Shown: positions 1 to 64,000 of the stretch, in pieces
How positions within the stretch are numbered: the first letter of the stretch is position 1
Layout of the letters: each line of letters begins with the position of its first letter
NCBI RefSeq assembly: GCF_001548115.1
Contig: NZ_AP014821.1
Location: forward strand, 310,001-374,000
DNA length: 64,000 nt
Direction of reading: 5' to 3'
From: Geminocystis sp. NIES-3709
GTDB taxonomy: Bacteria; Cyanobacteriota; Cyanobacteriia; Cyanobacteriales; Cyanobacteriaceae
Notes under the pieces: model-generated
What the model saw: only the letters and a program-made list of their open reading frames with translations
Database searches by the model: none
Told to the model about the DNA's origin: nothing
Made by a program: the position numbers and the translations under genes

Positions 1-1248
1 ATGTCATTTTTTATCATTTTATTCTTTGCTTTAATAGGTTTATTTTTAAGTCTTTGGATTATCATTCCAGCACCCAATTTATTTCTCCTACCTTTTGGGG
101 TTGCTGTACCTGAAATTAGTCCTTTTTTAGTTATCTTTAATAGTTTAGTCTTGTTATTATCTATTTACTTAAGAGAATCTTGGTATATCTCGATCGCAAT
201 TAGTACAATTAGTTTAATATTAACATTATTACCCTTAATCCAAATACCAAACACCATTAAAAAATTTGATCAAGAAATTGAGTTAAAATTAGGAGAAGAT
301 TACTTAAAATCGATACCAAAATCAATTCAAGAAAAAATGCGATCTGATCCTTTTATTTGGAAAGATATATTAAGGGGTATTCCCCAAAAAAAAATTAGGA
401 TTAAAAGAGGGATAGAATTTGCAAAATTTGGGGAAACAAGTCTTAAACTAAATATTTATCAACCTCTTCTCGAAGGAAAATATCCCACCCTAATTATGAT
501 TTATGGTGGTGCATGGCGCAAAGGTTCACCTGACAGCGATGAAAGATTTAGCTGTTACATTACCCATCAAGGTTATACCGTTATTACCCTCGACTATCGT
601 CATGCTCCAAAATATCACTTTCCTACACAACTCGAAGATATTAATAGAGGGTTAAAATATATTAAAGACAATGCTTCTCACCTTAATATTGATATAAATA
701 ATATCGCTATTATGGGTCGATCGGCAGGAGGGCAACTGGCTTTTTTAACAGCTTACGAACCTCAAGAAATTACATTTAAAGCACTCATCAATTATTATTC
801 TCCTATCAATTTAACCCAAGCATACCAGTTTCCAGCAGTTCCTGATCCTATCAATACTCGGAAGGTGTTAGAAGATTATTTGGGAGGAAAACCTGACGAA
901 ATTCCAGACAAATATAAACAAGCATCACCCATTAATCATATTAAGAAAAATCTACCACTCACTCTTTTGATTTACCCTGAAAGAGATCACATCGTTCCCG
1001 TCAAGGTTGCTGATATAATCTCGAATAAATTAACAGACTTCGATAATTGTCATGTTTTATTAACAATTCCTTGGGCTGAACACGCTTTCGATGCTATCTT
1101 TTCTGGTATTAGTAATCAAATAGCTTTGTACTATACTGAACGATTTTTAGCTTATGCTTTATACTCAAATATACCTCAGTTCGACATAAAACTTTCGATG
1201 AAGGGAGGAGGTAGGAGAGAGGAGACAGGAGATAGTGGGAATAATTGA
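1..1248 (+). CDS. membrane-anchored alpha/beta hydrolase (esterase/lipase, BD-FAE-like)
   Basis: A 415-residue protein with about three hydrophobic membrane segments in residues 1-82, followed by an alpha/beta hydrolase domain. Visible features are an oxyanion-type YGGAW motif (168-172), the nucleophile elbow GRSAGG with Ser241, and candidate acid and base Asp329 (YPERD) and His361 (AEHAF). The family hydrolyses esters; the substrate is unknown. The ATG lies on the first base of the window, so an upstream start cannot be excluded. The last roughly 24 codons (from about 1174), rich in Gly/Arg/Glu, lie inside a MITE-like repeat, so the native C-terminus has probably been replaced. Confidence 0.8.
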   Translation: MSFFIILFFALIGLFLSLWIIIPAPNLFLLPFGVAVPEISPFLVIFNSLVLLLSIYLRESWYISIAISTISLILTLLPLIQIPNTIKKFDQEIELKLGEDYLKSIPKSIQEKMRSDPFIWKDILRGIPQKKIRIKRGIEFAKFGETSLKLNIYQPLLEGKYPTLIMIYGGAWRKGSPDSDERFSCYITHQGYTVITLDYRHAPKYHFPTQLEDINRGLKYIKDNASHLNIDINNIAIMGRSAGGQLAFLTAYEPQEITFKALINYYSPINLTQAYQFPAVPDPINTRKVLEDYLGGKPDEIPDKYKQASPINHIKKNLPLTLLIYPERDHIVPVKVADIISNKLTDFDNCHVLLTIPWAEHAFDAIFSGISNQIALYYTERFLAYALYSNIPQFDIKLSMKGGGRREETGDSGNN

Positions 1249-1339
1249 TTTAAACATTAGTCAAATTGGTTTTAGATAATTATTTACCTAACATTCTTAA
1301 ACTCTTATTACTAAAAAGGTTTTTAACATCGAACTCTGG
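1174..1339. repeat. MITE-like element, family A copy 1
   Basis: An approximately 166-bp element bounded by imperfect terminal inverted repeats: ACCTCAGTTCGAC on the left and, read inward from the right, ACCAGAGTTCGAT. The interior (purine-rich GGAGG/GGAGACAGGAGATAG, then AATTGATTTAAACATTAGT) aligns with a second copy at 26026-26219 in the same orientation. It carries no ORF of its own and supplies the 3' end of the upstream hydrolase gene. Its other side lies about 48 bp from the end of a decayed deacetylase gene. Confidence 0.7.
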
Positions 1340-1387
1340 TAAATCACCATCTTCACCGAATTTAAACTTATCACGTCATTTAATTTT

Positions 1388-1612
1388 TTACTTTACAAAC
1401 GTATTATTACAAAAACTTTCAATATAGTCAGGACTCTGGACTAATTGTAAAATATCAGAATTAGCTATTTGTTGTTTATGGGTCTATTGTGAAGTAATAA
1501 TGGCATCTTTGAGTAACAATTCATATAATAATTTAAACTTTGGCATAGAAAAACGATGTCGATCGGGCAATGGTGTGACATAATCAGAATGGGAAACAAC
1601 AGGTAAATTCAT
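1388..1612 (-). pseudogene. histone deacetylase-family protein, truncated and with in-frame stop
   Basis: The minus strand from ATG at 1612 reads MNLPVVSHSDYVTPLP then DRHRFSMPKFKLLYELLL, the characteristic N-terminus of cyanobacterial histone deacetylase/acetylpolyamine amidohydrolase-family proteins of about 300 residues. An in-frame TAG follows at codon 43. The same frame then continues with family-like sequence (LQLVQSPDYIESFCNNT) and stops at codon 75. The catalytic His/Asp region is absent. The missing part would lie toward the MITE-like repeat at 1174-1339, suggesting decay or deletion around that element. Not functional as it stands. Confidence 0.75.
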
Positions 1613-1715
1613 GTAAACAATAGACAATGAATAATTAATATTTAATCTTAGTTTTTTCACAAAACTTTAAAAAAGTAATTGCTAATTAGAAAAAATGTTC
1701 GATCGATTATAAACT

Positions 1716-2852
1716 ATGAATGATTCTCCCATATTTATCTCTTTAATACCTAATTTAATGGGTGGAGAAGGTCATATTATTCCCTATCATAAATCCATCA
1801 CTAAAGCAACAAAAACCCTTGGTTGGCATCATGAAGTTATCTATTCTCCCGAAGAAAATTTAACTTTATTACCTGATAATTGGTATGGTTGTTTAAAAGG
1901 TAATAAGTTAGAAAATGATGAAAATTTTGCCGATAAATTCAAACAAGTTATTATTTTTTCTGATAGTATTAGGAACTATTTAAAAGAAAAATTAGTTAAA
2001 AATAACTCATCCCAATCTTATATAATTTTTATTGAACGATTCATTCATCTACAATTATTTGCTCTTTGGTTAGCCTTATTATTTTTACCAAAAGATAATT
2101 TATATATTTGGGTGTTATATCGCCACAATTTTCATCAACACAAAACGAGATTTTTTTATAAAATATTAAATAAGTTACTTAAAAATTTAGTTAATATTAA
2201 TAATTTTTCTTTGTTTAGTGATAGTGAATTATTAGCTAATTCTATGACTAAATATTTTGAAGAACCTTTAACTGTAATGCCTATTCCTCATACAGAATTT
2301 GTAGAAAAAATAGACAATAATAAGGATAATATAATTTGTTGGTGGGCGGGGCCTCCTCGAAGTGAAAAAGGTTGGGATATTATCAAAAAATTAAGTCAAT
2401 GTCAAACAATTTTTGCCAATAAATTTACTTTAGTAGCTTCAAAAAGTGCTGATTTAATAATGATTAATAATGGAGTTAAAGTCATTCTTCTTGACGATAA
2501 TTTACCCCGAAAAGATTATGGATATTGGTTAGCAAAAACTGATATTATGTTGATTCCTTACAACTCGATCGCTTATCAAGAAAGAACATCAGGAGTTTTT
2601 ACCGAATCTGTTATAGCTGGAAATATTCCAGTGACAACAGTTAATACATGGATGGCAGAAGAATTATTAAAATTTGGGTTAGATCAATTAATTCTTAATT
2701 GGGATAATTCTGAACAAGTATGGGAAAAAATTAATAATATTATTAAGTGTAAAGAAACGAAAACAAAATTAAAAATCATGCAAAAAGCCTATAGTCAGTT
2801 TCATAATCTTTCTAATTTTGCTAATCAATTTAAAATAAGTTTTATGAAGTAA
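1716..2852 (+). CDS. glycosyltransferase (GT4-like)
   Basis: A 378-residue soluble protein. The C-terminal half looks like a GT-B Rossmann domain: WWAGPPRSEKGWD resembles the donor-side strand-loop (xGxxxxxKG) of GT4 enzymes, and the segment ERTSGVFTESVIAGNIPV resembles the nucleotide-sugar-binding EX7E region. The N-terminal MGGEGHIIPYHKSI resembles the acceptor-domain glycine loop. It would transfer a sugar to an unidentified acceptor. It stands alone between the dead deacetylase gene and gcvH. AT-rich codon use matches its neighbours. Family confidence is moderate and substrate is unknown. Confidence 0.6.
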   Translation: MNDSPIFISLIPNLMGGEGHIIPYHKSITKATKTLGWHHEVIYSPEENLTLLPDNWYGCLKGNKLENDENFADKFKQVIIFSDSIRNYLKEKLVKNNSSQSYIIFIERFIHLQLFALWLALLFLPKDNLYIWVLYRHNFHQHKTRFFYKILNKLLKNLVNINNFSLFSDSELLANSMTKYFEEPLTVMPIPHTEFVEKIDNNKDNIICWWAGPPRSEKGWDIIKKLSQCQTIFANKFTLVASKSADLIMINNGVKVILLDDNLPRKDYGYWLAKTDIMLIPYNSIAYQERTSGVFTESVIAGNIPVTTVNTWMAEELLKFGLDQLILNWDNSEQVWEKINNIIKCKETKTKLKIMQKAYSQFHNLSNFANQFKISFMK

Positions 2853-2943
2853 AATTATTTGTTATTAATTGTTAATTTTTTGTTGTCAATTTTTCATTAA
2901 TCATGAATAATTATTTATGAATCTATAAAGAAAATTATTGAAC

Positions 2944-3342
2944 ATGAGCTTAGAATATCCTGATGATTTAAGATACCTTGATTCCCATGAATATGTTCGT
3001 TTAGACGGAGAAATAGCGACCATTGGTATTACGGCCTTTGCTATTGAAGAATTAGGCGATATTGTTTTCCTCGAATTGCCCGAATTAGGAGATGCCATCG
3101 GTGTGGAAGACAACATTGGTACTGTTGAATCAGTAAAAGCAGTTTCGGAAATATACTCCCCCATTTCTGGTACAGTGATCGATCGTAATGAAATGTTAAT
3201 CGAATCTCCAGAATCGATCGCTGATGATCCTTATGGGGAAGGTTGGTTGATAAAAGTTAGATTAGATAACCCTGACGACGATTTAGAAGACACCCTATCT
3301 GCGGATGAATATAAATCTTTAGTCGAACCTGAAGACGACTAA
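2944..3342 (+). CDS. gcvH: glycine cleavage system H protein
   Basis: A 132-residue lipoyl carrier of the glycine decarboxylase complex. It shuttles the aminomethyl group between the P, T and L proteins and matters for photorespiratory glycine breakdown in cyanobacteria. The lipoyl domain is complete, with the lipoylated lysine in ESVKAVSE (Lys65), preceded by [13 protein letters not shown] and followed by the SPISG hairpin. The ATG at 2944 is preferred over a TTG two codons upstream, because MSLEYP is the usual family start. No gcvP or gcvT lies in the window. It converges with exbD, ending 34 bp from it. Confidence 0.95.
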
Positions 3343-3376
3343 TTTACTCTAAACTCGATCGAATGGAATCATCAAT

Positions 3377-3997
3377 TTAATTTGTAGGAAGCGGAGGAGG
3401 TTCGGGTGATACTGGGGGTTGTACAGGTTGTGGAGTAACAGAACCATCGGGATAACTAGGATAATATGGATTAAACCCAGAATAAGGATCCACCGTCTGA
3501 GTAGGTGCCTGAGATTTACCGGGCAAAGTCGCTAAAGCAACCCTTTCTCCTCCCACTTCTTTGAGCATATCTAATACTTCAATTACTTGACTATAACGAA
3601 CTTCTTGAGAAGCATGAAGTACCATTAAACCACTAGGATTTAAACTGTGATAGTTTTTTATGGCACTATAAAGTTGAACTTGACTAACGGGTTGTTTTTC
3701 TAAATATAACTGTCCTCGATTATCCAAGCTAACCACTAGCATCTCTCGCATTTGAGCTGTTCCCGTACTGGCTTTCGGTAAATTTAAACTTAAGGCTTGT
3801 TGACGAGAAAAACCCACTGCCGCCAAAATAAAATAAATCAAAATACAAAAAATTACGTCAATCATTGGCACAATTTCGATTCTGACTTCTTCTTCAGTAA
3901 TATCCTGCCATAGTTTAAAAGGCTTAGTTGTAAATTTATGATGATTAGTAGAAAGTTTTTTTTCTAATACTTGGGATTCTTTAGATAATTGAGTCAT
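3377..3997 (-). CDS. exbD: ExbD/TolR-type biopolymer transport protein
   Basis: A 206-residue protein with one transmembrane helix at about 44-66 (EIVPMIDVIFCILIYFILAA). It includes the conserved membrane Asp used in proton coupling and is followed by a periplasmic ExbD domain. The C-terminus is Pro-rich (roughly the last 45 residues), beyond the usual family length. With ExbB it forms a proton-driven motor that energises outer-membrane transporters through TonB, or TolA-like partners. No tonB gene is seen here. It lies 324 bp downstream of exbB on the same strand; co-transcription is likely but the gap is unusually long. Confidence 0.88.
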   Translation of the reverse strand: MTQLSKESQVLEKKLSTNHHKFTTKPFKLWQDITEEEVRIEIVPMIDVIFCILIYFILAAVGFSRQQALSLNLPKASTGTAQMREMLVVSLDNRGQLYLEKQPVSQVQLYSAIKNYHSLNPSGLMVLHASQEVRYSQVIEVLDMLKEVGGERVALATLPGKSQAPTQTVDPYSGFNPYYPSYPDGSVTPQPVQPPVSPEPPPLPTN

Positions 3998-4321
3998 AAA
4001 AAGTTATCGTTACAATATTTTTAATGATAAAGATTTTTTTCATAAATTGTGGGTACTCAGCTTTTATTTAATTTACCGGCAACAAAATAGTACAAGTAAT
4101 AAATAATGAACAAATTTTTTTTCATCCGTAAGGATTGAGGTACCAGTATCTTGATCCTCCAATTCTGAGACTAAGAACAAACAGGACTCCCCTATACTTA
4201 GGTTGGGAGGCAAAAATAGTTTTTTTTGCGGAAGTCCTAAAAATATTATTGAAGAATAAAAAATTAAGGCTGGTTTAGATTGGTACAAATGTTTTTCTTA
4301 TTTTTGTGTATCATTAGAAAA
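3998..4321 (-). other. exbB-exbD intergenic spacer with a candidate stem-loop
   Basis: A 324-bp spacer without a convincing gene. On the minus strand GGACTTCC (about 4232-4239) can pair with GGGGAGTCC (about 4183-4191), giving an 8-bp stem with a loop of roughly 40 nt containing an A-run and TTGCCTCCCAACC. A 71-codon open frame (4073-4288, minus) has composition and length typical of chance and is not called. The structure might be an mRNA processing or attenuation element between the two genes; this is inference. Confidence 0.3.
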
Positions 4322-4969
4322 TCATATAATTCCCATTTGTTCCTCTTGTTGAATCCATCTCTGACGATAAATAACTTCTAAATCACTTCCTGCCTTACGA
4401 AAAATTCTTACCTGATTAAACCAAAAAGCCTGAAATAATCTATAAAAAACTACACCGGTAATAGCCACAATTAATCCTACAGCAGTAGAAATTAAAGATT
4501 CTCCAATACCTTGAGTTACTCCAGAAGTAGAAGCTGTACCCAAATCACTAAGAGAGATGGAACCTAAAGAACGAATTAAGCCCAAAACAGTCCCTAATAA
4601 CCCTAATAACGGAGATAAAGCAATCACTCCTTCTAAAATTTTGTCACCTTTACGCATTAAAGCTAATTCGTCATCAGCGGCCGTTTCTAAAGCTAAATGA
4701 AATACTTCAGGATCCGGATTATCTAATTGCAAAGGTGTATTTAAAAATTTTCCCAAAGGATGATTACGGTATCGAGAAGCAATTTCTTCAACTTTTCCCC
4801 AGTTAGTGGTAGCTGCATCCATAATATTATTTAAAATTTGTTCTTCCTTAATTAATACCTTTGACCAAAACCAGATACGTTCAATAATAGTACCCAAGGC
4901 TAAGATAGATAAAAATAAAAGAGGCCAAATCGATACGCCACCCTTCTCGATTAATTCTGCTAAAGTCAT
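4322..4969 (-). CDS. exbB: ExbB/TolQ-type proton channel protein
   Basis: A 215-residue MotA/TolQ/ExbB family inner-membrane protein. It has a first membrane helix at about 14-33 ([20 protein letters not shown]), a cytoplasmic loop, and two further helices around 115-135 ([15 protein letters not shown]) and 150-178 ([19 protein letters not shown]) with the family's Gly/Thr-rich packing faces. It forms the pentameric channel around the ExbD dimer. It precedes exbD, and iron-siderophore permease genes lie about 3 kb away, so a role in TonB-dependent iron uptake is plausible but not shown. Confidence 0.9.
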
Positions 4970-5197
4970 TGATTTCTAATCCTCTGTCTCAATAGTTAGT
5001 TAGTTTTCCTTCACTAATTATCATTGATTGCTGATAGATTATCAATCATGACTTGATAACTCCCTACACTGAAGGCATAAAAAATTTCTTTCATAAATAA
5101 TACACAAGTTAAAAAGGTTTTAGCTTAATCATCTGAAAATCAGGAGAAATAACTATCAAGTGTCTATTATCAGTTCTCTTAGAGATTTACTCTTTAA

Positions 5198-5740
5198 TTA
5201 ATCAACCCAGATAACTTTTTTATTGGAAAAAAATAAGCCATCTCCATTTTCATCCCCATAATAGTCTAATAAATAAAATAGCTTGATTACTTCTTGCTCA
5301 GTGATTTCTTCCCTTTTAACTTTTTGTAAAAACGATTCCATAAAATCAACTAAAGTAGCTAATTCTTCTTTTGGGAAAGAATCGTTTAAATTGGTTAGAG
5401 TCTTTTTCGCATCTAGGATTGTGTCAGTTTTTTCGGAGGGAAGAGGAGTTGATTTTCTAAGAGGATCTCTTACTACTGCGGCAAATCCTTGAGCTACCGC
5501 TTGTTTAACTTTAGGCTTTAACTGTACCATGCCTTTCGCTTTTTGTTTTTGAATACCTTCTTGTGATGAAGCATATAAACTAGGGAGACGATTCAACGCA
5601 AAAGTAGCGACTTCTACTAAATTCAAATCATTCGCTGAAAGACTCAAGTTTCTATTATTGGCTAACTGAAGTTGAATTTCTTCATCGACGAAAATTTCCA
5701 TTACGTTTTTATAGGTTTTTTTTGATGATTGTGATGACAT
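5198..5740 (-). CDS. ComFB-domain protein (late competence family)
   Basis: A 180-residue soluble protein whose first 75 residues form a ComFB domain (KNVMEIFVDEEIQLQL, then VATFALNRLPSLYASSQEG). Cyanobacterial ComFB proteins (Synechocystis Slr1970, Nostoc CdgR) have been reported as cyclic di-AMP and/or cyclic di-GMP receptors affecting competence, motility or cell size. The C-terminal half is a less conserved helical region ending in LLDYYGDENGDGLFF. It is a single-gene unit between exbB and proS. Family assignment is good; ligand binding in this protein is inference. Confidence 0.8.
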   Translation of the reverse strand: MSSQSSKKTYKNVMEIFVDEEIQLQLANNRNLSLSANDLNLVEVATFALNRLPSLYASSQEGIQKQKAKGMVQLKPKVKQAVAQGFAAVVRDPLRKSTPLPSEKTDTILDAKKTLTNLNDSFPKEELATLVDFMESFLQKVKREEITEQEVIKLFYLLDYYGDENGDGLFFSNKKVIWVD

Positions 5741-5947
5741 AGTTATTTAATATTGATAAAAATATTAGTAAGTAATTCAAGTGAAACTTATAACTTTAAG
5801 ACTAAGGGTGATTGATTTAGACTTTCTTGAGAAGTAAGGGAATAGAGAACGGTGATAGTAATTGATAATTTCTCTTTTAAGTTAATACTTCTTTTTAAAT
5901 ACAAATTGTTCAAATTTTGTAATAGGTCTATTAATTACCCTGACCAA

Positions 5948-7759
5948 TTAATCAAAATCATAGCTATTTTTTATGATTTCTGACAAAGTTTTCGCTACTT
6001 TTTCGATAGCTATATCTTGAGATTCTTTTGTCGATCGAGTCACAAATTCTATTTTACCTTGTTTTAAAGATCTTCCTGTAACGATACGATAAGGAATACC
6101 GATTAAATCTGCATCTTTGAATTTTACTCCTGCCCGTTCATCTCGATCGTCTAAAATGGTTTCAATTCCTGCTTGATTCAATTCTGTATAGAGTTTTTCC
6201 GCAACGGCAACTTGTTCTTGATCTGTTATGTTAGGAATTATCACAACGACATGATAAGGGGCGATAGAGGTAGGCCAGATAATACCATCTTTATCGTGAG
6301 ATTGTTCCACGGCTGCTTGTGCTAAACGGGATACTCCGATGCCATAACATCCCATAACAAAAGGTTTTTCTGTACCGTCTTCACCGGTGTAAGTGGCACC
6401 CATTGCTTGAGAATATTTTGTTCCTAGTTGAAAAATATGCCCCACTTCAATACCTCGGGCAGTTTGTAATACTTGGTTTGGATCATGGATCGATCGATCT
6501 CCTACTTGAGCTTTGCGCACATCTACAATTAATTTAGATAAAGTGAACTCTTTACCCCAATTAGCACCAACCACATGGTAGTCAGATTCATTAGCACCAG
6601 TAACAAAGTTTTCTAAATCAACGGCAGTTCGATCAACTAATCTTAAGAAGTTACCTTCCACTTGATCAGACTTAGCAATATAATCATCACTCAAATCTGG
6701 AGCGATATAACCTAATGGTAAAGGTTTCGTTGACCATTTCCCTTGAGCAGTACGATCGGGAACAGTTAAACTAAGGACAGTCGTAGCTTGATAATTAGAA
6801 GCTAATTTTACTAACTCATTTTGTAATTTTACTTCATTGACATCTTGATCTCCTCGAATACTCACTAAAACTAGAACCGTTTTTCCTGAATCGTAAACGG
6901 CTTGGTATAAAACATTCTTAACCATATTAGTAGGAGAACATTCTAAAAAACTTGCTATTTTAGCGATCGTTTCTGTGTGAGGAGTCGCTTTTTTCTCGTA
7001 GGTTGTAAAAGGAGAAGGAATAACATCGGAAGGAAGGGAAACGGCTTTTTCCACATTGGCCGCATATTTGCCGTCTTCGGTATAAACAATATCATCTTCT
7101 CCAGCATCTGCTAACACCATAAATTCTTGAGATCCCGATCCGCCGATCGCCCCAGAATCCGCCTCTACAGCTTGAAATTTTAAGCCACAGCGAGAGAAAA
7201 TATTACGATAAGCCTGATCCATATCTTGATAGGTTTTTTTCAGACATTCAGGGGAAGTATGGAACGAATAACCATCTTTCATGATAAATTCTCTACCGCG
7301 CATCAACCCAAAACGAGGACGAATTTCATCTCTAAATTTTGTTTGAATTTGATATAAATGTGTTGGTAATTGACGATAAGACTTAATCATCTCTTTTGCG
7401 ATCGTGGTGATAACCTCCTCATGGGTAGGCCCTAAAGCCAAAGAACGATCTTGTCGATCGATTAAAGAGAACATAATACCTTCAGCTTTCGTATAAGTTT
7501 CCCATCGTCCTGACTCCTGCCACAACTCCGCCGGTTGCATTTGGGGCAATAAACATTCCATCGCACCTGTAGCGTTCATTTCTTCCCGTACAATATTAGA
7601 TATTTTTTGTAAAACCCTATTCATTAGAGGGAGATAAGCATAGATTCCACTGCCAATACGACGAATGTAACCGGCTCTTAACAATAACTTATGACTCTTA
7701 ATTTCAGCCTCGGCAGGATCTTCACGCAAAGTCTGAAATAACATTTGAGATAAACGCAT
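5948..7759 (-). CDS. proS: prolyl-tRNA synthetase
   Basis: A 603-residue bacterial-type (ProS type 1) class II synthetase that charges tRNA-Pro. The N-terminus [15 protein letters not shown] is typical. Motif 2 region LGPTHEEV and [21 protein letters not shown] are present, the editing (INS) domain fills about residues 220-400, and motif 3 is in the [11 protein letters not shown] region. A C-terminal anticodon-binding domain follows (YHVVVIIPN ... [20 protein letters not shown]). Length is standard for the family. It is monocistronic with ATG at 7759 and an A/T-rich leader of about 160 bp. Confidence 0.97.
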
Positions 7760-7923
7760 AAATATTATTTTTAGTAAAGGATAACCCTTTATTATACTTA
7801 GGTTTAGTGGAAAAAGTATTGGCTTTCCCAGAGTAGTTATGCTATTTCAATTTAAAAAAAGGAAAAGGAAAAAGTTATCATGTATTTTTACACTGAATTT
7901 AGAGTTATAATGCCAACCATTTA

Positions 7924-8961
7924 CTAACGAGATTTACTTAATAAAAAAATAAAGTAAGGTGCACCAATAATTGCTGTAATAATACCACAGGGAAGTTCAA
8001 GGGGCGTAAATAATAATCTTCCTAATAAATCTGCACTTACTACTAATAATCCTCCGACTAAACCCGTCACGGGAATTAAACCTTGATGGGTATTTCCTAC
8101 CAAAAAACGGGCAATATGAGGAGCGATTAAACCGACAAAACCCACCGCCCCTGCGATCGAAACACTGGCACTAGAAAGCGCTACAGTAGAGATTAAAAGG
8201 GTTAACTGTGTTTTTTGCACGGGTAAGCCTAATCCCCTTCCTAAATTTTCTCCTAAATGAAGACTATTTAACTCTTTACTCATTATCCACGTCACAAGGG
8301 TAAAAATCAGAATCCAAGGCGATAAAATTAAAACCTGTGTTATGGTTTTTCCATAGACGCTACCCGTTAACCAGATTAGGGCTTGAGAAACATTATTTAT
8401 CTCTCCAAAGGTTGTAATAATATTAGTGATAGCAGAAACGATGAAATTAAAGCCAATACCGACTAATATCAAACGAATAATCGAATTTTCTCCTTGCCAC
8501 GCCACTGCATAAATAGCTAATGCCACCAATATTCCCCCGATAAAAGCGGAAAAAGGTAATAAGGCAATGGGTAAAGAAGGAAAAACCACGATAAATAAGA
8601 CGGCGGCTAATCCTGCACCAGCATTAATACCGATAATACTAGGATCAGCTAATGGGTTATGAGTAATAGTCTGCATGATACAACCGGCGATCGCCAACCC
8701 GATACCCACTAACCACGCTGTAAGAGTGCGGGGTAAACGAAGGGTATTAATAATAAATTGAAAATCTGACGAGGTATCAAATCCCCATAAAGTTTTAATC
8801 ACATCCACCGGAGAAATATAATATTCGCCGTAACTAATGCTAATGGTAATGGCAATTAAAGATAGTATGGTTAAAATTACCAGAGTTTTCGGCACTCTAC
8901 TATCTAACCATAGCGAAAAAGATGGTCGGTTCGATCGAATTACAATAAAAGAATCTTTCAT
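7924..8961 (-). CDS. FecCD-family iron-siderophore ABC permease (second permease)
   Basis: A 345-residue BtuC/FecCD permease with about nine or ten membrane helices. Family signatures are LRLPRTLTAWLVGIGLAIAG, the NPLADPSIIGINAGAG loop, and the ATPase-coupling region VGFVGLIAPHIARFLVG near residue 270-290. It imports an Fe(III)-siderophore, heme or cobalamin-type ligand with a partner permease and ATPase. Its partner at 9639-10655 is separated from it by a toxin-antitoxin pair. No periplasmic binding protein lies in the window, so the substrate is not identified. Confidence 0.88.
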   Translation of the reverse strand: MKDSFIVIRSNRPSFSLWLDSRVPKTLVILTILSLIAITISISYGEYYISPVDVIKTLWGFDTSSDFQFIINTLRLPRTLTAWLVGIGLAIAGCIMQTITHNPLADPSIIGINAGAGLAAVLFIVVFPSLPIALLPFSAFIGGILVALAIYAVAWQGENSIIRLILVGIGFNFIVSAITNIITTFGEINNVSQALIWLTGSVYGKTITQVLILSPWILIFTLVTWIMSKELNSLHLGENLGRGLGLPVQKTQLTLLISTVALSSASVSIAGAVGFVGLIAPHIARFLVGNTHQGLIPVTGLVGGLLVVSADLLGRLLFTPLELPCGIITAIIGAPYFIFLLSKSR

Positions 8962-9058
8962 TAGTGAATAGTGAATAGTGATTAATTATTAGAGATGCCT
9001 ATTGATATAATCTATCCTCATCTCCCTCTCACCCCCTCTCCCTTTCCCCTATCTCCGT

Positions 9059-9316
9059 TTACTCATAATGTGACCAAATAGAGACAATTTTGATTACTTT
9101 ATTTTCTTCATCAATGGAGTAAACAAGACGATGTTGAATATTAATCCTTCGTGAATAATATTTTTTAAGATTTCCCGATAATTTTTCGTAAGGAGGTTGA
9201 TAGGGATTTATTTTTAAGATGTCCAATAACTGTTTAAGGTTATTATCAAGGTTAGCTGATTTGATTTTTTTAGCATCCTTTAAAACTCTACGACTAAATT
9301 CAATCTTCCACACCAT
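9059..9316 (-). CDS. yoeB: YoeB/RelE-type toxin (mRNA interferase)
   Basis: An 85-residue RelE-superfamily toxin of the YoeB/Txe branch, which cleaves mRNA at the ribosome. The C-terminus YSRRINIQHRLVYSI ... KIVSIWSHYE carries the conserved Arg/His/Tyr catalytic block (SRRI, QHRLVY, SHYE). It overlaps the upstream antitoxin gene by 17 bp (9300-9316), the usual coupling of such pairs. It appears intact, with no frameshift or missing catalytic residue. The pair sits between two permease genes of one importer. Confidence 0.9.
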   Translation of the reverse strand: MVWKIEFSRRVLKDAKKIKSANLDNNLKQLLDILKINPYQPPYEKLSGNLKKYYSRRINIQHRLVYSIDEENKVIKIVSIWSHYE

Positions 9317-9563
9317 CTAACACCCTCAAAAATTCATCTTCCGATACCCAATCATCCTCTAACTCGGCTTGTTTAAGGGATTCTACTAACCCCCCAATAG
9401 ATTGTAAATACAGAGTTTCCTGTAAACTATCCCAATCCTCCTTAGACAATAACACTGCATCTCCTTTTTTGCTCGTGATAATTCGTGGGAGATGATCTTG
9501 GTTCACTTGTTCTACTAATCCAAATAAATTGGCTCTTGCCGTACTAGCATTTATTACTTGCAT
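9300..9563 (-). CDS. yefM: YefM/Phd-type antitoxin
   Basis: An 87-residue Phd/YefM antitoxin. The N-terminal DNA-binding fold is MQVINASTARANLFGLVEQV and the conserved middle is PRIITSKKGDAVLLSKEDWDSLQETLYL. The acidic C-terminal tail (QAELEDDWVSEDEFLRVLDGVED) would wrap the YoeB toxin. The family represses its own promoter with the toxin as co-repressor; the promoter should lie in 9564-9638, which is AT-rich (TTATTGTACATTTTACCGTACC). First gene of the pair. Confidence 0.9.
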   Translation of the reverse strand: MQVINASTARANLFGLVEQVNQDHLPRIITSKKGDAVLLSKEDWDSLQETLYLQSIGGLVESLKQAELEDDWVSEDEFLRVLDGVED

Positions 9564-9638
9564 AATAAGATTTATTGTACATTTTACCGTACCATTATAA
9601 TTAATAAAATAAAAAAATCACCCTCTCACCTCATCACC

Positions 9639-10655
9639 CTATCCCCTGATTCTCCTGCGAATAAGATAGATAAAGAAAGGCGCACCCAAAATTGGCAAAA
9701 TTAAACCTACTGGTACTTCTTGAGGTTTAATAATTAACCTACTCATCACATCGGCATTTAACAATAAAATTGCACCCCCAACCATCGAAAAAGGCAAAAT
9801 CCAACGGTAATCATTCCCCACTAATAAACGCACTAAATGGGGCATAATTAAACCTATAAAGCCAATAGGCCCTGCTAAAGAAACACTAGCACCAGCTAAA
9901 AGTATTACTGCCACCATCGCTCCAATTTTAATTAATAGAGTATTTTGTCCTAATCCTTGAGCGGTTTCTTCCCCTAAACTAAGAATCGTTATTTGTCGTG
10001 CTAAAATTAACGCTAAAATCAAGCCAATGACAAAGTAAGGGAATATATGTTTAATTAATTCTATATCCCTTCCAGCGATCGAACCTGCTAACCAAAAACG
10101 AATTTCATCGAGAGTGCGTTGATTAACAATTAAAATACCAGTGGTGATGGAAGAACAAAAGACAGTAATGGCAGAACCTGCTAAAGTTAAACTCAAAGGT
10201 GATAAACCATTTTTACCCAAAGAAGCAAAAAAGTAAACTGCGATCGCACTTATAGTTGCCCCCAAGAAAGCAAAAAAAGCCAAAATATTTAAACTAGGCT
10301 CATTGATTAAAAAAGTGGTGATTACTACTGCCAATACTGCACCACTATTAATCCCTAAAATGCTAGGATCAGCTAAAGGATTTCGAGTGATACCCTGCAT
10401 TAAACTCCCAGCGACTCCTAAGCCACCGCCCACCAACAAAGCGACGATCGCTCTCGGTAGTCTGATTGTCGTAATAATTAAGTGAGATGTTGAACCATCA
10501 AAAGCAGTAAAGGCTTGGGGTAAATCTTGCCAAGTAATATCAGCAACTCCAAAGGTTAAACTAGCCAAAAAACTAAGAGATAAAACCACTATTGCCCCTA
10601 TTAGGGGGATAACTAAAGGAATTGATGAATTTTTACTCTTGAGACTAACTCTCAT
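9639..10655 (-). CDS. FecCD-family iron-siderophore ABC permease (first permease)
   Basis: A 338-residue BtuC/FecCD permease with nine to ten predicted membrane helices. It has the family blocks IRLPRAIVALLVGGGLGVAG, NPLADPSILGINSGA and GPIGFIGLIMPHLVRLLVG. It pairs with the permease at 7924-8961 to form the membrane pore of a ferric-siderophore/heme/cobalamin-type importer, powered by the divergently encoded ATPase at 10831-11631. The 175-bp divergent region between them should hold both promoters; no good Fur-box match was found there by eye. The end of the gene is followed within 75 bp by the yefM-yoeB pair. Confidence 0.9.
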   Translation of the reverse strand: MRVSLKSKNSSIPLVIPLIGAIVVLSLSFLASLTFGVADITWQDLPQAFTAFDGSTSHLIITTIRLPRAIVALLVGGGLGVAGSLMQGITRNPLADPSILGINSGAVLAVVITTFLINEPSLNILAFFAFLGATISAIAVYFFASLGKNGLSPLSLTLAGSAITVFCSSITTGILIVNQRTLDEIRFWLAGSIAGRDIELIKHIFPYFVIGLILALILARQITILSLGEETAQGLGQNTLLIKIGAMVAVILLAGASVSLAGPIGFIGLIMPHLVRLLVGNDYRWILPFSMVGGAILLLNADVMSRLIIKPQEVPVGLILPILGAPFFIYLIRRRIRG

Positions 10656-10830
10656 TTTAATTTATTATAGATATAAGATAATTGCTAAAATATATCATTA
10701 ACTTTGACAGAAAACAAGCCTTATAGAATCAAGAATTAACAATTATTGTTTTAATTCGTCCCCTTAAATACCCTAAATAATTACCCAAAAATCTTTTAAC
10801 TTAATTACTAAAAATTATTAAAAACAGTCA

Positions 10831-11631
10831 ATGAAACAAATATCCATTCGACAACTTAGCCTCGGTTATCAAAATATAAAAATTATTAATAATCTTAATT
10901 TAGATATTCCCCAAGGAAAAATAACTATTCTCATCGGTGCGAATGGTTGCGGAAAATCAACCCTTCTTAAAGGTATTGGGCGTATTCTCAAACCTCGTCA
11001 AGGGGCAGTTTACCTCGATGGAAAAGCTATTCATCAGTTACCCAGTGATAAAGTTGCTCAAAGTTTAGGTATTCTTCCCCAAAATCCTACCGCACCCGAA
11101 GGTTTAACCGTCAAAGATTTAGTTATTCAAGGGCGTTATCCCCATCAAAAATGGTGGCAACAATGGACTTTAGAAGATGAAACTCAAGTTAATCAAGCCC
11201 TTACTCTGACAGGGATTCAAGAGTTTGCTCATCGAGAATTAGACACCCTTTCAGGAGGGCAAAGACAACGAGCATGGATAGCAATGACTCTGGCACAAAA
11301 TACAGAAATCTTACTGTTAGATGAACCTACCACATTTTTGGATTTAGCTCATCAGATTGAAGTGTTAGATCTATTAAAAGAATTAAACCATAAACTCGAA
11401 CGCACGATCGTTATTGTTTTACACGAATTAAACCAAGCCGCCCGTTATGCAGATTATTTAGTCGCCATAAAACAAGGTTACATATATGCAAAGGGAAAGC
11501 CGGAGGAAGTGATGACATCGGAAATTATCAAGGAGGTGTTTGGTTTACACTCTCATATCATCTTTGATCCTATTACCAATACTCCTCTTTGTATCCCTAT
11601 TGGTGGTTATCAACCTATGGTTAAAAGGTAA
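10831..11631 (+). CDS. iron-siderophore-type ABC transporter ATP-binding protein (FecE-like)
   Basis: A 266-residue ATPase with Walker [10 protein letters not shown] (about 37-45), Q-loop region [10 protein letters not shown], signature [10 protein letters not shown], Walker [13 protein letters not shown] and switch His ([14 protein letters not shown]). The closest family is FecE/FhuC. It should bind the coupling helices of the two FecCD permeases transcribed away from it. The cognate substrate-binding lipoprotein is absent nearby. Cyanobacterial iron importers of this kind are usually iron-regulated, but regulation is not evident here. Confidence 0.9.
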
Positions 11632-11992
11632 AATCGTTATAGAATTGACTAAGGTAGATCTAATAAACAAGTATTTGTACTTATTGCGGTGGAAAATGAT
11701 GGCACAAAAAGTAATTGCAGATGAATAGTAGCGCCATCACTGCAATCGCTACTGAATTTTTAACCGTTTTATAGTATTAAATATCGGTTAGATCGATTGA
11801 TATATAAAAGCTCCAGAATTTATAAATTGCAAGTGTTTGCGGAGTTGGACAAAAGAGGGGTAAACTCAACTTACTTTTAATGGAAAATGACAAGGACGAT
11901 CGCCTATTAATTGAAATTAATGATAAAGTTGGATATGGAAATGAAAATGAAAATTAATTAACAATTCTAAGTAATCCATGAGATAAGTAATT

Positions 11993-12169
11993 ATTTATCC
12001 GAGGGAAGATGGTTATTGGGTTGCTCAATGTCCTGTTTATCTCCTTGTATTAGTCAAGGAAATACTAAAGAAGAAGCGATTACCAATACTCAAAAAGCTA
12101 TTGAATTATTATATTGAGATGTTGATAGAAGAAGATCTTAAGATTCCCCAAGATAAAGTTGAAACCTAA
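11993..12169 (+). pseudogene. HicB-family antitoxin remnant
   Basis: Joined across frames the region reads IYPREDGYWVAQCPV, then SPCISQGNTKEEAITNTQKAIEL, then EMLIEEDLKIPQDKVET and a TAA, a recognisable HicB/UPF0150 antitoxin fold. At least two frameshifts are needed: one after CPV at about 12035, and a one-base insertion in the ELLY codons near 12110. No start codon or HicA toxin gene is visible upstream. It is a decayed toxin-antitoxin module. The rest of the 11632-12204 spacer shows nothing recognisable. Confidence 0.65.
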
Positions 12170-12204
12170 TCTTGACTGATTGTTAATATGGACAAAATTA
12201 TATT

Positions 12205-12501
12205 ATGGCGATAACAAGAATATTTCGAGTTCAAATCCATACACAATTTCGCATAGAGTTTGAGGATAAATTTTCAGATCTCTCTTTACGAACAGTAGAA
12301 GAAGCTAGTGGTTTTATTTCCGCCTCTATTCATAAACCAACTAAATGGTCACCAAATGAATACATGATGATTTCTTATTGGAAAAATGAAGCCGCTTTGA
12401 TCGCTTTTGCTGGTGAAAAATGGAATGTTTCAGTAATTCCTTACGGTATGGAAAAATTTGTTAAGAAATGTTCGGTTTATCACTATGAGTCATGGGATTA
12501 A
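12205..12501 (+). CDS. ABM-like (antibiotic biosynthesis monooxygenase fold) small protein
   Basis: A 98-residue protein resembling dimeric alpha-beta barrel/ABM proteins: IFRVQIHTQFRIEFEDKF, then ASIHKPTKWSPNEYMMISYWKNEAALIAFAGEKW. The 'W' and 'Y' residues of the SYWKNEAAL block are typical. Family members include quinol monooxygenases, heme-degrading enzymes and proteins of unknown role, and no catalytic set is diagnostic here. It lies in an accessory region between two antitoxin remnants. Function is unassigned. Confidence 0.6.
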   Translation: MAITRIFRVQIHTQFRIEFEDKFSDLSLRTVEEASGFISASIHKPTKWSPNEYMMISYWKNEAALIAFAGEKWNVSVIPYGMEKFVKKCSVYHYESWD

Positions 12502-12550
12502 AGAATATTTTTAAATGGTATTATGACGATCTCTAAAAATTAAAAATACG

Positions 12551-12625
12551 GAAAATCAAGTAATTATAATTTCTACAGAAGATTGGACGGCTATTCAAGA
12601 TTATCTTTTAATGATCAGAAAATAA
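12551..12625 (+). pseudogene. possible Phd/YefM antitoxin C-terminal remnant
   Basis: A short open stretch reads ENQVIIISTEDWTAIQDYLL and ends in TAA. It matches the central VVVIS-EDW-AIQET-L block of Phd/YefM antitoxins such as the intact copy at 9300-9563. No N-terminal DNA-binding part or toxin gene is present. It is too short for a firm call, but it fits the decayed antitoxin genes nearby. Confidence 0.4.
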
Positions 12626-12629
12626 ATCA

Positions 12630-13163
12630 ATGATTAACTTTATCAAAATAAGAGAAGAAACATCCAATGATATTAATTTGATAACAGAGATTACAAAATC
12701 AGCTTTTAAAAATCATCCCTATAGTAATCACACTGAACATTTAATAGTTAAAGAATTAAGGAAGCATAATTGTCTCTCAATTTCATTAGTTGCCGAAAAA
12801 GAGGAGTTATTAATTGGACATATCGCATTTTCTCCTGTAGAAATTAGTGATGGAACAAAAAATTGGTATGGTTTAGCACCAGTATCCGTTAAACCAGAAT
12901 TTCAGAATCAGGGAGTCGGGAAAAAACTCATTAGGGAAGGATTAAAAATTCTCGAACAAAAAAATGCCGATGGTTGCGTAGTTTTAGGTGAACCAGAATA
13001 TTATCAAAAATTTGGATTTAAAAACAATTCAAACATACAATTAATGGAAGTGTCACAAGAGTTTTTTCTTTCATTAAATTTTGGAACATCAACCCCAAAA
13101 GGACAAGTAAAATATCATCCTGCTTTTTCTGTAACTTCGGAAGACGATCGATTTTATGTATGA
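12630..13163 (+). CDS. GNAT-family N-acetyltransferase (YhbS-like)
   Basis: A 177-residue acetyl-CoA-dependent acetyltransferase. The acetyl-CoA pyrophosphate loop motif A is clear (VKPEFQNQGVGKKLIREGLKIL; Q-x-x-G-x-G-K), preceded by the beta-strand LAPVSV and followed by VVLGEPEYYQKFGF, which is characteristic of the YhbS/COG3153 subgroup. The acceptor is unknown. The start ATG follows the antitoxin remnant by 4 bp. Codon use resembles neighbours. Confidence 0.85.
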   Translation: MINFIKIREETSNDINLITEITKSAFKNHPYSNHTEHLIVKELRKHNCLSISLVAEKEELLIGHIAFSPVEISDGTKNWYGLAPVSVKPEFQNQGVGKKLIREGLKILEQKNADGCVVLGEPEYYQKFGFKNNSNIQLMEVSQEFFLSLNFGTSTPKGQVKYHPAFSVTSEDDRFYV

Positions 13164-13364
13164 TAAAATTTTTTGTATATATATAATATATAGTGATCAT
13201 AAAAATTCAAATAAAACTATTCATTTAATGAAAAGATAATAATAACCGTAATTACAAGGTGAGAAAACTGAACTAATTATTTATTTTGTGGTTCTTGAAA
13301 TAAGTTATGATCAAAGAAATTAAGATATTCCTTTTTCTTCTATTTAGTTAACGGATTTTACTCC

Positions 13365-13658
13365 ATGAAAATTAATCTTCAATCTCTTTACGGTTTTTAT
13401 CGCAATGCAATTCGTAATCCAAAATATCGAAATTGGATTATTTTAGGCACACTGGTTTATGTTTTAAGTCCCTTTGATATTTCTCCGGATTTTTTTCCAT
13501 TAGCAGGACAAATTGATGATTTTTTCTTATTATCAATAATGTTAACAGAAGTATCTCAAATGGTAGTAACTAATCTCAAAAATAAAAAAGATAAAGATAA
13601 ATACTCCCCGAATGAGCCGTCAAAAACAGTCGATGTTGATGCTGTTTCTATGGATTAA
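13365..13658 (+). CDS. YkvA/DUF1232 small membrane protein
   Basis: A 97-residue protein with the DUF1232 signature: NPKYRNWIILGTLVYVLSPFDISPDFFPLAGQIDDFFLLSIML, where the YxLSPxDxxPDxxPxxGxxDD pattern is diagnostic. It has one or two membrane-associated helices and a charged Lys/Asp tail. Function is unknown across the family. The ATG is preceded by GGATTTTACTCC, without a strong Shine-Dalgarno. It stands alone, followed by a long repeat-containing spacer. Confidence 0.85.
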   Translation: MKINLQSLYGFYRNAIRNPKYRNWIILGTLVYVLSPFDISPDFFPLAGQIDDFFLLSIMLTEVSQMVVTNLKNKKDKDKYSPNEPSKTVDVDAVSMD

Positions 13659-13963
13659 ATCTATTAACAAGTCATGGAGTAATTTTAAAATTAAAATTAA
13701 ATAATTACAGGAATTAAAATTTAAAAGATTTCTATTATTAACGACTTTGATCTTAACATCGATCGAGTTACTAGCTTCCATAAGACACAAACTAGCAATT
13801 TCGATCGTAATTAAGACTTCAAACATAGTCATAATGATCAAAAACAATAGGATTTTTAACAATATTTCAAAGCGAGTTAGGAGTGATTTTATCCGTTTTT
13901 AAATAATGATTAAGGTTTCTATGATTCTTGTGTAGTATATTAAATAGCATAGACAATAATCTA

Positions 13964-14204
13964 GTTAAAGTCTGCTGAATAAATTATAAAGATATTAAAA
14001 TCAAAGGTTTACACATACTACATCAATAAAAAAGTAAGAAGTTTTAGCAATTATCACTCAAAAACCTAGCATTTTTCACTTATTTTTTTAAGAATCAGCT
14101 TATTTATGATTGTGGTATACAAAACTTTAAGTCTTTGATTTTTCATTATTTTACCTAAAACCTAACACCTTCCCTTATCAAAATACTTTTTTAGCAACCC
14201 CTAA
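13964..14204. repeat. MITE-like element, family B copy 1
   Basis: A 241-bp element whose ends are related inverted repeats: left ...GTCTGCTGAATAAAT and, read inward from the right, TTAGGGGTTGCTAAAAAAGT. The interior is near-identical to 28808-29047 (for example GTTTTAGCAATTAT, AAAAACCTAGCATTTT, TTGATTTTTCATTATTTTACC, CCTAACACCTTCCC). It has no coding capacity. It occupies the middle of the 13659-14555 spacer; the remainder of that spacer is AT-rich with only a Fur-box-like site. Confidence 0.8.
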
Positions 14205-14462
14205 ATATTGATAATAATCAAATTTGTTATAGTTTTAAATAATCCTAAAAATAGAAAAAGATATTTCTAATTTAATTTTATGATTCAGAAATTAGCTAAA
14301 CAATAGTTCTTGTGTATTATTAAAATTATTGAAAAATAATATTTGGTGTTATTATTTTCCTTATTTAGTTGCGTAAGTCTTGTTTGGCAAAAAGATTGGT
14401 AAAATTAATGAAAATAAGTTGCAATAAAAGATAAAATTGGTTATCCTATTTAACAAACATTT

Positions 14463-14481
14463 GATAATTATTATCAATAAG
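14463..14481. promoter_or_regulatory. Fur-box-like palindrome
   Basis: The sequence GATAATTATTATCAATAAG, flanked by TT to give the palindromic arms TTGATAA/TTATCAA, matches 14 of 19 positions of the GATAATGATAATCATTATC Fur consensus. It lies about 75-95 bp before the ATG of the alpha/beta hydrolase gene, a plausible operator position. The genome is very AT-rich, so chance is not negligible. Confidence 0.4.
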
Positions 14482-14555
14482 AATCGGTTACTATGTATTT
14501 AGCAAGTTAAATATCTTGCTGATACTTTCTTTTATTTTGAAAATTATTGAAAAAG

Positions 14556-15305
14556 ATGTTCAAAAATCCTGATGTCCTGTGGTTAAATACGAATCCTTAC
14601 TTGTTACGCTTTAATCTACCTATTATCAAATATTTATCCCGCCATGTAAATATCTGTCAATGGGAATACTCACAAACAGAAGATGAAGGTACATCCCTTG
14701 ATATAGCGATCGAATTACTAGATGATTATATAAGTTTACTCAAAAAACCAGTAAATTTAATCGGTCATAGTACTTGTGGATTACTGGGATTATTATATGC
14801 TCAAAAATATCCAGAAAAAGTTAAATCCTTAACAATTTTAGGTGTGGGAATAAATCCATCTTTAGATTGGCTTAGTTATTATTATTTATTACGCACTAAT
14901 CTTTATTTTAGTAAGGAAAGAATACTATCCAGATTAGCAAATATTCTCTTTGGTTATCATAATTACTACTATCAAAAAGCATTTATAGGACTCTTAGAAA
15001 AAGCTCTATTATATTCTCTTTCTCCTCATAGTTTATATAAAAGATTTAATTTATCGATCGAAAAAATTTCTTCACCTTTAATGATTTGTGGTAGTGAAAA
15101 TGATCAAATAGTTTCATGGGAAGAAATAACCAAATGGAAAAATTATTTAAAACCTCAAGATATTTTATGGCAGTGTCCTGAAGGAGAACATTTTTTTCAC
15201 TATTTTCAACCTTCTCTAGTAAGTGAAAATATAATCAACTTTTTGATGTCACAGGTTAACACTCAACCCCAATTAAAAGAAAAAGAGCTAATTATTAACA
15301 ATTAA
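14556..15305 (+). CDS. alpha/beta hydrolase
   Basis: A 249-residue soluble alpha/beta hydrolase. The nucleophile elbow is GHSTCG (Ser followed by Thr-Cys-Gly), preceded by PVNLI; it has a mobile cap region of aromatic helices around LSYYYLLRTNLYF. Candidate acid Asp is in GSENDQIVSW and candidate His in EGEHFFHYF. The ATG at 14556 is preferred to a TTG three codons upstream. The substrate is unknown. A Fur-box-like palindrome upstream raises the possibility of iron regulation. Confidence 0.75.
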   Translation: MFKNPDVLWLNTNPYLLRFNLPIIKYLSRHVNICQWEYSQTEDEGTSLDIAIELLDDYISLLKKPVNLIGHSTCGLLGLLYAQKYPEKVKSLTILGVGINPSLDWLSYYYLLRTNLYFSKERILSRLANILFGYHNYYYQKAFIGLLEKALLYSLSPHSLYKRFNLSIEKISSPLMICGSENDQIVSWEEITKWKNYLKPQDILWQCPEGEHFFHYFQPSLVSENIINFLMSQVNTQPQLKEKELIINN

Positions 15306-15452
15306 AAATAAATAATTTGCTCCTTAAAAAGTAGTTAAAATAAATTGGTAAAAAAAATACTCAAAACTATTTCTATAGAGATTTTAAATGATTCTTTGTT
15401 TATTAATTTTTAGAAAAAAGTATTAAAAATTTTACAAAATCTCAACCCCATT

Positions 15453-15929
15453 TTAACCATTATTAATAATAGATTTTCCTCCTGTTTTGCTTACCAATTT
15501 GATGTCTGTAATAGTTAATGACTTTTCGATCGCTTTTGCCATATCGTATAAAGTTAATGCTGTTACAGAAACCGCTGTTAATGCCTCCATTTCCACCCCA
15601 GTTTCCGCTTTAGTTTTGACGATCGCTTCAATATAATAACCCGGTAAACTTTCATCAGGGATAATATTCACGACTATTTTATGCAACAGTAAAGGGTGAC
15701 ATAAAGGAATTAACATTGAAGTCTGTTTTGCCGCCATAATTCCAGCTATTTTTGCGGTGTTTACTATATCCCCTTTCGGACAATTTCCTTCTTGAATTTT
15801 GAGGAAAGTTTCTTTTGACATGATAATTTTACCTGATGCGATCGCTTCTCTTACTGTGACAGATTTAGAAGAAACATCCACCATATTAGCTTCCCCGTCA
15901 CTGTTTATATGGGATAATTTATTACTCAT
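15453..15929 (-). CDS. moaC: cyclic pyranopterin monophosphate synthase (MoaC)
   Basis: A 158-residue enzyme of molybdenum cofactor biosynthesis. It converts the MoaA product 3',8-cH2GTP to cyclic pyranopterin monophosphate. Hallmarks are [15 protein letters not shown], the [20 protein letters not shown] segment, LIPLCHPL with the active-site Cys-His, and [19 protein letters not shown] with catalytic Lys and Glu residues. Length is normal. It is isolated from other moa genes and divergent from the tRNA-Arg gene 54 bp away. Confidence 0.96.
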
Positions 15930-15983
15930 AACTATTGCATTCTAATGACTTATTTGTTATTATAGATAAGTGTTGTAAAACTA

Positions 15984-16057
15984 GGGTGTGTAGCTTAGTG
16001 GATTAGAGCGGCTGACTACGGATCAGCAGGTCGGGGGTTCGAGTCCCTCCACGCCCG
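15984..16057 (+). tRNA. tRNA-Arg (anticodon ACG)
   Basis: A 74-nt cloverleaf. The acceptor GGGTGTG pairs with CACGCCC (one G-T), discriminator G. The D-arm is TAGCTTAGTGGATTAGAGC. The anticodon stem GCTGA/TCAGC encloses the loop CTACGGA, giving ACG. The T-arm GGGGG TTCGAGT CCCTC is standard. No CCA is encoded. A rho-independent terminator follows about 125 bp downstream. Confidence 0.96.
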
Positions 16058-16180
16058 TACTGAAATATATAGAGCTTAGAATTAATTAGTGTACAGTTGT
16101 ACAGTAACAAAATGTTTGTCATCGGTGACAGATGACCGAATTATACAAGTTTACTTTTTTTTTACAACAATGCAATTAAA

Positions 16181-16208
16181 CCTCCCGATAAAGGGAGGGA
16201 TTTTTTTT
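16181..16208 (+). terminator. rho-independent terminator
   Basis: CCTCCC-GATAAA-GGGAGG hairpin followed immediately by GA and eight T residues. It is oriented to end plus-strand transcription from the tRNA-Arg gene before the convergent DUF561 gene. The 16058-16180 spacer contains another small hairpin (GTCATC/GATGAC near 16118) but no gene. Confidence 0.8.
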
Positions 16209-16235
16209 GAAATCTAGTTGTTTTAAACTACACTC

Positions 16236-16982
16236 TTAAACGGTAACTTTTAGAGAAGAAGAATTTAAGGCTTCTACTAAACTGCGTACAACTGCAATCA
16301 TCGCAACTCGATCGTTTAATTTGTTGATGGCAGAGCCTACACCAATACCACTAGCACCAGATGCGATCGCCATGGGTGCAGTAACGTCAGATAATCCAGA
16401 AGCACACATAACAGGAACTTCCACTCCACGAGAAATAACATAAGCCGCCGCTAGGGTAGGAGAGGCTTTTTCAATTAGACCTAAAACACCGCTATGATTG
16501 GGATTAGAACTTGCACCGCCTTCAGTTTGAATAATATCAGCACCCGCACTCACAAGAGCTTGAGCTAATTCTACTTGTTCATCTAAAGCTAAAATATGAG
16601 GTACAGTTACAGAAAGAGTCACATTTGGCAATAATGCACGAGTCTCACGGGTTAAAATCAAAACATCATCCGCAGAAAAAGTGATACCCTGACTATAGAA
16701 ACTATCAAAATTTCCAATTTCCACTAAATCTGCTCCAGCTTCTACCGCAGAAACCAATAATTGAGCCTCTACTGCCGACACACACACGGGGAGATTAATT
16801 AATTGTTTTATTGTTTTAATTAAATTGACATCAGCGGCAATATCCACAAAAGTAGCTCCCCCCATTTCTGCAGATTGACAGATGGCACTAACGTTAGCTA
16901 CGTCAAAATTATTTAAACCGGCAATGACTTTGAGAGCTGTTTTTGTACTGAAGGCTTGAGCTAATTTAGAGTTATTAATCAT
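16236..16982 (-). CDS. DUF561/Ycf23-family TIM-barrel protein
   Basis: A 248-residue protein of the Ycf23/DUF561 family, shared by cyanobacteria and red-lineage plastids. The sequence has the repeating beta-alpha pattern of a TIM barrel: ALKVIAGLNNFD, ATFVDIAADVNL, AGADLVEIGNFDSFY, GADIIQTEGG, and VPVMCASGLS ... ASGIGVGSAINKL as a phosphate-binding-like C-terminal block. It may bind a phosphorylated or nucleotide ligand; no activity is established. It is single and ends against the terminator of the tRNA gene. Confidence 0.85.
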   Translation of the reverse strand: MINNSKLAQAFSTKTALKVIAGLNNFDVANVSAICQSAEMGGATFVDIAADVNLIKTIKQLINLPVCVSAVEAQLLVSAVEAGADLVEIGNFDSFYSQGITFSADDVLILTRETRALLPNVTLSVTVPHILALDEQVELAQALVSAGADIIQTEGGASSNPNHSGVLGLIEKASPTLAAAYVISRGVEVPVMCASGLSDVTAPMAIASGASGIGVGSAINKLNDRVAMIAVVRSLVEALNSSSLKVTV

Positions 16983-17143
16983 AATTAAACTTAATGGTTG
17001 TAACGTTTAGACTATTCATTATATCAAATAAGTAATATACAAATAAAGTTGCTGATCCGTAACTTTTTTCCTTAACAATAAATATCGATTAATATAATTA
17101 CTATATTGTGATTATTTTCAAGACTAATTTTATTTATAAATTT

Positions 17144-17800
17144 TTATTCAACAGAAATTTTTATATTTTTTGTATTAAATATTTCTGTTAATTCTTGAGG
17201 TTGATGGATTAAAAAATCTGGATTATGTTGTGCCAAAATATGAGCAGAATTAAAACCCCAAGTAACAGCTACTACTTTGATTTTACTTTTTTTTGCTGCT
17301 TCAATATCTCTTGTTTCGTCTCCTATATAAACGATATGATCAGTTAATAATTGATGTTTTTGGATAACTTTTTTAATAATTTTATCTTTTCCAAATAAGG
17401 AAGAACCTGAGTAGATAAAATCAAAATGATTTTCTAATTGATTGCTTTTGAGAAAATCTAATACATTATTTTCTATGTTTGATGTAACAATTCCTAATAA
17501 AAATCCCTGACTTTTTAAGCTATTTAATGTTTCTTTTATCCCTATAAATGGTTGCAGTTTTTTTATTTCTTGGTTAAGTTCTTTTTTGACTCTCCTTAAT
17601 AAAAAAGGGATTTTATAGGTAGGAATGGGGGATTGTTGAACAATCTCTCTGGAACTTAAATTACTTAATCTTATAATTTCATCTTCTGTGACTCGATCGA
17701 AACCAAATTCACCGGCTAACTTATTGGCAATATGCACTAAAGTTTTACGGCTATCGGCTAAGGTACCATCAAAATCAAATATCAGCACTTTTTGTGTCAT
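17144..17800 (-). CDS. HAD-superfamily hydrolase (phosphoglycolate phosphatase-like)
   Basis: A 218-residue HAD phosphatase. Motif I is DFDGTLADS (nucleophile Asp9, acid/base Asp11), motif II is the Thr in LGIVTSNIE, motif III is the Lys of FGKDKI, and motif IV is GDETRDIEAA. An alpha-helical C1 cap spans about residues 18-85. This subgroup is often annotated Gph or PpaX, but the substrate cannot be read from sequence. It lies 56 bp downstream of queG on the same strand and may be co-transcribed. Confidence 0.88.
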   Translation of the reverse strand: MTQKVLIFDFDGTLADSRKTLVHIANKLAGEFGFDRVTEDEIIRLSNLSSREIVQQSPIPTYKIPFLLRRVKKELNQEIKKLQPFIGIKETLNSLKSQGFLLGIVTSNIENNVLDFLKSNQLENHFDFIYSGSSLFGKDKIIKKVIQKHQLLTDHIVYIGDETRDIEAAKKSKIKVVAVTWGFNSAHILAQHNPDFLIHQPQELTEIFNTKNIKISVE

Positions 17801-17856
17801 GAAACAATTTATCTTTAAAAAGATTATCGGAAAAATTTAAGAATCAAACTTTATAA

Positions 17857-18807
17857 TTAGTTATCTATTTGAACTTGAGCATTGCGTCGCCACATTTCTG
17901 GTTTAATACGACGTAATGCAGAACCTTGAAAACGTTGATCCCATTCGAGGGGAGTCATCTGTGCTATCTCCGTTAATGTTGGGTTAAGATTAGCAGGGTA
18001 CGGAAAAAAATCAGCTACATCCGTTACCTTTGCAAATCTCTGATTCCAAGGACAAACATCTTGACAAATATCACAACCTGCTACCCAACCATTTAATTTG
18101 GAAGTAATTTCTGGAGGTAAATTTGCTTGACGATTTTCGATCGTATGATAAGCAATACACAGATTTGCATTAACCACAAAAGGTTCAGTAATAGCCTGAG
18201 TGGGACAAGCAGATAAACATCGAGTACAAGTACCACAATGATTAGTATGAGGTCGATCGGGCCTAAGTTCAATATTAGTTAAAATTTCTCCTAAAAAAAT
18301 CCAACTACCATAGTCTGTAGTAATTACATTACCATTTTTTGCAACCCAACCAATTCCCGCTTCTTGTGCCCAGAATTTATCTTGAACTGGACCAGTATCT
18401 ACATAATACCTTACCTCAACATTATTACTTTGTTTTTTTAACCAATTAGCTAGGGTTTTCAGTTTTTTTGTCATCACTCGATGATAATCCCTCCCCCAAC
18501 CATAACGAGAAATTTTAGCCGTGTTAGGTTTTTGGGAATGTTGATGAGGAGTATAATAATTTAAAGCTAAAGATACGATCGATTTTGCTTGAGGCCAACA
18601 TTCAATAATATTCTGTCGTTTGGGATTATTCATCCATGCCATTTGTGCTTGATAACCCTTATCTAACCATTCTTGAAGTCTTTGCTTATTTTTTTCCTGT
18701 TTTTCTATATTATAATTCACAGTAGTAACACCGACTTTATGAAATCCGATGGTCAAGGCTTGTTCTTTAATTTCTTCTGTAGTAACAATACTTTTAGAAT
18801 TAATCAT
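17857..18807 (-). CDS. queG: epoxyqueuosine reductase
   Basis: A 316-residue cobalamin- and Fe-S-dependent enzyme that makes queuosine in the tRNA wobble position from epoxyqueuosine. Two 4Fe-4S ferredoxin motifs are complete: CGTCTRCLSACPT and CDICQDVCPWN with the further Cys in NANLCIAYHT. The catalytic Asp region YYVDTGPVQDK and the GWVAKNG segment are present. Slightly short compared with forms carrying a HEAT tail. ATG at 18807. The upstream terminator (18921-18938) isolates it from psb30. Confidence 0.95.
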   Translation of the reverse strand: MINSKSIVTTEEIKEQALTIGFHKVGVTTVNYNIEKQEKNKQRLQEWLDKGYQAQMAWMNNPKRQNIIECWPQAKSIVSLALNYYTPHQHSQKPNTAKISRYGWGRDYHRVMTKKLKTLANWLKKQSNNVEVRYYVDTGPVQDKFWAQEAGIGWVAKNGNVITTDYGSWIFLGEILTNIELRPDRPHTNHCGTCTRCLSACPTQAITEPFVVNANLCIAYHTIENRQANLPPEITSKLNGWVAGCDICQDVCPWNQRFAKVTDVADFFPYPANLNPTLTEIAQMTPLEWDQRFQGSALRRIKPEMWRRNAQVQIDN

Positions 18808-18911
18808 CGGGGCTAAAAACTATAATGGTTTTAAAATAAATTGCAGTTTTTTTATAAAATAAAATCTATTCAACTTATATATTCTCAATATTAGTAAAAA
18901 CTTAATAAAGC

Positions 18912-18940
18912 ACCGAAAAAGCCCCCTTATTCAGGGGGAG
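18912..18940 (-). terminator. terminator downstream of psb30
   Basis: Minus-strand CCCCCTGAATAAGGGGG followed by CTTTTTCGG forms a compact GC hairpin with a T-run, about 45 nt after the psb30 stop. It should prevent readthrough of the highly expressed photosystem gene into queG. Confidence 0.8.
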
Positions 18941-18984
18941 ACACTTTTTCCTTTTTTATACTTTAATAAAAGTACATTAGTGAA

Positions 18985-19116
18985 CTATAAATCTCCACGC
19001 AAAGCATAGAGAATGAAAACGATAACAGGACCAGCAATTAAAATGAAACCAACAGAGGTTAATTGTAAAATAACTTGTAAATCTAAACCGCTAAAAAGAT
19101 TGGTAATGAAATCCAT
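18985..19116 (-). CDS. psb30: Photosystem II protein Psb30 (Ycf12)
   Basis: A 43-residue single-helix membrane protein. It starts MDFITNLFSGLDLQVILQLT and continues with a helix containing VGFILIAGPVIVFILY, ending ALRGDL. The QLT...IAGP..IFLL..RRGNL pattern matches the Psb30/Ycf12 subunit, which lies at the periphery of Photosystem II near cytochrome b559 and PsbJ/K. The start has a good Shine-Dalgarno (AGGAG, 6 nt from ATG). A strong terminator follows. The gene is short and easily missed by automatic calling. Confidence 0.88.
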   Translation of the reverse strand: MDFITNLFSGLDLQVILQLTSVGFILIAGPVIVFILYALRGDL

Positions 19117-19255
19117 ACTTACTCCTAATTTTAAACTGACGATTTTAAATGTTTAGTCATAAATCTAACAAAATATATGATACTAGGAAAGGTTGCTTTA
19201 GTTATCGTCAAAATCAGCCAAAATTTATTAAGTTTTGTTACAAATCTTTTTGTTT

Positions 19256-19603
19256 ATGAGTCAGTGGCTTTGTGTTAATAACTGTGGTGCTTGTTGTAAT
19301 TTAGATCCAGTCGATCGACCAAATTTAGATGAATATTTGACATCCTCGGAACTAGAAGTGTATATGAGTATGGTAGGAGATGATGGTTGGTGTATTAATT
19401 ATGATCAAGAAACCAGAAAATGTCAAATTTATGACGATCGACCTCGTTTTTGTCGAGTGAAACCAGAGGTATTTTTAGAAAAATATGGTGTCCCTTTCAA
19501 CGAATTTGAAGAATTTGCTATTGACTGTTGCCATCAACAAATTGAGGGAGTTTACGGCGAAGATAGTAAAGAAATGATTAGTTATCGTGAACAAGTAGCA
19601 TGA
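19256..19603 (+). CDS. YkgJ-family cysteine cluster protein
   Basis: A 115-residue protein with the zinc- or iron-binding cysteine cluster of the CxxCxxCC type: CVNNCGACCNLDP at the N-terminus, then WCINYDQETRKCQIYDDRPRFCRV, then CCHQQ. This is the UPF0153/YkgJ family, of unknown biochemical role. ATG at 19256 is preferred over a TTG seven codons upstream because the cluster then begins at residue 6, as is usual. Single-gene unit. Confidence 0.85.
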   Translation: MSQWLCVNNCGACCNLDPVDRPNLDEYLTSSELEVYMSMVGDDGWCINYDQETRKCQIYDDRPRFCRVKPEVFLEKYGVPFNEFEEFAIDCCHQQIEGVYGEDSKEMISYREQVA

Positions 19604-19960
19604 GAAATGAAGAATTAGGAATTAGAAATGGATAATTATTGAGCCGCTAAGAGAGACTTTAGCTGTTAGCGTTGAAATAAATTTCAAGGTGGGTATTTTG
19701 AAAATGTCGTAAATCCCTTGAATAGTATTTCCTATTTTTACTAGAAATTCTCATTATGGAAATTTTAAGCTCTCAATTACATTTATTTCTATTAAAAATT
19801 TCTGTAAATCTTATTCATTCGTTTAAGTTTTTGAAGATGAGACGGATTTTGAGTCAAAAGGAGAATGAATTGCTGTATCGTCACCCAAATTCTCATAATT
19901 CATCTGGGATTGTTATATAATGGAAGGTTTAAAGTTTAACCAGATAAGAGAGAATAAATT
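19604..19960. other. 357-bp spacer before lysK
   Basis: No gene or known RNA is seen. There is a weak inverted repeat CGCTAA...TTAGCG around 19645-19671. The last 40 bp (TTGTTATATAATGG) contain a TATAAT-like element at about 19914-19919 that could be the promoter of the lysyl-tRNA synthetase gene. Confidence 0.3.
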
Positions 19961-21529
19961 ATGTTTTGGGCGGATAAAATAGCGGAATCATCGCAACAAC
20001 CAGAATTAGTAAACGATTCCAAAACCCCTTCAGGTAGAGTTCATGTAGGTTCAGTGCGTGGAGTTATTATTCATGATGTCATGTATCGGGCTTTAAAAAG
20101 GGCTGGAAAACCAGTTAAATTTACCTATGGGGTTGATGATTACGATGCGTTGGATACTATCCCCCATTATTTGGATAAAGAAAAATTTGCCCCCTATTTA
20201 GGCTATCCTCTTTGTAACGTACCTTCTCCTGATGAAAGTTCTTCCGATTATGCAAAATACTTTATGAGGGAATTTTTAGCAGTTTTTGAGTATTTAGGAG
20301 TCAAAGCCGAAATTTACTATTTACGAGACTTGTATCGTAGTGGCAAATTAAACCCTTATATTGATAAGTTTTTACGTCATGCTCAAGATGTCAGAGAAGT
20401 TTATAAAGATGTAAGTAAAGCCCTTCGACCCGATAACTGGTATCCTTTTCAAGTAATTTGCGAAAATTGTGGAAAAATTGCCACCACTAACGTTACGGAC
20501 TATGATGGGGAAAAAGTTTTTTATACCTGCAAAGAAGACGCTACAGATTGGGTTAAAGGATGTGGACATCAGGGATGGGTATCGCCTTTTGATGGTAACG
20601 GTAAACTACCTTGGAAAGTAGAATGGGTAGCTAAATGGGATTTAGTGGGTGTTACGATGGAAATGGCTGGAAAAGATCACTCTCAAAAAGGTGGATCTCG
20701 TGATGTAGCTAATGGTATATGTCGTAAAGTTTTGCATAAAAAACCGCCCTTTCATTCTCCTTATGAATTTATCTTAGTCAATGGTACAAAAATGAGTTCT
20801 TCTAAGGGTGTAGGTTCAAGTGCCAAGGATATGGCGGATTTATTACCACCTGAATTATTGCGTTTTTTAATGTTAAGAACTCAACCAAAAACTGTGATTA
20901 ATTTTGCGCCTAATTATGAGACGATTACTCGTTTATTTAGGGATTATGATAATTTGTTAAATGATTATGCTCAAAAATCAGAAAATAACGAAAATATTGA
21001 GTTAGATAAAACTTTATTACCTTTATTTTATGCCCAATTAGATGAAGAAATTAAACCTTATTATACGTTTGATATAAGCACTCTTATTTCTCTTTTACAA
21101 GTGCCTCATTTAGATTTAAAAGCAGAAATTATTAAGAGATCAGAACGTCCATTAAATGAGTATGATTGGGAAAAAATTAATCAACGTATTGCTGTAGCCA
21201 AAAACTGGTTAGAAAATTATGCGGATGAAGAAGAAAAATTGGTTATTTATTTCGATCGAGTTCCTGAAATTACGGCTAATTTAACTGATGAACAAAAACA
21301 ATATTTAAGCACCTTAAAAGATATTTTAACGATGGTGGAAAAATGGGAAGGAGAAGAATTACAAACGGCTTTATTTACAGCAACTAAACAATTAGGAGTT
21401 AGCCCAAATATAGCATTTCCTGCAGTTTATTATACATTTTTAGGTAAAGAAAAAGGGCCTAAAGCTGGTTATTTATTCTCTTATTTAGATAAAGATTTTG
21501 TTTTAAATCGCTTAAGTGAAGTAATTTAA
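19961..21529 (+). CDS. lysK: class I lysyl-tRNA synthetase (archaeal type)
   Basis: A 522-residue LysRS of class I, not the usual bacterial class II LysS. The HIGH-type motif is PSGRVHVGSVRG (about residues 23-34). A zinc-ribbon-like insert has CENCGK ... CKEDATDWVKGCGHQ, and the signature loop is MSSSKGVGSS. It charges tRNA-Lys with a Rossmann catalytic domain and an alpha-helical anticodon-binding cage. Full length, with no disruption. Class I LysRS is typical of archaea, spirochaetes and some alphaproteobacteria and is unusual for a cyanobacterium, so transfer is likely. Whether a class II lysS also exists cannot be told here. Confidence 0.93.
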   Translation: MFWADKIAESSQQPELVNDSKTPSGRVHVGSVRGVIIHDVMYRALKRAGKPVKFTYGVDDYDALDTIPHYLDKEKFAPYLGYPLCNVPSPDESSSDYAKYFMREFLAVFEYLGVKAEIYYLRDLYRSGKLNPYIDKFLRHAQDVREVYKDVSKALRPDNWYPFQVICENCGKIATTNVTDYDGEKVFYTCKEDATDWVKGCGHQGWVSPFDGNGKLPWKVEWVAKWDLVGVTMEMAGKDHSQKGGSRDVANGICRKVLHKKPPFHSPYEFILVNGTKMSSSKGVGSSAKDMADLLPPELLRFLMLRTQPKTVINFAPNYETITRLFRDYDNLLNDYAQKSENNENIELDKTLLPLFYAQLDEEIKPYYTFDISTLISLLQVPHLDLKAEIIKRSERPLNEYDWEKINQRIAVAKNWLENYADEEEKLVIYFDRVPEITANLTDEQKQYLSTLKDILTMVEKWEGEELQTALFTATKQLGVSPNIAFPAVYYTFLGKEKGPKAGYLFSYLDKDFVLNRLSEVI

Positions 21530-21531
21530 TA

Positions 21532-21687
21532 TTAGGTTGGGTTAAACAAGATAAAACTTGATGTTTTAAATTATTTTGTTGTCTGATATTCTTGTTAATA
21601 TCAAATTCTAATAATCTCTGTCAATAAGACTTTTTCGTCTTTACATCTTTGGGAGATTTTCCCTCCTAATTTGTTTAACCCAACTAA
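21532..21687. repeat. MITE-like element, family C
   Basis: A 156-bp segment bounded by inverted repeats of about 17 bp: TTAGGTTGGGTTAAACAA on the left and TTGTTTAACCCAACTAA on the right. It starts two bases after the lysK stop codon and ends 25 bp before the ureF stop, so it fills the convergent spacer and may act as a terminator-like hairpin for both. The interior has no ORF. Confidence 0.7.
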
Positions 21688-21712
21688 AAATTTCAGTAAA
21701 TAAAAGTATTTT

Positions 21713-22399
21713 TTAACTACGAAATAAACGAGTATATAATTGTTCGTGTTTAATACTAGCTAAAGATAAACCCCAACTGCAACTTGATAATTCTTCGTCT
21801 TTTAAAGATAAAATACTTTCAAATTGTTTACTTATTTCCTCATTAAGACTTAATAACAACTTTTGCCCTTGAGTTTGTCCCAAGGGAATTAATTTTATCC
21901 CAACATTAACTAAATTACTGATCCAATTATGAAGATAACCTAATAAAACATCTTCTATTTTTATATTCCAATGGGCGGTAATTATGCCGAATGCGATCGA
22001 GTAATTACCAGAAAGTTTTAAACTATTAATAACCTCTTGTAAAAATTCATCTTCTGAGTCAAAAGAGCTAATTAATTTTAATAAACTTTTGCCCATTTGC
22101 CAACTTTGTTGCCTCAATTCTGCGGTTTCTCGACTTGCAGTAAACCAGTTATTCCAATATAATAAACCATTCAAATCTCGGATTAAATAACATTGATAAG
22201 CTCTAACAACTATAGCAGACTCTATCCGAATTGAACCATATTTTAACTCATTTAATAACCAATTTTTTAAACTTTTATCATCAGTCAGGTGTTGATCTTC
22301 GACTAAAGTTTCTAAACCTTCAGAATAACTATAAGCCCCCAAAGGTAAACTAGAGTTACACAGTTGTAAAAGTAATAATAATTTTTTTGACATTAACAT
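21713..22399 (-). CDS. ureF: urease accessory protein UreF
   Basis: A 228-residue alpha-helical chaperone that, with UreD and UreG, delivers nickel to urease. Family blocks are LLQLCNSSLPLGAYSYSEGLE at the N-terminus, SRETAELRQQSWQMG in the centre, and a C-terminal segment LVNVGIKLIPLGQTQGQKLL. No other ure gene is in the window, which fits the scattered urease genes of many cyanobacteria. The start may be the first ATG (MLMSKK) or the Met two codons on. CGCAAAG-type repeats lie just upstream. Confidence 0.92.
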   Translation of the reverse strand: MLMSKKLLLLLQLCNSSLPLGAYSYSEGLETLVEDQHLTDDKSLKNWLLNELKYGSIRIESAIVVRAYQCYLIRDLNGLLYWNNWFTASRETAELRQQSWQMGKSLLKLISSFDSEDEFLQEVINSLKLSGNYSIAFGIITAHWNIKIEDVLLGYLHNWISNLVNVGIKLIPLGQTQGQKLLLSLNEEISKQFESILSLKDEELSSCSWGLSLASIKHEQLYTRLFRS

Positions 22400-22416
22400 C
22401 TAAAAAGAAGATTTAT

Positions 22417-22441
22417 CTCGCAAAGACGCAAAGACGCAAAG
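22417..22441. repeat. CGCAAAG-type tandem repeat
   Basis: CTCGCAAAGACGCAAAGACGCAAAG: an 8-base unit repeated about three times just upstream of ureF. The same motif recurs at 24611-24630 (opposite strand), 49198-49214, 57958-57994 and 60888-60922, always between genes. It is a dispersed intergenic repeat of unknown role. Confidence 0.65.
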
Positions 22442-22623
22442 AAATAAAAAGTATGATTATAAATTAATTATTTATAGCGTTTTTTATAATTATGAGGTAC
22501 ATTTTTTTATTGCCTCTTGCCTCTCGCTTTTCAACGACAATCTTTGTACCTTACTAAAACGGGAATTGCTATATTTAATCCTTGTTTGTTAATTATTAAC
22601 TATCATTAATGAATAAGTTTCGG

Positions 22624-22830
22624 TTAAATTAAATCTGCTTGATGAATAATAACAGCTAATAGTGCGGAAAAAACTGTTATTCCTGTTGCAACTAAAGGAT
22701 TTTGACCTTGACTAACCGCATAAGAAGTAATAATTCCAGCACCGATCGCAGCCGTCAAACCTGCACTTACTAAGTCTTTTTCTTGATTATTATTCATTTT
22801 TTGATGATATATATAATTTAAAAAACTCAT
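22624..22830 (-). CDS. small hypothetical membrane protein
   Basis: A 68-residue protein with a charged N-terminal third (HQKMNNNQEKDL) and two short hydrophobic segments: GLTAAIGAGIITSYAV and PLVATGITVFSALLAVIIH. I do not recognise a named family. ATG at 22830 is preferred because an AAGGTG Shine-Dalgarno-like sequence lies about 7 nt before it; an internal ATG at 22797 has none. It lies divergent from zwf across a 214-bp spacer with a HIP1-like palindromic repeat. Confidence 0.6.
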   Translation of the reverse strand: MSFLNYIYHQKMNNNQEKDLVSAGLTAAIGAGIITSYAVSQGQNPLVATGITVFSALLAVIIHQADLI

Positions 22831-22910
22831 GCTATCACCTTCTTTTAATTCCCATAACTATTTTTAAAAAAGATTAATGTTTTGCTATATTTCTTAACAA
22901 TAAAATTTCT

Positions 22911-22939
22911 CGATCGCCAAGGGCGGCGCTACGCGATCG
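22911..22939. repeat. HIP1-flanked GC-rich intergenic repeat
   Basis: CGATCGCC-AAGGGCGGCGCTACG-CGATCG: a GC-rich island flanked by CGATCG on both sides in otherwise AT-rich spacer. It resembles short palindromic repeats built on the cyanobacterial HIP1 octamer (GCGATCGC), here between a small membrane protein gene and zwf. Confidence 0.6.
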
Positions 22940-23044
22940 AATCCTAATTGATCATCTTTACAAAACTTTACCAATAAATAAGAAAATCAATCAGATTTTG
23001 ATAGAGAAACTAGAATGAAAGTGGTTGTTCAAAAACAGAATTAA

Positions 23045-24574
23045 ATGTTTACACTACAAGAAAATCCTCTCAGAATCGGATTAAAACAAGCCAAAACCCC
23101 TGAACCATTGATATTAGTCATTTTTGGAGCATCAGGAGATTTAACCCAACGGAAATTAGTACCGGCGCTATATCAACTCAAAAAAGAAGGGCGATTACCT
23201 GCGGAAATGACGATAGTAGGTGTAGCACGGCGAGAATGGAGTCATGACTATTTTCGAGAACAAATGCGGGAGGGTATCGAAGAATTTTCTGATGGTATTG
23301 GTAGAGAAGACTTATGGCAAGATTTTGCCGATGGACTTTTTTATTGTGCCGGAAATATGGATGAAGGGGAAAGTTATCAAAAATTAAAAGCATTTCTCGA
23401 AGAATTAGACGTTAGAAGAGGCACAAGAGGTAATCGAGTATTTTATCTTGCGGTATCTCCTAAATTTTTCCCCCCCGCCATTAAGCAATTAGGGGCAGCA
23501 AATATGCTAGAAGATCCGATGAAACATCGTTTAGTTATCGAAAAACCCTTCGGTAAAGACTTAAGCAGCGCCCAAGTATTAAACCGCATTGTCCAAAAAG
23601 TTTGTAAAGAAGAACAAGTCTATCGTATTGATCACTATTTAGGTAAAGAAACTGTACAAAATTTAATGGTATTTCGCTTTGCTAATGCCATTTTTGAACC
23701 CTTATGGAATCGCAACTATGTTGATAATATTCAAATTACTGTAGCGGAAACCGTTGGAGTTGAAGAAAGAGCAGGTTATTACGAAACCGCAGGGGCATTG
23801 CGAGATATGGTACAAAATCACCTATTACAATTATTTGCTTTAACAGCAATGGAAGCACCTAACGGTGTAAATGCCGATAGTATTAGGGGAGAGAAAGTAA
23901 AGGCTTTACAGTCAACACGTCTTGCCGATTTGAAAAACCTCGAAAAGAGTGCCATTAGGGGACAATATACCCCAGGATGGATGAAAGGAAAACCCATACC
24001 GGGCTATCGTGACGAAAAAGATGTTAATCCCGATTCTACTACCCCGACTTTTGTTGCTTTAAAATTAATGGTAGATAACTGGCGGTGGCAAGGTGTACCC
24101 TTTTATTTGCGCACAGGTAAAAGATTACCGAAAAAAGTCTCGGAAATTGCTATTCAATTTAAAGATGTACCTCTAACTATCTTCCAATCGGCGGCACAAC
24201 AAACTAATCCGAATATTCTCGCCTTGCGCATTCAACCGAATGAGGGTATTTCTTTAAGATTTGAGGCAAAGGTACCAGGTTCTGAATTACGCACTCGTAC
24301 AGTGGATATGGATTTCAGTTACGGCTCATCCTTTGGTATGGCAACTTCTGACGCTTATCATCGTTTGCTTTTAGATTGTATGTTAGGGGATCAAACATTG
24401 TTCACCCGTGCTGATGAAGTAGAAGAAGCATGGCGCATTGTGACTCCTGCGTTAACTGCTTGGGATGCACCATCTGCCCCCGATTCCATTCCATTTTATG
24501 AAGCTGGTACATGGCAACCACCAGAGGCGGAGTTTTTACTTAACCGAGATGGTAGAAGATGGCGCAGACTTTGA
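23045..24574 (+). CDS. zwf: glucose-6-phosphate 1-dehydrogenase
   Basis: A 509-residue enzyme that opens the oxidative pentose phosphate pathway, making NADPH at night. The NADP-binding motif is [16 protein letters not shown] (about 28-43), the substrate-binding and catalytic block is RIDHYLGKE (Arg194, Asp196, His197), and the second conserved block is EKPFGKDL. Length is standard. It lies upstream of opcA on the same strand (91-bp gap), the conserved cyanobacterial pairing; opcA is needed for full G6PDH activity and redox control. ATG at 23045. Confidence 0.98.
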
Positions 24575-24610
24575 GCATAGCAAAAAAATATCTGACACCG
24601 ACTTAAAATT

Positions 24611-24630
24611 CTTTTGCGCCTTTGCGAGAG
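24611..24630. repeat. CGCAAAG-type repeat (inverted copy)
   Basis: CTTTTGCGCCTTTGCGAGAG is the reverse complement of the CGCAAAGGCGCAAAG unit found at four other intergenic places in the window. It sits in the 91-bp gap between zwf and opcA, so it is probably transcribed within that operon. Confidence 0.55.
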
Positions 24631-24665
24631 TATAGACAACCCTAGTTTATTAAATATAAAAGATC

Positions 24666-26042
24666 ATGACAACACCATTAGTATCATTACAAGCACCGAA
24701 AGATGTTGATTTAGATTATATCGATCGAGAATTACGAGAAATTTGGCAAACCTACAGTGGTGTCGGTGACGGTTTAACCGCCACTAGAGCTTCTACTTTT
24801 AGTTTTTTAATTTATGAGCCAGAAGCTACACAACCACTACTTGCCTTGTTAGGTTTTTATACAGGCCCAGTAGATGGTATTGGAGGCCCTCGTACCACTT
24901 CAGCTATTAAAGCGGCTCAAAAATCTTATGGTTTAGAAGTTACAGGACTTTCATCTCCTAAATTGTTAACAAAACTTAGAGCCGAATTTGAGATTAAACA
25001 AGCGAAAGGCAAAATTGATTTAGCTGATTTAGCATCTGTCAAACAATATTCCCCCGATATAGAAGGGGCAGGAATTGCGGATGCGATCGCATCTATTAAC
25101 CCTTGTCGTATTATTACCCTATGTCCTACTACGGGAAAAGATGAAGGGGTAAAAGCTCAAGTTTCCGCCTATTGCCCTGTAAATAAACGTTCTGCTAATA
25201 GTTTAATCTGTTGTGAATATATCACTGTGACTGGGGTTTCTTCTGCTTTTGAAAGGGTTGGAGGTGTTATCTCAGAGTTAATGATTCCTGAGTTACCAAA
25301 ATTTATGTGGTGGAAAGCTGGAATTGATGAAGATTATCCCCTTTTTCAACGGTTACTTAGTGAATGCGATCGTCTCATTGTTGATTCAAGTACTTTTGTT
25401 CGTCCAGAAGAGGAATTATTAAAAATAGGAAAATTATTGGATAAAGATATACCGTTAATCGATCTCAATTGGGCTAGATTATCTGCATGGAAAGAGTTAA
25501 CCGCAGAAGCGTTTGATCCTCCAGAAAGACGAAGTGCTATTTGGGAAGTTGATCAAGTTACGATCGACTATGAAAAAGGTAATCCTTCTCAAGCCTTAAT
25601 GTATTTAGGTTGGTTAGCTAGTCGCTTAAATTGGCAACCAGTTGAATATAGCTATGAAGCTGGAGATTATAACATTACTACCGTTAAATTAATTAACCCT
25701 GAAGGCAAAGAAATTCAAGCAGAATTAGCTGGAGTACCGATCGCCGATTGGGGTGAAGTTTTAGGAGATTTAATCAGTTTAAAATTAACCTCTACTAACC
25801 TTGACGCTGATTGTTGTACCGTCTTATGTTCTGAAACAACGGGCTGTATGCGCATGGAAGCGGGAGGAGGCGCTCAATCTTGCCGTATTCAGCAAGTAAC
25901 TTCTTTAGCAGATCAAAGTACAGAAACGATATTAAGTCAACAATTACAACGTTGGGGAAAAGATGTTCTTTATCAAGAAAGTATGGTGATTACTACTCAA
26001 ATTCTTGAACTATGGCTTACTTATCACCTCAGTTCGACGTAA
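24666..26042 (+). CDS. opcA: glucose-6-phosphate dehydrogenase assembly/activator protein OpcA
   Basis: A 458-residue OpcA. It allosterically activates G6PDH in cyanobacteria and links it to redox state. The N-terminus holds a peptidoglycan-binding-like segment (PLLALLGFYTGPVDGIGGPRTTSAIKAAQ, about 57-90), followed by the conserved OpcA core (ICCEYITVTGV, PELPKFMWWKAG) and the Cys-containing C-terminal part (DADCCTVLCSETTGCMRMEAGGG). The last few codons (LSST and stop) lie inside a MITE-like repeat starting at about 26026, so the natural C-terminus may have been altered by a few residues. Confidence 0.96.
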   Translation: MTTPLVSLQAPKDVDLDYIDRELREIWQTYSGVGDGLTATRASTFSFLIYEPEATQPLLALLGFYTGPVDGIGGPRTTSAIKAAQKSYGLEVTGLSSPKLLTKLRAEFEIKQAKGKIDLADLASVKQYSPDIEGAGIADAIASINPCRIITLCPTTGKDEGVKAQVSAYCPVNKRSANSLICCEYITVTGVSSAFERVGGVISELMIPELPKFMWWKAGIDEDYPLFQRLLSECDRLIVDSSTFVRPEEELLKIGKLLDKDIPLIDLNWARLSAWKELTAEAFDPPERRSAIWEVDQVTIDYEKGNPSQALMYLGWLASRLNWQPVEYSYEAGDYNITTVKLINPEGKEIQAELAGVPIADWGEVLGDLISLKLTSTNLDADCCTVLCSETTGCMRMEAGGGAQSCRIQQVTSLADQSTETILSQQLQRWGKDVLYQESMVITTQILELWLTYHLSST

Positions 26043-26219
26043 ATAAAATTATTGGTGAAGGCAGGAGATAGGAGACAGTAAGAAGAATTGATTTAAACAT
26101 TAGTTAAATTGATTTTAGACAATGATTTACGCTTATTTAATTCTTTTAAATAAGTCAAATTTATTCTATTACTACTCGTAAGCCTTTATTTTTAAAGGTT
26201 TCTAATATCGAACTCAGGT
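26026..26219. repeat. MITE-like element, family A copy 2
   Basis: A 194-bp element with terminal inverted repeats ACCTCAGTTCGAC (left) and, read inward from the right, ACCTGAGTTCGAT: 11 of 13 positions match. The interior aligns with copy 1 at 1174-1339 in the same orientation (GGAGATAGGAGACAG, GAATTGATTTAAACATTAGTTAAATTG). The left end provides the stop codon of opcA. No ORF. The rest of the 26043-26365 spacer shows nothing else. Confidence 0.78.
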
Positions 26220-26365
26220 ACCTATCGCATTCCTTAATAAGAAAAAATATAATTTTTTTGTAACTCCCGAGATCAAAACAACATAGAAACAGTGAAGGAA
26301 AAAATTTGATAAAAGCCTTCAATAGTAGAACAATTATTTTCTACTAAAATTTAAGATCTTGGCAG

Positions 26366-27280
26366 TTACCTCATTATTTCATAATCACAAACCCAAGGAT
26401 CAAGTTTAAATTCTGATTTTAAAAAATTAATAAAAGAAGTAATTTTGGCAGGATAAAAACGACTACGATGATAAACGGCGCAAATAGGAAATGATGTCGG
26501 CGGATAATCTTGTAATACAATCTTAAGATTACCTTGATAAATTTCATCACCAAACATCCACACTGGAGCAACAGCAATACCTAAACCTGATAAAATGGCC
26601 GATCGAATCGCTATCGAACTATCCGTTTGAAAATAGCCTCCAACTTTTACTTTAATAATTCCCTCTTTTCCTTGAAAATGCCATTCGTTGCCCGTTGCCA
26701 AATGAGTATAAACGATACAGTGATGATTAACTAAATCTTCCGGCGTTTGAGGTTCACCAGCTTGATCAAAATAGCTTTGTGTTGCTACAGTGATACGACG
26801 AGTTGTACCAATACGATTAGTAATCAGAGAATTATCTTGACGATCGCCGATACGAATTAAAAGATCTAAACCTTGTTCAATAATATTAACAAAATGATCC
26901 GCCATAACCAAGTCGATTTTGACATCAGGATAGGACTTGATAAAAGTATTTAAACGAGGGACAATTTGCATCTGTCCAAAAAGAACTGAGCAACCTAGCC
27001 GTAAAATTCCTCTTGCCTTTTCTTCTCCTCTCAGATTAGCCTCAGCCTCAGCAACAGTTTCCAAAATTTCCTGACAATACTGATAATATCTTTTGCCTTC
27101 TTCTGTTAAGTTTAAATTTGTAGTAGAACGAATTAATAATTGTACTCCTAAATATTTTTCTAAAGAGGCAATTTGTTTACTAATGGTTGGTTGTGTGGTA
27201 TTCTGTTCTCGCGCTACTGCTGAAAAACTATTCAAATCTACAGCTCTGACAAAGCTCTGCATACAGCTAATTCGATCCAT
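26366..27280 (-). CDS. LysR-family transcriptional regulator
   Basis: A 304-residue LysR-type regulator. It has an N-terminal winged helix-turn-helix (residues 5-62: MQSFVRAVDLNSFSAVAREQ ... QPTISKQIASLEKYLGVQLLIRST), a linker helix, and a periplasmic-binding-like effector domain (GILRLGCSVLFGQ ... SGLGIAVAPVWMF). The effector is unknown. It is divergent from the DUF2808 gene at 27405; the 124-bp intergenic region is the likely site of autoregulation and of control of that neighbour, by analogy with other LysR pairs. Confidence 0.92.
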   Translation of the reverse strand: MDRISCMQSFVRAVDLNSFSAVAREQNTTQPTISKQIASLEKYLGVQLLIRSTTNLNLTEEGKRYYQYCQEILETVAEAEANLRGEEKARGILRLGCSVLFGQMQIVPRLNTFIKSYPDVKIDLVMADHFVNIIEQGLDLLIRIGDRQDNSLITNRIGTTRRITVATQSYFDQAGEPQTPEDLVNHHCIVYTHLATGNEWHFQGKEGIIKVKVGGYFQTDSSIAIRSAILSGLGIAVAPVWMFGDEIYQGNLKIVLQDYPPTSFPICAVYHRSRFYPAKITSFINFLKSEFKLDPWVCDYEIMR

Positions 27281-27404
27281 CTTACATTATTGCTTCTTCC
27301 AAAATGGCATATAGCTTATTCTATTTTATCTACTTCTCAAACAAAGTTAAATAAATTACCATACCGTTATCCAATTTTGTTTAATTATTAAGGATTTTAA
27401 TACC

Positions 27405-27887
27405 ATGAACTTTCGTTTATTTGCTAGTTCTCTTTCTGCCTTGGCTATTTCCAGTACTTTTTTACCGATAATCACGCCCCAAGCACAAGCACAGATGATC
27501 ATGAGTTTTACTGTGCCTTTTATTTCTAATTCCGGTATTGCTGGAGCTTCAGGAGATACTCATTTTATTACTTTAGGGGTAACAGGATTTTCTTTAGAAT
27601 CAGCAACAATTTCTTTGCCTTTGGATATGGGGCGTTCAATTACGGCAAAAGTTTTAGATAGAAATGGAACAGAAATTCCTAGTACGATCGCATTAACGTC
27701 AGGAGCGGTGACAATTAATTTTGCTCAACCCGTAAAACCTGATAATTATGTGACCATAAGACTTTCGGGCGTAGATATGTCGAGAATGGGTGGTCGTGTG
27801 CTTTATCGAGTCAGTGCTAAACTACAGGAAATAGGAGAAGAAATCCCCATCGGTTCGGCAATGGTTAGATTAAAAGATCAAACTTAG
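27405..27887 (+). CDS. secreted DUF2808 protein
   Basis: A 160-residue exported protein. A Sec signal peptide spans about residues 1-28 (basic start MNFRLF, hydrophobic LSALAISSTFLPI, cleavage near AQAQ). The mature DUF2808 domain follows: TLGVTGFSLESATISLPLDM, and then VTIRLSGVDMSRMGGRVLYRVSA. DUF2808 proteins are common in cyanobacteria and of unknown function. Divergent from the LysR regulator. Confidence 0.85.
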   Translation: MNFRLFASSLSALAISSTFLPIITPQAQAQMIMSFTVPFISNSGIAGASGDTHFITLGVTGFSLESATISLPLDMGRSITAKVLDRNGTEIPSTIALTSGAVTINFAQPVKPDNYVTIRLSGVDMSRMGGRVLYRVSAKLQEIGEEIPIGSAMVRLKDQT

Positions 27888-28055
27888 ATACGTTCTAGCT
27901 TATTTGATGGTGTGTAATTTTATTTTGATTCAGAAAACCCTACTTATTATTTTCGGTTTACCGTCTTCTAACTAAAAAAAATTTATGACATTATAAAAAT
28001 AACAATAAAGATTAAATAAATAGTCATTAAATTAGTTATTAGGAGGCGATCGATT

Positions 28056-28529
28056 ATGTCTTTAGTTCGTTTTTATCCTTTATCTGACATTAATAGTTTA
28101 CATCGTCAAATGAATCGACTTTTTGATGAAATTACCTCTTGGGATAACCCTACTAATACTGTTTTAAAACCTGCGATCGAATTATTTGACAATCAAGATA
28201 GCTTGAGTTTAAAAGTTTTAGTACCCGGTATTGACAAAAAAGATCTCGATATTAGTGTTACCCGTGAAGCGGTAAAAATTAGTGGAGAATATCGTCATCA
28301 TGAAGAAAATAAAGAGAATGGTTACTATGTTTCCGAATTTAATTACGGTAAGTTTGAACGCACTATTAATTTACCTGTAGCCATTCAAAATGAAAAAGTA
28401 AGTGCTGATTATAAAGACGGAATTTTAACTCTAAATTTACCAAAAATTGAAGAAGTTAAAAACAAAGTATTTAAAGTTAGCTTACAGGAAAATACACAAC
28501 CTGCGTTAGAAGCAAACACCGCTCAATAA
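28056..28529 (+). CDS. hspA: small heat-shock protein (Hsp20/HspA)
   Basis: A 157-residue alpha-crystallin-type chaperone that holds unfolding proteins and protects membranes on heat stress. The alpha-crystallin domain spans about 45-140: PAIELFDNQDSLSLKVLVPGIDKKDLDISV, then ADYKDGILTLNLPK (the conserved A-x-x-x-G-x-L). A C-terminal extension ends VSLQENTQPALEANTAQ. A perfect AGGAGG lies 9 nt before the ATG. The leader upstream is AU-rich; a fold hiding the AGGAGG (RNA thermometer) is known for Synechocystis hsp17 but is not proven here. A terminator-like hairpin follows at 28639. Confidence 0.93.
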   Translation: MSLVRFYPLSDINSLHRQMNRLFDEITSWDNPTNTVLKPAIELFDNQDSLSLKVLVPGIDKKDLDISVTREAVKISGEYRHHEENKENGYYVSEFNYGKFERTINLPVAIQNEKVSADYKDGILTLNLPKIEEVKNKVFKVSLQENTQPALEANTAQ

Positions 28530-28638
28530 ATCTTTGTTGTGTTAAAGGTTAAGTTTTCAATCCATTTATTTTAATTAACCTAAGTGGATTCTGTAAACAA
28601 CCTCTCCTAACAATATTATTAATAGATATTTTTAAAAG

Positions 28639-28666
28639 TCCTTCTCTTTAGTCGAGAGAGGGATTT
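28639..28666 (+). terminator. candidate terminator after hspA
   Basis: TCCTTCTCT-TTAGTCG-AGAGAGGGA hairpin followed by TTTTACTTT, about 110 nt after the hspA stop. The stem has one mismatch or wobble and a short T-run, so it is moderate. Confidence 0.6.
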
Positions 28667-28722
28667 TACTTTAGATTCAAAATCATAGTATTTTAGTAAC
28701 CTTAAATAAATTAAAACGGTAA

Positions 28723-28806
28723 AATCAATTTTAGGAGTTTTAAAATCAATTCTTGTCACTATTCCTTCCCTCTCTTTACCGATAATTTTATGTCCCACTG
28801 AAGTTA
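28723..28806. repeat. partial MITE-like family A copy (inverted)
   Basis: TAAAATCAATT...TAAAATCAATTCTTGTCACT...CCTTCC...TTTACCGATAATTTTAT...ACTGAAGTT aligns with the reverse complement of the left part of the 26026-26219 element. The other end is not recognisable. It lies directly against a family B element beginning at 28808, so the family B insertion may have truncated or landed beside it. Confidence 0.5.
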
Positions 28807-28807
28807 A

Positions 28808-29047
28808 TTAGGGTTTGCTGAATAAATCAGAAGACTATTTTAAAATAAAGGGTTTAGACATAATACATGAACAAAAAAGTGCCCAGTTTTAGCAATTATT
28901 ACTAAAAAACCTAGCATTTTCACTTATTTTTCAAGAATTAGTTTGTTTGTATATATATTACACAGAACCTCAAAACCTTGATTTTTCATTATTTTACCTA
29001 AAACCTAACACCTTCCCTCATCAAAATACTTTTTCAGCAACCCCTAA
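28808..29047. repeat. MITE-like element, family B copy 2
   Basis: A 240-bp element with inverted ends TTAGGGTTTGCTGAATAAAT (left) and, read inward from the right, TTAGGGGTTGCTGAAAAAGT. The interior is close to 13964-14204, with shared blocks such as GTTTTAGCAATTAT, AAAAACCTAGCATTTT and CTAAAACCTAACACCTTCCC. It is non-coding and likely mobilised in trans by an insertion sequence with the same ends. Confidence 0.85.
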
Positions 29048-29196
29048 TTATATTGATATATTGAATTGCCTAGAGTAAATTTTAACTTATTGTCAAGGAG
29101 TATTAACCAGAAAAAAAATTCGTGTCAAGTAATTGCAACAAAAATTTACATAAGTTAATATAAAGGAGTAGTCAAGCAAAAAGGAGCTTGAAAATT

Positions 29197-29418
29197 ATGG
29201 CAATTTTAATTTCATTATTCATTATCGGTTGGTTAGCAGCTTCTCTCATTGGTACTCAAGCGTATTTCTTGGGAGAACAAACAAAACCCATTCATCAACG
29301 CAACTGGGATTCTGAATCTTTTGATCAATTAGCCAAATCATTTACTGGAAAAGATACTGATTATTTAGTAAGAATACCCGCTTACTCTATTGATGCTTAT
29401 AATGCAACTAAAAATTAA
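29197..29418 (+). CDS. small single-helix membrane protein (possibly Psb35-related)
   Basis: A 73-residue protein: one N-terminal transmembrane helix (MAILISLFIIGWLAASLIGTQAYF) then a hydrophilic domain with GEQTKPIHQRNWDSESF and a C-terminus VRIPAYSIDAYNA. The layout and the TKPIH-RNW-SESF pattern recall conserved small cyanobacterial proteins related to Psb35/Ssl2148, which associate with HliP-containing photosystem assembly complexes. That link is from memory and uncertain. ATG at 29197 is preceded by AAGGAG at -16 to -11; a TTG three codons earlier is less likely. A strong terminator follows. Confidence 0.6.
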   Translation: MAILISLFIIGWLAASLIGTQAYFLGEQTKPIHQRNWDSESFDQLAKSFTGKDTDYLVRIPAYSIDAYNATKN

Positions 29419-29477
29419 TTTCTGTTAGCAAATTGACTGACTCATAACAGTACATTTCTATTGTTTTTCATCGATCG

Positions 29478-29507
29478 AGGGGCTTGATATTTCAAGCCTC
29501 TTTTTTA
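29478..29507 (+). terminator. rho-independent terminator
   Basis: AGGGGCTTGA-TATT-TCAAGCCTCT followed by a T-run (TTTTTT). It lies about 60 nt after the small membrane protein gene, between it and the convergent Rre1-like gene. The hairpin is nearly perfect, with one extra G in the left arm. Confidence 0.85.
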
Positions 29508-29549
29508 TGTTGAATATGCAAAAAGTAAGACTTGTCAGTATTGGTAAAT

Positions 29550-30188
29550 TTACACTAACTCATTTTGAATTGCCCATCGAGATAATTCTGTGCGATTATG
29601 TAATCCTGTTTTGTTTAACATATTAGAAACATGACTTTCGATCGTTCTTTGACTAACTCCTAAAGCCTGAGAAATGTCTTTATTAGAAAATCCTTGGGCG
29701 ACTAAATCAACTACTTTTGTTTCTGTCGGAGTTAATTCGACACTTTTAGGTACTTGTATTCTGGGATAATTCTCTGTTTTGCGGGGATTACTACCCATTA
29801 AACGAACACTTTGATTAAGAGTAGATCGCACTTGTGCTACTAATTCATCAGGTTCAAAGGGTTTTACCATATATACATCAGCACCTTGAGTTAAACCTTT
29901 AATTCTATCTTTACTTTGTCCTTTAGCAGATAAAAAGATAACGGGAAGCCAATCTAAACGAGGATTTTGACGAATTTCTTGTACAAAGGTATAACCATCC
30001 ATTTCTGGCATCATGACATCACAGATAATTAAATCAGGAGTTTCTTTTTCTAATATTTTAATTGCCTCCATCCCTTGACTAGCGGTTAACACCTCATAAC
30101 CATTAAATTCTAAATAATCTTTCACTAACAGGATTAAATTTGGATCATCATCTATTAACAATAATTTTTTAGAGGGTATATCTTTCAT
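29550..30188 (-). CDS. NarL-family response regulator (Ycf29/Rre1-like)
   Basis: A 212-residue two-component regulator. The receiver domain spans 1-125, with acidic DDD pocket (LLIDDDP), phospho-acceptor Asp57 in DLIICDVMMPEMDG, and Lys of VKPFEPDEL. A LuxR-type HTH fills about 147-205 (LTPTETKVVDLVAQGFSNKDISQALGVSQRTIESHVSNML). The strongly conserved C-terminus and linker resemble Ycf29/Rre1 (Synechocystis Slr1783), a stress-gene activator paired with Hik34/Hik2 in that organism. Assignment to Rre1 is by resemblance; the family is certain. The ferredoxin gene 45 bp upstream is on the same strand. Confidence 0.85.
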   Translation of the reverse strand: MKDIPSKKLLLIDDDPNLILLVKDYLEFNGYEVLTASQGMEAIKILEKETPDLIICDVMMPEMDGYTFVQEIRQNPRLDWLPVIFLSAKGQSKDRIKGLTQGADVYMVKPFEPDELVAQVRSTLNQSVRLMGSNPRKTENYPRIQVPKSVELTPTETKVVDLVAQGFSNKDISQALGVSQRTIESHVSNMLNKTGLHNRTELSRWAIQNELV

Positions 30189-30232
30189 AGTTTTTCGCTG
30201 AGAGTCATTAGGGTTTTCGTCAATATCATCTC

Positions 30233-30628
30233 TTATTCTTCCACTATTTCCTCTATTTTTGAAAAAGGTAATGGATGTTGATGAAATAAATATTGCTCTA
30301 CTATTTTATTGCCTATTAGATGTTCTTGAATAATTTTTTCGATCGTGTTTGGAGTTGCATTCCGATACCATGTACCATCAGGATAAACTAATAATATAGG
30401 CCCTTCCACACAAACACGAAGACAATCTACTTTGGTACGAAAAATACAATAAGGATTTTCTACAGTAGGATGATCTAAATTTAACTCTTTTAATCTTTTT
30501 TTGAGATATTGCCAAGATTCTAGGCTATCCTCTTTAGAACAACATTTCGGTTTTGCTTGATCACAACATAAAAATACATGACGTTGAATGTGAGATAATC
30601 CTAAATTTTTAACGGATTCTTCGATCAT
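30233..30628 (-). CDS. thioredoxin-like [2Fe-2S] ferredoxin
   Basis: A 131-residue protein of the thioredoxin-fold [2Fe-2S] ferredoxin family: ligand cysteines in VFLCCDQAKPKCC (N-terminal pair region) and in RTKVDCLRVCVEGPILLVYPDGTWY. These proteins carry electrons in unknown cyanobacterial reactions. Its stop lies 44 bp before the Rre1-like regulator start, suggesting one transcript. Length is typical, with a non-conserved tail after YLFHQHPLP. Confidence 0.85.
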   Translation of the reverse strand: MIEESVKNLGLSHIQRHVFLCCDQAKPKCCSKEDSLESWQYLKKRLKELNLDHPTVENPYCIFRTKVDCLRVCVEGPILLVYPDGTWYRNATPNTIEKIIQEHLIGNKIVEQYLFHQHPLPFSKIEEIVEE

Positions 30629-30670
30629 AAGGGATAAATAATATACTTTAGAAATTAATAACTTGATTTT

Positions 30671-30885
30671 ACCTGAGTTCGATGTCTTAAACTTTCATTA
30701 ATAAGGGAAAAGGAGTGTTAATCAGACAAAATTTGTACGAATCATAGATATTAAATTTAATAAACAATTGAAATAAATAAATTATTGATAATTTTGAATC
30801 AATTATTATCACATTTCCCTATTGCTTGTTCCCTATTTCCTCCCTTTACTGATCATTTTATAGTTCATTCTTGCTGATTTACCTG
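30671..30885. repeat. diverged MITE-like family A copy
   Basis: Begins with ACCTGAGTTCGAT (30671-30683), exactly the inward-read right end of the 26026-26219 element. Its distal part (GAATCAATTATTATCAC, TTCCCTATT, CTCCCTTTACTGATCATTTTA) resembles the left part of that element in reverse complement. The far terminus is not clear. It occupies most of the 350-bp spacer between the ferredoxin gene and the FAD oxidase gene. Confidence 0.5.
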
Positions 30886-30978
30886 AGACAGCTATAAGAA
30901 AATTGCTGAAGATAGACAGAAAAAGTATAATAGATTAGATTAAGTAGAAAAATGATGATAAACTCTTCCTCACTTCAT

Positions 30979-32073
30979 CTAATTATCGATTAATTCCTTG
31001 ACAGATAAAGCGGTTGCGGGAGCTAATAATATGCCGTTGCGGTAATGACCCGTAGCTAAGATAATGTTATGGTAATTATCTAGTTTTTCAATGATAGGTG
31101 CAGATTTGCCTTCAGGTCTTGGTCTTTTTCCTGTCCATGATAACATGATTGGAGCAGAGGCTAAACTAGGACAAAATTCGATTGCTTTTTTTTGTAAATT
31201 CATCAATAACTCTTCATTGGGAATCAGTCGATCGAGATTATCAGGAAATTCAACAGTAGCACCTAACCATAACTCATCATTTCCCATTGGTACAATGTGA
31301 ATATCATTCCCAGTAATAACAGGAGAAAAATTATCTGGAGTTTGCCATCTTGGATGTTTAACTAATAATGCTTGTCCTAATACGGGTTTAACCGCTATAT
31401 TTGATCCTAAAGATTGTATCAAGGATGATGTACCCAATCCCGTCGCTAAAATTACCCAGTCGGCGGATAACGATCTATTTTCTAAATTAACTTCATTACA
31501 ATATCTGTTATTGCCTTCACCTATAGTAGTTAGACTAACCACTTTTTCCCCAAAAATACACTTTACTCCTCTTAAAGATGCACCTTTTACTAATGCCTTT
31601 GTCAGAAAAGTAGGATTTATTTGACGATCGCAAGGTGAATATACAGCACCTAACAAAAAAGATACATTAATTTCGGGGCAACGATTTCTTAACTCCTCTT
31701 GACTCCAAATAGAGAGATTATAGCCTTGAGTCGATCGAATATGAGCTAAATTTTCCCACTTTGTTAAATCATCATCAGAAAAAAGTAACTTAACTATCCC
31801 TTGCTGATTATAAGGAATTTCTAACCCTGTTATCGTTTCCAATTCAGGAATTAGAGTATCATATCTTTTGAGACTAATTTCCCTTAATCTCCATGCTTTA
31901 CCTTTAGTTTTATGGCTAATGATACCCATTAAAATACCTAACGCTGCGCCCGTTGCACCAGTGCCTGGATTTTTTTCATCAATCAGAGTAATATCTAAAT
32001 CAGGATACTTGCTTAATTCATAAGCGATCGTACTTCCTACAATACCACTACCAATAACAATAACTTTACTCAT
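30979..32073 (-). CDS. FAD-dependent oxidoreductase (DAO family, glycine oxidase/ThiO-like)
   Basis: A 364-residue flavoprotein of the D-amino-acid oxidase family. The dinucleotide-binding loop is VIVIGSGIVGSTIAYEL (GxGxxG). The second FAD motif ADWVILATGLGTS lies near residue 210, and the C-terminal flavin-binding block is ATGHYRNGILLAPATALSVKELI, typical of ThiO/glycine oxidase-like enzymes (GHYRNGILLAP). It may oxidise glycine or another amine for thiazole synthesis, but no thi gene is adjacent, so the substrate is inference. ATG at 32073 is used rather than the preceding TTG. Confidence 0.85.
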   Translation of the reverse strand: MSKVIVIGSGIVGSTIAYELSKYPDLDITLIDEKNPGTGATGAALGILMGIISHKTKGKAWRLREISLKRYDTLIPELETITGLEIPYNQQGIVKLLFSDDDLTKWENLAHIRSTQGYNLSIWSQEELRNRCPEINVSFLLGAVYSPCDRQINPTFLTKALVKGASLRGVKCIFGEKVVSLTTIGEGNNRYCNEVNLENRSLSADWVILATGLGTSSLIQSLGSNIAVKPVLGQALLVKHPRWQTPDNFSPVITGNDIHIVPMGNDELWLGATVEFPDNLDRLIPNEELLMNLQKKAIEFCPSLASAPIMLSWTGKRPRPEGKSAPIIEKLDNYHNIILATGHYRNGILLAPATALSVKELIDN

Positions 32074-32105
32074 CAATAAATTATAGATAATGAATAATTA
32101 ATATA

Positions 32106-32300
32106 ACCTGAGTTCGATACAATCTCAGTTCGACTGAAGAAAAATGATTAAGACGAGACAAGATAACCAGTGGAGAGGGGAAAAAATTCTCAATATTTGT
32201 ATATTTTTGAGAGAATTTTATTCATTCACAAGAAATATAATATACTTGTTTGCCTGTCAACGAGAGTCAGTCATCACCTATTTTTAGATCGAACTGAAGT
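32106..32300. repeat. diverged MITE-like family A copy or nested pair
   Basis: Starts ACCTGAGTTCGAT (32106-32118), followed at once by CTCAGTTCGACTGA (about 32124-32137), and ends GATCGAACTGAAGT (to 32300). The double left terminus suggests two abutting or nested copies. The interior is diverged and non-coding. The rest of the 32074-32736 spacer upstream of sasA is AT-rich with nothing recognisable. Confidence 0.5.
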
Positions 32301-32736
32301 AATATAGCATTCCTAGATCATTTGTCAGAATTTTAGATACTTTGAATTATTAAATTCTAATAGCTAATCGCTGACTGGTAATTAAACATAATTACTCCTC
32401 ACAACAATTGCATCAATATATTTTTCATGGTTTGCAATGTATGATAAAACAATTTATAATCTTCTCTGAGAAATAATGAAAAATTAGCACATTGAAGATA
32501 AAATTAATCTCAAACTAAGATAATATAAGATAAATAAAAAGTTGATCTCTATTAGTTTTTTGTCAAAAAACAGCTAATACTTTTTAATCATTTATATTGC
32601 ATTATCCATAACTTCATAGCTCTTAACAAGGTAAGAAAATCAACTTTCCTTTTACTTGTTGAAAGATTGAGTTATTCTAACTAATCCGTCTATGTAATTA
32701 AGAAAGACAGTGATTGTCAGACTTTGAGGTTTAGTC

Positions 32737-33906
32737 ATGTCTCTATCCCATAACGAATCAGAATTATTCCCCAATATACCAAGTATCAATAAAAATACGA
32801 ATCTTCAATTACTATTATTTGTTGATAATCGTCGTAGTTCACAAAAAAATGTTGAACAAATTAAAAATTATTTACAGAGTTTAACTGTCGATTATAGTTT
32901 TCAATTAGAAGTATTAGAAATTACTAAACATCCTCATTTAGTAGAACATTTTAAATTAGTCGCTACTCCAGCATTAGTAAAAGTTACTCCTCCACCTCAG
33001 CAAACTTTAGCCGGGAGTAATTTGACGGCACAACTACAAAAGTGTTGGTATAAATGGCAAAATTCTTTACAAGATAGTAATGTATCCTCATTTTCCAGTA
33101 ACGAATCAGCCTTTCAAACTTGTTTACCCTCCGTTGATTTAATTCACTTACAAGATGAGCTTTTTCAATTAAAACAAGAAGTTGATCAGTTAAAACAACA
33201 GATACAATTTAAAAATCAAATGTTGACGATGTTAGCCCATGATTTAAGAAGTCCATTAACAGCAGCGTCTATCGCCCTTGAAACCATAGAATTGGCACAA
33301 AATAGGCCTGATTATTGTGAGAATCGATCGTTATATAATCGACTATTTCAACAGGCTAAAAATCAATTTTTTATCATGAATAAAATGATCGCTCATTTAT
33401 TAAACTCTTCTAAAAGTATTAGTGGACAGTTAAATATCGTACCAAAAAAAGTCAATTTAGCAATGATTTCCGAAGAGATTATTCTTGATTTACAATCTAA
33501 ATTAAGAGAGAAAAAACAACATATTATTAAAGAAATACCTCAAGATTTACCATTTGTTTATGCTGATGAAAATTTGCTCAGACAAGTTATTATTAATTTA
33601 TTAGAAAATGCGATTAAATATAGTCCTTGTTCAGCCCCAATTGTTTTATCAATAATTCACAAAACTAGCCAAAAAATACAGGTAAGTATTATTGATATAG
33701 GTTCAGGTATTCCTGATACCAAAAAAGAGCGTATTTTCGAGGATCATTTCCGCTTAGAAAGAGATCAACAGAAAGATGGTTATGGTATTGGTTTAACTCT
33801 TTGTCGTCGTATTATTAATGCTCATTATGGACAAATTTGGGTAGATGATAATAGTAACAACAATCAAGGAAGTTGCTTTCGTTTTACTCTTCCCGTTTAT
33901 AACTAA
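32737..33906 (+). CDS. sasA: circadian clock sensor histidine kinase SasA
   Basis: A 389-residue kinase of the Kai clock output pathway. The N-terminal KaiB-like thioredoxin-fold domain (about 20-110: LQLLLFVDNRRSSQKNVEQIKNYLQSL ... LVATPALVKVTPPPQQTLAG) binds KaiC. A linker leads to the HisKA dimerisation helix with phospho-acceptor His168 (LAHDLRSPLT), then the HATPase domain with N-box LLENAIKYSP, G1 DIGSGIPD and G2 GYGIGLTLC. It autophosphorylates on KaiC and phosphorylates RpaA. No kai genes are in the window. It converges with dnaK. Confidence 0.96.
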   Translation: MSLSHNESELFPNIPSINKNTNLQLLLFVDNRRSSQKNVEQIKNYLQSLTVDYSFQLEVLEITKHPHLVEHFKLVATPALVKVTPPPQQTLAGSNLTAQLQKCWYKWQNSLQDSNVSSFSSNESAFQTCLPSVDLIHLQDELFQLKQEVDQLKQQIQFKNQMLTMLAHDLRSPLTAASIALETIELAQNRPDYCENRSLYNRLFQQAKNQFFIMNKMIAHLLNSSKSISGQLNIVPKKVNLAMISEEIILDLQSKLREKKQHIIKEIPQDLPFVYADENLLRQVIINLLENAIKYSPCSAPIVLSIIHKTSQKIQVSIIDIGSGIPDTKKERIFEDHFRLERDQQKDGYGIGLTLCRRIINAHYGQIWVDDNSNNNQGSCFRFTLPVYN

Positions 33907-33909
33907 AAA

Positions 33910-33957
33910 TTAATTGATGATGAGGTTTTTTGATAAAGATTTTGATACATCATTAAT
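33910..33957. terminator. inverted repeat between convergent sasA and dnaK
   Basis: ATTGATGATG (after sasA) and CATCATTAAT (overlapping the dnaK stop) form a 10-bp stem with one G-T or mismatch around a 27-nt loop containing TTTTTT. It could act as a weak bidirectional terminator; the loop is long, so confidence is low. Confidence 0.35.
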
Positions 33958-35962
33958 CAACGGTTTCATAATCTCCCGTGATAGTCTCATCTTTATCATA
34001 GTCGAAATCAAATTCGCTAGGATCTTCAGAAATCTGACTCAAGCCACTTAAAATCTCGTCCTCAATACTCTTAAAGTCATCATCACTGTCTAATTCTTCA
34101 TAAGCAGTATTATCTTTTTGTTCAAAACCACCGATAACAGTAGGATCTTGATTTGATTGATAGGCTTGAGCACCAATATTAACTACTAAGGTGCGAAAAT
34201 TCTTCATCAATTCCTCTACTTGTTTTACTGGTGTAGTAGGAGAATCGATCGCTTCTTCTAATTTTCGACGACTCAACTCAATATTATTTCTTAATTCATT
34301 ACTCACAAGATGAGGATTTTTGTCAAGGGTTAACTGATAGCTATACATCAAGCTATCCAATTGTTTCTTGATTTCCACTAATTCTAATCGACGACTATCT
34401 TCAGAGGCAAATCTTTCAGCCTCTTGTCTCATACTATCAATTTCTGAAGAACTTAATGCTCCCGTATTGGTAATGAGGATACTCTGTTCTACACCTGTAC
34501 CTTTATCCCTAGCAGATACTTTTAAAATACCGTCCACATCAATATCAAAAGATACCTCAATTTGAGGCACTCCTCTGGGGGCGGGGGGGATACCAGTTAA
34601 CAAAAATTTACCTAAACTCTTGTTATCCTTGATCATCGATCGTTCCCCTTGTAAAACATGGACTTCCACAGAACTTTGTCCATCAATAGCTGTAGAAAAT
34701 ACCTGTGTTCTACTGGTAGGGATAGTAGTATTTCTTTCTATTACTTTTGTGAACACTTCCCCTAAAGTTTCTAATCCTAATGATAAAGGAGTAACATCTA
34801 AAAGGAGTAAATTACGTACTTCTCCTCCTAAAACACCTCCTTGAACCGCTGCACCCAAAGCTACCGCTTCATCGGGATTAATTGATCGATCGATCGGCAC
34901 ACTGCTACCGAAATATTCCTCAATTTTTGCTGAAATAGCAGGAGTTCTAGTTGAACCACCAACTAACACAATACGGTTAATTTGTTCTTTTCTAAGACCT
35001 GAATCCTTTAAAGCCTGTTCCATAGGGTGAACAATATCATCAATTAAAGGACGAATCAAATCCTCTAATTGGGGACGAGACAACTCTAATTCTAAATGTT
35101 TAGGACCACTTTCATCGGCGGTAATGAATGGCAAATTGATGGAGGTTTCCATTAAATTCGATAATTCTATTTTGGCTTTTTCTCCTGCCTCTCGCAGACG
35201 TTGCAACGCCATTTTATCCGATCGTAAATCAATACCTTCTTGCTGATTAAACTTAGCAATTAACCAATCGACAATTACCGCATCAAAGTCATCTCCCCCC
35301 AACTGATTATTCCCAGAAGTAGAAACAACCTCAAAAATACCATTACCCAGTTGTAAAATGGAAACATCAAAAGTACCGCCACCCAAATCAAATACTAAGA
35401 CGAATTGATCTTCATCCTGTTTATCTAATCCATAAGCTAAAGCCGCTGCCGTTGGTTCGTTAATAATTCTCATTACCTCTAAACCAGCAATTACTCCGGC
35501 ATCCTTTGTTGCTTGCCTTTGAGCATCGGTAAAATAAGCTGGAACTGTAATTACAGCTTGAGTAACGGTTTCCCCCAAAAAAGTTTCTGCATCATTTTTT
35601 AACTTTTGCAGAATCATGGAAGAAATTTCTTGAGGGGTATAACTTTTACCTTGAATATCCACCGAAACCATGTTATCTTTTCCTCTAACACAGTTATATG
35701 TGACCCTACGACGTTCTCCTTCGGTTTCCTCCCATCTATGACCAATAAAACGCTTAATACTATAAACAGTATTTTCCGCATTAGTAACGGCTTGTCTTTT
35801 CGCTAATTGTCCTACCAATCTTTGATTCCCCTTCCCAAAACCCACAATACTAGGGGTGGTTCTTGAACCTTCTTGATTAGTTATGACAATAGGTTTACCG
35901 CCCTCTAAAACGGCGACGCAACTATTGGTTGTACCTAAATCTATTCCTATTACCTTTCCCAT
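33953..35962 (-). CDS. dnaK: molecular chaperone DnaK (Hsp70)
   Basis: A 669-residue Hsp70. The ATPase domain starts [22 protein letters not shown] and includes [14 protein letters not shown] and the actin-like [11 protein letters not shown]. The linker [15 protein letters not shown] leads to the substrate-binding domain. The C-terminal tail is long and very acidic ([15 protein letters not shown] ... [20 protein letters not shown]) and does not end in EEVD. It is 83 bp downstream of grpE on the same strand. Cyanobacteria have several DnaK paralogues; adjacency to grpE and the extended tail may mark the DnaK1 type, but I did not resolve this. Confidence 0.96.
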
Positions 35963-36045
35963 AGTTAACAGTGATGGCGGTTTACTTTATATCAAACTAT
36001 TTTTATCTAATTATAGTCAGAAGGTGAAATTTTGCAATTATATTA

Positions 36046-36867
36046 TTAATTATCTTCCGACAAATTCTCGATAGTTTCTGTATTTTCAGATTCTTCCTCA
36101 TGAATAGCGGCGACTTTGACCATCGCATATCGCAATACTTCATTATTGAGAAGATACCCTCTAACCAGTTGTTCCATAACAATTCCTTCTTCATATTCTT
36201 TAGTTGGTTCTCTTAACATTGCTTCATGATAGTTAGGATCAAAAGGTTGTCCTTCAGGACGCATGGCGGAAACACCAATTTTTTTCAAACTATCCACAAA
36301 GGTTTTATAGACTCCTTGATAGCTTTTATGAATGTTCAATTCTCCATCATTAGCCGGTTTTATTTGAGTCCTAGCCCGTTCAAAATTATCTACCACTGGT
36401 AAAAATTCCATGATAGTTCGTTTTTTGATTACATGTTCTAGTTCCTCTTTTTCTTTAGTAGTACGACGACGGAAATTATCAAAATCTGCCGTTAATCTCA
36501 TGTATTGACCTTGAAAGGTTTTACCTTGTTCTATTTCTGTCTCCAACTTAGCTTTTAGGGCGGTAATTTCTTCTTCTAATTGGTTGATGTAGCTTTGAGT
36601 AGCCTCATCAATGGAACAGGATTGAGGTTGTTCGTTTTCTTGTGAAGTTGTTGTTTCTGGCTCAGATTCTACCTCTAAGGTTAATTCTTCGATCGATTCA
36701 TCTGCAAGATCCTCTGAGTGGCAGGATACTTGATCCGATGTTAAATCTGTTTTTAGTGTTGTGGAATTTTCATCGGGCATCATTTGCTCTGGCTCAGAGT
36801 TTTCTTGTTTATCTGCCATTTCTATCTCTTGTTCTAAATCAGGGTAATTGTCCGTTTCACTCATCAT
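36046..36867 (-). CDS. grpE: nucleotide exchange factor GrpE
   Basis: A 273-residue GrpE. It has a long acidic, Glu/Ser-rich N-terminal extension (about 1-85), then a coiled-coil (INQLEEEITALKAKLETEIEQGK) and the beta domain with FDNFRRRTTKEKEELE ... FLPVVDNFERA ... GVSAMRPEGQPFDPNYHEAM and GYLLNNEVLRYAMVKVA. It releases ADP from DnaK. It is the first gene of the grpE-dnaK pair. A half CIRCE-like TTAGCACTC lies about 60 bp upstream but lacks the other arm. Confidence 0.95.
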   Translation of the reverse strand: MMSETDNYPDLEQEIEMADKQENSEPEQMMPDENSTTLKTDLTSDQVSCHSEDLADESIEELTLEVESEPETTTSQENEQPQSCSIDEATQSYINQLEEEITALKAKLETEIEQGKTFQGQYMRLTADFDNFRRRTTKEKEELEHVIKKRTIMEFLPVVDNFERARTQIKPANDGELNIHKSYQGVYKTFVDSLKKIGVSAMRPEGQPFDPNYHEAMLREPTKEYEEGIVMEQLVRGYLLNNEVLRYAMVKVAAIHEEESENTETIENLSEDN

Positions 36868-37000
36868 AGCTACAATATTTTTAATACTTACAAAGATACC
36901 TAAAAAAGAAAATTATTTCTTTGTGTTTAGCACTCATATCTCATTCTACTCGAATAAGCACAAATTTTAACCTTTCAATTTAGGAATAAGAAATAAAAAA

Positions 37001-37681
37001 TTACGGAACAAATAACTTAGTACCTAAACGAATCATTGTAGCACCAGCTTCGATCGCCAAAAGATAATCTCCAGACATTCCCATCGATAATTGATCAAAA
37101 TTAGAATTAAAAGAATTCTGAAGACGATCGCGTAAATCTCTTAGTGTTTGAAAAGCTGATAAAATCTGAGTAGAAGATAATCCTAAAGGTAGAATTGTCA
37201 TTAATCCTCGAACATTGAGATTATTCAGGAATTTTAGACTTGATAAATCTTGGTATAAATGTTCAACACTCCAACCATACTTATTCTCATCAGGTAAAAC
37301 TTTCACCTGTAAACAAACCTGTGGTAATTGAAAAATAATACTATTTTCTAAGGCTTGTTGAGCATAAAAATCTAATTTTTGAGCCAATTTTAAACTATCT
37401 ACCGAATGAATCCACGGAAAACATTCGATCGCTTTTTTTGCTTTATTAGTTTGTAAATGACCGATAAAATGCCAACAAATATCTGATAAATCTCGTAATT
37501 TCTCTTGTTTTACGATCGCATCCTGTAGTTTATTTTCAGCAAAATCTCTCAATCCCTCATGATAAACCACACGCATCGCTTCAATAGAAACCTTTTTACT
37601 GACGGCTATTAGCCGCACATGAGGAGGAATAGATTGCTGAATTTCCGTTAATCTGTGGACGAGATTATGAGTCATATTCAA
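37001..37681 (-). CDS. pipY: PLP-binding protein PipY (YggS/PLPBP family)
   Basis: A 226-residue single-domain alanine-racemase-fold protein with the PLP lysine in VRLIAVSKKVS. Conserved blocks include FAENKLQDA, WHFIGHLQTNKAKK and the phosphate-binding MGMSGDYLLAIEAGATMIRLGTKLF near the C-terminus. YggS/PLPBP proteins maintain pyridoxal-phosphate balance. In cyanobacteria the gene is linked to pipX and affects PipX targets. It lies 62 bp downstream of pipX on the same strand, which supports the pipXY operon assignment. Confidence 0.94.
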   Translation of the reverse strand: MNMTHNLVHRLTEIQQSIPPHVRLIAVSKKVSIEAMRVVYHEGLRDFAENKLQDAIVKQEKLRDLSDICWHFIGHLQTNKAKKAIECFPWIHSVDSLKLAQKLDFYAQQALENSIIFQLPQVCLQVKVLPDENKYGWSVEHLYQDLSSLKFLNNLNVRGLMTILPLGLSSTQILSAFQTLRDLRDRLQNSFNSNFDQLSMGMSGDYLLAIEAGATMIRLGTKLFVP

Positions 37682-37743
37682 AATACAATTAATTTAGATT
37701 AGTTTTTTCGCCCATAAAATTGTCATTTAATTCATCGATTACT

Positions 37744-38013
37744 CTATTGAAAAGTCCGTTGATAAAGTTGATTTACTTGTTTATAAGTCTCCCATTCACC
37801 ATTACTCCGAAGACGACGTAATTTTCCCTCTATCAATAAACGGGCTTCAGTACGACTTAGGGGTTCAAAAATCGTTTCTTGAGGTTGAATAATCACCTTA
37901 AAAAAAAGACGTTGAGCATATAGTGTCGTAAATAATTCCTCGTTTTTTTCAACGATACATAAACGATAAAGAAGACCAAAATTGGGATGATTTATATATA
38001 TTTCTGTACTCAT
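37744..38013 (-). CDS. pipX: PII-interacting protein X (NtcA co-activator)
   Basis: An 89-residue PipX. The Tudor-like N-terminal domain is MSTEIYINHPNFGLLYRLCIVEKNEELFTTLYAQRLFF, followed by TRTEARLLIE-type C-terminal helices (EPLSRTEARLLIEGKLRRLRSNGEWETYKQVNQLYQRTF). It shuttles between PII (nitrogen excess) and NtcA (nitrogen shortage) and co-activates NtcA genes. It heads the pipX-pipY transcript. I saw no clear GTA-N8-TAC NtcA site in the 380-bp upstream spacer. Confidence 0.96.
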   Translation of the reverse strand: MSTEIYINHPNFGLLYRLCIVEKNEELFTTLYAQRLFFKVIIQPQETIFEPLSRTEARLLIEGKLRRLRSNGEWETYKQVNQLYQRTFQ

Positions 38014-38395
38014 TAAACTTATAGAATAATGCTAAATATTTGAGTGTTAGCATGACAATATTTGATTGTATCGTTTCTTTTACCATAATTCTATTTTTAA
38101 CGAAAAAAAACAGAAGATAAGGAGTTTATTTCATTTCTTTCCTTTAGTATTACCAAAAAAAATAAACTTAATAGTTAGTCGAGTTTGAATTGATGACAAA
38201 TTTGAAGGAGAGACGGGGGTAAATTATGATGTAATTTTGGTAAACGATCGTTAATTTTTAGGACTTTTTCTGAACAAAATTGGACTTTACGCCATTGTTT
38301 TTTAGTTGCAAATAATTACGACTAATTGGTAAGAAACTGAATAATTATCAGAAAATTTTTTTTCATATTGAAAGTATTATTTTCTTCAAAATCTA
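38014..38395. other. 382-bp spacer upstream of pipX
   Basis: AT-rich, with no ORF or recognisable RNA. It should contain the pipX promoter on the minus strand. No terminator-like hairpin was seen after the slipin stop at 38396, and no repeat of the families found elsewhere. Confidence 0.3.
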
Positions 38396-39163
38396 CTAAT
38401 CTTCGGATTCCCTTGCCAATTTATCCGCCATTTGTTTCGTCAGGGTAATTAATTCCGTAGGTACTAACATAACTGTAGTTGTATTGTTTTCTGCTCCTAT
38501 TTCTGTTAAAGTTTGTAGTCTTCTTAATTCAAGGGCGATCGGATTATTCATCATCTGCTGACTGGCTTCTGATAACATTATAGAAGCGTCTTTTTCGGCG
38601 GCGGCTTTGATTAAACGAGCTCTTTTTTCTCGGATGGCTTCTGCTTCTTGTGCCATTGCCCGTTGCATTGATTGAGGTATTTCTACATCTTTCATTTCTA
38701 CTCTTTCAATGACTACGCCCCAAGGTTCAGTAATTTCATCGACAATTTCTTGAATTTGAATGTTCATTTTATCTCGGTTACGCAGAATGTTATCCAACGC
38801 ATTTTGACCTAATACATTTCGTAAGGTAGTCATAGCGGCTTGATACACTGCAGTTGTATAATCTTCTATTTTATTAATAGCACGATTAGGATCTAAAATT
38901 CGATAATATAATACGGCGTTAACTTTTACTGTAACACTGTCAGCCGTAATGGTTTCTTGGGATTTTATCTCAACTGTTTTAGTACGAATATCAACTTTAG
39001 CTTTTTGGTCAACTAATGGTATTGTCCAATATAATCCAGGTCCTTTAATACTACTCATTCTGCCAAGACGAAAAATAACACCCCTTTCATATTCTCGATC
39101 GATTTTAAACCCTGTTAATACGAAAATGATCACCGGTACAAGTATTGTTAGTATTCCTTCCAT
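38396..39163 (-). CDS. slipin/stomatin-like SPFH-domain protein
   Basis: A 255-residue membrane-associated SPFH protein. It has one N-terminal hydrophobic segment (ILTILVPVIIFVLTGF), followed by the SPFH domain: EREYERGVIFRLGR type start (IDREYERGVIFRLGRMSSIKGPGLYWTIP), VDIRTKTVEIKSQETITADSVTV and EDYTTAVYQAAMTTLRNVLGQ. The C-terminal coiled coil is rich in Ala/Glu (QRAMAQEAEAIREKRARLIKAAAEKDAS). Such proteins oligomerise on membranes and often regulate proteases or channels. No NfeD-type protease partner is adjacent. Confidence 0.92.
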   Translation of the reverse strand: MEGILTILVPVIIFVLTGFKIDREYERGVIFRLGRMSSIKGPGLYWTIPLVDQKAKVDIRTKTVEIKSQETITADSVTVKVNAVLYYRILDPNRAINKIEDYTTAVYQAAMTTLRNVLGQNALDNILRNRDKMNIQIQEIVDEITEPWGVVIERVEMKDVEIPQSMQRAMAQEAEAIREKRARLIKAAAEKDASIMLSEASQQMMNNPIALELRRLQTLTEIGAENNTTTVMLVPTELITLTKQMADKLARESED

Positions 39164-39285
39164 TTCTTAAATTACTCCTATAAATTTCTTCTTGTCTTCT
39201 AAATAATTAACAATGAATGATTAATACCTATTACCTATTATCTAATACCTAACACCTATCTCATCAAAAGACAGTGAGGTAATCC

Positions 39286-41808
39286 CTAATTGGAATTATA
39301 AGTATCTAACTCAATTTTTACGGGCTTAACGTTCCAAATTTCGTTACAATATTCCGTGATAGTACGATCGCTAGAAAACTTAGCCATCCGTGCGCTATTG
39401 AGAATAGACATTTTTGTCCATTTTTCTTGATCTTGATAAGCAACGGCAACTTGTTTATGACACTCTACATAAGAATGATAATCTGCCAAAAGCATATATT
39501 GATCATCGTATAAGAGAGAATCTACAATTGGTTTAAAAATTTGGGTATCTCCATGACTGAAATAACCATCCGCAATACGATCGATTACCTCTTTTAACTC
39601 TGCATTATTTTCATAGTAGTGACGGGGGTTGTAACCATGAGCCTTAGTTTGAGCAACTTCTTCTGCCGTTAAACCAAACAAGAAGAAATTTTCTGCCCCG
39701 GCTTCTTCCCTAATTTCGATGTTTGCACCGTCTAAAGTACCAATAGTTAACGCACCATTCATAGAAAATTTCATATTACCTGTACCTGATGCCTCTTTTC
39801 CTGCGGTGGAAATTTGTTCAGAAACATCGGCGGCAGGATAGATTTTTTGTCCTAAAGAAACGTTAAAGTTAGGCAAAAATACCACTTTTAAGCGTCCTCT
39901 GATGTCTGGGTCTTTATTAACTACATCTGCAACACTATTAATTAATTTGATGATCAATTTTGCCATGAAGTAACCGGGGGCTGCCTTTCCGCCAAAAATA
40001 AAGGTTTGAGGTGCAATATTGAGATCTGGATTGCGTTTGATGCGATTATAAAGGGTAATAATGTTTAAAACATCTAAGTGTTGGCGTTTATATTCATGAA
40101 TCCGTTTGACTAATACATCAAAAATAGAGTTAACATCAACTTCGATCGCTCGTTGTTTAAAGATATAATCAGCTAATCTCTGTTTATTTGCTTGTTTGAT
40201 GTCACGCCATTGACGACAAAAATCTGGATCATCTATATATTTCTCAATTTGCTGAATTTGGCTTAAATCTTTTACCCAACCTTCCCCAATTTTCGAGGTG
40301 ATGAGTTGAGATAATTTAGGATTACTTAATACCATCCAACGGCGAGGGGTGACACCATTGGTTTTATTGTAAAATTTTTCAGGCCAAAGGAAGGCAAAAG
40401 CATTTAAAGTCTCTTGTTTTAATAGTTGAGTATGTAAAGCCGCAACCCCATTAATGGCATGACTACCAATACAGGCTAAGTTTGCCATACGAACTCGTTT
40501 ACCGTTATTCTCACCAATAATGGACATCTGAGAAAGTAATTCTTCATTACCCGGATACCATGTGCGTACATCTTCGAGGAAGTGATGGTTAATTTCGTAG
40601 ATGATTTCAAGGTGACGAGGAAGGAGTTTTTCAAATAAGCTAACATCCCATGTTTCTAGGGCTTCTGGTAATAGGGTATGGTTAGTATAAGAAAGAGTTT
40701 TTTGGGTAATATACCATGATCGATCCCAATCTAAACCATGTTCATCCACAAACAAGCGCATCAATTCTGCGACGGCAATGGCGGGGTGAGTATCGTTAAG
40801 TTGAATTGCTACTCTTTCATGGAAGTTATCGAGGTTTTTATTATTCCGTAGGTGAATACGGATTAAGTCTTGTAAAGATGCAGAAACGAAGAAAAATTGT
40901 TGAGCGAGTCTTAATTCTTTTCCGGCTGGGGTGTTATCGTTAGGATAAAGTACTTTAGAGATAGTCTCAGAGTTGATTTTTTCTTCTACTGCTCGATCGT
41001 AATTTCCCGCATTAAAGGCTTCAAAGTTAAACTCCTCACTAGCTTCTGCTTTCCAAAGACGAAGAGGATTAACGGTGTTGGTTTTATAACCCGGTACTGG
41101 GGTATCATGAGGAATAGCTAGAACGGTTCGATCGGGTATCCAAGAAACACGATAATGTCCTTTACTATCATAATAACCTTGAGTGTAGCCTCCCAGCTTT
41201 ACCGGTACAGTTTCATCGGGGCGTGGTAATTCCCAAGGGTTGCCAAATCTTAACCAATTATCTGGCATTTCTCCTTGCCAACCATCTCGTAAAAGTTGGA
41301 AAAAAATACCAAATTCATAGCGAATACCGTAACCAATGGCAGGAATCTCTAAACTTGCTAGAGAATCGAGGAAACACGCCGCTAATCGCCCTAAACCGCC
41401 ATTTCCCAATCCCGGATCTGGTTCTTGCTCAATTAATTCGTTTAAATCTAAGCCCAACTCAGCGATAACTTTTTCAACTTCTTCATAAATATCAAGATTA
41501 ACTAAGTTATTACCTAAATATCTACCCATCAAAAATTCAGCGGAGAGATAACAAACTAATTTTGTTTGGGGATTTTTTTTGTAAGTATCAGTAGTTTTTA
41601 AAAAACGATGTAATAACCGATCTCTAATAGTATAAGCTAAGGCTACATAATAATCATAATTTGATGCTTGAGTACGATCGATACCTTGAATGTAAAAAAG
41701 ATTATCTAAAAATGCTCTTTTCAAGGTTTCTGGACTCATACCAGTTCTATCGTCTTCTACCTTAATAGTAGGGGTACAATATAATTCTGAGGTGGTTTCT
41801 TGGGTCAT
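39286..41808 (-). CDS. glgP: glycogen phosphorylase
   Basis: An 840-residue GT35 enzyme that releases glucose-1-phosphate from glycogen, mostly in the dark. Hallmarks are LGNGGLGRLAACFLDSLA, IRYEFGIFFQ, NDTHPAIAVAELMR, TNHTLLPEALE, the C-terminal KRIHEYKRQHLDVL and the PLP-binding EASGTGNMKFSMNGALTIGTLDGAN. Length is normal. The 39164-39285 spacer downstream contains a short sequence (CTAATACCTAACACCTATCTCATCAAAA) resembling the right part of the family B repeat. Monocistronic. Confidence 0.97.
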   Translation of the reverse strand: MTQETTSELYCTPTIKVEDDRTGMSPETLKRAFLDNLFYIQGIDRTQASNYDYYVALAYTIRDRLLHRFLKTTDTYKKNPQTKLVCYLSAEFLMGRYLGNNLVNLDIYEEVEKVIAELGLDLNELIEQEPDPGLGNGGLGRLAACFLDSLASLEIPAIGYGIRYEFGIFFQLLRDGWQGEMPDNWLRFGNPWELPRPDETVPVKLGGYTQGYYDSKGHYRVSWIPDRTVLAIPHDTPVPGYKTNTVNPLRLWKAEASEEFNFEAFNAGNYDRAVEEKINSETISKVLYPNDNTPAGKELRLAQQFFFVSASLQDLIRIHLRNNKNLDNFHERVAIQLNDTHPAIAVAELMRLFVDEHGLDWDRSWYITQKTLSYTNHTLLPEALETWDVSLFEKLLPRHLEIIYEINHHFLEDVRTWYPGNEELLSQMSIIGENNGKRVRMANLACIGSHAINGVAALHTQLLKQETLNAFAFLWPEKFYNKTNGVTPRRWMVLSNPKLSQLITSKIGEGWVKDLSQIQQIEKYIDDPDFCRQWRDIKQANKQRLADYIFKQRAIEVDVNSIFDVLVKRIHEYKRQHLDVLNIITLYNRIKRNPDLNIAPQTFIFGGKAAPGYFMAKLIIKLINSVADVVNKDPDIRGRLKVVFLPNFNVSLGQKIYPAADVSEQISTAGKEASGTGNMKFSMNGALTIGTLDGANIEIREEAGAENFFLFGLTAEEVAQTKAHGYNPRHYYENNAELKEVIDRIADGYFSHGDTQIFKPIVDSLLYDDQYMLLADYHSYVECHKQVAVAYQDQEKWTKMSILNSARMAKFSSDRTITEYCNEIWNVKPVKIELDTYNSN

Positions 41809-42057
41809 ATTTATTTTCCATACTCTCTATATTATTTCAGGTTATACGATTTTTTGTCGATCGAGTCATTTTTTTGACTAAACTATTGCACAGGTTAACT
41901 TAAGAAATAAATATTTTTCGACAGTTGACAATTCAACCTTATCAATTATCCATTAAGGTAAGACGTATTAAACTTACATTTTTTCTAGTCATTAAAAAAC
42001 TATGAAACTCTTAACTGTTGCCTGTTTGTTGCTTTTTGCCTACTTTCACCAGTCAAC

Positions 42058-42945
42058 TTAGATGCCTCGTGGGTTATCAATTATCAATTGATTTTTATAA
42101 CTTTCGTAAGTATTTTGTAATAGCATTGCTACCGTCATCGGGCCCACACCTCCGGGTACAGGAGTAATATAACTAGCAATTTCTCTGACTTTATTATAGT
42201 CAACATCTCCCACTAAACGCCCTTTTCCATCAGGAGTATCAATACGATTAATACCGACATCAATAACAATTGCGTTAGGTTTTACCATAGAGGCAGTAAT
42301 CATTTCTGTTTTACCTACCGCCGCAATTAATATATCCGCTTCTTTAGTTACTTCCTCCAAGTTATGGGTTTTAGAATGAGCGATCGTGACAGTTGCATTT
42401 TCTTCTAGTAACATTAAAGCTAGGGGTTTGCCAACTAAAATACTTCTACCAACCACAACGGCTTTTTTTCCAGCCAATTCAATATTATATTCTTTCAAAA
42501 TTTCCATCACACCGGCAGGAGTACAACTTCTTAAGCCTTTTTCTCCTCTAACTAATTTGCCTAAGTTATTAGGATGAAGTCCATCAGCATCTTTTTCTGG
42601 TGCGATCGTGTGTAATAATGCGACAGAGTCGAAATGATCAGGTAAGGGTAATTGTACTAAAATTCCATCCACATTGGGATCTTGATTTAATTCTTCGATG
42701 ACGGCGGTTAATTCCTCTTGAGTTGTGTTTGTGGGAAAATGTTTACCAAAGGATTTCATGCCAATTTTTTGACAAGATTTTTCTTTATTGTTTACATAAA
42801 CTGCACTAGCAGGATTATCACCTACCATCAACACCGCTAATCCGGGAGGACGTTTTTTTTCAGCAATTTTCTCTTGAATGGCAACTTGCAAACGAGATTG
42901 TACTTTTTTAGCTAAACTTTTACCGTCTAAAATCTGAGCGACCAT
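42058..42945 (-). CDS. folD: bifunctional methylenetetrahydrofolate dehydrogenase/cyclohydrolase
   Basis: A 295-residue FolD, which interconverts 5,10-methylene-, methenyl- and 10-formyl-THF. The catalytic region has [14 protein letters not shown] (Lys of the YxxxK pair) and [10 protein letters not shown]. The NADP-binding block is [28 protein letters not shown], and the C-terminal [19 protein letters not shown] is diagnostic. Length is standard. It is divergent from the frameshifted lipoprotein gene at 43041. Confidence 0.97.
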
Positions 42946-43040
42946 GTTACTATTAATTATTAAAAATATAATTTAACACATACTTCAAAGGATTATAAAA
43001 GCAAGTAGTGAGAATTTATCGTTTATTTTAATGAATTTTT

Positions 43041-43414
43041 ATGAATTTAGCACTTAAATCTCTCAGTTTATTATCACTATCTTTTTTTTTTGGGGAATTA
43101 CTGGTTGTACCTCTTTAATTAACTTAGGGTTAGCTTCCACTGAAGTTACTGAAATTGGTGATATTCAAAATCAAGATAATACAACGGAAACCGTTACAGT
43201 AGAGGGTGTTGTACAAAAAATTATACCTTTACTCGATCGAAAGGGTTTTGAAATAAAGGATCAAACAGGTTCTATTTGGGTTGTGAGTGATGGTATTGTA
43301 CCAAAAGTAGGCGATCAAATTTCTGTGGAAGGGATATTAAAATATAAAGAAATTGTCATTGAAGGAGAAGAATTTAACGAGTTTTATTTACAACAAATAT
43401 CCAGTGAAAAATAA
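43041..43414 (+). pseudogene. lipoprotein with OB-fold-like domain, frameshifted at a poly-T tract
   Basis: From ATG 43041 the frame reads MNLALKSLSLLSLSFFF and hits a tract of ten T (43082-43091). In frame 0 it stops soon after. With one extra T (or two fewer) it continues as WGITGCTSLIN, a convincing lipobox (ITGC), then about 100 residues (VEGVVQKIIPLLDRKGFEIKDQTGSIWVV ... VGDQISVEGIL) resembling a nucleic-acid-binding OB-fold such as YdeI/BOF proteins. It ends in TAA at 43412. The reading frame downstream is clean, suggesting a recent indel, a sequencing error or a slippage-controlled gene. A HExxH protein gene starts 12 bp later. Confidence 0.7.
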
Positions 43415-43425
43415 ATATTCATATA

Positions 43426-43863
43426 ATGATATTACTTGCTTCTCTATTTTCTACTTTTTTGATCTCAAATAGTCAATTATCTCCTGAATTTATTGAACTT
43501 AAAAAACGTTTAGAAACTTATAATTTTACTGTTAAAATCGAGTCTCCCCCCGTAAGAAGTGCCTATGGATTATTAGAAATAAAAACTCGTACTATATGGA
43601 TTGAACCTTTAGTATTTGATTTAGGTATTGCTTTGCCTACTCTAATTCACGAAGCTACCCATGCCGCCCAATTATGTGGGGGGAACGGTGAAATTCGAGC
43701 TTTAAATTTACCTTTTTCTCCTCCTAATATTAGTCGCCCTTTTTTCACTCATTATAATCATGGTTTAAGACGACATTTAGAAGCAGAGGCTTATGCAATA
43801 CAAACTCACCCTGATAGTTATAATTTAGTCCTTTCTTTACTCGATAAACACTGTAAAAATTAG
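43426..43863 (+). CDS. hypothetical protein with HExxH metalloprotease-like motif
   Basis: A 145-residue protein with a hydrophobic N-terminus (MILLASLFSTFLIS, possible signal or anchor) and a central IHEATHAAQLCGG, matching the zinc-binding HExxH motif. A later Glu (LEAEAYAIQTH) could be the third ligand. It follows the frameshifted lipoprotein gene by 12 bp, so the two probably share a transcript. Peptidase activity is inference; I do not recognise a named family. Confidence 0.6.
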   Translation: MILLASLFSTFLISNSQLSPEFIELKKRLETYNFTVKIESPPVRSAYGLLEIKTRTIWIEPLVFDLGIALPTLIHEATHAAQLCGGNGEIRALNLPFSPPNISRPFFTHYNHGLRRHLEAEAYAIQTHPDSYNLVLSLLDKHCKN

Positions 43864-43975
43864 GTGTTAGAAGTTAATCAATAACCCACCATGTAATGAA
43901 TTACACGGAATCAATACCTACTGTCTGCTAAAGGGACTAAATTACTATTAACTATTAATACTTTTTCTGTAACTT

Positions 43976-45034
43976 CTAATTATTAAGTTTTTGTAGTAAT
44001 AAATCTATATTAAAATGTTCTTCAATTAGGTTTTGCACACATTCGACTTTAATAGTTTCATGTAATCTTACTGTACCAAAAGCTCGATCCACGATTTCTA
44101 CAGTGGTAAGGGTATCAAAATCTACGGTTAAAATAGGAATTTCGAGGTCTTCTGCCCTTGCTAAAATTAATTGTTGAGGGGGAGTATGTCCTGTTAAAAT
44201 TAAGCAGTTTGTAGAGCTTTCTAAGGCGGCTAGTTGTAAATCTGTTCGATCGCTTCCTGTAATTACAGCCATATTTTGTCGTTGACGGAAATATTCAAGG
44301 GCAGAGTTTACATTCATCGCACCAACCGTAAGACTTTCTACCATTAAGTCTAAACGATCGTTACGGCATAGTACTTTTGCTTTTAATTGAGATACTAATT
44401 CTCTGACACTGACACTTTGTAATAGTCTGTCGGTGGGTAACATTCCTAAAACTTCGATATTTTGAGATTTGAAAAAGGGTTTAATAGTATTTTCGAGAAT
44501 GTCTAATTGTTGATGGGGAATACTATTAATTAAAATACCAATAAGTCGATCTCCTAAAACTTGTTTTGCTGATAAAATTTGATCGATAATCAACAATGGT
44601 TCATACTTAACGACTAATAATACAGAAGCGTCTATTTTTTCACTAATTTCTGGGGCGCTAAGATGAAATAAATTTCCTTGAATTAAATTTCCAGCACCTT
44701 CTAAAAGAACTAAATCAGCATCGATCGACGTACAATATTCTACTAATTGTTCTTGATAATTTATTTTGGTATCAATATATTCAACAATAGTTTTTTCATC
44801 TAATAATAATAACGGAGATTTTATTTGAGATTCAGGTAAATTTAAAATTTGACTAATAAATTGTAAATCTTGTTCGTCTCTCACAGTATCCAAAGGATTA
44901 AAACAAGTACCAATAGGTTTAGCATAACCTAATTTAATTCCTTTATTTTGCAGTTGATGAGCAATACCTAAAATAGTAGCGGATTTACCTGTATAGGGTT
45001 CACTGGAAGCGATTAATAAATATTTACTAGGCAT
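43976..45034 (-). CDS. BioD/phosphotransacetylase N-terminal-like protein with DRTGG domain
   Basis: A 352-residue protein. The N-terminal P-loop domain of the BioD/CobB type has LLIASSEPYTGKSATILGIA (Walker A-like) and DADLVLLEGAGNLIQGNLF. A DRTGG domain follows at about 215-325 (VAVITGSDRTDLQLAALESSTNCLILTGHTPPQQLILARAEDLEIPILTV). This matches the N-terminal regulatory half of phosphate acetyltransferases but lacks the catalytic PTA domain. Function is unknown. Single gene between the HExxH protein and hisB. Confidence 0.8.
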   Translation of the reverse strand: MPSKYLLIASSEPYTGKSATILGIAHQLQNKGIKLGYAKPIGTCFNPLDTVRDEQDLQFISQILNLPESQIKSPLLLLDEKTIVEYIDTKINYQEQLVEYCTSIDADLVLLEGAGNLIQGNLFHLSAPEISEKIDASVLLVVKYEPLLIIDQILSAKQVLGDRLIGILINSIPHQQLDILENTIKPFFKSQNIEVLGMLPTDRLLQSVSVRELVSQLKAKVLCRNDRLDLMVESLTVGAMNVNSALEYFRQRQNMAVITGSDRTDLQLAALESSTNCLILTGHTPPQQLILARAEDLEIPILTVDFDTLTTVEIVDRAFGTVRLHETIKVECVQNLIEEHFNIDLLLQKLNN

Positions 45035-45163
45035 AATAATTAATAAGTTGGTTTCGGTGTTGAGTAGGAATAAAGTAGCAAAATAAAATATACTTAATGA
45101 TATATAATTTATAAAAAATAACCATTAATTTAATTGTCAATTATTCAGAGTCTATTGTCAATT

Positions 45164-45805
45164 TTATAAAACACCTTTAGAGCTTGGTATTTCGTGGATA
45201 CGGCGAATATCGATTTCCAAAGCCATCCGCATCGCTCTAGCAAAGGCTTTAAAAGTAGCTTCAATGATATGATGAGAGTTAATGCCATCCAGTTGACGAA
45301 TATGTAAAGTAATTTGGCTATGATTTACTAAGGCAACAAAAAATTCTCTGACTAACTGGGTGTCATAATTGCCAACTCTTTGGGTAGGTATATCTAAACC
45401 ATAGCTTAAATGTGGTCGTCCTGAAAAATCAAGGGCTACTTGAATTAATGCTTCATCTAAAGGAGCAACAAAATGCCCAAAACGATTAATTCCTTTACGA
45501 TTTCCTACCGCTTGGGCGATGGCTTGTCCTAATGTAATTGCAACATCTTCATTTGTGTGATGGTCATCAATTTCAATATCGCCTTTGGCTTGAATATCTA
45601 AGTCTAGTAAGCCATGAGAACAAATTTGATGTAACATATGGTCAAGAAAAGGAATACCTGTGTTAACATTACATTTTCCCTCTCCATCAAGGTTAACTTG
45701 TACTTGAATATCTGTTTCTTTCGTTGTACGACTGATAGAGGCAACACGACTTTGATGAGCGATCGATTCTAAATTAGTAGGTAAAGTATTAGTAATAATG
45801 GACAT
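45164..45805 (-). CDS. hisB: imidazoleglycerol-phosphate dehydratase
   Basis: A 213-residue monofunctional HisB of the histidine pathway; it dehydrates imidazole glycerol phosphate. Manganese-binding motifs are present twice: [13 protein letters not shown] and [11 protein letters not shown], then [12 protein letters not shown] and [19 protein letters not shown]. The N-terminal [16 protein letters not shown] is standard. It is isolated from the other his genes except hisS far away, as usual in cyanobacteria. Divergent from the PIN protein gene. Confidence 0.96.
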
Positions 45806-45896
45806 TATTTAATTTAATTTTAATTGATATAACCAAAACAATAAGAGTTATTGAGTATAATTAAAGTCACTCATAAGAGAGTGAAAAATTTTAACT

Positions 45897-46670
45897 ATGC
45901 CCCAACATATATCTATCATAATCGTTTTTGAACTTAGAGCAATTTTAGCGGGAGCGACTCGTGATTGGAGTCAATTTTCTGGGTTAGGTATCTGTTACAT
46001 CCCCCAATTAGTGTTAGAAGAATTGGAATTTTTGACAAAAAGGGCAGTTTCTGAAACTGATGAGAAAACTGCAAGGGAATTTCTCCGTTTTTTTCCTGAT
46101 AGTGGTTGGCAAGTTACTCAGGGAATGACTCATCATGATTCTTTGACGGGGATGGAAGGGGAGGATATGAGTAAAAATGCTCGTTTACAATTAGCGATCG
46201 CAGAGTCTATATATTATCTTAGCTTAGAAAATCCTCATAAGTTAGTAATATTAGTCGCAAATCAACAAAGTTTACGAGAAGAAGTGGACAATTTAGGACA
46301 AGATAACCTAATTAGCCTTACTTTACCTCAATTTATTCAATGGTTACGAACCCAACAAAAACCGATTAATGTGAGTCAAAAAATTGCCAGTTTAAGTAAT
46401 GGTAATGTTTCTTATACTTCTCCTGCTAATTCTTCGCTAGTGAAAAATATTAATAATAACGGTAAAGGAGTTTCTAAGAATCCTGAGAATTATTCATCAA
46501 AAACAAAAGTTAAAACCAAAAATAAAAATAATACTCTCTCTTTTACTATCTCAGGATTATTAGCCACAGGGGGATTAATTATTACAATGATGGTTGTTTG
46601 GTATTTTATTCAACCCAAATCTTTTCAAAAATTTTGGGAAAAAACAGGTTTACCCACCTTAAATAACTAA
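45897..46670 (+). CDS. PIN-domain protein with C-terminal membrane helix
   Basis: A 257-residue protein with an N-terminal PIN-like nuclease fold (about 1-155; IIIVFELRAILAG ... CYIPQLVLEELEFL ... ARLQLAIAESIYYL ... LVILVANQQSL), a Ser/Asn/Lys-rich linker and a C-terminal transmembrane helix (ISGLLATGGLIITMMVVWYFI, about 220-240). The position that is normally the first catalytic Asp appears as Glu (VFEL), and other acidic residues are partly conserved, so nuclease activity is doubtful. Membrane-tethered PIN proteins of this type recur in cyanobacteria. Function unknown. Confidence 0.65.
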   Translation: MPQHISIIIVFELRAILAGATRDWSQFSGLGICYIPQLVLEELEFLTKRAVSETDEKTAREFLRFFPDSGWQVTQGMTHHDSLTGMEGEDMSKNARLQLAIAESIYYLSLENPHKLVILVANQQSLREEVDNLGQDNLISLTLPQFIQWLRTQQKPINVSQKIASLSNGNVSYTSPANSSLVKNINNNGKGVSKNPENYSSKTKVKTKNKNNTLSFTISGLLATGGLIITMMVVWYFIQPKSFQKFWEKTGLPTLNN

Positions 46671-47118
46671 ACTTTATATATATTAAAACTCTCAAATTAT
46701 CGCTCGTTCGTTGATAGCATAGATCAATATTTTCATGACGTACTTTAATTATTCTAAATCAAGGCATTGATATTACAAATAGTATTGCTTTAATGTATGT
46801 TTTCGTAACTTAAGAAAAATTAATCAACTATATAAATGATTTGAAATTATCATCGATCAACTTATAAAAAGAATATAACTCATGAGTAATAATAAGTTTT
46901 TTTGAGAAAACTTTATCTATAAGCTTTTTTTCAAGATAAGCTAAAACATAAAATTTGCATAGCTTTTTATTGATAAAAATTAATGGAACTCTTACCTATA
47001 GCCTTTTGCCAACCTTCACTATTCTACTGAGATGGGTGTGAGCTTAATTGCTTTTTAATGGTAAGATAGCGATAGTAAAAATTAGACTGTACCCTTTTTC
47101 GAGAAAATAAATTGTACA
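46671..47118. other. 448-bp spacer before the tab2 gene
   Basis: AT-rich, with no gene. There is a motif CTCTTACCTATAGCCTTTTGCC around 46989-47010 that belongs to the short TACCT/TGCC-rich intergenic repeat sequences seen also near 42006 and 48690. No hairpin with a T-run was seen. Confidence 0.3.
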
Positions 47119-47991
47119 ATGGGCAAAATTTGGGAATTAGATTTTTATTCACGACCAATTTTAGATGATAATAACAAAAAACTATGGGAAATTCTTATTT
47201 GTGAAAGTCCTATTTCGATCGATACTGATGTAAACTCTTTATTTCGTTATTCTCAATTCTGCTCCAATAATGAGGTTAATTCTATCACTCTTCAAAAGGC
47301 GATCGATACAGCCATAGAAAAATCTGGTGAAACTCCCAGTAAAATCCGCTTTTTTCGCCGTCAGATGAATAACATGATTATCAAAGGTTGTGAATTAGCT
47401 GGAGTACCTGTTTTTTCCTCCCGTCATACTTACGCTTTAAATAAATGGTTAGAAGAAAGAAATCAAGACTTTTATCCTCAACAATCAGGTTACGACGAAA
47501 AATCTGCCCAATCAACTTCTGTACAATATCCTCAAAATAATCCTATCAATCTTCCCGATGCGGTAAAAGGTGATAAAAAAGATAAATGGGCATTAGTTAG
47601 TCTTTCAGCAGAAGATTTTGCCGAAATGAAAGAATGGGATATTGGTTTCGCGGAGGCTTTTCCTTTATCGATGATAAATATTCAACCCCACACTCTCATA
47701 CCCGGATTAATAATCTTTTCTCAACGGGCGTTACCATTAGCAGGATGGATGTCAGGGTTAGAATTAGGTTATTTAAGACTAGATAAAGGCAATTTTCCTA
47801 AAATATGCTTAGAAACAGGAGTGAGTGATAGTTGGATTCTTGCTAATCTCACTGATAAAGCCACTCTAGCAGAAGGAGAAGGTTTTGAAAAAGCCAAAAA
47901 ACAAGCTAGTGGTGTTCACTTTTTAGGGGTACAATCTTCTCCTGAATCTGAATCTTTTGCAGGTTTTTGGTTACTTTTAGATAATCAGTAA
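47119..47991 (+). CDS. Tab2/Atab2-family RNA-binding protein (DUF1092)
   Basis: A 290-residue protein of the Tab2 family, known in chloroplasts to bind psaB mRNA leader and promote translation or assembly of Photosystem I. The N-terminus GKIWELDFYSRPILDDNNKKLWEILICESP is diagnostic, as are SKIRFFRRQMNNMIIKGCELAGVPVFSSRHTYALNKWLEER and the C-terminal FLGVQSSPESESFAGFWLL. The cyanobacterial role is inferred from the plant and algal proteins. Likely monocistronic; leuD follows 44 bp later and may be co-transcribed. Confidence 0.9.
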   Translation: MGKIWELDFYSRPILDDNNKKLWEILICESPISIDTDVNSLFRYSQFCSNNEVNSITLQKAIDTAIEKSGETPSKIRFFRRQMNNMIIKGCELAGVPVFSSRHTYALNKWLEERNQDFYPQQSGYDEKSAQSTSVQYPQNNPINLPDAVKGDKKDKWALVSLSAEDFAEMKEWDIGFAEAFPLSMINIQPHTLIPGLIIFSQRALPLAGWMSGLELGYLRLDKGNFPKICLETGVSDSWILANLTDKATLAEGEGFEKAKKQASGVHFLGVQSSPESESFAGFWLLLDNQ

Positions 47992-48035
47992 TTAACAAAC
48001 TTTTCTCTTATTCACTATATATTTATTATTAATTT

Positions 48036-48623
48036 ATGAGTCAAAGAACTATTATCAAAGGTACTGGTATCCCTTTAATTGGTAATGATATTGATACCGA
48101 TCGTATTATTCCAGCCCGTTTTCTTCGTTGTGTCACTTTTGATGGCTTAGGAGAACAAGTGTTTGCAGACGATCGAATAGCCTTAAAAGGTGAACATCCC
48201 TTTGACTTACCCCAATATCAAAAAGCTAAAATATTAGTAGTCAATGCGAATTTTGGTTGTGGTTCAAGTAGGGAGCACGCCCCCCAAGCGATCGCTCGTT
48301 GGGGAATAGAAGCCATTGTGGGAGAGAGTTTCGCCGAAATATTTTTCGGAAATTGCTTAACTATGGGTATTCCTTGCGTTACTACTTCATCAGGGAATAT
48401 TAAAAGTATTCAAAACTTATTACATGGGAATCCGGATATTTCTATGACATTAGACTTAGAAACTTTGAAAATTCAATGTGGACATTATAGTAGTAGTGTC
48501 AAAATGGATTCAGGTGCAAGAAGTATGCTAACAACAGGAAAATGGGACACTTGTGGTTTATTAACAAAAAATATAGATCAAATTAAGGCAACAGCCACTA
48601 AATTACCTTATTTAACTTGGTAA
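48036..48623 (+). CDS. leuD: 3-isopropylmalate dehydratase small subunit
   Basis: A 195-residue LeuD, partner of LeuC in leucine biosynthesis (isomerisation of 2- to 3-isopropylmalate). Conserved substrate-binding loops are PLIGNDIDTDRIIPARFLR, and NFGCGSSREHAPQAIARWGIEAIVGESFAEIFFGNCLTMGIP. Length is standard for the small-subunit family. No leuC is in the window. Start ATG at 48036 lies 44 bp from the tab2 stop. Confidence 0.95.
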   Translation: MSQRTIIKGTGIPLIGNDIDTDRIIPARFLRCVTFDGLGEQVFADDRIALKGEHPFDLPQYQKAKILVVNANFGCGSSREHAPQAIARWGIEAIVGESFAEIFFGNCLTMGIPCVTTSSGNIKSIQNLLHGNPDISMTLDLETLKIQCGHYSSSVKMDSGARSMLTTGKWDTCGLLTKNIDQIKATATKLPYLTW

Positions 48624-49044
48624 GTATATTTTGTTAGTCACATACATCAATTTTCCAATCACAAAATAGGAATGTCTAAGTATAGCAAAAGGCAAGAGGC
48701 AAAGGGCAGAAGGGAAATATATAATACTCACATCTTGCACCAATACATAAAAACTAAATAAAAGGTAGCAGGTGGCAGGTAGTCGGTGTCAGGTTTAATG
48801 ATTTTTGACTATTTTGAAGGTTGAGGTAACAATTAAGAATTTTTTTTGCAAAATAGCTTAAAGTTAATTGTTTTTTCTTAACCTGCAACCTGAAAGCCGA
48901 GATATTTTTCACTATGAGTTCAAGATCTCAGTAATATGTAAGGATTTCAGAATTTATCAATATCCTAAGCATATCGTTTGTTGCTATAAGAGAAAAACAT
49001 TTGAATAAACGTAAACCTCCTGTTATAATGTGAGATCTGTACAA
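48624..49044. other. 421-bp repeat-bearing spacer before tRNA-Ser
   Basis: No gene. It contains low-complexity intergenic repeats: AGCAAAAGGCAAGAGGCAAAGGGCAG at about 48683-48708, and AGCAGGTGGCAGGTAGTCGGTGTCAGG at about 48768-48794, the latter partly mirrored by AACCTGCAACCTGAAAGCC near 48880. These heptamer-like purine repeats are common between cyanobacterial genes. No promoter or terminator assigned. Confidence 0.4.
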
Positions 49045-49131
49045 GGAGAGATGGCAGAGTGGTTGAATGCGGCAGTCTCGAAAATTGTTAAGGTGTCAAA
49101 ACCTTCGAGGGTTCAAATCCCTCTCTCTCCG
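49045..49131 (+). tRNA. tRNA-Ser (anticodon CGA)
   Basis: An 87-nt class II tRNA with a long variable arm. The acceptor GGAGAGA pairs with TCTCTCC, discriminator G. The D-arm is TGGCAGAGTGGTTGAATGC. The anticodon stem GCAGT/ATTGT holds the loop CTCGAAA, giving CGA. The variable arm TAAGGTGTCAAAACCTTC and T-arm GAGGG TTCAAAT CCCTC are normal. No CCA is encoded. Confidence 0.96.
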
Positions 49132-49197
49132 TTATTTTCAAATTCAATCTTAGAGACTTACAACACTTGTCCAATGAATAAACCACATTTTCTATCT

Positions 49198-49214
49198 CTC
49201 GCAAAGTCGCAAAG
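49198..49214. repeat. CGCAAAG-type repeat
   Basis: CTCGCAAAGTCGCAAAG, a copy of the dispersed intergenic unit. It lies in the 337-bp spacer between tRNA-Ser and prk. Nothing else is recognisable in that spacer apart from the presumed prk promoter. Confidence 0.5.
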
Positions 49215-49468
49215 GAAAATGCAAAGTGTGGTTTAAAGAAATAAAGACTGCCGTAAGGGATAAATAATATAACCAGCTATCAAAAATAAAAATAAGCCAT
49301 AGATAAACAACTCTTTAGATAAAATGAACACATAGTTCCGTTAAGTCTTTGCAAGTTGAGTAAATAACATAATTAAGTATAGATTAGTGTGCATTTGACT
49401 GATAAGATAACAAACAATAGAAAAATTACTGGTATAAGTAAAATTTAGTTTCAACTATAGAGGAAAAT

Positions 49469-50479
49469 ATGACTCAAGATAGAGTAGTAATTATTGGAGT
49501 TGCTGGAGACTCTGGTTGTGGCAAGTCAACTTTTTTACGTCGCTTAGAAGATTTATTCGGTAAAGAATTTATGACTGTTATCTGTCTCGATGACTATCAT
49601 TGTCTCGATCGAAAAGGCAGAAAAGAAGCAGGTGTTACCGCATTAGATCCTCGTGCTAACAATTTTGATTTAATGGCAGAACAAGTTAAGGCTTTAAAAA
49701 ATGGTCAAGCTATTGATAAACCTATTTATAATCACGAAACTGGAGAACTTGATCCTCCTGAAAGAATCGAACCAAATAAAGTAATTGTTATTGAAGGTTT
49801 ACACCCTCTCTATGATGCGAGAGTCAGAGAATTAGTTGATTTTAGCGTTTACCTCGACATCAGCGAAGAAGTTAAAATTAATTGGAAAATTCAGCGTGAT
49901 ATGGCTGAAAGAGGTCATAGTTATGATGACGTTGTGGCTTCGATCATGGCCAGAAAACCTGATTTTACTGCTTATATTGAACCTCAAAAACAGTATGCTG
50001 ATATTGTTCTTCAAGTGTTACCAACTCAGTTAATCAAAGACGAAAAAGAAGGTAAAATTTTAAGAGTTCGTCTTATTGAAAAAGAAGGTATCCCCCATTT
50101 TGAACCTACTTATCTCTTTGATGAAGGTTCAACCATTGATTGGCGCCCTTGTGGACGTAAACTTACCTGTGCTTTCCCCGGTCTTAAAATGTATTATGGA
50201 CCTGATAACTACATGGGTAACGAAGTTTCAATCCTTGAAATTGATGGCCAATTTGATAACCTCGAAGAAATTATTTATGTTGAAAGTCATTTAAGCCGTA
50301 CAAGTACAAAATACTATGGTGAAATGACAGAGTTATTACTAAAACATAAAGATTATCCCGGTTCTAATAATGGTACTGGTTTATTCCAAGTATTAGTTGG
50401 TTTAAAAATGCGTGAAACTTACGAGCAATTAACGGGCATTGCGGCAAAATCTGAAGAAAAAGAAGTTGCGACTGTTTAA
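49469..50479 (+). CDS. prk: phosphoribulokinase
   Basis: A 336-residue Calvin-cycle kinase that makes ribulose-1,5-bisphosphate from ribulose-5-phosphate. The P-loop is GVAGDSGCGKSTF (Cys17 within it), with Cys39 in VICLDDYHCLDR. These correspond to the redox-regulated pair of photosynthetic PRKs. The C-terminal Cys pair region (CGRKLTCAFPG) is also present; CP12-GAPDH complex formation inhibits the enzyme in the dark. The catalytic block EGLHPLYDARVRELVD is intact. Single gene after a long spacer. Confidence 0.98.
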   Translation: MTQDRVVIIGVAGDSGCGKSTFLRRLEDLFGKEFMTVICLDDYHCLDRKGRKEAGVTALDPRANNFDLMAEQVKALKNGQAIDKPIYNHETGELDPPERIEPNKVIVIEGLHPLYDARVRELVDFSVYLDISEEVKINWKIQRDMAERGHSYDDVVASIMARKPDFTAYIEPQKQYADIVLQVLPTQLIKDEKEGKILRVRLIEKEGIPHFEPTYLFDEGSTIDWRPCGRKLTCAFPGLKMYYGPDNYMGNEVSILEIDGQFDNLEEIIYVESHLSRTSTKYYGEMTELLLKHKDYPGSNNGTGLFQVLVGLKMRETYEQLTGIAAKSEEKEVATV

Positions 50480-50637
50480 TAATTATAAATGAGAAATTAG
50501 TAATTAATTTCCGAAAAGTAAAAGTGTTTCATTCTATATTCTCTAAGACTGTGGTTAATTTTTGTAATTAGTCACTGTCTTTATTTATGCAAGGATTTAT
50601 AATTAAGGCATCATGATTAAATAATTGGGGTTTATTT

Positions 50638-51636
50638 ATGGTTAATTTTACCCTCAAAGATAATCCAATTACTACGGCTGATTTTGCCTTTAATGCGATC
50701 GCAAAACAAATCAACAAGATTAGTAAATATGAACAAAAAATCCTCACGGAAGATGATCCTGAAAATTTACATCAAATCCGAGTAGGGATGAGGAGATTAA
50801 GAAGTGTTTTAAGTGTTTTTGATACTGCCCTAATTATTCCTTCGACAGTAAATGAGCAAAAAATAGGAAATATAGCTCGAATTTTAGGAAAACAGAGGGA
50901 TTTAGATATTCTCAAAATTAATTTAGAATGTAAATTTAATCATGAATCATTAGATCAAGAAAGTAAAATAATTAAAAAAATTATTCAAAAAATAGATAAA
51001 CCTACCTCGAAAAAATTTGACAAAAATATAACAGATATTTTAAAAAATAAAAAATATCAACATCTTAAAGAAGATTTATTTTCTTGGTTAGAAAATCCTC
51101 AATATAACTCGATCGCTTCTCGAAAAATAGAACAGATATTGCCAGATTTATTATTGCCTCAAATAAGTACTTTCTTTTTACAGTCAGGATGGTTAATTGG
51201 AACTGAAATACTCGATCGAGGAGATATTATCATCAAACAAAACTTGTTAGATAAAGACATTTATCTGTTAATTAATCAACAGGGATTTAATTTACATAAA
51301 CTAAGAAAAGAAGCAAAAAAAACTCGTTATCAATTAGAATTATTTACTGATTTTTATCCCGAAGAATATCAAACATATTTAGAGTTTATAGTCAAAGTGC
51401 AGGAAGTTCTAGGAGAAATTCAAGATCATCTTTGTTTACACAACCATTTAACAGAAGTCATGGGTAATAAATGGCAGAAAAAACTAAATAATTTACATGA
51501 TTTAATTGTCCAAGATAAATTATTGAAGTGGCAAGAATGGCAAGATTTACAAATTAAATTTTTCTCAGGAGATTTTTGTCATAATTTAAGACATATTATT
51601 AATAATATATCATCAAATAATATAATTAAGGGCTAA
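50638..51636 (+). CDS. CHAD domain-containing protein
   Basis: A 332-residue helical protein of the CHAD family, built around conserved His and basic residues that bind polyphosphate: DPENLHQIRVGMRRLRSVLSVF, and FNLHKLRKEAKKTRYQLELF with EIQDHLCLHNHL. CHAD proteins bind polyphosphate granules, sometimes with CYTH triphosphatases; no CYTH gene is adjacent. A Lys-rich centre (KIIKKIIQKIDKPTSKKFDKN) has composition like neighbours. ATG at 50638. Confidence 0.9.
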   Translation: MVNFTLKDNPITTADFAFNAIAKQINKISKYEQKILTEDDPENLHQIRVGMRRLRSVLSVFDTALIIPSTVNEQKIGNIARILGKQRDLDILKINLECKFNHESLDQESKIIKKIIQKIDKPTSKKFDKNITDILKNKKYQHLKEDLFSWLENPQYNSIASRKIEQILPDLLLPQISTFFLQSGWLIGTEILDRGDIIIKQNLLDKDIYLLINQQGFNLHKLRKEAKKTRYQLELFTDFYPEEYQTYLEFIVKVQEVLGEIQDHLCLHNHLTEVMGNKWQKKLNNLHDLIVQDKLLKWQEWQDLQIKFFSGDFCHNLRHIINNISSNNIIKG

Positions 51637-51695
51637 AGAAAGCTCTCATTAAAAATCTAACTAAAAAAACATAAAATTTAATATCAATTATTATT

Positions 51696-52382
51696 ATGTC
51701 GATCGAACAATTTACCCTGTTAATTCATCCTTTTTTTGCGATTGTTGGAGTTTTTCCCTTAGTCGGTATTGTATCTTATTTTGCATGGGAAACTCGTCAA
51801 AGAAGATTAGAAGTAAAAGCTGGAGATAAAACCAAAATTCCTCCTTCTGTGGGGATTAATCATGTAAAAATAGGAAAATGGTTATCTACTGCGGTTATTA
51901 CCGTTACTTTAATTGGATTCTCACAACCTATTATCACTAAAAATATTTTGAAAGAACAACTCTGGCAAACTAACTTTTTTCAATTTATTTTTATTGTTTT
52001 AATGTTTATTTTTACCATAGCTTCTTTCGTTTTATTATTTCGTGCAAGGGTTAAATTATGGCGAGGAATTTTTGCTAGTTTAAGCGGTATGGGAGTAATA
52101 ATTTTAGGTTGTCAAGATGGCATTTTTCGTCGGAGTAATGAGTGGTTTTGGTCACATTATTATTATGGAGTAATAGTTTGTTTATTGATGATATTTTCTG
52201 TAGCTATTATTGATGATATTTATCGAGATAAGTCTCATAAATGGCGTAATGTTCACATTATTTTAAACTGTTTAGCTTTATTATTATTTATAGGACAAGC
52301 AATAACGGGGGCAAGAGATTTATTTGAAATTGGGTTATGGACTCCTCCTCCTGCATTAATTTTGCCTTTTATAATTTTATAA
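51696..52382 (+). CDS. DUF4079 membrane protein
   Basis: A 228-residue membrane protein with about six hydrophobic segments, starting FTLLIHPFFAIVGVFPLVGIVSYFAW and ending ITGARDLFEIGLWTPPPALI, the C-terminal signature (ITGxRDLLEIPL/GLWxP) of the DUF4079 family. Members are restricted mainly to cyanobacteria and plastid lineages; the two conserved His regions (LIHPF, SHYYYG) could bind heme as in other four-helix cytochromes, which is inference. It is co-oriented with CHAD and Uma2 genes. Confidence 0.8.
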   Translation: MSIEQFTLLIHPFFAIVGVFPLVGIVSYFAWETRQRRLEVKAGDKTKIPPSVGINHVKIGKWLSTAVITVTLIGFSQPIITKNILKEQLWQTNFFQFIFIVLMFIFTIASFVLLFRARVKLWRGIFASLSGMGVIILGCQDGIFRRSNEWFWSHYYYGVIVCLLMIFSVAIIDDIYRDKSHKWRNVHIILNCLALLLFIGQAITGARDLFEIGLWTPPPALILPFIIL

Positions 52383-52412
52383 AATAATATTGACATTAAC
52401 CTAATTTTTATT

Positions 52413-52973
52413 ATGCAAATTATCGATCAAAAATTAACCTTAACAGAATTTTTACACTTACCAGAAACTAAACCAATTAAACAATATATTGATGGGGAAA
52501 TAATTGAAAAACCAATGCCACAATCCAAGCATAGTCGTATTCAATTAAAGTTAGGTATGTTTATCGAAAATATAGCTAGTAAAAATAAGATTGCTTCTGC
52601 TTTTCCAGAGTTGAGATGTACTTTTAATAATCGATCGATTGTCCCTGATTTATCTATTTTAAAATGGGATAATATTCCATTGGATAGTGAAGGAGAATTA
52701 ATTGATAAAATTACGATCGCACCTGATTGGATAATAGAAATTTTATCTCCTGATCAAAATTCTATGAAAGTGACTAAAAATATTTTATTTTGTCTTAAGC
52801 ATGGTTGCCAAATGGGGTGGTTAATAGATACTGAAGATAAATCAGTTTTAGTTTATTATTCTGATAAACCTACAGAATATTTTGATAACTTTAATGATAA
52901 ATTACTAGCACCAGAATTTTTATCAGAGTTAACCTTAACTATCGAAGATATATTTAGTTGGTTAAAATATTAA
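52413..52973 (+). CDS. Uma2-family (DUF820) endonuclease-like protein
   Basis: A 186-residue protein with the Uma2/PD-(D/E)XK fold. It starts LTLTEFLHLPETKPIKQYIDGEIIEKPMPQSKHS, and has the acidic catalytic-like residues in IVPDLSILKWDNIP and DWIIEILSPDQNSMKV, followed by CQMGWLIDTEDKSVLVYY. These proteins are very numerous in cyanobacterial genomes and of unclear function, perhaps linked to mobile DNA. It lies 31 bp from DUF4079 and may share its transcript. Confidence 0.9.
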   Translation: MQIIDQKLTLTEFLHLPETKPIKQYIDGEIIEKPMPQSKHSRIQLKLGMFIENIASKNKIASAFPELRCTFNNRSIVPDLSILKWDNIPLDSEGELIDKITIAPDWIIEILSPDQNSMKVTKNILFCLKHGCQMGWLIDTEDKSVLVYYSDKPTEYFDNFNDKLLAPEFLSELTLTIEDIFSWLKY

Positions 52974-53061
52974 AATAAATAAACAATAATTTACTAATTT
53001 TTAATTGCTAATTATGAAAAAATAACCGATAATTATTAGTGTTATGATTTACTCCTAATGA

Positions 53062-54402
53062 ATGAATAATCCCCGTCAATTGGCTTTTCAGGCTTTACAA
53101 AATATCTATCAACAAAAGGCTTATACGGATATTGCTTTAGAGAGGGTTTTCTCCTCTACTTCTCTTTCTTCTTTCGATCGACATTTAGTCTCAGAATTAG
53201 TGTATGGTATTGTTAGACGCAAACGTACCCTTGACAGTCTAATCAATCAATTAGCCACAAAAAAGGCATCTCAACAACCATTAAATCTGCGTATAATTAT
53301 CCAATTAGGGTTATATCAGTTACGTTATCTTGATAAAATTCCAGAGTCTGCCGCAGTTAACACCAGTGTAGATTTAGCTAAAAATAATGGCTTAAGTAAA
53401 CTTTCAGGGGTAGTTAATGGTATTCTTCGATCGTATCTTAGATTATCTTTAAAAGAAGATCCCTTAATTTTACCATCAGATTTTATTCCCCGTTTAGGAG
53501 TTAAATATAGTTTTCCCGATTGGCTAGTTTCTCATTTTGTTCAAGAATTTAACGTTAAACAAACCAAAAAATTATTGGAGTGGTATAATCACTCTCCCAA
53601 TATCGATTTAAGAGTCAATTCCATAAAAACTACGAGAGAAAAATTACAAGAAATTCTGCTAAATAATGGTATTGAAACGACTTTTTTACCTAATATTTCT
53701 CAAGGTTTAAGGTTAACTAATTCTGCAGGAAATATCAGCCAATTAGACTGTTTTAAAGAAGGTTTATTTACCATCCAAGATGCAAGTGCGCAAATGGTTA
53801 GTCATTTTCTTAATCCTCAGCCGAATGAAACTATTATAGATGCTTGTGCCGCTCCTGGAGGGAAAACGACTCATATCGCTGAGCTAATGCAAGATACTGG
53901 TATAATTATAGGGTGCGATCGAAATCTCTCTAGGTTAAAAAAAGTCACAGAAAATGTTGAGAGACTGAAATTAAAATCGATTCAACTGGGAGAAGGAGAT
54001 AGTAGCGAGTTAACAGAATGGGAAAATAAAGCCGATAGAGTTTTAGTTGATGTACCATGTTCAGGACTAGGAGTATTACACAAAAATCCAGATATTCGTT
54101 GGCGTAAAAAACCAGAGGAAATTAAATCACTAACAGAATTACAACTTAAAATTATTGAAAATTGCTCAAAATGGGTGAAAAATGGTGGTATCTTAGTTTA
54201 TTCAACTTGTACTTTGAATAAAGAAGAAAATGAAGATATTATCGCCAGATTTGTAGAAAATAATCCTTTATGGCAATTAGTCGATAAAAATAATGATTCA
54301 GAATCAAATTTTTCGATAACATCAAGGGGAATAGTCAAAATATTTCCTCCAGTGGATGATATGGACGGATTTTTTATGGCAAAATTAATTAAAGGAGACT
54401 AA
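53062..54402 (+). CDS. rsmB: 16S rRNA (cytosine-967-C5)-methyltransferase
   Basis: A 446-residue RsmB/Sun protein. The N-terminal NusB-like RNA-binding domain covers about 1-140 (NNPRQLAFQALQNIYQQKAYTDIALERV ... SELVYGIVRRKRTLD). The SAM-dependent methyltransferase has DACAAPGGKTTHIAELM, GCDRNLSRL and the catalytic motif DVPCSGLGVLHKNPDIRWRK with YSTCTLNKEENE providing the second Cys. It methylates C967 of 16S rRNA. Followed by a TerB gene after 3 bp, clearly co-transcribed. Confidence 0.95.
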   Translation: MNNPRQLAFQALQNIYQQKAYTDIALERVFSSTSLSSFDRHLVSELVYGIVRRKRTLDSLINQLATKKASQQPLNLRIIIQLGLYQLRYLDKIPESAAVNTSVDLAKNNGLSKLSGVVNGILRSYLRLSLKEDPLILPSDFIPRLGVKYSFPDWLVSHFVQEFNVKQTKKLLEWYNHSPNIDLRVNSIKTTREKLQEILLNNGIETTFLPNISQGLRLTNSAGNISQLDCFKEGLFTIQDASAQMVSHFLNPQPNETIIDACAAPGGKTTHIAELMQDTGIIIGCDRNLSRLKKVTENVERLKLKSIQLGEGDSSELTEWENKADRVLVDVPCSGLGVLHKNPDIRWRKKPEEIKSLTELQLKIIENCSKWVKNGGILVYSTCTLNKEENEDIIARFVENNPLWQLVDKNNDSESNFSITSRGIVKIFPPVDDMDGFFMAKLIKGD

Positions 54403-54405
54403 TTT

Positions 54406-54825
54406 ATGACAAAGGAAAATCAGACAAAATTATTGATTAAAATTTTAGTCGGTACAGCATGGATTGATGGTGTTATTCAATCTCAAGAAAGAAAATATTT
54501 GCAAAAAATGGTAACAGAAAATAACCTCCATGAGGATGCAGACATTAAATCTTTGCTATCAGAAATTAAGCCGGTTAATCCATCTCAATGTTATCAATGG
54601 CTAGAAGAATATTTAGGCGATAACCCAACCATGAGAGATTATGAAGATTTGTTAGGAAGTATAAGTGCTTTAGTTTATAGCGATGGAGATGTACATACTC
54701 AAGAAGCAAAACTTTTAAATCGTTTACAAAATTTAGATCCTCAAACTCAAAGTAAAAAATCAATTTTAGATCAAGTTTTAGGCTCTGTTAAACAATTATA
54801 TAAAAAAGCGATCGCAGATAATTAA
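54406..54825 (+). CDS. TerB-family protein
   Basis: A 139-residue helical protein of the tellurite-resistance TerB/DjlA-like family: LLIKILVGTAWIDGVIQSQERKYLQKMV (acidic helix pair), then a second repeat LLGSISALVYSDGDVHTQEAKLLNRL. The D-G-x-I/V acidic motifs appear in both halves and may bind metal. Role in this organism unknown. It is translationally close to rsmB (3-bp gap). The stop codon touches a putative mobile-element end. Confidence 0.85.
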   Translation: MTKENQTKLLIKILVGTAWIDGVIQSQERKYLQKMVTENNLHEDADIKSLLSEIKPVNPSQCYQWLEEYLGDNPTMRDYEDLLGSISALVYSDGDVHTQEAKLLNRLQNLDPQTQSKKSILDQVLGSVKQLYKKAIADN

Positions 54826-55167
54826 AATTTGTTGAAAAAGTCTTTTGGTAAAGATAAAATATGAAGTATTGAGTGTTTAAATTAAACATTTTAAACTTAT
54901 GTTGTTTTTAAAATAAGTAAAACTTTGTGCTTTAAACTATCAAAAAATGTTTTAATTTTTGAATATAGCAAATCCTAAACTAATGAGGTAAATTTCTAGA
55001 TCACTAAATCCTTAAAATTGCACGACTTAAATTTGGAATTTGTACGTTGTAATTATGAGAAATGCTATAAAAATTGTCAAAATCTAACATTTTCTTGTTA
55101 TTTTACTATTTCATAGCCGTAGATTTAAAGAACTTGGGACTGGACTTATTCAGCAAAATCGAATTAA
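54822..55167. repeat. putative family B-related inverted-repeat element
   Basis: Left end TTAAAATTTGTTGAAAAAGTC and, read inward from the right, TTAATTCGATTTTGCTGAATAAGTC. The inner 15 bp (TTTGTTGAAAAAGTC / TTTGCTGAATAAGTC) match each other at 13 positions and resemble the family B ends. The interior differs from the other two copies, so this may be a different element with the same mobiliser. It overlaps the last codons and stop of the TerB gene and fills most of the 54826-55304 spacer. Confidence 0.45.
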
Positions 55168-55304
55168 TAATCGACAATTAACAATTAACAATAAGAAAAA
55201 TAATATTTAAACTCCCTATAACAAGAAAAATTGTAAAAAATTTAAGTTTTGTAATGACAAAAAATCATTATTAATTTTGCATTTTATTACCACGTTTATC
55301 ATTG

Positions 55305-56378
55305 TTATTCTGTCGCAATAATATGTAAATCGATTTGTTTTTTCCAAATTAATTTCATCAATTTTTGAGTAAAAGAACCTTTAAAAAATTGTTTCCAACG
55401 AGATTGTTGACTTTCACCAATGACGATTTGAGTAATTTTTTCTTGTTCCGCAATTTCGGCGATCGTAGTAGGAACATTATAACTTTTAACTCGTAAAAAA
55501 TTACCACTAAATTCCCGACAAAGTTGTTGACAAGTTTCAATATGGAGAGTTTCTGTTTTAGTCAAAAAATGATCTGGATTTTCCACAAAAAGAACATATA
55601 AAGGAACACTCATGTAATTTGCTAATCTAGCACCTCGACGTAATAGACGTAAAGAATTAGGATAAGTGGAGATACAGACTAAAACTCTTTCCTGAATAAG
55701 ATAACATTGTTTAGAGGATAAAGATTCTTCCGCTTCTTCCACCGTATTAGCGACTTCTCTTAAAGCTAACTCTCTTAAAGCGATTAGATTTTTACGTTGA
55801 AAGAAATTTTGTAAAGACTGCTGAATTTTCTCTGGGGCGTAAATTTTGCCATCTAATAATCTTTGTTCTAAAGTTTCCGCCGTCACATCAATAACGACTA
55901 TTTCATCAGCTTCTTCTAAGAGACGATCTGGAATGCGTTCTCTGACAATTACACCCGTAATTTTTGCAACCAAATCATTCAAACTTTCTAAATGTTGAAT
56001 ATTGAGAGTGGAATAAACATTAATCCCTGCTATCAAAATTTCTTCAACATCTTGATAGCGTTTTTGATTTAAAGAACCGGGTATATTAGTATGAGCTAAT
56101 TCATCAATCAAAACTAATTGAGGAAAACGTTGGATAATCGCTTTTGTATCCATTTCCGTCAAAGTTAAATTTCCTTGATTAATAGATTGACGATGGATAA
56201 CCTCTAAACCTTCAGCTTGTACGATCGTTTCTTGACGATTATGGGTTTCTAATAAGCCGATAACAACATCAATACCTTCTTTTTTGAGGTTTTTTGCTTC
56301 TTGTAACATTCTATAGGTTTTACCGACTCCGGGAGCCATACCAATAAAAATTTTATGTCGTCCACGTCTTTCGCTCAT
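55305..56378 (-). CDS. kdpD: stand-alone KdpD N-terminal sensor protein (KdpD + USP domains)
   Basis: A 357-residue protein equal to the cytoplasmic N-terminal part of KdpD (E. coli KdpD is about 894 residues). The KdpD domain has the Walker A GMAPGVGKTYRM (13-24) and ELAHTNIPGSLNQKRYQDVEEIL. A universal stress protein domain follows from about 230 (ERVLVCISTYPNSLRLLRRGARLA ... QIVIGESQQSRWKQFFKGSFTQKLM). The membrane and histidine kinase parts are absent by design: cyanobacterial KdpDs such as the Synechocystis one are also short. Elsewhere it is linked to kdpABC; here no kdp genes are adjacent. In S. aureus the KdpD USP domain binds c-di-AMP. Confidence 0.88.
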   Translation of the reverse strand: MSERRGRHKIFIGMAPGVGKTYRMLQEAKNLKKEGIDVVIGLLETHNRQETIVQAEGLEVIHRQSINQGNLTLTEMDTKAIIQRFPQLVLIDELAHTNIPGSLNQKRYQDVEEILIAGINVYSTLNIQHLESLNDLVAKITGVIVRERIPDRLLEEADEIVVIDVTAETLEQRLLDGKIYAPEKIQQSLQNFFQRKNLIALRELALREVANTVEEAEESLSSKQCYLIQERVLVCISTYPNSLRLLRRGARLANYMSVPLYVLFVENPDHFLTKTETLHIETCQQLCREFSGNFLRVKSYNVPTTIAEIAEQEKITQIVIGESQQSRWKQFFKGSFTQKLMKLIWKKQIDLHIIATE

Positions 56379-56430
56379 ACTAATATAATTGTTGAGAACT
56401 TTTCACCGAAGCCAGATTTAATAATAAAAC

Positions 56431-57030
56431 TTATTTTTTTAGTTGTTTTCTAATAACCCAAATTACAAATAAAAATCCAATACTCAATAAACCAATTTTA
56501 GAAAAAGGTGCAATATATTCTTCAACTAATACATAATTATTTCCTAAAACATAACCAGCCCCCGTTAACAATGAAACCCAAAGTAATGTTCCTATGGTAG
56601 AGTAAATTACAAAAGAACTCATTTTCATGGCATTTATTCCGGCTGGTAGAGAAATTAGAGTTCGTATTCCGGGTACTAATCTACCTAAAAGAACAGCTAC
56701 ATTACCGTATTTATTAAACCATTTATTGGCTTTGTTAATATCACCCCCAGATACAAAAATCCATTTACCATATTGATCAGCTAATTTTTCCAGTTTTATT
56801 TCATCGACAATTATTCCCAAATAATACCAAGGAAATGCTCCCAAAATTGTTCCAATTACTCCAGCAGCGATCGCTGGAATTAACTCCATTTTTCCCTGAG
56901 ATACTGTAAAACCTGCTAACGGCATAATTAATTCTGAAGGAATAGGGGGAAATAAATTTTCTAAAAACATTAACAAAGCAATTCCTACATATCCCAGAGA
57001 ATTCATTGTACTTGTGATCCATTCAGTCAT
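56431..57030 (-). CDS. DedA-family membrane protein
   Basis: A 199-residue DedA/SNARE-associated membrane protein with about five to six hydrophobic segments. Conserved blocks are ENLFPPIPSELIMPLAGF, GTILGAFPWYYLG and RLVPGIRTLISLPAGINAMKMSSFVIYSTIGTLLW (the FGRxxPxxRxxxxxxAG motif). The family flips undecaprenyl phosphate, phosphatidylethanolamine or other lipids, or moves protons. Between kdpD (52 bp) and the ABC ATPase (61 bp) on the same strand, so possibly part of one long transcript. Confidence 0.92.
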   Translation of the reverse strand: MTEWITSTMNSLGYVGIALLMFLENLFPPIPSELIMPLAGFTVSQGKMELIPAIAAGVIGTILGAFPWYYLGIIVDEIKLEKLADQYGKWIFVSGGDINKANKWFNKYGNVAVLLGRLVPGIRTLISLPAGINAMKMSSFVIYSTIGTLLWVSLLTGAGYVLGNNYVLVEEYIAPFSKIGLLSIGFLFVIWVIRKQLKK

Positions 57031-57091
57031 TTTTTTACGGTACTTTTTTAAGTTAATTGATCAGAAATTTTACCGTCAATTAGCGTAAATT

Positions 57092-57913
57092 TTACTGATA
57101 TTTTTCGAGAAAATCTAAAGCCTGATTGCGTAACTCATAATATTCTGGTGTTTCTCGTAACTCATGAGCATATCTTGGGCGAGGTAAAGGAATATCAAGA
57201 ATTTTACCGATCGTAGCATTAGGAGCATTACTCATCATCACAACTTTATCGGACATAAAAATAGCCTCATCAACATCGTGAGTAATCATCATTACTGCTT
57301 GGCGATGATTTTCCCAAATATCTATTACCTGTTGTTGCAATTTAGGACGAGTTAAAGCATCCAACGCACCAAAAGGTTCATCTAGTAATAGTAATTTAGG
57401 GCGTGTGGCTAAAGCACGGGCAACTCCTACTCTTTGTTTCATCCCCCCTGAAAGTTCATGGGGATATTTATCGGCGGCGGGTGTTAAATTAACCATTTCA
57501 ATATGTTCATTCACGATACTGATTTTTTCCGCTTTATTAGCTGTTTTAAATACTTCATCTACCGCTAATCGAATATTCTCTCTGACTGTTAGCCAAGGAA
57601 GCAAAGCATAGCCTTGAAACACCATCATGCGATCGGCACCTGGTTTACGAATCCTTTTACCTTCTAAAGTTATCATTCCAGAGGTGGGTTTTTCTAAACC
57701 AGCGACAATTCTGACTAAAGTTGATTTACCGCAACCTGAGTGTCCAATTACAGAGACATACTCTTGTTGTCCTATCGTAAGATTAATCCCATTTAAGACT
57801 ACATAATCACTGCCATCAGTTTTTTTGAAGGCTTTAACTACGTTTTCAACTACTAAAAAATCCTCTGAGTTGATTGTGGAGGATTTGATTTGATTTTCTG
57901 TTGGGAATACCAT
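57092..57913 (-). CDS. ABC transporter ATP-binding protein (NrtD/SsuB/TauB-like)
   Basis: A 273-residue ATPase of the nitrate/sulfonate/taurine family: Walker A GHSGCGKSTLVRI, Q-loop VFQGYALLPWLTV, signature LSGGMKQRVGVARAL, Walker B LLLLDEPFGALDALTR and switch His in MMITHDVDEAIF. It powers the permease at 59410-60249. It is third in the order permease, binding protein, ATPase, 97 bp after the binding protein gene. That gap carries a CGCAAAG repeat. The substrate is not shown by sequence. Confidence 0.94.
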   Translation of the reverse strand: MVFPTENQIKSSTINSEDFLVVENVVKAFKKTDGSDYVVLNGINLTIGQQEYVSVIGHSGCGKSTLVRIVAGLEKPTSGMITLEGKRIRKPGADRMMVFQGYALLPWLTVRENIRLAVDEVFKTANKAEKISIVNEHIEMVNLTPAADKYPHELSGGMKQRVGVARALATRPKLLLLDEPFGALDALTRPKLQQQVIDIWENHRQAVMMITHDVDEAIFMSDKVVMMSNAPNATIGKILDIPLPRPRYAHELRETPEYYELRNQALDFLEKYQ

Positions 57914-57957
57914 ATTTACTCCTAATTATTTATGTTTGATTATGGGGGTAACTTTTT

Positions 57958-57994
57958 TCGCAAAGGCGCAAAGGCACAAAGAAAGGTACAAAGG
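57958..57994. repeat. CGCAAAG-type repeat inside ABC operon
   Basis: TCGCAAAGGCGCAAAGGCACAAAG then GAAAGGTACAAAGG: a longer form of the dispersed intergenic unit, located between the binding-protein and ATPase genes of the transporter operon, so it is transcribed. Confidence 0.6.
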
Positions 57995-58010
57995 GATTTT
58001 AATTTTAAGT

Positions 58011-59405
58011 CTAACCAAAAATTTGAGGACTATTGGCACGAATGTCAAAGCTCTTAATATAGCCAATGGGATCACTAGAATCAAAGGATTTACCGTCAAT
58101 AAAAGCGTCTCCTGACACTACTTTATGATCTTCCTTCGGACATTTAATCCCCATTTCTTCTGCTATATCTCGGTATAATTTGGTTTGCCATCCTTGACTA
58201 ACAATTTCTTCCGCATTTTTCGGAAATTCGGGAATTTGCCCCCATCGTGCGGCTTGAGTCATTAACCAAAAACCGTCCGATTGCCAAAGGAAGGTTGAAT
58301 GATCATTTTCAACGGTGGAAACTTCTGGAGGTATATCAAAAAATAGAGTTGTTTCTAAACTTTTTTTGATGCGAGGTTGATCATCAAATCCGCCGTAGTT
58401 GAAGTTACCCACAATACCGGGTTCAGTATATTTAGTTTTAGCACCTGTAAACGATCGTTGTGAGATTATCTTAGCAACTTCTTCTCTGTTTTCTTGTTTA
58501 CTGCAATATTGACAGGCTTCAATCATTGCTTTAACCAGTGAGCGATAAGTTTTAGGATTTTCCTTAATGAAGGATTCTTGTACTGCTAAAAGTCGATCGG
58601 GATGTCCTCGCCATATTTCTCTACCTTGGGCAAAGGTAAAACCAATACCCTCATTACCACTAATTGCTCTGGTATTCCAAGGTTCGGCTACCATATAGGC
58701 TTGCATTGCACCTATTCTCATGTTACTAACCATTTGCGGTGGTGGAGTAATTATTATTCGTAATTCATCAAGAGGATTTAAACCGACGGAAGCCACAAGA
58801 TAACGTACAAAATACTCATAAATAGCGGAACTTAGCACCACTGCCCAAACTCGCTCATGAAGAGGGGCTTTTTGCCAATAATTCCGTAAATTTTGCCCAA
58901 AGGCATCTAAATTGCCATTATAAGTATTCCAAGGTCTTACTCCCCCTTCCCATAGTTTACGATTCATAGTAAGAGCGTTACCATGACGGTGAATTGTCAT
59001 CGCCGCACAGAGGGGAAATTTTCTCGCTCCTTCAGCCCCTAATCTAGCATTGGTGACAGCACCAGAAACTACGGGGGAAGCGTCTAATCTGCCAAAAATA
59101 ATCCCATCTCTGGAATTTGCCCAACTTGCTTCTCGACTCAAGGTGACGTTTAAGCCATATTTACGAAAAAATCCTTTTTCCCATGCGATCGCAAAAGGTG
59201 CACAGTCGTTAACGGGTACAAAACCAACGGTTAAATTCGGTTTTTCTAAAGTTTCAGGTTTGATAATCTGCTCTACGGCTAAAGCACTTTCGGGGATCTT
59301 ATTAGGTTGTTTGCCCTGTTGATGAGTACAACCGTAAAATGCGATCGTCCCTGCTGTTGCTCCCATTCCTTGTAAAAAGAATCTTCGATTTTGATATTTA
59401 CTCAT
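58011..59405 (-). CDS. NrtA-like ABC substrate-binding lipoprotein (Tat signal)
   Basis: A 464-residue binding protein of the NrtA/CmpA/SsuA type. The N-terminus has a twin-arginine motif (NRRFFLQG) followed by a hydrophobic stretch and a lipobox-like AFYGC (Cys26), so export by Tat and lipid anchoring is likely. The core is TVGFVPVNDCAPFAIAWEKGFFRKYGLNV, DGIIFGRLDASPVVSGAV and MRIGAMQAYMVAEPWNTRAI (clamp regions of NrtA). Length is close to NrtA (about 440). Ligand (nitrate, bicarbonate, cyanate, guanidine or another small solute) cannot be told. The start is 4 bp after the permease stop. Confidence 0.88.
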   Translation of the reverse strand: MSKYQNRRFFLQGMGATAGTIAFYGCTHQQGKQPNKIPESALAVEQIIKPETLEKPNLTVGFVPVNDCAPFAIAWEKGFFRKYGLNVTLSREASWANSRDGIIFGRLDASPVVSGAVTNARLGAEGARKFPLCAAMTIHRHGNALTMNRKLWEGGVRPWNTYNGNLDAFGQNLRNYWQKAPLHERVWAVVLSSAIYEYFVRYLVASVGLNPLDELRIIITPPPQMVSNMRIGAMQAYMVAEPWNTRAISGNEGIGFTFAQGREIWRGHPDRLLAVQESFIKENPKTYRSLVKAMIEACQYCSKQENREEVAKIISQRSFTGAKTKYTEPGIVGNFNYGGFDDQPRIKKSLETTLFFDIPPEVSTVENDHSTFLWQSDGFWLMTQAARWGQIPEFPKNAEEIVSQGWQTKLYRDIAEEMGIKCPKEDHKVVSGDAFIDGKSFDSSDPIGYIKSFDIRANSPQIFG

Positions 59406-59409
59406 CTTT

Positions 59410-60216
59410 TTAACCTCTTGCCGGGCGATGGGTGATCATAACTTGTAGTTGGGCTAAGGCATAATCGAGAATTAACCCTGTCAAACCAATGACAAATACC
59501 GCTAAAAATACAGAACTAACATTGAGACGATTCCACTCATCCCAAACGAAAAAGCCAATACCAACACCCCCTGTGAGCATTTCTACCGCCACAATTACTA
59601 ACCAAGCGATACCTAAACTAATCCTTAAACCCGTAAAAATATAAGGCAGACTCGCAGGAAGTACCACTTTAAATAATTGTTTCCAACGAGGCATCTCTAA
59701 AACATCGGCAACTTCTAAGTATTCTTTGGGAATATTCATCACTCCTTCGGCGGTATTCATAATAGTTGACCATAATGAAGTTATAAAAATTACAAAAATA
59801 GCAGAAGGTTCAGCAGAATTGAAAATAGCTAAGGCAATGGGTAGCCATACAAGAGGAGAAACGGGTTTAAATACTTGAATAATCGGATTGATAATTTGCC
59901 ATGCACTGTGATTCATTCCAATTAAAAATCCCACAGGAATAGCCACGATCGCACCTAAGAAAAAACCGATCAAAACACGGCGTAAACTAGCTAATAGTAA
60001 CCATCCTAAACCCAAATCACCAGGTCCTCGACGGTAAAAAGGATTTAAAATAAAATCGAGATTTTTTGCTAATGCTTCTGGAGGAGTTGGCATCATTTCC
60101 CCACGGAATAAGGCGATCACCCACCAAAGAGCAATAACACCAACAAAACCAACGATCGGTAATAAGAAATTAGAATTTGTGACAAAATTGAGAAAGTTAT
60201 TTTTCTTTGCTTTCAT
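59410..60216 (-). CDS. NrtB-like ABC permease (nitrate/sulfonate family)
   Basis: A permease of 268 residues from ATG 60216 (a TTG at 60249 would give 279). About six membrane helices (FLLPIVGFVGVIALWWVIALF, VLIGFFLGAIVAIPVGFLIG, AIFVIFITSLWSTIMNT and others) and the binding-protein-dependent EAA loop (EVADVLEMPRWKQLFKVVLPASLPYIFTGLRISLG) match NrtB/SsuC/CynB. It is the first gene of the permease-binding protein-ATPase operon. Its leader holds a c-di-AMP riboswitch about 410 nt upstream of the TTG, so this operon is the nearest downstream target of that RNA. Confidence 0.9.
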   Translation of the reverse strand: MKAKKNNFLNFVTNSNFLLPIVGFVGVIALWWVIALFRGEMMPTPPEALAKNLDFILNPFYRRGPGDLGLGWLLLASLRRVLIGFFLGAIVAIPVGFLIGMNHSAWQIINPIIQVFKPVSPLVWLPIALAIFNSAEPSAIFVIFITSLWSTIMNTAEGVMNIPKEYLEVADVLEMPRWKQLFKVVLPASLPYIFTGLRISLGIAWLVIVAVEMLTGGVGIGFFVWDEWNRLNVSSVFLAVFVIGLTGLILDYALAQLQVMITHRPARG

Positions 60217-60660
60217 AAAAATTAGAAATTGTGATTGATTTTTGCTCAATATAGCTAACTTTTTTCTCTCAAAATTATGATCTTCTTACCCTCTCAAATT
60301 AAGAAGATTGAGAAAGTAAAATTTAGCGAAGAAGTTAGTAAATACATGAAATAGGAATATCCAAAGCGTTTTTTCAGTGTTTAAAAGTCGCTTTTTATTA
60401 ATTGCTATAAAACTATTTAGACAAAAGACAAGTTAAGAAAATACTTTTTTTGATAAGTAAATTGTCTCAGTTTTTGGACAATAAAATATCAAGTTTTTAT
60501 CCTTAAGTTACGATGCAGAAAATAGTTCAAAAAATTTTTGTTAAGAACAATTCATATAATTAGTTACACCTCAAAATTCAGTAAAGGTAATCAAATGTAG
60601 AGATTTGTCAAAGTCGGAATACCTAAATGAAATTGAGACACGAAAAATGCTCATTCTTTA

Positions 60661-60808
60661 GTCTCCTCTCAATGCCTACGAGGTTAGCTGACGGGCTAGG
60701 ACTGAGAGATGTCCTTCTTTACTGTTAAAGTAACGATAAGCCCCTAAATTGGTTCCCCCGTTTCCATTTGATCAAGTTAATTGACATTTTGGAATTAGGC
60801 CGACTCAC
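60661..60808 (-). promoter_or_regulatory. cyclic di-AMP riboswitch (ydaO/yuaA type)
   Basis: On the minus strand the sequence runs GTCGGCCTAATTCC ... GGAAACGGGGGAACCA ... TTAGGGGCTTATC ... AGAAGGACATCTCTCAGTCC ... TAGCCCGTCAGCTAACCTCG, then TAGGCATTGAGAGGAGAC. These match, in order, the conserved blocks of the ydaO/yuaA aptamer (GGNNCCGxGGAACC, GGGG, GACAGCTAACCTCGTAAGC, GAGAGGAGA). The RNA binds two c-di-AMP molecules and usually lowers expression of osmolyte and K+ transport or wall genes when the ligand is high. Nearest downstream gene: NrtB-like permease. The 3' strand ATTGAGA (60667-60673) can re-pair with TCTCAAT (60632-60638), a possible switching element. Confidence 0.9.
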
Positions 60809-60887
60809 TCTAAAAATAGATTCTATCCTATTCATTAAGTTTTTTGTGTGATGGTGAAAACAAAATTAGATTAATTTATAATTTATA

Positions 60888-60922
60888 TCGCAAAGACGCA
60901 AAGGCGTGAGGAAGGTACAAAG
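60888..60922. repeat. CGCAAAG-type repeat
   Basis: TCGCAAAGACGCAAAGGCGTGAGGAAGGTACAAAG: a copy of the dispersed unit. It lies about 80 bp upstream of the c-di-AMP riboswitch (minus strand) and next to an IS remnant. Like the copy at 57958, it contains GAAGGTACAAAG-type flanking sequence. Confidence 0.6.
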
Positions 60923-60959
60923 ATTTAATAATAAATTTATGAAGTTTGCTTTGAAGTTT

Positions 60960-61101
60960 AGGGTGTCTCATAAATTAGAACTTAAAATCAAGAGAGAATA
61001 TACATCTGAATAATTTTTAGACAGAAACACAGTGTGGTAAGAAGATGCCTCATTATGCTTTAAAAGATAATCAATGGGAAAGAATTAAAGATATGCTGTA
61101 G
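60960..61101 (+). mobile_element. IS5-like insertion sequence end with truncated transposase start
   Basis: AGGGTGTCTCATAAATTAGAACT looks like an insertion-sequence left end. From ATG 61045 an 18-codon frame, MPHYALKDNQWERIKDML and stop, matches the N-terminus of IS5-family transposases (xxxxLxDxQWxRIxxLLP). The rest of the transposase is absent; hisS ends 50 bp further on. It is a remnant, not active. The 60250-60660 spacer below the riboswitch shows only the hairpin noted there. Confidence 0.6.
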
Positions 61102-61152
61102 TGTAAATTTAATTCAAATTTGGGAGCAAAAATAAAAGTAGAGAGGGTGATT

Positions 61153-62400
61153 TTATGATAAATTTAAAATCAAATTTTCTTGGGATACGGTTTTTTGTTC
61201 TGAAGTTCCTAAGTTTTTAATTTGAATTGTTTCTTCTTCTACTTCACTATCCCCCAACACTAAACAGATTTTAGCACCACTTCGATCGGCTCGTTTGAAC
61301 TGTTTAGCGAAGTTACTCCCAGTAAGGTCTAATTCTACCTTAAAACCATCTTGACGCAATTGTTGAGCAATGACAAGAGCTTGATTTTCCGCTTTTTCTC
61401 CACGAGAGATAAAATATATATCAGGGGTAGATGCTTTTAAGGGTTGTAATTGCTCTAGTAATAAGATTAATCTCTCCATACCCATTGCCCAACCCACTGC
61501 AGGAGTTGGTGTACCGCCCAACTGGGATATTAAACCGTCATATCTTCCACCACCGCATACCGTAGCCTGAGCCCCTAAATCACTAGATATTATTTCAAAT
61601 GCAGTGTGAGTATAATAATCTAAACCCCTTACCAATCGAGGATTTAATTCATAAGAGATACCTAAAAGGCTCAAAAGAGTTGATACTTTATCAAAATGGT
61701 TTTTTGAATCATTTTCCAGATAATCGAGGATACTAGGAGCATTTGCGGCGATTTCTTGAGTTTTTTGATCTTTGCTGTCCAAAATACGCAAGGGATTGCG
61801 ACTGAGTCTATCCTGTGAATCAACATCTAAATCATCTTTGTAGGGGGTGAAATAGTCCACTAAAGCTTGTCGATAATTTTGTCTATCCTCTTTACTGCCT
61901 ACAGAATTAAGTTGCAAAGTGAGGTTTTTTAATCCCAAGGCTTTTAATATATCAGTAGCGATCGCAATTACTTCCACATCAGCACGAGGAGTATTACTAC
62001 CCAATAATTCTAATCCTATTTGATGAAACTGTCGTTGTCTTCCAGCTTGGGGACGTTCATAACGAAACATTGCCCCACAATACCATAGTCGATCGACTCC
62101 TCCAGAAGCAAACAATTTATTTTGAATGTACGATCGTGCTACTCCTGCAGTACCTTCAGGACGTAATGTAATACTTCGATCTCCTTTGTCAATAAAAGTG
62201 TACATTTCTTTTCCGACTACATCAGTCGCTTCTCCGATACCCCTTTCAAATAGAGGAGTTTGTTCAAAAATTGGTGTCCTAATTTCCTGATAACTAGCTT
62301 TAGCAAAAATTTCTGAAGCGGTTTTTTCCAAAAATTGCCAGTAAATAATTTCTTCAGGAAGAATATCTTTTGTTCCCCTAATAGCTTGAATAATGCTCAT
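61153..62400 (-). CDS. hisS: histidyl-tRNA synthetase
   Basis: A 415-residue class II synthetase charging tRNA-His. Motif 1 region AIRGTKDILPEE, EIRTPIFEQTPLFERGIGE, motif 2 RPEGTAGVARSY ... FRYERPQAGRQRQFHQIGLE, the histidine-specific VRGLDYYTHTAFE, motif 3 in GWAMGMERL and a C-terminal anticodon-binding domain (DIYFISRGEKAENQALVIAQQLR). Length is standard. Single gene; the truncated IS lies immediately downstream. Confidence 0.97.
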   Translation of the reverse strand: MSIIQAIRGTKDILPEEIIYWQFLEKTASEIFAKASYQEIRTPIFEQTPLFERGIGEATDVVGKEMYTFIDKGDRSITLRPEGTAGVARSYIQNKLFASGGVDRLWYCGAMFRYERPQAGRQRQFHQIGLELLGSNTPRADVEVIAIATDILKALGLKNLTLQLNSVGSKEDRQNYRQALVDYFTPYKDDLDVDSQDRLSRNPLRILDSKDQKTQEIAANAPSILDYLENDSKNHFDKVSTLLSLLGISYELNPRLVRGLDYYTHTAFEIISSDLGAQATVCGGGRYDGLISQLGGTPTPAVGWAMGMERLILLLEQLQPLKASTPDIYFISRGEKAENQALVIAQQLRQDGFKVELDLTGSNFAKQFKRADRSGAKICLVLGDSEVEEETIQIKNLGTSEQKTVSQENLILNLS

Positions 62401-62801
62401 AAAATTTATTTATTTTAGAAGTAAAGTATATATAAAGTATATAAATTTAAGATAAAATAGCTAATTATTGTTTAATATTGATTATAAACTATTTTTTAAG
62501 TATATTTTGATTATATATTAATTTTAGAATAACATGGCGTTTTTTTTTTAAATTTTAATTAATAGTATTTTTATGTATTATGTATTTATTGTACTATTTT
62601 GCCATAAAACTCCCATGGCTTTTCTACAGTAGTTATGATAGATTACTAGAAAATAATTGATAGAAATCTTAATCTATCTAGTTTGAAGTATAAAAAAAAG
62701 CAATTGTTATAAATTAACAGTTTTAATTTAACGTAACACTTAACACCTTTTTTTCGGAATAATTTATCACGACGAGAAGTAACCGAGGCACTTATATTGT
62801 C
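62401..62801. other. 401-bp AT-rich spacer
   Basis: Between hisS and tatC (both minus). Very AT-rich, with a T9-10 run near 62538. No gene, RNA or clear terminator seen. It should carry the hisS promoter near 62400-62500 and the 3' end of the tatC transcript. Confidence 0.3.
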
Positions 62802-63596
62802 CTATTTACCAGTTAATTTAACAATACCGATACCACTAAAATATAAGGCTAAAACTGCCCCTCCAAGCAAAGACTGAGTAAGTGGGTCTGTTGAAGGTGT
62901 TAGTACTGCACCTAAAATCACCCCTCCCAATACAACGATACGCCAAGCAGATAACATTTGTTGAGAAGAAACGATGTTTAATGTGCCTAAAAGTAATTGA
63001 ATTATAGGGATTTGAAAAGCTAAACCAGTGGAAAACATTAACAATAATATAAATTTGAAGTACTTATCGATCGACCATAACTGTTCAACTACATCACCAC
63101 CATAATTCACGAAAAAATTGAGGGCGGCGGGGATAAGTAAATAATAAGCAAAGGCTAAACCAGAGAAAAAGAGAATACTAGAACCGAATACAATAGGAGC
63201 TATGGTTTTCCTTTCTTTACGAGTTAATCCGGGAGTAACAAACTGAACGATTTGATATAAAATGACGGGAGCGGAAATTAAAATACCTGTATAACCAGCT
63301 ACTTGAATAGAAACAAAGAAAAATTCTCCCGGTGCTAATTGTAAAAACTTGACATCTCCAGCAGGAATTTCTAACCATGCTACAATCTTTTTGACAAAGA
63401 AAAAACAGGAAATCGCACCAATTCCCATCGCAATTATACTGACGAAAATTCGTTGTCGTAATTCTTCAAGATGATCAAAAAAAGGCATTTCCGCCTCCGT
63501 CTGATTTGGTATTTCATTCCAGTAGTCTTCGTTTTTATCTTGAGATTTTTTTTCTAATTCCTGAGTTGTCATTTTGAATAAATTAATAATTGACAT
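62802..63596 (-). CDS. tatC: Sec-independent protein translocase TatC
   Basis: A 264-residue TatC (256 if the Met at residue 9, 63572, is the start). It has six predicted membrane helices and the signal-recognition N-terminus [18 protein letters not shown] with the conserved Glu/Arg. The conserved loop [12 protein letters not shown] is followed by [16 protein letters not shown]. It receives twin-arginine precursors; in cyanobacteria it serves Rieske protein and others. The Tat-type binding protein at 58011 is a plausible client. A Fur-box-like site lies about 120 bp upstream. Confidence 0.96.
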
Positions 63597-63714
63597 ACCA
63601 CAAGTTTTATTCTATCAAATTTAAGGGTTAGGATTTTAATAATTTCTTTAACAATTATGAGAAATTTATAGATGAGACAACCCAAAACATGATCAACTTT
63701 TGTTCCCCATGAAT

Positions 63715-63733
63715 AATAATGATTATCATTTTA
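63715..63733. promoter_or_regulatory. Fur-box-like site upstream of tatC
   Basis: AATAATGATTATCATTTTA matches 15 of 19 positions of the GATAATGATAATCATTATC consensus, with the core AATGATTATCATT intact. It lies in the 294-bp spacer between the prepilin peptidase gene and tatC, about 120 bp before the tatC ATG. Iron control of a tat gene would be unusual; a spurious match in AT-rich DNA is possible. Confidence 0.45.
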
Positions 63734-63890
63734 TCAATATTAAAAAATGTCTTTAAGCTAAGAGTCATTTAACTTGCATTAATCAAATTTTCCTTATTCT
63801 TAAATTTTTTACTCCAATTTATCTCTAATTTATTTTCATTTAGTAGCCTTGTAATTGTTTTTTCCAACTCATTATTTCTTCTCATAAATC

Positions 63891-64000
63891 CTATAACATA
63901 TATTCTAAATAGGTAGATAGGATTCGATCACCCCAAAACATAGTTGAAATTGCTCCTAATACTAAGAAGGGGCCAAAAGGCATAGGTTGACCTTTTTTAA
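63891..64000 (-). CDS. pilD: prepilin peptidase (A24 family), 3' end only
   Basis: Only the last 36 codons are in the window: KKGQPMPFGPFLVLGAISTM then FWGDRILSTYLEYML and TAG. The GxxIPFGPFLxLGAxxxxxxGxxI pattern is the C-terminal end of type IV prepilin leader peptidase/N-methyltransferase (PilD). It would cleave and methylate type IV pilins and competence pseudopilins. The rest lies beyond base 64000. Same strand as tatC, 294 bp upstream of it. Confidence 0.8.
   Translation of the reverse strand, partial: KKGQPMPFGPFLVLGAISTMFWGDRILSTYLEYML

What the first reader, a model, noticed from the sequence alone, without database searches (positions are those of the whole stretch)
60661..60808. 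Cyclic di-AMP riboswitch in the leader of an NrtABD-like ABC transporter
The minus strand shows the ordered conserved blocks of the ydaO/yuaA aptamer, including GTCAGCTAACCTCG and GAGAGGAG. Known c-di-AMP riboswitches control K+ and osmolyte transport and wall genes; a nitrate/bicarbonate/sulfonate-type importer (permease, Tat-exported lipoprotein, ATPase) as the nearest target would link c-di-AMP to uptake of a small anion or nitrogen compound, or reveal an osmolyte transporter misread as nitrate type. c-di-AMP is known to matter for osmotic and night survival in cyanobacteria.
Basis: partly seen in the sequence, partly recalled or inferred. Interest (0 to 1): 0.88.

Follow-up and report, generated by a model that had tools for sequence, protein, structure and literature searches.

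The report
c-di-AMP riboswitch before NrtBAD-type transporter
The marked stretch matches a known RNA sensor for the bacterial signal molecule c-di-AMP, and related cyanobacteria show that it goes with a little-known nitrate-like uptake system, although in this genus the sensor sits unusually far from the gene.

Summary
Confirmed. Rfam RF00379 (c-di-AMP/ydaO) matches window 60811-60658(-) over the full model at 74.5 bits (gathering 38), the only match in this 4.43-Mb genome. The same aptamer precedes the orthologous permease/binding-protein/ATPase operon in 92 of 95 testable loci and 73 of 76 named-genome loci (the sets overlap), so this is a normal target in cyanobacteria. 'Nitrate' is not a safe name: the genome has its own NrtABCD and CmpABCD, its CmpB also passes the 'ntrB' model, and the binding protein is a third subfamily with its own invariant residues. 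A conserved post-aptamer platform usually ends at the permease Shine-Dalgarno and start codon. In the window genus that start opens a 4-codon ORF (MNCS*), and the permease starts 324 nt beyond it. Against G011 the platform is 94% identical and the spacer 53%, so the switch looks maintained. The riboswitch class is ordinary; a dedicated c-di-AMP-linked Nrt-family importer and the leader-ORF layout are moderately interesting. Substrate, sign of control and how control reaches the permease are unproven.

The parts
60658..60811 (-). c-di-AMP riboswitch aptamer (RF00379)
   Evidence: 74.5 bits, gathering 38, full length
60701..60709 (-). aptamer loop that can form the pseudoknot with 60665-60673
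   Evidence: 9 complementary bases (no chance control)
60569..60657 (-). conserved post-aptamer platform: stem A, stem B, Shine-Dalgarno-like GAGG at 60572-60569
   Evidence: 60 loci aligned; stem pairs hold in 88.9% of cells against 84.3% shuffled and 29-42% slid; 96% (G009) and 94% (G011) of aligned bases identical
60621..60637 (-). 3' arm of stem A, also complementary to the Shine-Dalgarno strand (alternative pairing, mixed support)
   Evidence: for; against
60541..60555 (-). 4-codon leader ORF ATG AAT TGT TCT TAA (MNCS*), at the place of the permease start codon in most other genomes aligned
   Evidence: translation not tested
60217..60540 (-). AT-rich spacer, 324 nt; 88% of aligned bases identical to G009, 53% to G011 (there 204 nt)
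59410..60216 (-). Nrt-type ABC permease, 268 aa
   Evidence: TIGR01183 241.9 bits, cut-off 209.05; PF00528
58011..59405 (-). substrate-binding lipoprotein, 464 aa, twin arginines R7 R8 and cysteine C26
   Evidence: PF13379; R7, R8 and C26 invariant in 10 of 10; nearest solved relatives are NrtC/CmpC regulatory domains
57092..57913 (-). ABC ATPase, 273 aa
   Evidence: TIGR01184 358.9 bits, cut-off 291.8
56431..57030 (-). DedA-family membrane protein, 199 aa, collinear; not at this place in G009
   Evidence: PF09335; L368
55305..56378 (-). KdpD-like protein without kinase (KdpD sensor domain plus C-terminal Usp), the only KdpD-domain match in the genome
   Evidence: PF02702 and PF00582; NF038185 431.6 bits, below its cut-off 550; single hit in genome

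Best explanation
A standard cyanobacterial c-di-AMP riboswitch stands at the head of an operon for a third Nrt/Cmp-family ABC importer (permease-binding protein-ATPase), followed on the same strand by DedA and a KdpD-like K+ sensor. SHOWN: aptamer; conserved link to this transporter; post-aptamer platform with two supported stems that in most aligned genomes ends at the permease Shine-Dalgarno and start codon. INFERRED: c-di-AMP closes the aptamer pseudoknot and shifts the platform, so that the Shine-Dalgarno is exposed or hidden, i.e. control of translation start rather than an intrinsic terminator. INFERRED: in this genus extra DNA came to lie behind the old start codon; the old start is now a 4-codon leader ORF and the permease uses a later ATG. 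The switch would then act on the operon through translation of the leader ORF (mRNA protection), or only weakly. The likely purpose is ion/osmotic homeostasis; the substrate is probably a small anion, unidentified.
For: Rfam hit. Aptamer upstream of the orthologous operon in 92 of 95 testable loci, missing in 3 of 3 distant homologues, and in 73 of 76 loci of named genomes. Platform: stems A and B 88.9% paired, covariation score 0.207 against 0.150 in shuffles, 0 of 500. No terminator-like site between aptamer and permease on the minus strand. Operon gaps 4, 97, 61 and 52 nt. Against G011: platform 94%, aptamer 89%, permease DNA 79%, spacer 53% of aligned bases identical; against G009 96, 95, 95 and 88%. 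DAC-domain gene present. Co-targets include ion-transport genes. W95, N143, Y196, A240 and R271 invariant in 80 of 80.
Against: 441 nt lie between aptamer and permease ATG; it is the largest of the 52 permease distances (measured there as 410 to the first possible start codon; next 229). GAGG-to-ATG spacing of the leader ORF, 13 nt, is long. No excess folding stability for aptamer plus platform (z -0.60) or platform alone (z +1.10) in the window. For stems A and B the two stricter measures do not stand out (pairs changed on both sides 7, reached by 88 of 500 shuffles; further pair types 21, 39 of 500). The Shine-Dalgarno helix shows no covariation in a fixed register (74.2% against 74.1%) and no signal in close relatives; G+C of the two strands is correlated (r 0.54). 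Promoter and terminator scans are at chance level. A Synechocystis salt study (passage, PMC8670252) did not find the co-target Slr0753 in its proteome and names only sll1864, of three chloride-exporter candidates, as salt-induced. No expression or binding data for this locus.
Confidence: 0.72

Rival explanations
1. The riboswitch is intact but the permease has been uncoupled from it: the inserted spacer carries its own promoter and the switch only makes a short leader RNA.
For: Long spacer that changes fast between the window and G011 (53% of aligned bases identical, 204 against 324 nt); long SD-ATG spacing; the leader ORF ends after 4 codons.
Against: Aptamer and platform are better conserved than the permease DNA in G011, though only about equal to it in G009, and the three genus genomes with this operon (of five held) keep the same order. 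No minus-strand promoter-like site in the spacer, although that scan is weak evidence.
Confidence: 0.17
2. The riboswitch's target is the small ORF right behind the aptamer (27 codons, 60654-60571), not the transporter.
For: AGGAG eight bases before an ATG; the region is nearly identical in three genomes.
Against: A 2-nt deletion in G011 breaks the frame, and this stretch lies in the conserved platform, with stem A.
Confidence: 0.03
3. The operon is an ordinary nitrate (or bicarbonate, cyanate) importer that happens to be c-di-AMP controlled.
For: TIGR01183 and TIGR01184 above cut-off. Arg271 keeps a positive charge at the place of a lysine of the genome's NrtA-like protein.
Against: Separate NrtABCD- and CmpABCD-type operons exist in the same genome (binding proteins 647 bits to 2g29 and 628 bits to 2i48), whereas this protein gives 153 and 155 bits. 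CmpB also passes the 'ntrB' model (329.8 bits). At positions that I place in the NrtA pocket (recalled, not from a call) Gln, His and Gly are Asn, Tyr and Ala in 80 of 80.
Confidence: 0.2

Closest known systems
RF00379 c-di-AMP (ydaO/yuaA) riboswitch
   Same: Full-length covariance match above the gathering score; conserved core; possible pseudoknot.
   Different: Lineage variants in the core; no terminator-like site behind the aptamer here, unlike the Bacillus copies (recalled).
Synechocystis slr0753 c-di-AMP riboswitch (CitMHS, putative chloride efflux)
   Same: Same aptamer class; in the genus the copies before the slr0753-type gene (L011, L012; in L003 with exoD between) have a homologous platform. 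Review passage: c-di-AMP riboswitches 'verified in cyanobacteria', the Synechocystis one regulates slr0753 (PMC10117731, passages).
   Different: Target is an ABC importer here; the slr0753-type gene of this genome has no riboswitch.
NrtABCD nitrate/nitrite and CmpABCD bicarbonate transporters
   Same: Homologous permease, binding protein and ATPase.
   Different: No NrtC/CmpC-type fusion in the window operon, gene order permease-binding protein-ATPase, binding protein 29-36% identical to the four paralogous matches, different residues at the compared pocket positions.
KdpD / c-di-AMP control of kdp in Bacillota
   Same: KdpD-like gene with Usp domain in the operon; KdpD Usp domains bind c-di-AMP in Staphylococcus aureus (abstract start of PMC8214093 in the listing); a c-di-AMP riboswitch controls kdpFABC in Bacillus thuringiensis (title and abstract start of PMC6488665).
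   Different: Here the protein lacks the kinase, and kdpA is elsewhere in the genome.

Membership tests
RF00379 c-di-AMP riboswitch | Covariance-model score above gathering threshold over the full model | tested here: met
   74.5 against 38 bits, positions 1-134
RF00379 c-di-AMP riboswitch | Loop/3'-strand pseudoknot | tested here: met
   9 complementary bases; at least 7 in 162 of 189 copies; complementarity only, G-U counted, no chance control
RF00379 c-di-AMP riboswitch | Binds c-di-AMP and changes gene expression | not testable with these tools
   needs in-line probing and reporter tests
RF00379 c-di-AMP riboswitch | Host makes c-di-AMP | tested here: inconclusive
   one DAC-domain gene, 133 bits; presence of the gene, not of the molecule
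NrtABCD nitrate transporter | NrtA orthologue | tested here: not met
   window protein 153 bits to 2g29 against 647 for the genome's own NrtA-like protein
NrtABCD nitrate transporter | NrtC: ATPase fused to a binding-protein-like domain | tested here: not met
   operon has one 273-aa ATPase and no fusion
CmpABCD bicarbonate transporter | CmpA orthologue | tested here: not met
   155 bits to 2i48 against 628 for the genome's own CmpA-like protein
Nrt/Cmp/Ssu-type ABC importer superfamily | Homologous permease, NMT1_2 binding protein and ATPase together | tested here: met
   permease in 78, binding protein in 80, ATPase in 79 of 80 named loci
CynABD cyanate transporter | Linked cyanase gene cynS | not tested
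   no search for it was made
KdpD-like non-kinase potassium sensor (NF038185) | Score above curated cut-off 550 | tested here: not met
   431.6 bits, although PF02702 and PF00582 are met

The most novel reading that the evidence does not exclude
A large share of the cyanobacterial c-di-AMP riboswitch regulon is a dedicated, uncharacterised ABC importer for a small anion, possibly chloride, that works opposite a co-regulated putative chloride exporter and beside USP/KdpD K+ sensing. In lineages where the target gene has moved away, the riboswitch controls translation of a short leader ORF (often 4-13 codons), which in turn decides the fate of the distant message.
Probability: 0.12. Interest if true: 0.85.

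Novelty: new member of a known kind. Interest (0 to 1): 0.5.

Why it matters
If right, it gives an unnamed transporter found in about 40% of the order's sampled genomes (121 of 291) a regulator and a probable role (ion/osmotic balance under c-di-AMP), and stops it being read as a nitrate importer. It also offers a testable case of a riboswitch whose own start codon opens a tiny leader ORF far from the regulated gene. The order-wide link makes the substrate question testable in any tractable cyanobacterium that has the operon.

Tried and rejected
27-codon ORF directly behind the aptamer as target: rejected, frame broken in G011, region is platform. Intrinsic terminator behind the aptamer: none found on the minus strand before the permease; two minus-strand terminator-like sites lie inside the permease and binding-protein genes, with totals at chance level (4 found, 4.4 expected).

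Shine-Dalgarno helix: first permutation test (56 of 60 sequences, 4 dropped for short segments) 0 of 1000 for 3' arm:SD, control 5' arm:SD 699 of 1000, but stem-B region:SD 3 of 1000 and G+C correlation 0.54. A second cut of the segments gave no sister-pair signal (26 of 47, p 0.48); I judged the segments mis-cut and redid it (121 of 136 sequences): distant pairs 38 of 54, p 0.0068, control 23 of 54, p 0.77; all pairs 23 of 40, p 0.14; close pairs 5 of 13, p 0.46; whole-set permutation 0 of 2000, but the control reaches 43 of 2000. The fixed-register count does not support it. It stays a suggestion. The ligand sign (ON or OFF) could not be inferred.

Pocket lysine: I first placed it at residue 266, which is variable, then, from the numbering offsets, at 271, which is invariant; the pocket list itself is recalled. 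Riboswitch at the slr0753-type gene of this genome: looked for, not found. Nelson et al. 2013 and Block et al. 2010, which may list this transporter among ydaO-linked genes, are not held, so I make no claim of priority. Of the 15 papers listed (of 48) for at least three of c-di-AMP, cyanobacteri, nitrate transport, riboswitch none held all four; ydaO + cyanobacteria + ABC transporter found 0 papers.

Full report
OBSERVATION. The window scan against all of Rfam gives three matches; the one that matters is RF00379 at 60811-60658 minus, 74.5 bits (gathering 38), full length. It is the only RF00379 match in the genome.

WHERE THIS IS. Sister genome G011 has a contig of the same length (78,066) as the named record Geminocystis sp. 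GBBB08 that carries the same operon, so the window comes from Geminocystis or a very close genus.

HOW COMMON. RF00379 matches occur in 10 of 15 genomes of the family, 179 of 291 of the order sample and 93 of 386 of the phylum sample; the last two used stricter filters that lose some weak matches.

WHAT FOLLOWS THE APTAMER. Orthologues of the window's binding protein (E <= 1e-100) are in 121 of 291 order genomes. Outside the genus 109 matches are close (63-80% identity over most of the protein). I took the 2 kb upstream of 97 of these 109 (12 were left out, two or three of them at contig ends, the others for no stated reason) and of 3 distant ones (40-43%). A profile built from Rfam-matched copies, some of them at the same loci, finds the aptamer in 92 of the 95 whose upstream DNA is long enough (two are cut at contig ends; one of the 92 is a partial copy at a contig start) and in 0 of 3 distant ones. 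In the six complete non-hits Rfam finds nothing up to E 0.5. Of 80 named loci (the best 80 of 273 relatives), 73 of 76 testable ones carry it; the three without are Pseudanabaena. The named set overlaps the G-handle set, so the two counts are not independent. The link is old and kept.

THE WIDER SET OF TARGETS. For 147 riboswitches with downstream DNA in hand (138 of the 140 matches plus 9) the first recognised gene class is: this permease 52, universal stress protein 40, CitMHS/slr0753-type permease 35, a family-4 glycosyltransferase like sucrose synthase (name recalled) 4, small ORFs 8 (one example of each of three types tested: no Pfam match), Na+/H+ exchangers 4, ExoD 2, the ATPase alone 1, and one P-type ATPase not assigned by the clustering. 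Distances there run to the first possible start codon. Within 2.5 kb behind the ATPase on the same strand the 80 named loci have USP 24 times, CitMHS 20 times and ExoD 5 times (families). A review (passages, PMC10117731) says that the Synechocystis riboswitch regulates slr0753, a putative chloride efflux transporter; PMC9896922 (passage) tells how suppressor mutations led to that name. A salt study (passage, PMC8670252) did not detect Slr0753 and does not list it as salt-induced. PMC5986932 (passages) reports that Nelson et al. 2013 linked cyanobacterial c-di-AMP riboswitches to osmoprotectant synthesis and transport.

THE TRANSPORTER. The genome has two further operons of this superfamily, one with an NrtA-like protein (647 bits to 2g29), one with a CmpA-like protein (628 bits to 2i48), each with an NrtC/CmpC-like partner. 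The window's binding protein scores 153 and 155 bits with these structures and 226 with an NrtC/CmpC-type regulatory domain. Its permease passes the NCBIfam 'ntrB' cut-off (241.9 against 209), but the genome's CmpB (329.8) and NrtB (357.9) pass by more, so the model name says nothing on substrate. At five positions that I place in the NrtA pocket (Trp, Gln, His, Gly, Lys; recalled, numbering does not match exactly) the family has W95, N143, Y196, A240 and R271, invariant in 80 of 80; my first placing of the lysine (266) was variable. The kept positive charge hints at an anion. Twin arginines and the lipobox cysteine are invariant in 10 of 10.

THE PLATFORM. Behind the aptamer lies a conserved element of about 90 nt (60 loci, taken from 86 dissimilar ones): stem A (ACUGA.AGAG / CUC.UCAGU in most, ACUAAAGAA / UUCAUUUAGGU here), stem B (GGUAC / GUACC in most) and a Shine-Dalgarno sequence, followed in most by the permease ATG. 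Stems A and B pair in 88.9% of cells; shuffled 84.3% (0 of 500 reach it); slid versions 29-42%; the stricter counts (pairs changed on both sides, further pair types) do not stand out (88 and 39 of 500). The 3' arm of stem A can also pair with the Shine-Dalgarno strand. Swapping partners between distant relatives costs 1.0 kcal/mol on average (38 of 54, p 0.007) while the control pair shows nothing (23 of 54); but close relatives show nothing, an earlier cut showed nothing and a fixed-register count shows no covariation. No terminator-like site stands between aptamer and permease here. Translation control is the natural reading, its sign unknown. In the window itself neither stretch folds better than shuffled sequence.

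WHAT IS ODD HERE. In the genus the platform's ATG opens four codons only (MNCS* here; MNSF* and MNYC* in G009 and G011), and the permease starts at 60216, 324 nt beyond the stop. Between the window and G011 the platform is 94% identical, the aptamer 89%, permease DNA 79%, the spacer 53% of aligned bases; against G009 the figures are 96, 95, 95 and 88%. In G011, then, conservation stops at the leader ORF. The layout recurs where the target gene is far: among 40 riboswitches with a target 200 nt or more away (five of them genus or related loci added by hand) 22 are dissimilar, 17 of these have an SD-like sequence in the right place, and 13 of the 17 have ATG 4-13 nt behind it, against 0-5 of 17 at seven other offsets (27 of 33 against 1-12 of 33 without thinning). 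One of the 13 is an interrupted permease gene; lengths run from 3 to 54 codons. Some short ORFs are kept among relatives (for example M[GVE]I[LV]M[SL]AYRSQQF in six loci). The start ATGAAT here equals the permease start of several other genomes, so I read MNCS* as the relic of the old permease start, perhaps still useful as a ribosome landing place. Whether it is translated is untested.

THE REST OF THE OPERON. DedA and a KdpD-like protein without kinase follow with gaps of 61 and 52 nt. In G009 the KdpD-like gene follows the ATPase directly and in G011 one other gene lies between. It is the only KdpD-domain match of the genome, and kdpA lies elsewhere. The slr0753-type gene of this genome (89% identical to that of G009, which has a riboswitch) has none.

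VERDICT. The riboswitch is an ordinary member of a known class; its target class is well supported and may be implicit in earlier genome-wide lists that I could not read. What is worth following is the dedicated third Nrt-family importer under c-di-AMP and the displaced-start, leader-ORF layout.

Noticed in passing
L097, L100, L108 (G451, G440, G503), also seen from L040, L041, L044: Two RF00379-type aptamers in tandem about 500 nt apart before the same permease; in L040 and L041 a 78-codon ORF (MFNI[SG]DRVRHKATGEVGTVIGYGHQ...) stands behind the first one. G451 and G440 have five matches each.
   Followed up: partly
L017, L019, L039, L050, L051, L209, L246, L260: By eye, a second type of post-aptamer platform (GACCCACCTC...), before USP or small ORFs where the gene was looked at.
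   Followed up: no
L015, from 126 nt behind the core motif: A 53-codon ORF resembling the permease N-terminus (by eye) stands between the riboswitch and a CitMHS gene, as if the transporter genes had been deleted and the exporter gene had inherited the riboswitch.
   Followed up: partly
window 60307-60281 (-): 8-bp hairpin UCUUCUUA/UAAGAAGA with a loop containing UUUGAGAGGG that resembles the aptamer's pseudoknot strand; present in G009, absent from the alignment in G011.
   Followed up: no
L284, L285, L288, L290, L292, L295 (genus g25): A 13-codon leader ORF, M[GVE]I[LV]M[SL]AYRSQQF, kept between riboswitch and CitMHS gene.
   Followed up: partly
L240: In Picosynechococcus sp. PCC 7117 the orthologous binding-protein gene lies on a plasmid record.
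   Followed up: no
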